A DNA stretch of 32,607 bases from an uncultured Clostridia bacterium. Its GTDB lineage: Bacteria > Bacillota > Clostridia > Oscillospirales > Ruminococcaceae. The notes under the pieces are model-generated. The model was not told the origin of the DNA, did not search any database, and saw only the letters and a program-made list of their open reading frames with translations. Made by a program: the position numbers and the translations under genes. The stretch lies in contig CAMERU010000006.1 in assembly GCA_945935925.1 (NCBI GenBank), positions 1 through 32,607 of the forward strand. Direction: 5' to 3'. Position 1 is the stretch's first letter, and each line of letters opens with the position of its first letter. Shown piece after piece: positions 1 to 32,607 of the stretch.

Positions 1-22
1 TATAAAATGGGAAAAAAGTCAA

Positions 23-51
23 TTGTTTTTGTTGAAATAAGATAATATAAT
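23..51 (+). promoter_or_regulatory. Putative sigma-A promoter (TTGTTT-N17-TATAAT) for the solute-binding protein, with a 13-bp palindrome downstream (GTGTATTGTACAC, 67-79)
   Basis: Hexamers at 23-28 and 46-51 with 17-nt spacing; the palindrome lies just after the expected start site. Confidence 0.5.
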
Positions 52-227
52 AACAATGAATAGTGGGTGTATTGTACACTTTTTTGACAGGATAAGGTGC
101 CTTTCACCCGCGTGTTGTTAAAGGACGAGTGAAGATTATTTGCTGTGCCTTTTAAGCGGGAGAATGTTACGTTTCTTGTAATCGTTCTCCTGCTCGGAAG
201 TTCTTTATTCAAGGAGGAAACCATAAA

Positions 228-1754
228 ATGAAAACATTCAAGAGAATAGCTGCCTGCACACTTGCGGCTGCTATGGTAGCAGGAATGACCGCCTGCGTCG
301 ACGAGGGTCAGCCCATCGCTTCCGGCAGCGGCAATGCTCCCGTTGCCAACACAACCACAACACAGGACTCAACCACCACCGACCCCGACGAGAATGCCGC
401 GACCGATAAGGACATCAAGGAAGTCGGCACCGATACATTTACCCCCAGCGGAAACGCAGGCAAGGTAACCTTCCTCAACTTCTACAAGATAGAAGAGGAC
501 CAGAAGGGCGTTGAGCAGAGCCTTATCTTCAAGGGCGAGCAGTACGGCGGCGACATTGAATACATAATCTGCGCCAGCGGCGACGCTTACCTCGAGAAGT
601 TCAGCCAGCTCATTTCTTCCGATGAATCCCCCGACCTTGTTACAAAGGACGTTTTCCTTTACCCCGGAAGCGTTTCCAAGAACCTTTTCGAACCGCTTGA
701 CAACGATATCGATATGAATTCTCCCCTGTGGGCGGATATGGCGGACGTTATCGAATCCTACGCATATCAGGGCAAGCACTATTACTACCCCCACAGAATA
801 ACCACCTCTTTCGCCCTCAACTACTCCAAGAAAACCATCGAGGAGAACGGTCTGCCCGATCCGTATGAGCTGTATAAGAACGGCGAGTGGACATGGGACG
901 CATGGCGCAACATGATGATCGAGTTCTGCGACAAGGCTGACGGCAACGTAGGCTACTACACCACCGACACGATCATCACCTCCCTTATCGCGACCACGGG
1001 CACAACGCTCATCGACACCAAAGCCGACGGCACTATCCTCAACAACATCGGCGACGCAAACGTAACAAGAGCGATGAACTTCTATGAAACGCTCTACCGC
1101 GACGGCGTTGCCTACGGCTCCAAGTACGAGAAGCAGTGGGGCGACTGGGTTCCCCCGCAGACCTTTGCGGATCACTGCGACCAGCTCCTGTTCTTAGGCA
1201 TGGAGCCCGAGTGGACTTACACCGCAGCTACCGAGCAGATCCAGAACAAGACCGGCGTTGAGAACGATATCCTTGACACCGTTTCCGATTTCGCGTTCGT
1301 TCCGTACCCCAGAGATGTTGACGCGGACGATTATTATCAGGCATACGACACCTATGGATTCCTTGTTCCCAGAGGCGCAAAGAACAAGAGCGGCGCTGTT
1401 GAATTCATCAACTGCTTCAGAGTTTACGATACAGACGAGGCTATCGCTGCACAGGTTCGCGAGGATCACGTTAACCCCGCTCCCATTACCTACCAGACCG
1501 GTAAGTACGAGGGTCAGCGCAAGTGGGTAATCAAGTGGGGCGAGCAGGAGTACGATATGTGGAGAGAGATGTGCGATCCCTCTAAGTTCAACTTCGTGAC
1601 CGAGGACGCATTCGGCTTCAACTCCGACTTCTGGACTTCCTATGCCGAGGTTCTCACAGGCGTTGCACTGAGCGGCGAGAGCTGGGCACAGAAGAGCTCC
1701 GAGTTCATGCCTATCGTAGAGGCTGTCGTTAACGAGTACCGCTTCTCCGAATAA
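228..1754 (+). CDS. Extracellular solute-binding lipoprotein (family 1, ABC sugar transporter type)
   Basis: Signal peptide and lipobox (MKTFKRIAACTLAAAMVAGMTAC); AAGGAGG RBS upstream; SBP-like body. Confidence 0.85.
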   Translation: MKTFKRIAACTLAAAMVAGMTACVDEGQPIASGSGNAPVANTTTTQDSTTTDPDENAATDKDIKEVGTDTFTPSGNAGKVTFLNFYKIEEDQKGVEQSLIFKGEQYGGDIEYIICASGDAYLEKFSQLISSDESPDLVTKDVFLYPGSVSKNLFEPLDNDIDMNSPLWADMADVIESYAYQGKHYYYPHRITTSFALNYSKKTIEENGLPDPYELYKNGEWTWDAWRNMMIEFCDKADGNVGYYTTDTIITSLIATTGTTLIDTKADGTILNNIGDANVTRAMNFYETLYRDGVAYGSKYEKQWGDWVPPQTFADHCDQLLFLGMEPEWTYTAATEQIQNKTGVENDILDTVSDFAFVPYPRDVDADDYYQAYDTYGFLVPRGAKNKSGAVEFINCFRVYDTDEAIAAQVREDHVNPAPITYQTGKYEGQRKWVIKWGEQEYDMWREMCDPSKFNFVTEDAFGFNSDFWTSYAEVLTGVALSGESWAQKSSEFMPIVEAVVNEYRFSE

Positions 1755-1775
1755 TAAGGCGAGTTAAGCTGTCCT

Positions 1776-1805
1776 GCCCTCCCGAGAGCTTCGGGAGGGC
1801 ATTTT
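1776..1805 (+). terminator. Intrinsic terminator after the solute-binding protein
   Basis: GCCCTCCCGA-GAGCT-TCGGGAGGGC followed by ATTTTT. Confidence 0.9.
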
Positions 1806-1818
1806 TATGCTGATCATG

Positions 1819-1847
1819 TTGACATAACGGCGCGGGTATAGTATAAT
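1819..1847 (+). promoter_or_regulatory. Consensus promoter TTGACA-N17-TATAAT for the GH5 pair
   Basis: Exact consensus hexamers with 17-nt spacing upstream of the first GH5 gene. Confidence 0.8.
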
Positions 1848-1893
1848 GAACACATAGCCGCATTGGGCGGCGGAAAATATCATGGGAGAAATT

Positions 1894-3102
1894 ATGAAAC
1901 TGAAAAAAATCATTTCGTCAGTAATGGCAGCGGTATGCTGCGCGGCAATGCTTACGGGCTGCTCCGGCGGGAGCGGCACATCGTCGACCGACGTTCAGAG
2001 CGGAGCGGACGGCGCTTCCGACGCGGCTTCGGAAACGGTTCAGTCGGAAACGGCGTCAGCTGTGAACGACCCGATCGATACCGAGCTCACCCCGCTTGAG
2101 TTCACATCGGGCATACGCATCGGCTGGAACATAGGAAATACGCTGGACGCTACCGGCGGCAGCGGGCTTTCCACCGAAACAAGCTGGGGCAACCCCAAGG
2201 TCACGGAGGAGCATATCCTCTCGGTCAAGGAGCAGGGCTTCAATGCCGTGCGTGTTCCCACGACATGGGACAATCACATGGACGAAAACCACAACATTGA
2301 CCCCGAATGGATGGCGCGCGTTACCGAGGTAGTGGATTACGCCTACAACGCAGGAATGTATGTCATTCTGAATATGCACCACGAGAGCTGGAATTACCCT
2401 TATGAGGACAATTTCGAGGCGGCTTCGGAGATAATGACGGCGGCATGGACGCAGATAGCGGATAATTTCGCGGGATACAGCGAGAAGCTTATTTTTGAGG
2501 GCATGAACGAGCCGCGCTGGGTCGGCACCGATCAGGAATGGAGCGGCGGAAACGACGAGGGCAGAAGTGTTGTCAACAAATTAAATCAGGTGTTCGTCGA
2601 CACCGTTCGCGCGACGGGCGGCAACAACGCGGAACGCTTCCTCATGGTTTGCCCCTATGCGGCGAACTCGGGCGAGCCCGCAATGTCCGCGCTGGTGCTC
2701 CCGAACGATCCCGCAGAAAGGCTCATCGTTTCGGTTCACGCATACATACCGTACAGCTTTGCGCTTCAGGTCGGCGGCTCGAAAAACTGGCTCGCGGAAA
2801 AGCAGACCTGCACCCGAGATATCGACACTCTCGCCGAGGCGCTTGACAGGCTCTTTATAAGCAAGGGCACGGCGGTCATCATCGGCGAATGCGGCGCAAT
2901 GAGCAAGGACAACGAGGAAGCGCGCTGCGCATGGGCGGAATACTTCTTCGGCACGTTCAGCAAGCTAGGCGTACCCTGTTTCCTCTGGGACAACGGAGCG
3001 TTCGTCAGCGGAGAAACATTCGGTCTTTATGACCGTCGTGTAAACACATGGAGATACCCCGACCTTATGGCTTCCATCATGAAAGGAGCGGACGAGGAAT
3101 GA
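1894..3102 (+). CDS. GH5 glycoside hydrolase (endoglucanase-like), lipoprotein
   Basis: Lipobox MLTGCSGG; GH5 signatures GWNIGNTLDATGG, FEGMNEPRW and IIGECGA. ATG at 1894 has GGAG spacing; 1882 is an alternative start. Confidence 0.88.
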   Translation: MKLKKIISSVMAAVCCAAMLTGCSGGSGTSSTDVQSGADGASDAASETVQSETASAVNDPIDTELTPLEFTSGIRIGWNIGNTLDATGGSGLSTETSWGNPKVTEEHILSVKEQGFNAVRVPTTWDNHMDENHNIDPEWMARVTEVVDYAYNAGMYVILNMHHESWNYPYEDNFEAASEIMTAAWTQIADNFAGYSEKLIFEGMNEPRWVGTDQEWSGGNDEGRSVVNKLNQVFVDTVRATGGNNAERFLMVCPYAANSGEPAMSALVLPNDPAERLIVSVHAYIPYSFALQVGGSKNWLAEKQTCTRDIDTLAEALDRLFISKGTAVIIGECGAMSKDNEEARCAWAEYFFGTFSKLGVPCFLWDNGAFVSGETFGLYDRRVNTWRYPDLMASIMKGADEE

Positions 3103-4229
3103 GCATAGCGGCGCGCCTTATGGCGGTGTTGACCGCGCTGACGACTGTTATAAGCGGCGGCGGAGAACTCCGAAAGCCGACAACTCCCGAGCCGCCCGCG
3201 GCGGAGGAGTGGCTCAGCCCGACGGAGCTCTGCGAGGAGATCGTGATAGGCTGGAACCTAGGAAACACGCTTGACGCAACGGGCGGCAGCGGGCTTTCCT
3301 CCGAAACGAGCTGGGGCAACCCGAAAGCTGCCGAGGAGCTTATCCTTGCGGTAAAGGAAGCGGGCTTCAATGCGGTGAGAATACCCACGACGTGGTATAA
3401 TCACTGCTCGGGCAGCGAATACACGATAGACAGCGAGTGGCTGGACAGGGTGCAGGAGGTCGTTGACTACGCCTATGACAACGATTTGTATGTAATCCTG
3501 AACGCTCACCATGAAAACTTCAATTTCCCGTCGGACGAAAATTACCCCAAGGCGAAAAAGGCGCTGACGTGTATCTGGAAGCAGGTCGCGGAGCGGTTCG
3601 CGGACTACGGCGAACGCCTTATATTCGAGGGGCAGAACGAGCCGCGCAAGGTCGGCACGAATGTGGAATGGAACGGCGGCGACTACGAGGGCAGGAAAAA
3701 TGTCAACAAGCTCAACGCGGATTTCGTTGCGACGGTGCGCGCGACGGGCGGCAACAACGAAAAGCGCTGCCTTATGGTACCGACCTATGCGGCGGCGTTC
3801 TATGCGCTGGACGGGTTCGAGCTTCCCGACGATGACAGGCTGATCGTGTCGATACACGCATATTCGCCCTACAATTTCGCAATGAACACGGGCAATTGGG
3901 CGACGGATAATTTTGACCCCAACGACAGCAACAGCACGAGCGAGCTTGTGACCATGGCGGACACGCTGTATGACAGGTTCGTTTCAAAGGGCGTTGGCGT
4001 TATCATAGGCGAATGCGGCGCGACTAACAAGGGCAACGCGGCGCAGCGCCTCAACTGGGCGAAATACTTCCCCGCCTGCTTCGGCAAAAAGGGGATACCC
4101 GTTTTCCTTTGGGATAACCACGCCTTCGGCACGGGCGGCGAGAAGTTCGGGCTTATCAACCGTTATTCCCTTACATGGGAGTACCCCGACTACATCAAGG
4201 CTCTTGTAAACAGTGCTAAGAAGGCGTAA
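3099..4229 (+). CDS. GH5 glycoside hydrolase (endoglucanase-like), secreted paralogue
   Basis: ATGA overlap with the upstream GH5; GWNLGNTLDATGG, FEGQNEPRK and IIGECGA motifs; N-terminal signal-like segment without a clear lipobox. Confidence 0.87.
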   Translation: MSIAARLMAVLTALTTVISGGGELRKPTTPEPPAAEEWLSPTELCEEIVIGWNLGNTLDATGGSGLSSETSWGNPKAAEELILAVKEAGFNAVRIPTTWYNHCSGSEYTIDSEWLDRVQEVVDYAYDNDLYVILNAHHENFNFPSDENYPKAKKALTCIWKQVAERFADYGERLIFEGQNEPRKVGTNVEWNGGDYEGRKNVNKLNADFVATVRATGGNNEKRCLMVPTYAAAFYALDGFELPDDDRLIVSIHAYSPYNFAMNTGNWATDNFDPNDSNSTSELVTMADTLYDRFVSKGVGVIIGECGATNKGNAAQRLNWAKYFPACFGKKGIPVFLWDNHAFGTGGEKFGLINRYSLTWEYPDYIKALVNSAKKA

Positions 4230-4266
4230 GCAGCCGTATTCAACCGTATGCTTAACGGAATATTTT

Positions 4267-4304
4267 GTCCCCGCGGGGTATTGTGCCTCGGCGGGGACAT
4301 TTTT
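4267..4304 (+). terminator. Intrinsic terminator after the GH5 pair
   Basis: GTCCCCGC...GCGGGGAC followed by ATTTTTT. Confidence 0.85.
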
Positions 4305-4317
4305 TATGTGACGCAAA

Positions 4318-4364
4318 AAACTTGTTTATACCCCCTTGACAACACAAGAAACTTGTGATATAAT
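4318..4364 (+). promoter_or_regulatory. Consensus promoter with an operator-like palindrome in the spacer, upstream of the DUF1492/XRE/ImmA cassette
   Basis: TTGACA 4336-4341, TATAAT 4359-4364, 17-nt spacer containing CACAAG-AAA-CTTGTG (4343-4357). An extra AAACTTGT at 4318-4325 repeats 4349-4356. Confidence 0.85.
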
Positions 4365-4408
4365 CTGTTCATAATGATGAGATGAGATGAACGGAAAGGA
4401 GGGATCCC

Positions 4409-4924
4409 ATGTCGGAGTGTCTTGAATGTCTGAAAAGAGCGCGCGAATACGAGAAGGAGGTTTCCGCAATGGTGACCGAGGTAGAGCGGCTGCACAGGAT
4501 AATGAAGCTTGGGCGGTCGTCGCAGGCGCGCGCAGAGCAGCTGACGACAAAGCTGTATAAATATGAACAGGAACTCAACGCGCAGATAGACCGCACTGTT
4601 GACGCAAAGCGGGAAGCGCTGGAATATTTAAGCCTGCTGAGCGGCGAGGAGCGCGGCGTTATGTTCAGATATTACATACTGGCGATGGAGTGGCAGGAGA
4701 TAGCGATGAAGATGTTTATGAGCGAGCGGCGGGTGTTTTTGCTGAGGAAGAGCGCGCTTGCGAAGCTGGACAAGTATTACGGCGGGAGGGATAACGATGC
4801 CGATAGGAACGAAAATAAAAAAGCTGCGCGAGCGTGCGGGGCTGACCCGGGAGGAGCTTGCGCAGCGGATAGGAGTCACTGCCTCGGCGGTGGGGAATTA
4901 CGAGAGCGACCGTTCGCACCCTAA
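4409..4924 (+). CDS. DUF1492 / sigma-70 region-4-like (phage/ICE-type) regulatory protein
   Basis: GGAGG RBS; coiled-coil N-terminus; helix-turn-helix-like LLSGEERGVMFRYYILAMEWQEIAMKMFMSERRVFLLRKSALAKL. The last ~43 codons run out of frame into the XRE gene. Confidence 0.65.
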   Translation: MSECLECLKRAREYEKEVSAMVTEVERLHRIMKLGRSSQARAEQLTTKLYKYEQELNAQIDRTVDAKREALEYLSLLSGEERGVMFRYYILAMEWQEIAMKMFMSERRVFLLRKSALAKLDKYYGGRDNDADRNENKKAARACGADPGGACAADRSHCLGGGELRERPFAP

Positions 4925-5222
4925 GGAGGAGGTCATGTACAGGCTTTTCGGAGCGCTGAACTGCGAGCCGAACGAGCTTTTCGAGGAATATTTCGACGCG
5001 GGCAGCTCGTCGGTGCGGCGGCACATGGAGAAATACGTCGCGCTTGACGCGCACGGGCGGGAGCTTGTGGATATGTGCACGGAGATAGAATACCGCCGCT
5101 GCATTCCCGCGGAGGACGACATGGTGCTCATTGCGGCGAGAAACGGCGGCGCTCCGCACAAGGTGCACATGAAAAAGCGCGGCACGGCGAGCATACTTGA
5201 TATGCCCGACTACAAGGGATAA
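4797..5222 (+). CDS. XRE-family helix-turn-helix transcriptional regulator
   Basis: MPIGTKIKKLRERAGLTREELAQRIGVTASAVGNYESDRSHP; GGGAGGG RBS just upstream. Confidence 0.88.
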   Translation: MPIGTKIKKLRERAGLTREELAQRIGVTASAVGNYESDRSHPKEEVMYRLFGALNCEPNELFEEYFDAGSSSVRRHMEKYVALDAHGRELVDMCTEIEYRRCIPAEDDMVLIAARNGGAPHKVHMKKRGTASILDMPDYKG

Positions 5223-5272
5223 GGCGGTAATGCGGTGATCGGGCAAGGCGATAATGAGGCAAGGAGGGGCAA

Positions 5273-5902
5273 ATGAATGCGCTTGACGTTCTTCACAGGG
5301 CGGGAATAAGGCGGCTCCCGACCGACACCGAAGCGATAGCCGAGCATTTCGGCATTAAGCTGGTGAGCTACTCGTCGGTGGCTAGGATATACGAGCGGGA
5401 CATGGCGGAGCTGTACAGGATAAGCCGTCAGGGGTACAGCTTTGTTGTTGACGGGCGCTATGTCTGCGCAATAAACGAGAACAGCTGCGGCGAAACGCGG
5501 CGCCGCTGGACGATAGCGCACGAACTGTCGCATTGTCTGCTGGGTCACATCAGGGACGGCAGGCTTTGCTGCACGCCCGAGGAGGAGCGCGCGGCGGATC
5601 GTTTCGCGGCGGAGCTGCTGGCGCCGCTTGCGGTGGTGAATTTCTGCGGCGTTACCTCCGCAGAGGAGCTTATGCGGCTTTGCAGGCTGTCGCGTAAGGC
5701 GGCGGAGATACGCTTCGGGCAGCTGGACGCGCGGCGCAGGGAAGCGGCGCGCAGCAGATTTTCCGAGGCTCGGACGCAGGCGCTGTCGGCTGCCGAGCTA
5801 AAGACCGTTTCCGACTTCTCTTTTTTCATCACGGAGTATATCTTTAACAAAAAAGGCGGCTGCTCCGTATTGTCGGGCGGAGCGGTCAGGGCGTTGCCGT
5901 GA
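5273..5902 (+). CDS. ImmA/IrrE-family metallo-endopeptidase
   Basis: HExxH motif in RRRWTIAHELSHCLLGHI followed by EERAADRFAAELLAP; GGAGG RBS. Confidence 0.88.
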   Translation: MNALDVLHRAGIRRLPTDTEAIAEHFGIKLVSYSSVARIYERDMAELYRISRQGYSFVVDGRYVCAINENSCGETRRRWTIAHELSHCLLGHIRDGRLCCTPEEERAADRFAAELLAPLAVVNFCGVTSAEELMRLCRLSRKAAEIRFGQLDARRREAARSRFSEARTQALSAAELKTVSDFSFFITEYIFNKKGGCSVLSGGAVRALP

Positions 5903-5960
5903 ACGTCGGCATTATGTCATGGTTTGCGGAATATTCCCGCTGTTAATGCAGCGAAAAACA

Positions 5961-5992
5961 AATCACCCTCCCGGCTGCCCGAGAGGGTGATT
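5961..5992. terminator. Bidirectional terminator between ImmA (+) and GH130 (-)
   Basis: AATCACCCTC...GAGGGTGATT 10-bp stem; the T-rich tail (TTTGTTTTT) lies on the minus strand. Confidence 0.8.
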
Positions 5993-6015
5993 CCTATATG
6001 CCCGATAATTCGTTA

Positions 6016-7029
6016 TCAGAAATATTTGTTGGAGTGAGCCTTAACGTACTCAACAACTTCCTCAGCGTAGCAGAACGCCATGCTTACGCAGGTATCCGCG
6101 CAGCCGTAGTAGATCGCGATACGACCGGTGTCCTTGTCGCAGAGAGCCGCGCAGGGGAAGGTAACGTTCTGAACGTCGCCGACTGTTTCGTAGATCTCGC
6201 GGGGGTTGATGAGGTACTCGCGGCAGCGGTACTTAACCTTCCAGGGCTGCTCCTTGTCGAGAATGCAGGCGCCGAAGCTGTAAACGAAGCCGTTGCAGCT
6301 CTCGAGAACGCCGTGGTAGAATACCAGCCAGCCCTCGCTCGTTTCGATCGGGATAGGACCTGCGCCGATCTTCTTGGATTCCCAGCCTCTGTCGGGAGCC
6401 ATAACGTGTCTGTGCTTGCCCCAGTATTTCATGTCGGGGGAGTGGGACAGGTACATATCGCCGAAGGGAGTATGACCGCTGTCGGAAGGACGGGAGAACA
6501 TAACGAACTCGCCGTTTATCTTGCGGGGGAACAGAACGCCGTTTCTGTTAAAGGGCAGGAACGCGTTTTCTTCCTGATGGAATTCCTTGAAATCCTTTGT
6601 CCAGCCGATGCCGATAGTGGGCTTCCAGCCGTAAGCGTTGCACCATGTGATCCAGAATCTGTCCTCGATCCATACGCAGCGGGGGTCGTAGCCGTACTGC
6701 CACGGATTAGCCTCGGCAGTGAGCGGGTCGTCGTTTATCCATTCAACCTTCTTCTCGTTTATTTCCCAGTGGATACCGTCAACGGAGAAGCCGGCATGGA
6801 TAGCCATGTTTCTTTCCTTGTCGTCAACACGGAAAACACCTGCGAAGTGGTGACCGTTGCCGTCCTCAAAGGGAACGACTGCGGAGTTGAAGATGGAGTT
6901 GCTTGTGGGGAGCAGGTCGCGGGGGATAATGGGGTTAGCGTTGTAGCGCCAGATTACGTCCTTGCAGCCCTCGGGACGATCCTGCCACGGGATATTGGGA
7001 ATGCTCTGTCCGATGATTTCTAAGCTCAT
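6016..7029 (-). CDS. GH130-family glycoside phosphorylase (manno-oligosaccharide or mannosylglucose phosphorylase-like)
   Basis: [45 protein letters not shown] and [29 protein letters not shown] before ATG at 7029. Confidence 0.85.
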
Positions 7030-7092
7030 GACTTTACCTCTCAAATAATTTTTTTACTGTTACGATCGGGAGCAGTCCACGCCCCGACCAAC

Positions 7093-7132
7093 CTTGTAAT
7101 ACAAGTATATCAAATATTATCGTATATTTCAA
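7093..7132 (-). promoter_or_regulatory. GH130 promoter with an overlapping 13-bp palindrome
   Basis: Minus strand TTGAAA-N17-TATACT (7127-7132 / 7104-7109), with CTTGTATTACAAG at 7093-7105 abutting the -10. Confidence 0.65.
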
Positions 7133-7408
7133 TAGTCTATTTTGCTAAATCTGAACGGATTTTTTAGTATAGAATTACTTAAAAAATACAAGGGCACGGC
7201 GTGGTATTTACTTAAAAAACAAATGTCGGAATTATAATTTACCCTATTTATAAAGTCAATCCTTCCTGCGGATAAGAATCGTCAGCCCCGACAAAATTTT
7301 TTAAAAGATGTTCGCAACCTTATGCCCCGCTGTGCGGTATTATTGTCAAAGGCAGAGATCACAAACCGCATTCACACAAATTCACACCATGAGATAAAGG
7401 AGAAAACC

Positions 7409-8965
7409 ATGAAAAAATATTTAGCTTTATTTGCGGCTTCGGTATTCATTATATCATTGGCAGGCTGTTCGAACGCGGAGGTCAATACCGCGGACAGAGG
7501 CGGCTCGTCTGTCGGCGCTTCGTCGGGTGGCTCGTCGGGTGGGGCTTCGTCCGTTGGCGCTTCGGTGGAAGGAACTTCCTCAACGGCAGATTTGTCGGGC
7601 GCTTCCGCAGGTATTTCTTCCGAGGGCGGGACGGACGTTACTGCGGCGCCCGCGCCGGGAGCGGATACATCTGTTCCTGCAACGGCGGGAACTCATGCCG
7701 CCGATTCTGCCGCTTCCGTCGCGCCGACCGACCCCGGGGATACGGGAAAGGAGTTTTCTTCCTCTTCGTCGGAATATAAGCCGACCGATATAGGCGGCTT
7801 GGAATCGGGCGCGGCAGATGATATGCTCGTGATAACCGATGGAATTGAAGCTGAAGGCGAGGTAGCCGATTTTGAATACAGCGGTTTTGAGGACTTTGCC
7901 GCTGCCGCCGATGATTCCGATGTCGGCATTATTGAATGCCCCGTTGACCCCGAGATCGAGTATATTCAGCCCGGCGCGGGACTGCTGACGGGCGGCGAAT
8001 GGCGCGACAACGACCACTGGGCAGACTGGAAGGCATTGTATTCCTCGCACAGCGACTGGGCTGATTACAAGGCGGAATGGCGCGTGAATTATGACTGCCG
8101 CATAGCGGTTACGGTAACGTCGGGCGGCGCACCCGTCGAGGGCGCAAAGGTGACCTGCGACGGCGCGACCTCCGCAGTGACCGACAACCGCGGAAAGGCA
8201 TACCTTTTCTACAAGGATATAAACGGCGCGACCGCCGATATCACCGTTACCTACGGCGGCGAGAGCAAGTCCGTCGGCGGAGTTACGGGCGACGGCTCGG
8301 TAAGCGTTGAGCTGGATACAGCGGCTTCAAAGCCCGAAAAGCTTGACTTCATGATAATGTGCGACACGACGGGCTCCATGAGCGACGAGCTGTGCTATCT
8401 TCAGGCGGAGCTTATGGATATCGTCAAGAGCATTCAGCAGGCGAACTCCAACACCGACATAAGAATGAGCGTTAACTTCTACCGCGACGAGGGCGATGAA
8501 TATGTTGTGCGGGAATATCCGTTCACGGCTGACGTTGACGCGGCGGTAAGGGCGATATCCGAGCAGTACGCAACGGGCGGCGGCGATACCCCCGAGGCGG
8601 TGCACACGGCGCTTGACAGCGCGCTCAATAACCATGACTGGGACGAGGACGCCGTTAAGATAATGTTCCTTGTTCTGGACGCGCCTCCTCACAGCAGCGA
8701 TGTTCAGATAGTCGACAGCGTTCGCGGGTATATCGAGCAGGCTGCCGGGATGGGCGTGCGCATTATCCCGATAGCCTCCAGCGGCGTTGACAAGACAACG
8801 GAATATCTCCTGCGCACTATGTCCTTTGTTACGGGCGGCACCTACACCTTTCTCACCGACGACAGCGGTATCGGCGGCGGGCATATCGAGCCTACCGTCG
8901 GCGCTTACAACGTCGAGAAGCTCAACGAAATGATGATAAGAATTGTGAACGGCTATCTTGAGTGA
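7409..8965 (+). CDS. von Willebrand factor type A domain lipoprotein with a Ser/Gly/Ala-rich linker
   Basis: Lipobox SLAGCSN; MIDAS-like DTTGSMS, GGGDTPEA and VLDAPPH; AAAGGAG RBS. Confidence 0.85.
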   Translation: MKKYLALFAASVFIISLAGCSNAEVNTADRGGSSVGASSGGSSGGASSVGASVEGTSSTADLSGASAGISSEGGTDVTAAPAPGADTSVPATAGTHAADSAASVAPTDPGDTGKEFSSSSSEYKPTDIGGLESGAADDMLVITDGIEAEGEVADFEYSGFEDFAAAADDSDVGIIECPVDPEIEYIQPGAGLLTGGEWRDNDHWADWKALYSSHSDWADYKAEWRVNYDCRIAVTVTSGGAPVEGAKVTCDGATSAVTDNRGKAYLFYKDINGATADITVTYGGESKSVGGVTGDGSVSVELDTAASKPEKLDFMIMCDTTGSMSDELCYLQAELMDIVKSIQQANSNTDIRMSVNFYRDEGDEYVVREYPFTADVDAAVRAISEQYATGGGDTPEAVHTALDSALNNHDWDEDAVKIMFLVLDAPPHSSDVQIVDSVRGYIEQAAGMGVRIIPIASSGVDKTTEYLLRTMSFVTGGTYTFLTDDSGIGGGHIEPTVGAYNVEKLNEMMIRIVNGYLE

Positions 8966-8974
8966 TTTTTGGTG

Positions 8975-8990
8975 TGCGGCGTTGCCTTAA
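8975..8990 (-). repeat. Solo end of the 180-bp TTAA element
   Basis: TGCGGCGTTGCCTTAA is identical to the right end of the 12638-12817 copy. Confidence 0.6.
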
Positions 8991-9001
8991 TAATATAGTA
9001 T

Positions 9002-9033
9002 TGCCGCGTGCCGTAACGGTGCGCGGCATTTGT
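9002..9033 (+). terminator. Terminator-like hairpin after the vWA gene
   Basis: GCCGCGTGCCG-TAA-CGGTGCGCGGC (two G-U wobbles) followed by ATTTGTATTGTTT. Confidence 0.65.
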
Positions 9034-9091
9034 ATTGTTTCGCATTGTGTGTGATTATGTGTAATTTCGCGTAAATTTCTCGCAGATAATG

Positions 9092-9271
9092 TTAAGGCAG
9101 CACCGCACAATTACCGGCTAACGCCTTTGCCGCACGCTTGCTTGCATATTTTCCGTCATATCGCACAAAAACGCCTTGACGGGCGTCAGCCCGCCTGCGT
9201 CGTTTTTGTACAATCTGACGAAAAATCTGACTGCGCAATCGTACGACAATAATTATGCGGTGTTGCCTTAA
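9092..9271. repeat. 180-bp TTAA-bounded palindromic MITE-like element, copy 1
   Basis: Begins TTAAGGCAGCACCGCACAATTA and ends TAATTATGCGGTGTTGCCTTAA. Same length as copy 2, with about 12 mismatches by hand alignment. Confidence 0.85.
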
Positions 9272-9434
9272 AAAACCGTATCCTTGGAGTAAAAAAGCTT
9301 TTGGGGTATCGTCAGGCTTGAAATTGTTGAAAATGTTTTGTTGATAGTGCACAGTTTCAACATATCACTTTTGGATTTTATTTTGTGAATAAGCAGAATT
9401 TCGCTCCTAAAATCAATAAATTTTGATTTTGCGG

Positions 9435-9463
9435 TTGACGTAAAAGATTTTTTTGGATATACT
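9435..9463 (+). promoter_or_regulatory. HPr promoter TTGACG-N17-TATACT
   Basis: Hexamers at 9435-9440 and 9458-9463. The inverted repeat AAAATCA/TGATTTT (9409-9430) lies just upstream. Confidence 0.65.
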
Positions 9464-9648
9464 AATATCAAGAGATAAACAGAAAATGTTTACTCCTTAT
9501 ACAGATAACAGACAACAAACAGACGATGTGTTAAACAGAAGAAAAGACACAGCTGCGGGATATAAAGCCCGGCACAGATCCGTCCGGCGGACGCCGGTGT
9601 TATCAAACGAGCAAAACATTATAAGTATATTAATGGAGGTTATGAACT

Positions 9649-9912
9649 ATGTGCATGAAAGACATTGAAGTGAAAAATCAGGTAGGTTTACACGCAAGAC
9701 CCGCTACATTCTTCATCCAGAAGGCTAACGAGTACAAGTCTTCTATCTGGGTAGAGAAGGAAGAGCGCAGAGTTAACGCTAAGTCTCTGCTCGGTATCCT
9801 CTCCCTCGGCATTGTTGGCGGCGCAAAGATCCGCATCATCGCTGACGGCTCCGATGAGCAGCTGGCTGTTGACGGCCTTGTAAAGCTGGTTGAGAGCGGT
9901 TTCGCTGAGTAA
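9649..9912 (+). CDS. ptsH: HPr family phosphocarrier protein
   Basis: VGLHARPATFF active-site His; NAKSLLGILSLG regulatory-Ser region; GGAGG RBS. Confidence 0.9.
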   Translation: MCMKDIEVKNQVGLHARPATFFIQKANEYKSSIWVEKEERRVNAKSLLGILSLGIVGGAKIRIIADGSDEQLAVDGLVKLVESGFAE

Positions 9913-9979
9913 TTTCGGATCGATAAAGACGGCGGATATCCGTTGAGATCATACTGCCGCAGAATAATATGGATTTTCG

Positions 9980-10017
9980 GGCAGAAACGTGCTGTTTCTG
10001 CCTTTCTTGTTTTTACG
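9980..10017 (+). terminator. Intrinsic terminator after HPr
   Basis: GGCAGAAAC-GTGCT-GTTTCTGCC followed by TTTCTTGTTTTT. Confidence 0.85.
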
Positions 10018-10029
10018 GAGATGTATAAA

Positions 10030-10710
10030 ATGAAAGCATTGGTCATTTCCCTTGCCGCGGCTCTTGCGCTTTTGTTTTCGGGCTGTACCGCAGCAATTCC
10101 CGATGGCTATAACGCGGTTAAGTCCGCCAAGGAAAAATACGAAGCCCTCGACAGCGCGCGCGTCGTTATGGAGGACATCTCGACGGGCGAACAGCTTATG
10201 GAGTTCTCGTTTTATATCAACGGTAAGGACGAGATGGTGCTGAGCTACTCGGGCGGCGGAGAGTACGCTTACAGCGACGGCGCGGAGTTCTTCTACAAAA
10301 CGGCTGACGCGGAGGAATGGGAGATAATCGGTCCGGGCGACGAGGGGTATATTTACAACATCTACAACCGCGAATACCGCTATCCCTATGCCCGCGGGAG
10401 CATTTTCTTCCTCGACGGGACGTCGGTCGAAAGCGCGGCAGTCATCGGCGGGCAGGACGGGCCGCTGACGGTGACGTATGTGTATGACCCCGAAAGGCTC
10501 AACGCAAACGCCGCGTCTGTCCTCGAAAACGTGAGCAGCTTTTCCTCGCTGACCGTTACATACAGCATTGACGCCGAGGGATATATCACCGAATTTACCG
10601 AAAAGGGCAGAGTGACCGACAGCGAGGGCGCGGAAAGCGACGTTGATATCCGCATTTCGGTTTACGATATCAACAGCATAACCGATATTCCCCGCCCCGA
10701 GATAGAGTGA
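10030..10710 (+). CDS. Uncharacterised lipoprotein
   Basis: MKALVISLAAALALLFSGC lipobox; CGGAG RBS. Confidence 0.75.
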   Translation: MKALVISLAAALALLFSGCTAAIPDGYNAVKSAKEKYEALDSARVVMEDISTGEQLMEFSFYINGKDEMVLSYSGGGEYAYSDGAEFFYKTADAEEWEIIGPGDEGYIYNIYNREYRYPYARGSIFFLDGTSVESAAVIGGQDGPLTVTYVYDPERLNANAASVLENVSSFSSLTVTYSIDAEGYITEFTEKGRVTDSEGAESDVDIRISVYDINSITDIPRPEIE

Positions 10711-10764
10711 TTTAACACATATTTCCCCTTTTTGTGATAAAAAACTGAAAATATCACATAAATT

Positions 10765-10815
10765 ATTACAAAACGGTTACAAAAGGTTGCAAAATGATTA
10801 CATATATGATATAAT
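10765..10815 (+). promoter_or_regulatory. M23 hydrolase promoter with four WalR-like half-sites
   Basis: TTGCAA-N17-TATAAT (10787-10792 / 10810-10815). The reverse strand reads TGTAAT-N5-TGCAAC-N4-TGTAAC-N5-TGTAAT across 10765-10802. Confidence 0.65.
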
Positions 10816-10868
10816 GACAACAGTAATTTAAAACAGCACAGTATAATTTTAGCTTCACAGGAGAAAAT

Positions 10869-12641
10869 ATGGTTTCCGAAAAAGAAAGGATATTGTCCCC
10901 GCAGGGCAATTCACATAACAGCAACAGCGAGAGCCTTTTCGACAGGATAAGCGATCTCGGTATGTACTTCTTTATTACGCTTATGACGGCGGCAGGATTT
11001 GTCGGCGGGCTTTTTGTGCGCCTTTTCACCATGGCGGGAGGTCTGCTTGCAAGGCTCGGCAGGCGCATTGCGAAGCTGTTCGGGCGGTACGGCGCGATAC
11101 TTGCTCGGCCTTTTATAAGGTACTTTAAGGCGATAAGAATGGGCGCAAAGGAGATCTCGGGCGCGGCGCGGGAGAAAGGCGTGCCCGGCGGCATGGCGGC
11201 TTTTTTCCGTGTTTTCGGGAGGATAGTTTTCGGAAAGCGCGGTCTTGCGGTAACGGTCTGCAATTACGCGCTGCCGATAGTCAGCTGCGTTTTCCTGTTT
11301 AATATAGTAAGCTACGCTAACTCCATGACCTACGCGCTGAAGCTCACGGTAAACGGCGATCTTATCGGCTATATTAACGACGAAACGGTTTTCACCTCGG
11401 CGGAGAAGATCGTTCAGCAGAGAATAAACTACATGGACAGCAATACGGAGGTCGTTACCTTCGAGCCCTCATACGAGCTTGAAATGGTGGGCTACGGCTC
11501 GACGCTCACGCAGTATCAGCTTGCGGATAAGCTGCTGTCCTCGCTTGACACACAGATAGAGCAGGGCTACGGAATGTACATAGGAAACTCGTTCTACGGC
11601 TGCCTTTCGGATATAACAAGGGTAGAGGAAACGCTGGAGTCGCTGCTTGACGTTTACAGAACGGGTGACCCGAGCGAAACCGTTCAGTTTGAAACGCCGA
11701 TAACCTTCGAGCCGGGACTTTACCTCACCGAAAGCTTTGTCAGCGAGCGCTCCATAATAAATCAGATAACCTCGAAAAACAAGGTCGCGGCGTATTACAC
11801 CGCAGTCGAGGGCGATTCCCCGATAGGGATATGCACTAAGCTTGACATGACCTACGAGGAGCTTGCGGCGCTGAACCCCGGTTTTTCCGAGGAAACGGCA
11901 ATATTTGTCGGCGACAAGTTCCTTATAAATCAGGAGGAGCCTTTCCTTTCGGTATCCGTTACAAGGCTTGAAAAATACGAGGAGTACACCCCGTTTGAAA
12001 CCGTCTACTACGACGACAACACCCGCTACACGGGCGCGTCGGTGATCACGCAGAACGGCGAAAAGGGTGTCGACGCGGTGACCGCGAACGTTTCCTATGT
12101 AAACGGCGTCGAGGTGCGCAGGAAGATCCTGTCGAGGGTGACGGTAAAGGAGCCCGTTGAGCAGATGATAGCGCTCGGCACGAAGGAGCGCCCCATCGGC
12201 GCGGTGGTTCAGCAGAACGTTGAAGCGGGGCTGATGTACTGGCCTGTCGGCGGCTACGACGGCGGCGCGATAAGCGAAACGATGTACGGCTACGGCGGCT
12301 ATTACGGCCACAGCGGCGTTGATATAGCGGCGCCCTACGGAACGCCGATAATCGCGGCGGAGTCGGGCACGGTCGTTCTGTCGCAGTGGTACTACGGCTA
12401 CGGCTACTGCATTATGATACAGCACGCAAGCGGCTTAAAGACCGTTTACGGGCACTGCAGCGCGCTTCATGTAAAGGTGGGCGAATATGTAACGCAGGGT
12501 CAGGTCATTGCCGACGTCGGCGCGACGGGTCAGGCGACGGGCAATCATCTCCATTTTGAGGTGAGAGTAAACAACAACCCCGTATATCCGCTGTCCTATC
12601 TCCCGTGGCACAAGCGTCAGCCGGGCTGTGTTGAGTATTAA
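10869..12641 (+). CDS. Membrane-anchored M23 peptidase with LysM-like and G5 domains
   Basis: G5-like EKYEEYTPFETVYYDDNTRYTG...; M23 motifs GHSGVDIAAPYGTPI and GNHLHFEV. Confidence 0.9.
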   Translation: MVSEKERILSPQGNSHNSNSESLFDRISDLGMYFFITLMTAAGFVGGLFVRLFTMAGGLLARLGRRIAKLFGRYGAILARPFIRYFKAIRMGAKEISGAAREKGVPGGMAAFFRVFGRIVFGKRGLAVTVCNYALPIVSCVFLFNIVSYANSMTYALKLTVNGDLIGYINDETVFTSAEKIVQQRINYMDSNTEVVTFEPSYELEMVGYGSTLTQYQLADKLLSSLDTQIEQGYGMYIGNSFYGCLSDITRVEETLESLLDVYRTGDPSETVQFETPITFEPGLYLTESFVSERSIINQITSKNKVAAYYTAVEGDSPIGICTKLDMTYEELAALNPGFSEETAIFVGDKFLINQEEPFLSVSVTRLEKYEEYTPFETVYYDDNTRYTGASVITQNGEKGVDAVTANVSYVNGVEVRRKILSRVTVKEPVEQMIALGTKERPIGAVVQQNVEAGLMYWPVGGYDGGAISETMYGYGGYYGHSGVDIAAPYGTPIIAAESGTVVLSQWYYGYGYCIMIQHASGLKTVYGHCSALHVKVGEYVTQGQVIADVGATGQATGNHLHFEVRVNNNPVYPLSYLPWHKRQPGCVEY

Positions 12642-12817
12642 GGCAACACCGCACAATTAACGGCTAACGCCTTTTCCGTCCGCTTGCTTGCATCTTTTCC
12701 GTCATATCGCACAAAATCGACTTGACGGGCGTCAGCCCGCCTGCGTCGCTTTTGTACAATCTGACGAAAAATCTGACTGCGCAATCGAACGAAAATAATT
12801 ATGCGGCGTTGCCTTAA
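12638..12817. repeat. 180-bp TTAA-bounded palindromic MITE-like element, copy 2
   Basis: Starts TTAAGGCAACACCGCACAATTA and ends TAATTATGCGGCGTTGCCTTAA. The stop codon TAA of the M23 gene lies inside the left TTAA. Confidence 0.87.
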
Positions 12818-12822
12818 GTCAT

Positions 12823-12853
12823 ATCCGCGCTCGGAAACGGGCGCGGATTTTTC
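12823..12853 (+). terminator. Intrinsic terminator downstream of the element
   Basis: ATCCGCGC-TCGGAAACGG-GCGCGGAT followed by TTTTCTG. Confidence 0.8.
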
Positions 12854-12861
12854 TGTTTATA

Positions 12862-12890
12862 TTGACGAATGGGGATAAATAGGGTATAAT
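12862..12890 (+). promoter_or_regulatory. Promoter TTGACG-N17-TATAAT for the GT2 gene
   Basis: Hexamers at 12862-12867 and 12885-12890. Confidence 0.7.
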
Positions 12891-12933
12891 AATAGCATAT
12901 CCTACAAAACGGTCACAGGAAAGGCGGCTTTTC

Positions 12934-13917
12934 ATGGCACCAAGGCTAATTATCGTTATTCCGTGTTACAACGAGCAGGAAGTGCTCCCGATAACCTCGG
13001 AGCTGTTCCTCAATAAAATATTACAGCTTTCCTCCGAGGGCAAGATATCGGAGGACAGCCGCGTTATGTTTGTCAACGACGGCAGCAGGGACAGAACATG
13101 GGAGATAATCTGTTCCCTTGCCGAAAAGGACGAGCACTTCATCGGCATATCGCAGTCGCGCAACCGCGGGCATCAGAACGCCGTTCTCGCGGGGCTTATG
13201 GAGGCAAAGGACAACTGCGACATCACAATAAGCATTGACTGCGACGGGCAGGACGACATAAATGCGATGGACAAGATGGTGGACGAATATCTCGGGGGCT
13301 GCGAGGTGGTATATGGTGTGCGGTCGAAGCGTGACACGGACACGTTCTTCAAGCGGTTCACCGCCGAAAGCTTTTACAAGCTGATGAACGCCATGGGCGC
13401 GGAGGTGGTCTTTAACCACGCGGACTACCGCCTTATCAGCAACCGCGTTCTGCGCGAGCTTGCGAATTTTAAGGAGGTCAACATTTTCCTGCGCGGAATG
13501 GTGCCGCTTGTCGGCTTCAAGAGCACCAGCGTAAGCTATGAGCGGCATGAGCGCATTGCGGGTAAGAGCCACTACCCCCTCGGGAAAATGCTCGCGCTCG
13601 CGTTCGACGGCATAACCAGCCTTTCTGTCAAGCCGATAAGGATAATCACGGGCTTCGGCATATTTGTCGCAGTGCTGAGCTTTCTCGGAATAATATGGGC
13701 GATCGTCATGGCAATTCTCGGGCAGACGATATCGGGCTGGGCTTCCACGATATGCATAATCTGCTTTGTGAGCGGCATTCAGCTTATTTCCGTAGGCGTT
13801 ATCGGCGAATATATCGGCAAGATATACATGGAGGTAAAGCACCGCCCGCGGTATATAATCAGCGAGAGGACAAAGGGCGCCGAATTTGACGCCAAAAGCT
13901 CCGATAACGACGAATAA
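12934..13917 (+). CDS. Glycosyltransferase family 2 (DPM1/GtrB-like) with C-terminal membrane helices
   Basis: IVIPCYNEQEVLP, FVNDGSRDRTW, SIDCDGQDD; two hydrophobic C-terminal helices. Confidence 0.9.
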   Translation: MAPRLIIVIPCYNEQEVLPITSELFLNKILQLSSEGKISEDSRVMFVNDGSRDRTWEIICSLAEKDEHFIGISQSRNRGHQNAVLAGLMEAKDNCDITISIDCDGQDDINAMDKMVDEYLGGCEVVYGVRSKRDTDTFFKRFTAESFYKLMNAMGAEVVFNHADYRLISNRVLRELANFKEVNIFLRGMVPLVGFKSTSVSYERHERIAGKSHYPLGKMLALAFDGITSLSVKPIRIITGFGIFVAVLSFLGIIWAIVMAILGQTISGWASTICIICFVSGIQLISVGVIGEYIGKIYMEVKHRPRYIISERTKGAEFDAKSSDNDE

Positions 13918-13922
13918 ATTTA

Positions 13923-13948
13923 CCCCGCGCAGTAAATTTTGCGCGGGG
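13923..13948. terminator. Bidirectional terminator between the convergent GT2 and deacetylase genes
   Basis: CCCCGCGCA...TGCGCGGGG stem with flanking T/A-rich sequence. Confidence 0.75.
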
Positions 13949-13953
13949 CTCGT

Positions 13954-15108
13954 TTATTTAACGGGCGGTTCCGCTGTATCGGTCGTTTCCGTTGTATCGG
14001 CGGTTTCCGCGGTTTCAAATGTTTCGTTCGTATCTGCCGTATCGGCTGTTTCGGTCGTATCTGCCGTATCGGCTGTTTCCGAGGTGTTATCGGCAGTTTC
14101 CGCTGCCGTCGTTTCGGTGGACGCGTCGCCCGCCGATACGGGGACGGCGTCGGTCAGCTGTGCAATTACCGCCTGTACCTCGTCGGGGATATTGCCGCCC
14201 TTGAGCGACGCTGCCGCAGCGAGCGCCTGTTCCTCGGTAAAGCCCGCGGCGGCAAGCTTGTCGGCATTCTGCGAGATAACGGCGCGGATATCTTCCTCGG
14301 ACATATCTGCAATGTCGGAAACGTCCGAGATGTCAAGGCTGCTCTGCACTATCGGCGACTGCTCGCCGTTGGCGTCGATGGTGTAGTTGTCGCTGTAAAT
14401 AAGCTCACTCACGGGGACGAACTCGAACCCGCGCGATTTAAGCTCCGTCAGTATCTGCGGGAGCGCCTCGGTCGTGTTTTCCAAGTCGTTGTGGAAAAGC
14501 AGGATAGACCCCGATTTCGTTTTGTCAAGTATGCGGGTCTTGATCTCGTCGGGGGTGGGATCCTTCCAGTCGATGCTGTCAACATCCCACTGAATGACCT
14601 TCAAGCCCATACCCTCGACGGTGGTGAGCATGGAGTCGTCGTACTCGCCGTAGGGCGCGCGGTAGAGGGTCGGTTCTTCGCCGGTTATTGCGGTTATCTT
14701 GCGGCTTGCCTCGCGGGTGTCGTTGATGAGGTCGTTTACGTTTATTCCCTTGACGTGCGGGTGTTGGTCGGAGTGGTTCTGTATCTCGTGACCTGCGTCG
14801 AAGAACATTCGAACGTCGTCGGGATACCTGTCGCACCAGTCGCCCGTCACAAAGAATGTCGCGCGGGCGTTGTTTTCGCCGAGAATGTCGATAAGTTCTC
14901 CGGTGTTGCTGTTTTCCCATGCTACGTCAAAGGTCAGCGCTATCTTGTTGTCGCCGCGCTCGACGCGGTATATCGGGAGCCTGTGCTCCTCCGCGTGCGT
15001 GCCGACGGACGTTACTATCGCCGTGACGGCTACCGCGGCTGTTGCTGCCGCAAGAGAAGCAATGGCAGCTATCCTCTTTATTTTCTTTTTCGTGAATGAA
15101 ATTCTCAT
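13954..15108 (-). CDS. Polysaccharide deacetylase family protein with a C-terminal T-x-[D/E] repeat tail
   Basis: KIALTFDVAWENSNTGELIDIL, RATFFVTGDW, HEIQNHSDQHPH, LYRAPYGEYDD; GGAGG RBS before ATG at 15108. Confidence 0.88.
   Translation of the reverse strand: MRISFTKKKIKRIAAIASLAAATAAVAVTAIVTSVGTHAEEHRLPIYRVERGDNKIALTFDVAWENSNTGELIDILGENNARATFFVTGDWCDRYPDDVRMFFDAGHEIQNHSDQHPHVKGINVNDLINDTREASRKITAITGEEPTLYRAPYGEYDDSMLTTVEGMGLKVIQWDVDSIDWKDPTPDEIKTRILDKTKSGSILLFHNDLENTTEALPQILTELKSRGFEFVPVSELIYSDNYTIDANGEQSPIVQSSLDISDVSDIADMSEEDIRAVISQNADKLAAAGFTEEQALAAAASLKGGNIPDEVQAVIAQLTDAVPVSAGDASTETTAAETADNTSETADTADTTETADTADTNETFETAETADTTETTDTAEPPVK
13966..14110 (-). repeat. Tandem 9-nt-period repeat encoding a tripeptide T-x-[D/E] tail
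   Basis: Repeated GATACGGCA-like units; a 27-bp block (tcgtatctgccgtatcggctgtttcgg-like) occurs twice in tandem around 14030-14085. Confidence 0.75.
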
Positions 15109-15273
15109 GTTCGTTACCTCCGTATCGATGAACAGCGTGTTATGTTCCTGTACGGGAACTATATTCCGCCCGCAGGACAAATATGACAAGCAGACCTTAT
15201 TTCATGTGCGGATCTTTTGCCTGCGGGAAAGATTTTCATTGACACGACCGAAAATATGTGCTGTAATGAATAA

Positions 15274-15363
15274 AGCAGAACAAAAGGCGGCAAGGAATAA
15301 ATAAAGCCATAAACAAAATAAGCCTGTCGCACGAGAAGCAGGCGGCGGGCTTTTAATCTTTTT
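15274..15363 (+). ncRNA. Candidate orphan small RNA (~90 nt)
   Basis: TTGACA (15239-15244)-N17-TGTAAT (15262-15267) promoter; 11-bp stem AAGCCTGTCGC/GCGGCGGGCTT (15320-15352) followed by TTAATCTTTTT; no coding gene on this strand. Confidence 0.45.
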
Positions 15364-15410
15364 GCGGTAACACACGTTTTTTGACCATACACGAAGTCGG
15401 CAGAAAACAG

Positions 15411-15439
15411 AAAAAAATCCCCCGGATATGCTCCGGGGG
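15411..15439 (-). terminator. Intrinsic terminator after the APH-like kinase gene
   Basis: Minus strand CCCCCGGA-gcata-TCCGGGGG followed by a T run. A further 9-bp inverted repeat GCGCATATG/CATATGCGC lies at 15446-15475. Confidence 0.8.
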
Positions 15440-15533
15440 GGGAATGCGCATATGCAGACAACAAGACATATGCGCGTATATTAAAGGAGAAGAACTAATC
15501 AAAAGAAGAAGGAGTGTTCATGAATGAGGGATA

Positions 15534-16289
15534 TCACTGATAATCGGCGATATCTATCCATGTCAGGAGAAGCTCGCGCTCCTCGGGACGCTTGAATTTG
15601 AGCTGAGCCGCCGCAACGATAGGCAGCCAGTCCTGAACATAATTCACGGCTGTGCCGGTCTTTGCGCAGTAGATCTTGAGGTACTTTTCAGCCCACTCGG
15701 TGTGGTGGCTGAGGCAGAGCTTGAGATAGGTCTTTGCGATATCCGCAGAGGCGTTGCCCTGCTTTGCCTTGAGCCAGTCTACTATGAAAACGCCCTCGTC
15801 GTTGATGATGATGTTTTCGGGGCCGAAGTCGCCGTGGCAGAGCTTAACGTGCTTGGGCATGGAAGCCAGCCTTGTCAGAAGCTCGTATTTCTTCACGTCG
15901 TCAACCATGTCGAGCCCTTCTATGGAGCGCTTGAGGTAATCCTTGAGCTTGCTTATTTTGGCGGAGCGAAGGTCGTTTATCTCGATCTGGAGATCCGCCA
16001 TCTGCGCGAGGTAGTCGTCTGCCTTGCCGGGATTTTCGTCCATAAGCTGCTTCATGGTCTTGCCCCTGATGTATTTATAAACGATCGCCCATTTGCCGTC
16101 GATCTTTATTATCTCCTCGAAAGCGGGGATACGGGGGAAGCCCGTTTCCTCGACCCGTGTGTGAGTCAGCGCCTCGTAAAGCACGACGCTCTTGGGCTCG
16201 TTCGGGTCCTTGAATACCTTAACGCACTTTTCGCCGCACTCGTAGACCTGAACCTTTTCGCTGTCGGATATCATATTTTTAAGTTCCAT
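15534..16289 (-). CDS. Aminoglycoside phosphotransferase (APH)-family kinase
   Basis: LCHGDFGPENIIINDEGVFIVDW catalytic/metal motifs; GAAAGGA RBS before ATG at 16289. Confidence 0.8.
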   Translation of the reverse strand: MELKNMISDSEKVQVYECGEKCVKVFKDPNEPKSVVLYEALTHTRVEETGFPRIPAFEEIIKIDGKWAIVYKYIRGKTMKQLMDENPGKADDYLAQMADLQIEINDLRSAKISKLKDYLKRSIEGLDMVDDVKKYELLTRLASMPKHVKLCHGDFGPENIIINDEGVFIVDWLKAKQGNASADIAKTYLKLCLSHHTEWAEKYLKIYCAKTGTAVNYVQDWLPIVAAAQLKFKRPEERELLLTWIDIADYQ

Positions 16290-16367
16290 GGTGAAATGTC
16301 CTTTCATTTATGTGTTCGTCCGTTTTGCGGACTGCCGTTATTCCGGTTGGTTTTTCTTTCTGATGTC

Positions 16368-16396
16368 ATTATAGCACTTTTCATATTGCTTGTAAA
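16368..16396 (-). promoter_or_regulatory. Promoter TTTACA-N17-TATAAT for the APH-like gene
   Basis: Minus-strand hexamers at 16391-16396 and 16368-16373. Confidence 0.75.
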
Positions 16397-16551
16397 GGGC
16401 TTTTTATCAAATTTGAATAACTTGCAGCATTTCAAAGTTATAATTTTGTGCAATATTACTCAATAATATGTAAAAAAATTATTACATGACATTTTGGCGG
16501 TGTTGTTCCCGAAAAAAGAAAAATATTCTTTTAAAAAATATCAAAAAACTA

Positions 16552-16580
16552 TTTACAAATCGGATACGATGTGTTATAAT
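16552..16580 (+). promoter_or_regulatory. rpsO promoter TTTACA-N17-TATAAT
   Basis: Hexamers at 16552-16557 and 16575-16580, ~120 nt upstream of rpsO. Confidence 0.8.
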
Positions 16581-16586
16581 AATCAT

Positions 16587-16703
16587 GTTATGCAGTCGCA
16601 TAATCAGGCTTTCCGATTTCCCGGACTGCGGATCTCGCTCCGACAGGAGAAACACCATATCCCTTTTCTGTGATTTCGGATAATATTTTCAAGAGGTGTA
16701 ATT
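16587..16703 (+). promoter_or_regulatory. Structured rpsO 5' leader, possible S15 autoregulatory element
   Basis: Hairpins TTATGC-AGTC-GCATAA (16588-16603) and CTCC-GACA-GGAG within a ~117-nt leader. Confidence 0.4.
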
Positions 16704-16970
16704 ATGTTAAGAAAAGAAGAAAAAACAGCAGTTATCGAGGCTAACCGCCTGCACACAAACGACACCGGTTCGCCCGAGGTTCAGATCGCTATCCTCACAA
16801 AGAGAATAAACGAGCTGACCGAGCACATCAAGGTTCACCAGAAGGATCACCACTCCAGACGCGGCCTGCTCAAGATGGTAGGTCACAGAAGAAACCTTCT
16901 CAACTACCTGCAGAAGAAGGATATTGAGCGTTACCGTGCGATCATCGCCAAGCTGGGTATCCGCAAGTAA
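16704..16970 (+). CDS. rpsO: 30S ribosomal protein S15
   Basis: 88 aa; [51 protein letters not shown]. Confidence 0.98.
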
Positions 16971-16983
16971 TCCAATCGGACTT

Positions 16984-17024
16984 AAAGGGCGGCATTGCAC
17001 AGAATAGTTGCAATTCTGCCCTTT
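16984..17024 (+). terminator. Terminator/attenuator-like hairpin between rpsO and pnp
   Basis: AAAGGGCGGCATTGCA...TGCAATTCTGCCCTTT imperfect stem, weak T tail. Confidence 0.5.
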
Positions 17025-17166
17025 ATTTATACCGCTCCCATGGCAATTCAAGGGCGCAGGGCTTCCGCATTAAACTGAGCTCCCGCAGACGCGGCGGCTG
17101 ACTTTTTTGCTGAAAGACGCTGTGCCTTTGAACACTTATTTTATCTTATGAAAGGAAAAACGAACT

Positions 17167-19299
17167 ATGTTTGAGAATTACAGAGTGTTCAAGACCATGT
17201 TTGCAGGCAGAGAGCTTACCGTAGAAACGGGTAAGGTCTGCGGCCTTGCGAACGGCTCCTGCTGGGTAAGATACGGCGAGAGCGTCGTTATGGTTAACGT
17301 TACCGCGAGCGCAAAGCCCCGCGACGGCGTTGATTTCTTCCCGCTTTCCGTTGATTACGAGGAAAGACTTTATTCCGTGGGCAAGATCCCCGGCGGCTTC
17401 CTCAAGAGAGAGGGCAGACCCTCCGAAAAGGCTATTCTCACCTCCCGCGTGGTTGACCGCCCCATGCGGCCGCTGTTCCCGAAGGATATGCGCAACGACG
17501 TTGCTATCACCATGACGGTGCTTGCTGTCGACCCCGACGCTTCCCCCGAGATCCTCGGCATGATAGGCGCGTCCATTGCGGTGTCTATCTCCGATATTCC
17601 GTGGAACGGTCCTATCGGCGGCATAAGCGTAGGTCTTGTTGACGGCGAGATCGTCCTCATGCCTACACTTGAGCAGCGCGCAAAGACCGACCTCACGCTG
17701 ACCGTTGCTTCTTCGGAGAAGAAGGTCGTAATGATCGAAGCGGGCGCGAACGAAGTCCCCGACGACGTTATGTTCAACGCTATCATGGCAGGTCACGAGG
17801 AGATCACAAAGTCCCTTATCCCGTTCATTAAGGACATTCAGGCTCAGATAGGCAAGCCCAAGTTTGCTTTCGAGAGTCAGGAAGTCGATCACGATATGTT
17901 CGAGGCTATCTCCGATTTCGCTATCGAAAAGGTGAGATACGCAATGGACACCGACGACAAGAATATCCGCGACGAGCGCCTCCAGCCCATTTACGAGGAG
18001 GTTCACGCGAAGTTCGACGAGGTTTACCCCGACAATATCCCCATGATAGAGGAGTGCCTGTACAAGCTTCAGAAGTTTGTTGTACGCCGCTGGCTGCTTG
18101 ACGACGGCAAGCGCGTTGACGGCAGAACGCTCGACCAGATACGCCCGCTCGCTGCCGAGGTAGGCTTCCTGCCCCGTGTACACGGCTGCGGTCTGTTCAC
18201 AAGAGGTCAGACGCAGGTCATGACGGTCTGCACGCTCGGCCCCGTAAGCGACTCTCAGAAGCTTGAGGGCCTTGACGAGGAAGAGGGCAAGCGCTATATG
18301 CACCACTACAACTTCCCCGCCTACTCCGTCGGCGAAACAAAGGCGTCCCGCGGCCCCGGCAGACGTGAGATAGGTCACGGCGCGCTTGCCGAGAGAGCGC
18401 TGGTTCCCGTTATCCCCTCCGTTGAGGAGTTCCCCTATGCTATCCGCCTTGTTTCCGAGGTTCTGTCCTCCAACGGCTCCACCTCTCAGGGCTCTATCTG
18501 CGGCTCCACTCTCGCGCTGATGGACGCGGGCGTTCCGATAAAGAAGCCCGTTGCCGGCATTTCCTGCGGTCTTGTTACCGAGGGTGAGCGCTGGATGACA
18601 ATGGTTGATATTCAGGGCGTTGAGGACTTCTTCGGCGATATGGACTTCAAGGTTGCGGGTACTCACGATGGTATCACGGCTATCCAGATGGACCTCAAGA
18701 TCGACGGTCTTACTCCCGAGATAATAAAGAACGCGTTCGAAAAGACGCACAAGGCGCGCGACTATATCCTTGACGAGGTAATGCTCAAGGCTATCGCAGA
18801 GCCGCGCAAGGAAGTCGGCAAGTACGCTCCCAAAATGCTCACCACAAAGGTTCCGCAGGACAAGATCCGCGAGGTCATCGGTACGGGCGGAAAGGTCATT
18901 CAGAAGCTCTGCGCAGACTTCGAGGTCAAGATCGACATCGACGACGACGGCAACGTATTCATCTGCGGTCTGGATATGGAAAAGGCAAAGGCTTGCGTTC
19001 AGGTTATCCACACCATCGTAAACCCGCCGGAGATCGGCGCAATTTACAAGGGCAAGGTTGTACGCATCATGAACTTTGGCGCGTTCGTTGAGATCGCCCC
19101 CGGCAAGGACGGCATGGTGCATATCTCCAAGCTGGAGAACAGGCGCGTTGATAAGGTTGAGGACGTTGTTTCCATCGGTGACGAAATCATCGTCAAGGTT
19201 ATGGAGATCGACTCTCAGGGTCGTATCAACCTCTCCCGCAAGGACGCTCTCGCAGATATCGAGGCAAAGAAGAAGGCTGCCGCGCAGAACAACGGCTAA
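17167..19299 (+). CDS. pnp: Polyribonucleotide nucleotidyltransferase (PNPase)
   Basis: 710 aa; RNase PH domains plus C-terminal KH (IREVIGTGGKVIQKL) and S1 (GAIYKGKVVRIMNFGAFVEI). Confidence 0.98.
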   Translation: MFENYRVFKTMFAGRELTVETGKVCGLANGSCWVRYGESVVMVNVTASAKPRDGVDFFPLSVDYEERLYSVGKIPGGFLKREGRPSEKAILTSRVVDRPMRPLFPKDMRNDVAITMTVLAVDPDASPEILGMIGASIAVSISDIPWNGPIGGISVGLVDGEIVLMPTLEQRAKTDLTLTVASSEKKVVMIEAGANEVPDDVMFNAIMAGHEEITKSLIPFIKDIQAQIGKPKFAFESQEVDHDMFEAISDFAIEKVRYAMDTDDKNIRDERLQPIYEEVHAKFDEVYPDNIPMIEECLYKLQKFVVRRWLLDDGKRVDGRTLDQIRPLAAEVGFLPRVHGCGLFTRGQTQVMTVCTLGPVSDSQKLEGLDEEEGKRYMHHYNFPAYSVGETKASRGPGRREIGHGALAERALVPVIPSVEEFPYAIRLVSEVLSSNGSTSQGSICGSTLALMDAGVPIKKPVAGISCGLVTEGERWMTMVDIQGVEDFFGDMDFKVAGTHDGITAIQMDLKIDGLTPEIIKNAFEKTHKARDYILDEVMLKAIAEPRKEVGKYAPKMLTTKVPQDKIREVIGTGGKVIQKLCADFEVKIDIDDDGNVFICGLDMEKAKACVQVIHTIVNPPEIGAIYKGKVVRIMNFGAFVEIAPGKDGMVHISKLENRRVDKVEDVVSIGDEIIVKVMEIDSQGRINLSRKDALADIEAKKKAAAQNNG

Positions 19300-19337
19300 G
19301 TCAACACCGCACAAAGATTGTGCGAATATTGCCATAA
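19297..19337. repeat. Short degenerate relic of the TTAA element at the pnp stop codon
   Basis: TAAGTCAACACCGCACAA-AGA-TTGTGCGAATATTGCCATAA resembles the two element ends joined. Confidence 0.5.
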
Positions 19338-19345
19338 TAATTCAC

Positions 19346-19373
19346 GAGCCGCCCATCAATCTGGGCGGCTCTT
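19346..19373 (+). terminator. Terminator-like hairpin after pnp
   Basis: GAGCCGCCCA-TCAATC-TGGGCGGCTC followed by TTATTATG. Confidence 0.7.
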
Positions 19374-19394
19374 ATTATGTCAGAATATAAAATA

Positions 19395-19423
19395 TCGGGC
19401 GGAATTGAGGAAATTCCGCCCGA
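19395..19423 (-). terminator. Terminator of the HD-GYP gene / minus-strand operon
   Basis: TCGGGCGGAATT/AATTCCGCCCGA 12-bp stem; minus strand continues TATTTTATATT. Confidence 0.7.
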
Positions 19424-19427
19424 AAAT

Positions 19428-20531
19428 TCAACTAACAGTATAATCCCCGCCATATATACCTGTTACCATAAGGGAAAGGTATCTGAAATCATTCGACAGG
19501 TCTATCGTTTCGCCGGAGTTGTGACCTATGATCTTAACGACAGGCCGCAGGACATTTTTGTTTCTGCTGATGACGACGCCGTGCCTCCCGTCGGACAGCG
19601 ACACCATTGTGCCGATAGGGTAGGGGTTGAACGCTTGCAGGAACGCCTCGGCAACGTCGAAATCGAAATGCGTGCCGCAGCTGCCGAGTATATATTCCTC
19701 GGTTTCCGCGACCGACCACGGCTTGCGGTAGGGGCGGTTTGAGGTCAGCGCGTCGAACACGTCGCATACCGAGAGTATTCTCCCGATAAGCGGGATTTCC
19801 TCCCCCGATATACCCGTGGGGTAGCCGCTCCCGTCGTATTTTTCCTGATGAAACAGCACTCCCGCAAGCACGTTCGCGCTGTACTGACCGCTTTTTTTCA
19901 GGAGATTGTAGCCGATGAGCGGGTGCCGTTTTATCTCCGAAAACTCCGCCTCGGTGAGTTTTCCGGGCTTTATTATGATCTCGTGGTCGATATTGGATTT
20001 CCCGATATCGTGAAGCAGCGCCGCGACGACGGCGTCCTTGGTGTCGGCGGCATTAAGCCCGAGCTCCTCGCAGACGCTTGCCGAAAGCATTGATACGCGC
20101 AGGCAGTGCTTGTAGGTGTAGTCGTCGTAATTCTGGAGCGCTATCATCTGTGTGCCGAGGTATGACGAGTCGTTCGAGATGTCGCTGAGGATATCGTCGG
20201 CAATGCGGTCTACCTTCCGCACCGCTTCCTGCGATATCTCCTTTATCTCTTTGCTGTCGAAAATGTCGTCAAGCTCCGACAGCGCCAGGCCTATGTGGCG
20301 CTTTGCGATCTCCTCCTTTGTATCGGGCGGAGGGGGCACAGCGGGATTTTTTTCTTCTTCGCCTGTGATAACTATGCTTTTTATGCCCTTCTTTTTGAGC
20401 ATAGCGATCATGTCCGCAGTTATGACCGTTCCCGCGGTTAACAGTATTCTGTAATCTCTTGCCGAGGTGGACGCTACATCTTTTTCCAGCGTCATTCCCT
20501 CTGTGATGTTGTCGACAGGAACGATTATCAT
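19428..20531 (-). CDS. HD-GYP domain protein (putative cyclic-di-GMP phosphodiesterase)
   Basis: LLHDIGKSNID, HPLIGYNLL, HQEKYDGSGYPTGISGEEIPLIGRILSVCDVFDALTSNRPYR. Confidence 0.92.
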   Translation of the reverse strand: MIIVPVDNITEGMTLEKDVASTSARDYRILLTAGTVITADMIAMLKKKGIKSIVITGEEEKNPAVPPPPDTKEEIAKRHIGLALSELDDIFDSKEIKEISQEAVRKVDRIADDILSDISNDSSYLGTQMIALQNYDDYTYKHCLRVSMLSASVCEELGLNAADTKDAVVAALLHDIGKSNIDHEIIIKPGKLTEAEFSEIKRHPLIGYNLLKKSGQYSANVLAGVLFHQEKYDGSGYPTGISGEEIPLIGRILSVCDVFDALTSNRPYRKPWSVAETEEYILGSCGTHFDFDVAEAFLQAFNPYPIGTMVSLSDGRHGVVISRNKNVLRPVVKIIGHNSGETIDLSNDFRYLSLMVTGIYGGDYTVS

Positions 20532-20544
20532 AGCTGTTCTCCGT

Positions 20545-21447
20545 TCAGTTAAGCGGACAGGGATATATTCCCTCGTTTACATAATTCATAATTGTTTCAC
20601 GCGCAGCGGGCGCGTCGCTTTCGTAGGTAACGCCGAACCACACGCTGCTTGTCGGGATATCCCTCATTTTGTAGCCGTTTTCGGTTATTTCCTCGCCAAC
20701 GGCGTCAGCGATGGTAAGCTCCGACTTGGGATCCTCCGCGGGCAGCTTTTCAAGGAAACCGCACAGCCTGCGCTCAAGTATCGGCATGAAATCCTTGCCA
20801 AAGCCCCACATACTCATGGAAACGGTGTCGTTCTCGTCAAGGATACGCTCTTCACCCGCCGCCGTTCCGCGGATAACTCCGTCTGCGCCGCGCGAAATGC
20901 CGCGTGTTTCCTCAACGCTTGTGAGCAGACCGTCCGCGCCCGCCTTGCAGACGCCGCGGTTGACCGTTCCGTTGTCGGACAGCGTGTTTTTCAGCAGGAA
21001 GTCCACCGAGCAGCCGTCGGCATTGAAATTTTTCAGAAATTCGGACAGCTTGGTAAATGCGTCCGCGCCGTAGAAATCGTCCGCGTTGATCACCGCGAAC
21101 GGACCGTCGATAACGTCCTTGCAGCAATACAGCGCCTGCGCCGTGCCCCACGGCTTTGTCCTTGTCGTGAAGTCCGCCGCGCGGCAGGGAAGCTTATCGG
21201 GCGACTGGAACACATATTCCGTCTTAATGACGCGGGAAACGCGGTCGCCGATGGTGCTCCTGAAAAGCTCCTCAATATCGTGCCGTATTATGAAAACCAC
21301 CCTGTCAAACCCTGCCCGCACCGCGTCGAAAACAGAGTAGTCAATAAGCAGTTCGCCCTTCGGACCGAGTGGCTCCAGCTGCTTTATGCGCTCGCCGAAG
21401 CGCGTCCCCATGCCTGCCGCCAATACTACGAGTGTAAGTTCTGCCAT
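20545..21447 (-). CDS. Sugar-phosphate nucleotidyltransferase family protein
   Basis: LTLVVLAAGMGTRFGERIKQLEPLGPKGELLIDYSV and FAVINADDFYG. Confidence 0.85.
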   Translation of the reverse strand: MAELTLVVLAAGMGTRFGERIKQLEPLGPKGELLIDYSVFDAVRAGFDRVVFIIRHDIEELFRSTIGDRVSRVIKTEYVFQSPDKLPCRAADFTTRTKPWGTAQALYCCKDVIDGPFAVINADDFYGADAFTKLSEFLKNFNADGCSVDFLLKNTLSDNGTVNRGVCKAGADGLLTSVEETRGISRGADGVIRGTAAGEERILDENDTVSMSMWGFGKDFMPILERRLCGFLEKLPAEDPKSELTIADAVGEEITENGYKMRDIPTSSVWFGVTYESDAPAARETIMNYVNEGIYPCPLN

Positions 21448-21541
21448 AATTTAGACGCTCCTTTTTATATATATTTGGTATCCGTTACAGTTGCCCCGCC
21501 GTCCGCAGCCTCGTCCGCTTTGCTCATACGGCGGATAATCA

Positions 21542-24172
21542 TTACTTAAGCCCCTCAATGGAAGCGTTTATCTTCGCGAGCTTCTCCTCCGCCTTAGCAA
21601 GCTTTGCGCGCTCGTTTTCGATCTGCTGCGCGGGCGCCTTTGCAAGGAATCCGGGGTTATTGAGCTTCTTTGACAGGAACTCGATATCCTTCTCTGCCGC
21701 CTTCTTTTCCTTTTCAAGGCGCGCAAGCTCCTTCTCCTTGTCAACAAGCTCGCCCATAGGCATGAATACGCGCGCGCTGTCGGTAACGACAGTTACCATT
21801 CCGTCGGTCGCTTCTACCTTTTCGGAAACAACGAACTCGCCCGCTCCCGCAAGCTTCTCAAAGAACGCGCGGCAGCCGCTGAACAGCCCGGTGTACTGTG
21901 TTTCAACGTGCATAGTGACCTTCTTTGACGGGGGAACATTCAGCTCGTTGCGCTGAACGCGTATCGCCTTTATAGCGTTTACAACGCGGGAGAACTCCTC
22001 CTGTTCCTCGGAGAAATTCAGCTTCTCGTCGTACTCGCACCACTTCGCTGTCATTATGCTCTCGCTCTCGCCGTTGGGCATGGACTGCCATATCTCCTCG
22101 GTGATGAACGGCATGAACGGGTGCAGCAGCTTTAATACTCCGCGCATAACGTAAACAAGAACGTTCTGCGCCGCAAGCGCGGTGTCCCCGCCCGCAGCTA
22201 TCCTCGGCTTTGTCAGCTCGATATACCAGTCGCAGAAAACGTCCCAGATGAAGTCGGTGAGGTTCTGTACCGCAATGCCAAGCTCGTATGCCTCAAGGTT
22301 GGAGGTGACGTTCTTTACAACATCGTTGTAAAGGCTGAGCACCCACTTGTCCTCGATAGGCAGCTCCTTTGGCAGAACGGGCGCTGTGAAGTCCTCGGGA
22401 AGATTCATCAGGATATAGCGCGATGCGTTCCACAGCTTGTTTGCGAAGTTGCGGGAGTTGGTGACCTTTGTTTCCGTCCAGCGCATATCGTTTCCGGGCG
22501 CGTTGCCTGTAACGAGGGTAAGACGCAGCGCGTCCGCGCCGTATTTGTCGATTATCTCCAGCGGGTCAACGCCGTTTCCGAGCGACTTGGACATCTTTCT
22601 GCCCTGCTCGTCGCGGACAAGTCCGTGAATAAGAACGTCGCTGAACGGCTTCTGACCGGTGTGCTCAAGTCCGCTGAATATCATGCGGGCAACCCAGAAC
22701 GGGATAATGTCGTAGCCCGTAACAAGGGTCTGAGTGGGGTAGAAATATTCAAGCTCCTTTGTCTTTTCGGGCCAGCCGAGCGTTGAGAACGGCCACAGAG
22801 CCGACGAGAACCATGTGTCGAGCGTGTCCTCGTCCTGCTTCATCGGCGCTCCGCACTTCGGGCATACCGAAATGCCGTCGAGCGTTATCTCGGTGTGACC
22901 GCATTCCTTATTCTGACAGTAATATGCGGGAATACGGTGACCCCACCAGAGCTGACGCGAAATGCACCAGTCGCGGATATTCTCCATCCAGTAGAGATAG
23001 CCGTTTTCGAAGCGCTTGGGTATATAGCGCAGCTCGCCGCTCTTTACAACGTCGATAGCGGGCTGTGCAAGCTTCTTCATGGAAACAAACCACTGATAGC
23101 TTGCGCGCGGCTCGACTGTCGTGCCGCAGCGCTGACAGCAGCCAACGTTGTGCTTGTGAGGCTCTACCTTAACGAGCAGACCCAGCTTGTCCAGATCCTC
23201 GACCATCGCCTTGCGCGCCTCGTATCTGTCCATTCCCGCGTACTTTCCGCCTACGTCCTCGCGGATAGTCGCGTCGTCGTTCATCATATGGATAAGCGGC
23301 AGGTCATGGCGCTTTCCTACCTCGAAGTCGTTGGGGTCGTGAGCGGGGGTGATCTTAACGCAGCCCGTTCCGAACTCCATGTCAACATAATCGTCCGCGA
23401 TAACTGGTATCTCCCTGTCGGTCAGCGGGAGCTTCAGCATTTTCCCGACAACGTTCGTGTAGCGCTCGTCCTTCGGGTTTACCGCAACGGCGGAGTCGCC
23501 GAGCAGCGTTTCGGGGCGGGTAGTCGCTATCTCAAGATAACCGCTTCCGTCCGCGAACGGGTAGTTGATGTGCCAGAAAAATCCGTCCTGCTCCTCGTAT
23601 TCGCACTCGATATCGGAAATGGAGGTCTTACAGTTGGGGCACCAGTTGATTATTCTTTCGCCGTGGTAGATAAGCCCCTTGTTGTAAAGGTCCATGAAAA
23701 CCTTCTGAACCGCTTTGGAGCAGCCCTCGTCCATGGTGAAGCGCTCGCGCTCCCAGTCGCAGGAGGTGCCGAGCTTTCTTAGCTGCGTAACGATACGCCC
23801 GCCGTACTCCTTCTTCCATTCCCACGCGCGCTCAAGGAAGCCGTCGCGGCCTATGTCGTCCTTGGTAAGCCCCTCTTCCTTCATTTTGTTTACTATCTTT
23901 GCCTCGGTGGCAATGGACGCGTGGTCGGTGCCGGGCAGCCACAGCGCGGAGTAGCCCTGCATTCTTCTCCAGCGGATAAGGATATCCTGAAGCGTGTTGT
24001 CCAGCGCGTGACCCATGTGCAGCTGCCCCGTGATGTTGGGCGGGGGCATTACGATGGTGTAGGGCTTTTTCTTCGGGTCAACCTCCGCGTGGAAGTAGCC
24101 CTTTTCCTCCCAGTTTTTATAGATACGCTCCTCAAATTCCTTGGGGGCGTAGGTCTTTGCGAGTTCTTTCAT
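21542..24172 (-). CDS. valS: Valyl-tRNA synthetase
   Basis: 876 aa; PPPNITGQLHMGHALDNTLQD, KMSKSLGNGVDPLEII, C-terminal coiled-coil arm. Confidence 0.97.
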   Translation of the reverse strand: MKELAKTYAPKEFEERIYKNWEEKGYFHAEVDPKKKPYTIVMPPPNITGQLHMGHALDNTLQDILIRWRRMQGYSALWLPGTDHASIATEAKIVNKMKEEGLTKDDIGRDGFLERAWEWKKEYGGRIVTQLRKLGTSCDWERERFTMDEGCSKAVQKVFMDLYNKGLIYHGERIINWCPNCKTSISDIECEYEEQDGFFWHINYPFADGSGYLEIATTRPETLLGDSAVAVNPKDERYTNVVGKMLKLPLTDREIPVIADDYVDMEFGTGCVKITPAHDPNDFEVGKRHDLPLIHMMNDDATIREDVGGKYAGMDRYEARKAMVEDLDKLGLLVKVEPHKHNVGCCQRCGTTVEPRASYQWFVSMKKLAQPAIDVVKSGELRYIPKRFENGYLYWMENIRDWCISRQLWWGHRIPAYYCQNKECGHTEITLDGISVCPKCGAPMKQDEDTLDTWFSSALWPFSTLGWPEKTKELEYFYPTQTLVTGYDIIPFWVARMIFSGLEHTGQKPFSDVLIHGLVRDEQGRKMSKSLGNGVDPLEIIDKYGADALRLTLVTGNAPGNDMRWTETKVTNSRNFANKLWNASRYILMNLPEDFTAPVLPKELPIEDKWVLSLYNDVVKNVTSNLEAYELGIAVQNLTDFIWDVFCDWYIELTKPRIAAGGDTALAAQNVLVYVMRGVLKLLHPFMPFITEEIWQSMPNGESESIMTAKWCEYDEKLNFSEEQEEFSRVVNAIKAIRVQRNELNVPPSKKVTMHVETQYTGLFSGCRAFFEKLAGAGEFVVSEKVEATDGMVTVVTDSARVFMPMGELVDKEKELARLEKEKKAAEKDIEFLSKKLNNPGFLAKAPAQQIENERAKLAKAEEKLAKINASIEGLK

Positions 24173-24227
24173 GACTGCAATTCCTTTCGTCTGTCTTTTT
24201 TACTTTCTGTTATATTCCGACGGTTTA

Positions 24228-25991
24228 TCACCGTTTGTTGTCATTTTTGTCGGTTTTAAGCGAATTTACCAGCGCTTCATCGGGCGCAACGAACAGCGTT
24301 CTGTTGTTGGTGAAGATCACCATTCCGGGCTTTGCGCCTGCGGGCTTCTTGACGAACTTCACCGCCGTGTAGTCGACAGGCACCTGCGAGCTGCTGCGCC
24401 CCTTTGAATGGAACGCCGCAAGCTGCGCCGCCTCGAAAAGCGTCCGCTCGGGCGGCGTCTGACCGCCTGTCCTTATGATGACGTGCGATCCCGCTATCCC
24501 CTGCGTATGCAGCCAGATATCGCTTGCCGCCGCGGTTTTCAGCGTCAGCAGGTCGTTCTGCCTGTTGTTCTTGCCGACGAGGATATCAAACCCGTCGGAG
24601 GAGCGGAATTTCAGCGGTTCGGACAGCTTCTTCACCTTTTCGTCCGCCTTGTTACCGCCGCGGAGGTAGCCCTGCTCGCGCAGCTCGCGGCGTATCTCCG
24701 AAAGCTCCGCTTCGTTTTCTGTTCGGCTTACGCAGTCGAAAACGCTGTCGATATACAGCAGCTCGTTCTGCCCCTTTGCGATGAGGTCGGTCAGCTTTTT
24801 TTCCGCCGTGTCCAGCTTGCGGTACTCGGTGTAGTATTTCTGCGCGTTCTGCGCGGGGGTAAGCCTTGCGTCGAGCGCTATTTCGCGCTGTTCTCCCGTG
24901 TAGAAATCCTCCAGCACGCACTTCGTCATTCCGCGCTCCAGCCGGTAAATATTCGCGTTTATAAGGTCGCCGCAGACTCGGAAAACCTCCCGCTCGGAGC
25001 ATTCGGCAAGCTCCTTCTTCTGTAACTCCAGCTTGCGGGAAACCCGCTCGTATGTGTTCATAAGCAGCTTCAGCAGGTCGTGGGCGCGCTGCTTTGTGCG
25101 CTCGGAGCGGTCCGCCGCGGAGAAAAAGCTGTCGAGCAGCGCGTTGGCGCTTTGCTCGTGCGTAATCACCATAGCGGTGGAATACTGCTCTATATTGACA
25201 AAGCAGAAGTCCTTTTTCCTGCCGTTGGGCTCGCTTATCACCGTGAATACCGCCTCGCCGTCGAGCGCTTTCTTCGCCCTTGCGAGGAAGAAAAGCACCC
25301 TGTCCCGCGCGCTTTCGCCAAGCTCCGCGCATACCGCGTCGGTGTCCTTCGCCGCGTAATACGCGCACTCCCGCGCGAACACGGGCGAAACGCCCTCAAG
25401 CACCGCCGTGAGCCGCTTCGCGAGCCGTTCGGGAGAACCCTCCAGCCGCTCCCACACCTGCGCGGGCGTGACCTCGAGCAGGCAGAGCCTGTCCGAGCGC
25501 GGCGGCGTTTCGTAGGGGATATTCGGCAGCACGCGCCGCACCGACGAAATGTCGTCCGTGACGCGCTTTATGCTGTCGATGACGCGCCCGTTACGGACGA
25601 GGATAATGTTGCTGTGCCGCCCCATTATCTCCGCGATGAGCGTGTTGGTGACGATATCGCCGATCTCGTTCGTACATTCAAAATCAAAATAAATAATGCG
25701 TTCAAGACCGTCCTGCCGTATCGCGGTCAGCTTGCCGCCGCAGAGGTGCTTTCTCATTAGCATACAGAACATGGGCGGCTGCTGAGGGTTGTCAAATTCG
25801 GCGTTGGTGAGGTTTACCCTCGCGGAAACGCTGTTCGCGGACAGCACGAGCTTTTTCCCGCCGTCCCTGAACGTGCGGAGGGAAACGACTATCTCCTCGC
25901 GGGAGGGCTGATACACCTTATCCACGCGCGCACCGACAAGCGGCATGAGCTCTTCCTTAACTATATGCAGAAACGCACCGTCAAGCGACAT
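24228..25991 (-). CDS. rqcH: NFACT family protein (Rqc2/RqcH, FbpA-like)
   Basis: MSLDGAFLHIVKEELMPLVGARVDKVYQPSREEIVVSLR; NFACT-R region DIWLHTQGIAGSHVIIRTGG. Confidence 0.92.
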   Translation of the reverse strand: MSLDGAFLHIVKEELMPLVGARVDKVYQPSREEIVVSLRTFRDGGKKLVLSANSVSARVNLTNAEFDNPQQPPMFCMLMRKHLCGGKLTAIRQDGLERIIYFDFECTNEIGDIVTNTLIAEIMGRHSNIILVRNGRVIDSIKRVTDDISSVRRVLPNIPYETPPRSDRLCLLEVTPAQVWERLEGSPERLAKRLTAVLEGVSPVFARECAYYAAKDTDAVCAELGESARDRVLFFLARAKKALDGEAVFTVISEPNGRKKDFCFVNIEQYSTAMVITHEQSANALLDSFFSAADRSERTKQRAHDLLKLLMNTYERVSRKLELQKKELAECSEREVFRVCGDLINANIYRLERGMTKCVLEDFYTGEQREIALDARLTPAQNAQKYYTEYRKLDTAEKKLTDLIAKGQNELLYIDSVFDCVSRTENEAELSEIRRELREQGYLRGGNKADEKVKKLSEPLKFRSSDGFDILVGKNNRQNDLLTLKTAAASDIWLHTQGIAGSHVIIRTGGQTPPERTLFEAAQLAAFHSKGRSSSQVPVDYTAVKFVKKPAGAKPGMVIFTNNRTLFVAPDEALVNSLKTDKNDNKR

Positions 25992-26022
25992 ACCGCTCCC
26001 TCCTTTTGTTGATCATCATTGT

Positions 26023-26796
26023 TTATACATATTTGCACGGGTCAATATCGCAGTCCGCGGAGAACACGGGGATCTCGGCAAACGCTCTCGAAACGAGCGC
26101 AGCGACCCTGTGAGAGAACGCCTTTTCGGTGCCGTAATGACCCGCGTCGACCAGCGTTATCCCGCTGTTTATCGCCTCGACCCAGAAGTTATGCTTTATA
26201 TCGCCCGAAATTATTGCGTCGCAGCCCTTTTCGAGGGCAAGCTGCATGACATGGCTGTTTATGCCGCCGCCGCAGCACACCGCCGCGCGGCGTATCTCGC
26301 CGTCGTTTCTGCTGACTCTGACATATTCAAGGTCAAGGCTTTTCTTGCAGTGCTCCGCGAGCGCCTTAGAGGTGAAGCAGAGCGGCAGGTCGCAGACAGC
26401 GCCGAAGCCGAGTCCGTTTGGGTTTACGACCTCCAGCACTTCCGTCTGGGTAAAGCCGAGCAGCTCAAGCAGCGTGTCGTTGACGCCGCCCTCGCTCATG
26501 TCAAAATTCGTGTGAATGCATATCGCGGCGATCCCGTTTTTTATCATGCGGTAAACGGGGCTCCATGCGGGGACGCTTTTCAGCGGGTCGAAAATAACAG
26601 GGTGGTGCGCTATGATAAGGTTTGCCCCCTTTGATACGGCTTCATCTACCACCTCGTTGGTAATATCGAGGCAGCAGCATATTCCCGAAACATGGTCGTT
26701 CGGGCTGCCGACAAGCAGTCCCACATTGTCATAGTTTTCCGCTGTGGCAAGAGGCGAGATAGTGTTTATGTAGTTAAGAATATCTCGTGTAAACAT
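26023..26796 (-). CDS. Nif3-like dinuclear metal centre protein (YqfO/DUF34)
   Basis: AENYDNVGLLVGSPNDHVSGICCCLDIT, LIIAHHPVIFDPLKS, DAGHYGTE. Confidence 0.92.
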   Translation of the reverse strand: MFTRDILNYINTISPLATAENYDNVGLLVGSPNDHVSGICCCLDITNEVVDEAVSKGANLIIAHHPVIFDPLKSVPAWSPVYRMIKNGIAAICIHTNFDMSEGGVNDTLLELLGFTQTEVLEVVNPNGLGFGAVCDLPLCFTSKALAEHCKKSLDLEYVRVSRNDGEIRRAAVCCGGGINSHVMQLALEKGCDAIISGDIKHNFWVEAINSGITLVDAGHYGTEKAFSHRVAALVSRAFAEIPVFSADCDIDPCKYV

Positions 26797-26828
26797 TGTT
26801 TTCTCCTTTTGTAGTTCAACGCATATAA

Positions 26829-27479
26829 TTATACGGATTCCGCCCGTGAGAGAATACTGCGCGCGATACCGCGCAGCTTTTCCGCCTGCTCCGAGCAGCC
26901 GTCCGACCTGTCCATGCCCTCCGCGTTTTTCATGAGTTTTTCTGCGGCGAGGGTAAGGTATTTTTTATCGGAAACTGCTCCGACGAGCGCGAAAACGTCG
27001 TCTATATCCCTCTTTTTTCCTGTATAACGCGCGCGCATTATGACATATGCGCGGCTGCCGTCGTAAGCGGTGCGTTCCGCGTCGAGCTCAAATCCCGACG
27101 AATAAAGCCATCTGCGCAGAAAATCCGCGCGGGTCATCGGCTGTAAAATAAATCGGGTGTTCTCCGAAAGAAAGCGGCAGCCCTCGATTATCCTTGCGAT
27201 AAGCTCGCCGCCCATGCCGCAGATCACCACGTCGTCGGCATAGTCTATTTTGTCAAGCCCGTCCGAAAGAAGCACGGTTACGCCCTTTGCGCCTGTTTCA
27301 GCGACAGTCCGCCGAGCCGCCTCGAGCGGTCCCTCGCGGACGTCGGAGGCAATGACCGCCTTTGCGCCGTTCATTGCCAGATAGCAGGCAAGCTGCGCGT
27401 GGTCTGTGCCGACGTCAGCGACGACAACGCCGCTGCGGCACAGATCCGCTGCTGTTTGTAATCTGCTGTCAAGCGACAT
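26829..27479 (-). CDS. trmK: tRNA (adenine(22)-N(1))-methyltransferase TrmK
   Basis: SAM motif VVADVGTDHAQLACYLAMNGAKAVIASDV, DDVVICGMGGELIARII; adjacent to nif3. Confidence 0.9.
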   Translation of the reverse strand: MSLDSRLQTAADLCRSGVVVADVGTDHAQLACYLAMNGAKAVIASDVREGPLEAARRTVAETGAKGVTVLLSDGLDKIDYADDVVICGMGGELIARIIEGCRFLSENTRFILQPMTRADFLRRWLYSSGFELDAERTAYDGSRAYVIMRARYTGKKRDIDDVFALVGAVSDKKYLTLAAEKLMKNAEGMDRSDGCSEQAEKLRGIARSILSRAESV

Positions 27480-27679
27480 CAGTTTCCGAGAACGGAGTTG
27501 AGCTTTTCAACTATCTCGTCTGTGTCAACGCCGTGCACCATGCACGCGTCGCCGATGGATTCGCCCCTGCTGGAGGGGCAGCCGAGGCAGTGCATACCCA
27601 TTTCGAAAAGGATAGGAGCCACAGCCTCCGCGTTGAAATCAAGAAGATCACCGATTATTGTTTCTGCTGTTACTTTCAT
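27479..27679 (-). CDS. DUF1858 domain protein
   Basis: 66 aa MKVTAETIIGDLLDFNAEAVAPILFEMGMHCLGCPSSRGESIGDACMVHGVD; one-base overlap with the trmK start. Confidence 0.85.
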   Translation of the reverse strand: MKVTAETIIGDLLDFNAEAVAPILFEMGMHCLGCPSSRGESIGDACMVHGVDTDEIVEKLNSVLGN

Positions 27680-27749
27680 TTTTTTACATTCCTTTCATAT
27701 TTTGCAAGCGGACGGTAAACGCCGCTGTCTGCATAAAGATACATAATAT

Positions 27750-27778
27750 ATTATACCACAATTTTCGCATTTTGTCCA
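27750..27778 (-). promoter_or_regulatory. Promoter TGGACA-N17-TATAAT upstream of DUF1858-trmK
   Basis: Minus-strand hexamers at 27773-27778 and 27750-27755. Confidence 0.7.
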
Positions 27779-27821
27779 CCCCTGAAGGATAAAAAACATG
27801 AAAATAATCAAAACGGGTGAA

Positions 27822-27860
27822 ATAAAGGCTCTGTCGGGCAATAATTCCGCGTACAGAGCC
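27822..27860 (-). terminator. Terminator after the ylbJ-like gene
   Basis: GGCTCTGT...ACAGAGCC stem with a TTTATTT tail on the minus strand. Confidence 0.6.
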
Positions 27861-27892
27861 GTAATGCATGTAGTGTCCGGTCGGGGCGGAAA

Positions 27893-28957
27893 TCAGAGCT
27901 GACGGTGTTTTTTCGCCCTGTCCTCCGCGAGCAGTATCCCCGCCATTGCCATGACGCACAGTGAAGCGGCGCCGTTTGCCGAGAACAGCCGTGCCGAGCC
28001 TGCCGCCGAAGCGATCGCTGCCGCGTCGGGCGGCGGAAGTATTAACGACAGCGGCACAGCCGCAGCGGCGCTTACCATCATTGCGGGGACGCGGAACAGC
28101 AGGAATTTTCCGAGCGGGATATCCCGCGCGAGCGCCGCGACCTGAAGCACAACGCACGCTCCGCCGAAGCTCAGCAGCCCCGCGCAAAGCGGCATTGCGC
28201 CGTTAACGGGCAGTATATCGCGCAGCCGGCTTATCTCGAGAAGCGCGGGGAACACGCCCTCCGAAAGCTCGCCCGCACCAAGCCGCGAAAGCAGCGCGGC
28301 GAACGCCCTGTCCGCTCCGATGAAGCCGAGCATTGAGATAACAACGGAAAACGCGGTTATCATCGCGCAGACGGTGAACATGACGCGCGCCGCCGAAATG
28401 ACCGAGCCGATGAAACAGTCGGCGGTCACGGCGGGCTTGTTTTTTGTGGGGGAAATGTCTAGCCTGCCGCCCGCGCGGACGATCAGCGCGTTGACCAGCG
28501 AGCCGAGGAAGCACGCCGCATAGAGCGCCAGCCCTGCCGCCGCGCTCCCGAACACCCTGAGCCCCGCTATACCGACGATGAACGACGGGCCGCTCCCATA
28601 GCAGAAGCACAGCAGCCGCGCGGCGGTGTCGCGGGATATCCTGCCGTTTCCGTACATTTCCGAGATAAGGCTTGCGCCGACGGGATATCCGCCGATATTC
28701 GACAGCAGAAACAGCCCGCAAAGCTCCTCGTCGATGCGCAGCAGCTTTGACAGCGGGAATGTCAGCGGGCGGAGCGCAACGCGGTACAGCCCGCTTTTTG
28801 TCAGGAAAACGGAAAGCACCGTGAAAGCGAAAAGGGAGGGTATTATGACCTCAAGGCAGCTTATGACCGCGCTGTGAACGGCTGCTGCGGCGGTTTCGGG
28901 GGAGAGCAGGAGGAACGCAGCGGCTGCGGCGCAGACGAGGGCGAGGGCATATTTCAT
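27893..28957 (-). CDS. ylbJ: YlbJ-like / nucleoside-recognition-type integral membrane protein
   Basis: Polytopic; IIPSLFAFTVLSVFL, LSNIGGYPVGASLISEMY, CFCYGSGPSFIVGIAG. Confidence 0.75.
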   Translation of the reverse strand: MKYALALVCAAAAAFLLLSPETAAAAVHSAVISCLEVIIPSLFAFTVLSVFLTKSGLYRVALRPLTFPLSKLLRIDEELCGLFLLSNIGGYPVGASLISEMYGNGRISRDTAARLLCFCYGSGPSFIVGIAGLRVFGSAAAGLALYAACFLGSLVNALIVRAGGRLDISPTKNKPAVTADCFIGSVISAARVMFTVCAMITAFSVVISMLGFIGADRAFAALLSRLGAGELSEGVFPALLEISRLRDILPVNGAMPLCAGLLSFGGACVVLQVAALARDIPLGKFLLFRVPAMMVSAAAAVPLSLILPPPDAAAIASAAGSARLFSANGAASLCVMAMAGILLAEDRAKKHRQL

Positions 28958-29340
28958 CGTATTTTTTCCTCACGGTTGACGCCGACAACGCCGCCCGCCG
29001 CCGCGAAGCAGACGCACAGCACCGCCTTTACCGCGAGCATAACTCCCCCCATAAGCCCGAAAATTGCCGAAAGCAGGGCGAGCGGCGCAACGAACAGCAC
29101 GCCGCACAGCGCGCCTGTTTTCAGCCCGCTGCGCTTTCTGAGCGCGCCCGCCGTTCTCCCTCCGGCGAAGCTGCCGGCTGCGGCGGCAAGCAGCGCGGCT
29201 GCGCCCGCGGCGGAGGAAGCAAGGTCGGTGAACGACAGCAGGAGCGCTGCTGCGGCGCAGAATGCGAGCGCGGTAAGGTAGCCGCTCAGCAGCCCCGCCG
29301 CAAACGGCGCGAACGGGCGGCGTTTTTTTGGTTTTCTCAC
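28954..29340 (-). CDS. TIGR04086-like small membrane protein
   Basis: Four-helix-like hydrophobic protein; 4-bp ATGA overlap with the ylbJ-like gene. Confidence 0.65.
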   Translation of the reverse strand: MRKPKKRRPFAPFAAGLLSGYLTALAFCAAAALLLSFTDLASSAAGAAALLAAAAGSFAGGRTAGALRKRSGLKTGALCGVLFVAPLALLSAIFGLMGGVMLAVKAVLCVCFAAAGGVVGVNREEKIR

Positions 29341-29457
29341 GGGATCCCCGCCTTTCGTTTTTTGATCAGCGATTTATTGTATCGTTAATATATATGCGGG
29401 AGATGTCCGCAATATTGCAGGGAATCGGGCGATCGGGTGCTTTTGGGGAGGTAACAC

Positions 29458-29495
29458 GCAAAAAAGCTGCCCGCTCTAAGGTAGCAGGCAGCTTT
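29458..29495 (-). terminator. Terminator after the ABC permease gene
   Basis: AAAGCTGCC...GGCAGCTTT with a TTTTTT tail on the minus strand. Confidence 0.8.
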
Positions 29496-29511
29496 GCTGT
29501 TAATTAATAAA

Positions 29512-30918
29512 TCACTTTCTCAACGCCATCTTGAAGATATCGCCGAGCTTTATTCTGCTTCCGTTGTGCAGGATAATGCCCTCGTAAACCTTTCCGACAA
29601 CTATTGCAATAAGCACGACGAATGCCGCGAGGATAAGCACCGCGATGACCGACTGAACCATGTCAAGGTTGCCGAGCAGGAGTGCGCTGGGGAGCGAGAA
29701 GGGCGAGCTTATCGGGAAGTAATATGAGAATATCTGCACGGGATTTGACGCTTCAACGCCGCTTTCAAGGCTCTCGGCATTGAAAATAACGGGGAAATAA
29801 GCGAGGTACAGACCGAGCAAACCGAGCAGCGCATACGGCTGCATTGCCTGCTGGAGATCCTCCATGCGGCTTATGCTTGCTCCGACGAGGGCGGCTATAA
29901 GCGAGAAGAACAGGAAGCCGAGCAGGAAGATAATGATGATAAGTATTATTGTAAAGGGGTTAACACTGCCGAACGAGCTGCTGACCGCCTGCGCTATTTC
30001 CGCCTGCTCCGAGCCGCCGAGTGCCATCTGCGCGAGTTCGGGGTCGTTCATCATATTCATTACCTGACCACCTATACCGAAAGGTGCGGAGATCAGGAAA
30101 CTTGCTGTTCCGACGATACCTATGAGCAGGAACTGACCGAAGCTTACTATGCCCATTGCGATAACCTTGCCGATGACAACGGCGAGAGGTCTTACCGAGG
30201 TGAGCAGCAGCTCCATAACGCGGCTTGTCTTTTCGGTTGCGATGGACTGCGCCACTGTCTGACCGTAAGCGAAGATAAGGATAAACAGCACGAGCGACAC
30301 AACCATAGGCACGAGGTAATTTATCAGACCCTCAAAAATGCCGAGCTCGCTGCTGCCCGCCTCTATTTTGGTGGAGGAAACGTAGCGCTGCGACTGCGCA
30401 AATTTATCGGGGGAAACGCCCGAGTTCATCATGTTGCGGTAGTTGACGAGCCCGCTCACGCTTGTGGAGAGCGCGTCGACCGAGCCGCCGTCCGATTCGG
30501 GGGAGTAATAGGTCTTTACCGTATAGCCGACTACCTCGCCGTCTGTGGTTTTATTTTCGGTTATGGTGACGAGCGCGCGGCTGTCCTCGGCGTTCTTGAG
30601 CTTTTCGGTGAGCTCCGAGAACGAAAGCTCGGTCTGTTCGAGCTTTGCTCCCGCGGCGGTAAGAGCGGCGCTGTCCTCCTCGGTGAGAATCCCCGCGTCA
30701 TCGGTGATATACACGGCGCTGAACGCTGCGACGGTGCCGTCGGTGCTGTCGGAGGGCACTGTTTCCTCGCTGCTCAGCAATGCGGGGATAATGTTCACGC
30801 CGCAGGATATCAGCGCGACGATAAGGCAAACCACGATAGTGCCTATGATGAATGATTTCGTTTTAATGTACTGTATCAGTGTAAAGCTGAAAACCTTCTG
30901 CCAGCCCTTAGTTCTCAT
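29512..30918 (-). CDS. ABC-2 type (NatB-like) transporter permease
   Basis: Polytopic; VAQSIATEKTSRVMELLLTSVRPLAVVIGKVIAMG; overlaps the ATPase stop. Confidence 0.88.
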   Translation of the reverse strand: MRTKGWQKVFSFTLIQYIKTKSFIIGTIVVCLIVALISCGVNIIPALLSSEETVPSDSTDGTVAAFSAVYITDDAGILTEEDSAALTAAGAKLEQTELSFSELTEKLKNAEDSRALVTITENKTTDGEVVGYTVKTYYSPESDGGSVDALSTSVSGLVNYRNMMNSGVSPDKFAQSQRYVSSTKIEAGSSELGIFEGLINYLVPMVVSLVLFILIFAYGQTVAQSIATEKTSRVMELLLTSVRPLAVVIGKVIAMGIVSFGQFLLIGIVGTASFLISAPFGIGGQVMNMMNDPELAQMALGGSEQAEIAQAVSSSFGSVNPFTIILIIIIFLLGFLFFSLIAALVGASISRMEDLQQAMQPYALLGLLGLYLAYFPVIFNAESLESGVEASNPVQIFSYYFPISSPFSLPSALLLGNLDMVQSVIAVLILAAFVVLIAIVVGKVYEGIILHNGSRIKLGDIFKMALRK

Positions 30919-31810
30919 TGGATGCACCCACCTTTTCGATGAATATTTCGTTGAGCGTCGGCTCACGGAGCTCGTAGCGTATCAGCGGCATACCGCTCTG
31001 CATGATTTTCCCGAGCAGCGCGTGAGCCTGTGCTTCCTCGCTGACGTTGAAGCTTGTGCCGTTCGGGGTATTTTCCGTTACGGAAAGGCCGCATTCTGCC
31101 GCCATCGGCAGGAAATCGCCCTCGCATTTTACGGTGAGCTTAACTCTGCCGTAGCCTTTCTTTATCTCGTTGAGGTTGCCCTGAAGAACGGTTTCGCCCT
31201 TGTTGAGTATAACGATATCGCGGCAGAATTCCTCGATCGTTGCCATCTGGTGAGATGACATTATGACGAACTTATTCTTCGCTATCTCCTCGCGGATCAC
31301 CGACTTGAACATCTCGGCGTTTACGGGGTCAAGTCCGCTCAGCGGCTCGTCGAGTATAAGCAGGTCGGGGTTGGGTGCGAGCGCGGCGATCAGCTGTATT
31401 TTCTGCTGATTGCCCTTGGAGAGCTGTTCGGCGCGCTTGTTGCGGTGCTCGTTGACATTGAGCCTGTCGAACCAGTAATCCAGCTGACGCATGGCGTCCG
31501 CGCGCTTCATGCCCTTGAGCGAGCAGAAGTACAGCAGCTGATCCATTATTTTATATTTCGGGTACAGTCCGCGCTCTTCGGCGAGGTAGCCTATCGGCTC
31601 CTCCGCGGTGAGGAACGGCTTTCCGTTCCATGTCACCTTTCCGCTGTCCGCGGCGAGCATTCCGAGAATTATCCTTATTGAGGTGGTTTTACCGGCGCCG
31701 TTCGTTCCGAGCAGCGCGAACACACCCGGCTCTTTCATCTCGAAACTCAGCCCGTTCACGGCGGTATAGCTGCCGTAGGTCTTGACTATGTTGTCAACCT
31801 TTAATGACAT
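30908..31810 (-). CDS. ABC transporter ATP-binding protein (NatA-like)
   Basis: Walker A LLGTNGAGKTT, signature LSKGNQQK, Walker B LLILDEP; AAGGAG RBS before ATG at 31810. Confidence 0.92.
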   Translation of the reverse strand: MSLKVDNIVKTYGSYTAVNGLSFEMKEPGVFALLGTNGAGKTTSIRIILGMLAADSGKVTWNGKPFLTAEEPIGYLAEERGLYPKYKIMDQLLYFCSLKGMKRADAMRQLDYWFDRLNVNEHRNKRAEQLSKGNQQKIQLIAALAPNPDLLILDEPLSGLDPVNAEMFKSVIREEIAKNKFVIMSSHQMATIEEFCRDIVILNKGETVLQGNLNEIKKGYGRVKLTVKCEGDFLPMAAECGLSVTENTPNGTSFNVSEEAQAHALLGKIMQSGMPLIRYELREPTLNEIFIEKVGASNEN

Positions 31811-31852
31811 TTTTCTGTCAGCTCCTTTTTTGCTTTTTATGCTACTGTTCAT

Positions 31853-31894
31853 GTGTTGTATATACAGTATAACACTAACCCCGCCCCCTGTCAA
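31853..31894 (-). promoter_or_regulatory. Consensus-like promoter for the ABC exporter pair, with dyad symmetry over the -10
   Basis: Minus strand CCCCC-TTGACA-GGGGG..., 17-nt spacer, TATACT (31866-31871); imperfect dyad GTGTT...AACAC 31853-31875. Confidence 0.75.
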
Positions 31895-32107
31895 GGGGGT
31901 TTTTAAATTTTTTATTGCAAAAATTTTCGGTCTTTTATCGCAAAGGTGACAGTCCCGCTCTGTCGGGCGGAAGGAGCTTTAAGGCGCTGCCTTGCGACCT
32001 TTTGGCAAAAGGTTGATAAAAGTTTTTTGGGGCAATTGCTTTGTAATTGATGTGTTGTTTGTTGTTTAATTGAAATTTTTTGCTTATTGTGTTTTCACAC
32101 GGGAAGC

Positions 32108-32170
32108 GGGGGAAACCCTTCGGGAGAGAGGGAAAAACGGAGTTTTCCCCTCTCCCTACGGGTCTCCCCC
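32108..32170. repeat. Long imperfect hairpin (~29-bp arms)
   Basis: GGGGGAAACCCTTCGGGAGAGAGGGAAAAAC-GGA-GTTTTCCCCTCTCCCTACGGGTCTCCCCC. Confidence 0.8.
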
Positions 32171-32268
32171 GCACCCCCTTCCCCTCTCCCTCTTCCTTTT
32201 CCTTAAATTTGGCGCTTCTACCTTTATAGGAAATTCGCGCTCACGCGCGTTGTTCACGGTTTTTCTAC

Positions 32269-32333
32269 CGTTATAGTACGGATAGCGCGTCACCTCATTG
32301 AACGCACTCTCTCCGTTTTAGTCGCTCATTTTG
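32269..32333 (+). repeat. Left arm of a 65-bp inverted repeat
   Basis: Reverse complement of 32543-32607 with about 5 mismatches by hand alignment. Confidence 0.85.
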
Positions 32334-32542
32334 TTGCCGCGCTCTCCTTTTGGTAGGACGGGCGGCTGTTTTTTGACAGCCCTTTGCTTATTCTTACCGC
32401 TCCCGCTTATTTTCGCCTGCATAAACGAAAACCCCTGCAATTGCAGAGGTTCGTTTCAAATTATAGCAACCTTACCCAACAACTCACGGAACAAGGTAAC
32501 AAATTCCAATCACCCTACCCACCGTCCGGCGGAACGCGCTAT

Positions 32543-32607
32543 CAAAATGAGTGACTAAAACGGAGAGAGTGCGTTCAATGATGCGTCGCGCTATCCGTAT
32601 TATAACG
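32543..32607 (-). repeat. Right arm of a 65-bp inverted repeat (reaches the window end)
   Basis: Pairs with 32269-32333; runs to the last base. Confidence 0.85.

Follow-up and report, generated by a model that had tools for sequence, protein, structure and literature searches.

A conserved XRE–M78 protease cassette with a sigma-like gene and its probable place in a DNA-damage regulon of gut Clostridia with no detectable LexA

The window, meaning the whole stretch of DNA analysed here, spans the complete contig C6, 32,607 bases in length, from an assembly of 207 contigs, and the view stops at the contig ends. It contains a cassette of three genes on the plus strand: gene A (4409-4924), encoding a sigma-region-4/DUF1492-like protein; gene B (4797-5222), encoding an XRE repressor with the HTH at residues 1-62; and gene C (5273-5902), encoding an M78 (ImmA/IrrE/CapP) metalloprotease with the motif HELSH at 5519-5533. 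The genes are preceded on the same strand by a sigma-A type promoter (TTGACA-17-TATAAT, 4336-4364), which matches the consensus at 12/12 positions, possesses an extended TG and is the only perfect promoter in the 3.5 kb scanned. Two symmetric elements, neither belonging to one strand, overlie this region: an operator-like palindrome, CACAAG-AAA-CTTGTG (4343-4357), in the spacer between the -35 and the -10, and a damage-box-like inverted repeat, GTTCAT-N14-ATGAAC (4367-4392), over the transcription start, the position of which was deduced from the -10.

The cassette is surrounded by genes for a solute-binding protein, two GH5 enzymes and a GH130 mannooligosaccharide phosphorylase (228-7044), likely a mannan-use cluster. 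Upstream, a stable hairpin (4266-4299, -25.8 kcal/mol, z -4.9) followed by a T run on the plus strand forms the intrinsic terminator of the GH5 gene (4266-4306, plus strand), which insulates the cassette. Downstream, a second hairpin (5961-5992, z -5, assigned to neither strand) separates gene C from the GH130 gene, which runs towards it; with its T tail on the minus strand, this hairpin mainly ends the GH130 gene. Rfam gave no match within the window. A preliminary description of this DNA had listed the promoter, the three genes in one direction, a first terminator at 4267-4304 and the GH5 and GH130 neighbours, all of which were confirmed, each of the three genes having Pfam or fold support. 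It had also closed the cassette with a second terminator at 5961-5992, where the hairpin is real but belongs mainly to the neighbor. Elsewhere in the window, the minus strand encodes a 729-residue protein (17146-19335) that has no Pfam match at 1e-5, and an equally long plus-strand ORF overlaps it.

The product of gene A (P0001) alone gave no Pfam match at E≤1, and after trimming it matched only Sigma70_r4, below threshold. Among its relatives, DUF1492 was matched in 16/28 and sigma region 4, weakly, in 20/28. The AF2 model (pLDDT 91.7) consists of a two-helix N-terminal arm and a sigma region 4-like HTH, and structure comparison revealed that it resembles phage DUF1492 proteins, with a TM of 0.64-0.77 and an E of about 1e-5. 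By its predicted fold, where the support is clear, and more weakly by its sequence, the gene A product is of the DUF1492 type. The conserved part of the gene stops at about 4798, and the remainder overlaps gene B out of frame. This 128-nt run into gene B arises because the usual stop is absent in the genome of the window, and the open frame over 4799-4924 may be either natural or an assembly error; in most relatives, gene A stops near the start of gene B or slightly overlaps it.

The product of gene B matches HTH_3 (Pfam, E 3e-15) and ends in a conserved C-terminal tail, in which an AAR at residues 113-115 (window 5133-5141) is invariant. The AAR tail persists even in shortened B proteins of 97 residues, from which the linker helices are missing, and modelling suggests, with modest confidence, that it forms a beta hairpin. 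The tail is a candidate site at which the protease might recognize or cleave B; for comparison, the tail of ImmR is cut at F95-M96 (PMC8960796). The product of gene C matches Peptidase_M78 with 39.5 bits against a cut-off of 22 (Pfam), its residues H83, E84, H87 and E105 are invariant in 30/30 sequences, and its best solved relative is CapP (7t5t). B and C are therefore adjacent XRE and M78 proteins with an intact HExxH, the composition of an XRE-M78 switch.

The promoter arrangement is common to 33 distinct promoters of the genus described below. The spacer palindrome ACAAG-N3-CTTGT is present with at most one mismatch in 32/33 of them, at a fixed offset of 8-9 nt from where the -35 begins. 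Its exact form occurs eight times in the genome of the window, and the other seven copies lie inside ORFs; moreover, no genome of the genus holds more than one instance of the combined pattern of promoter and palindrome. As the site has no other non-coding exact copy in the genome, it is probably the own operator of B. This also bears on the earlier suggestion that the cassette controls the neighboring glycan genes, which we reject because the neighbors differ by subclade and a second non-coding exact copy of the site is absent. The promoter pattern had seven matches in viral sequences, none with gene A and one with a generic XRE match; we do not take these as real cassettes, the count being roughly at chance level for so large a collection.

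The cassette is widespread within one uncultured Oscillospiraceae genus, where gene C has one intact homologue, of about 44-55% identity, in 32/37 genomes. A remnant is found in G026, and the gene was not detected in G003, G014, G029 and G033. The order A-B-C is identical in all 28 loci with three readable genes, two further loci (L008 and L027) being cut by contig ends. In a second collection, the gene A query retrieved 33 loci, and the triad is complete in 32; all come from Oscillospiraceae, Ruminococcaceae or Clostridia MAGs, with herbivore guts as a common source. Outside the genus, C-like proteins occur in 29 genomes among 394 of the order; gene A was found at none of the 27 such loci inspected, and the collections searched gave no three-gene set outside the genus. 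The cassette genes are under purifying selection (dN/dS 0.05-0.22), and their distances track those of a second conserved XRE-ImmA pair, XRE2-ImmA2 (Mantel r 0.82, 0/2000 permutations). The neighbors, which in relatives include by eye whiA, rapZ, tyrS and a sulfhydrylase, vary among subclades and are fixed within them. On this comparative evidence, the cassette is an old, vertically inherited core operon of its host genus. It is not essential, as the 98% complete genome G014 has no detected cassette.

The second element, GTTCA-N14..17-TGAAC, begins 0-2 nt after the -10 and has at most one mismatch in 30/33 promoters, compared to at least three mismatches in 32/33 for the reversed motif used as control. 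Across 43 genomes of the genus, the pattern GTTCAYN{12,15}RTGAAC has 156 sites, versus 33 for the reversed pattern, and the strict pattern had no match in the viral collection. In the genome of the window there are exactly four exact boxes of the form GTTCAY-N12..15-RTGAAC, each just upstream of a gene: the A-B-C operon, the XRE2-ImmA2 pair (contig C102), uvrB (C16, identified by NCBIfam) and a gene for an SPL-like radical-SAM protein (C165). A scan allowing one mismatch over about 56% of this genome revealed no other convincing repair target, nor was recA located.

We examined 102 distinct box sites across the genus, which are those among the matches listed and not a random sample. Long ORFs contain 50 of them, promoters of six families account for 39, and the remaining 13 are elsewhere. 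The 39 promoter sites belong to genes for Y-family polymerase (13), uvrB (10), the SPL-like protein (8), the A-B-C operon (4), a SLOG-type protein (3) and XRE2 (1). The box overlaps the -10 at uvrB and XRE2 promoters, and starts right after the -10 at those of the triad, the polymerase and, in some cases, the SPL-like gene; either placement would be suitable for a repressor. We also considered that the repeat might act as an RNA hairpin. In the genome of the window, the repeat is predicted to fold barely more stably than shuffled sequences (z -1.0), and this weak fold, together with the overlap with the -10 at uvrB and XRE2, fits a DNA operator better. A box shared by the promoters of repair genes and of XRE2 is, as far as sequence can tell, the arrangement of a DdrO/IrrE-type regulon.

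The triad itself is an unlikely regulator of the box. Two genomes with no detected triad, G014 and the 69% complete G003, retain boxes at XRE2 or uvrB, which indicates that the triad would be a target of the box rather than its regulator.

We found no credible LexA match in the 43 genomes of the genus. The LexA DNA-binding model gave marginal matches in 11/43, but six of these ORFs, read by eye, are GntR- or MarR-type. The full LexA model has no match in the own genome of the window. Order-wide, it scores above cut-off in 130/197 genomes, among them members of three further genera of the same family; in a sister genus, which also seems to be without LexA, four of five genomes gave no match. 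The genus thus appears, from these profile searches, to be devoid of LexA. By contrast, XRE2, whose gene lies with that of ImmA2 beside an argG-like gene (L001, 366-1279, contig C102), was detected in 41/43 genomes, and ImmA2, like C, matches CapP in PADLOC. A weak M78 match on contig C2 was set aside, being by eye an oligopeptidase F-like gene. We consider XRE2-ImmA2 a candidate replacement for LexA. The role of DdrO as a regulator was likewise first proposed in part from the presence of the motif at the ddrO gene itself (PMC5552922). The box at the XRE2 promoter is exact in 9/30 loci, degraded in about 12 more and not recognisable in about 8-9, and the 92% complete genome G017 has boxes but no detected XRE2, so that another protein may bind the box.

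These findings provide insights into how the cassette might work, which probably is as a core host operon that forms a protease-controlled repressor switch within a LexA-less DNA-damage regulon. In other bacteria, single-stranded DNA activates the M78 proteases IrrE/PprI and CapP, leading to cleavage of DdrO and CapH (PMC10904395, PMC13373217), and on this known behaviour we base a damage-activated double-protease model. We propose that at rest B would occupy ACAAG-N3-CTTGT between the -35 and the -10, and a second repressor, for which XRE2 is the best candidate, would occupy GTTCAY-N12..15-RTGAAC at the start site. DNA damage, probably sensed via single-stranded DNA, would activate both M78 proteases, C and ImmA2, each of which would then cleave its partner repressor, B or XRE2. 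Once the repressors are gone, uvrB, the Y-family polymerase, the SPL-like radical SAM gene and the cassette could be transcribed, and newly made B and C would reset the switch. The gene A product would be the output, redirecting RNA polymerase to other targets. The pairing of proteins with boxes, the damage signal, the cleavage and the role of A are what we infer by analogy from these systems.

A bolder version of this model, which we put forward more tentatively, holds that LexA has been lost in the genus and that its SOS-type response is run by two nested XRE-M78 pairs. XRE2-ImmA2 would act through a previously undescribed box on the repair genes, and the triad would be a doubly locked second tier, with a sigma-like product that would redirect RNA polymerase once damage has occurred. 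A literature search, with most subscription journals outside its coverage, returned no LexA-less SOS-type regulon in these bacteria and no function for the triad.

The strongest competitor is an old domestication with a solely local loop, in which B and C, as an autoregulated module, would do no more than set the level of A for some process other than damage (for instance envelope, development or prophage control) and the GTTCA box belongs to a general regulator. Such a loop would suit the exact site of B, with its lack of another non-coding copy in the genome, and it gains from the regulator of the GTTCA box being a candidate only and from the role of A being putative. Nevertheless, once the operon and the switch pair are set aside, nearly all the boxed promoters are those of repair genes, and DNA damage is what known XRE-M78 pairs respond to (PMC10904395, PMC10233336), so that we regard the local loop as unlikely compared to the damage-controlled operon.

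Less probable still is a stranded prophage or ICE module, in which XRE-ImmA would switch lysogeny or transfer and A would be a late or excision activator. Gene A shares the fold of phage DUF1492 proteins, XRE-ImmA pairs govern ICEs such as ICEBs1 (PMC8960796), and relatives of gene C that lack A are patchy in other families and also occur in viral contigs. Against this, the cassette is a single-copy core of its genus, with purifying selection and subclade-fixed neighbors. Moreover, searches with three integrase queries (phmmer), which recover known integrases as a positive control, revealed no integrase in the window or, at 32 loci, within flanking DNA of up to 10 kb; among the matches listed, the sole integrase on the same contig is about 15 kb off, in G007. 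There are also no relatives with the cassette inside an intact prophage or ICE, and on this evidence the cassette is neither a prophage nor an ICE fragment.

One viral copy of gene A merits separate description. The MAG SIG524 carries a chromosomal triad plus a second gene A in a phage region (L088, 9875-10375), where it sits between a tail gene and holin-like and amidase-like genes; the IMG/VR contig L099 (9875-10375) has the same phage region. In the tree, the phage gene clusters with the gene A on its own host's chromosome, to which it is 65% identical. As it nests beside that copy within the chromosomal clade, the transfer was probably from host to phage, which speaks against a phage origin. 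Under the two-tier version, this capture, kept beside lysis genes, would underline the value of the gene A product. The links of the GTTCA box to uvrB, the polymerase, the SPL-like gene and XRE2-ImmA2, together with the lack of a detectable LexA, favour a cellular response to DNA damage over a lysogeny switch. The earlier reading of a stand-alone, domesticated XRE-ImmA switch with no mobile element thus holds, given its core status in the genus and integrase-free flanks; the part of that reading that falls is the control of glycan genes, and it had overlooked the GTTCA box and the apparent absence of LexA.

An anti-phage defence regulator, of the kind CapH/CapP forms ahead of CBASS, is highly improbable, for although PADLOC matches C to CapP and B to CapH, gene A has no PADLOC match, and no defence operon is seen downstream, where the GH130 gene converges and the neighbors vary across the genus.

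M78-XRE pairs are usually encountered in mobile elements or defence islands, where they act as switches; the well-studied example of a pair that controls the cell's own repair genes is that of Deinococcus. By predicted membership, the cassette holds an XRE-M78 pair distinct from the Deinococcus system, from ICE and prophage switches and from CapH/CapP proper. Phage control of the PBSX Xre/Xpf type combines, as here, an XRE repressor with a sigma-region-4-like positive factor; in contrast, the window shows no phage structural genes, and the cassette adds a protease and a damage-type box. The LexA SOS regulon resembles the predicted one in its targets, uvrB and Y-family polymerase, and in operators placed over promoters. 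However, LexA was not found here, and compared to the Gram-positive LexA box, GAAC-N4-GTTC, the present box has the order GTTC..GAAC and a long spacing. ImmR/ImmA of ICEBs1 is likewise an XRE-ImmA pair, whereas the cassette is a genus core with a different predicted operator and with no integrase, excisionase or transfer genes.

By mode of action, the closest systems would be DdrO/IrrE and CapH/CapP. The former, DdrO/IrrE (PprI) of Deinococcus, also consists of a chromosomal XRE repressor and an M78 protease, with a palindrome at repair promoters including uvrB and at the own promoter of the repressor (PMC5552922). It differs in belonging to another phylum, and the 24-27 bp box here, GTTCAY-N12..15-RTGAAC, is set apart by its form from the 17-bp RDRM. 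In addition, the cassette has adjacent repressor and protease genes, an added sigma-like gene, a second private operator and an apparent absence of LexA. CapH/CapP shares the side-by-side arrangement of a short XRE and an M78 protein, and CapP is activated by single-stranded DNA; it governs an adjacent immune operon, whereas here the cargo is sigma-like and upstream, and no immune genes are seen.

Control of repair genes by an XRE-M78 pair seems to have arisen independently in gut Clostridia that apparently lost LexA, with a new operator. The predicted regulon is compact, comprising uvrB, the Y-family polymerase and the SPL-like and SLOG genes, and it is accompanied by a sigma-like effector that would be doubly locked. 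If confirmed, it would represent a second route to the replacement of LexA, suggest a testable function for many of the XRE-ImmA pairs that stand alone in gut genomes, and partly explain how these gut Clostridia may answer DNA damage. The boxes, the genes and the predicted cleavage pairs are defined enough for direct testing.

Several further features of the boxed promoters were observed. In several genomes, a single promoter carries two damage-type boxes in tandem, at the Y-family polymerase (L142, L249, L254 and L262) or at XRE2 (L173 and L176). The SLOG-type protein, with a box in its promoter in three genomes (L213, 1506-1994; L135; L134), resembles DUF1273 by eye and has a partial PADLOC match to ShosA. 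Finally, a boxed gene in G031 (L253, 861-1523) encodes, by eye, a non-canonical NTP pyrophosphatase.
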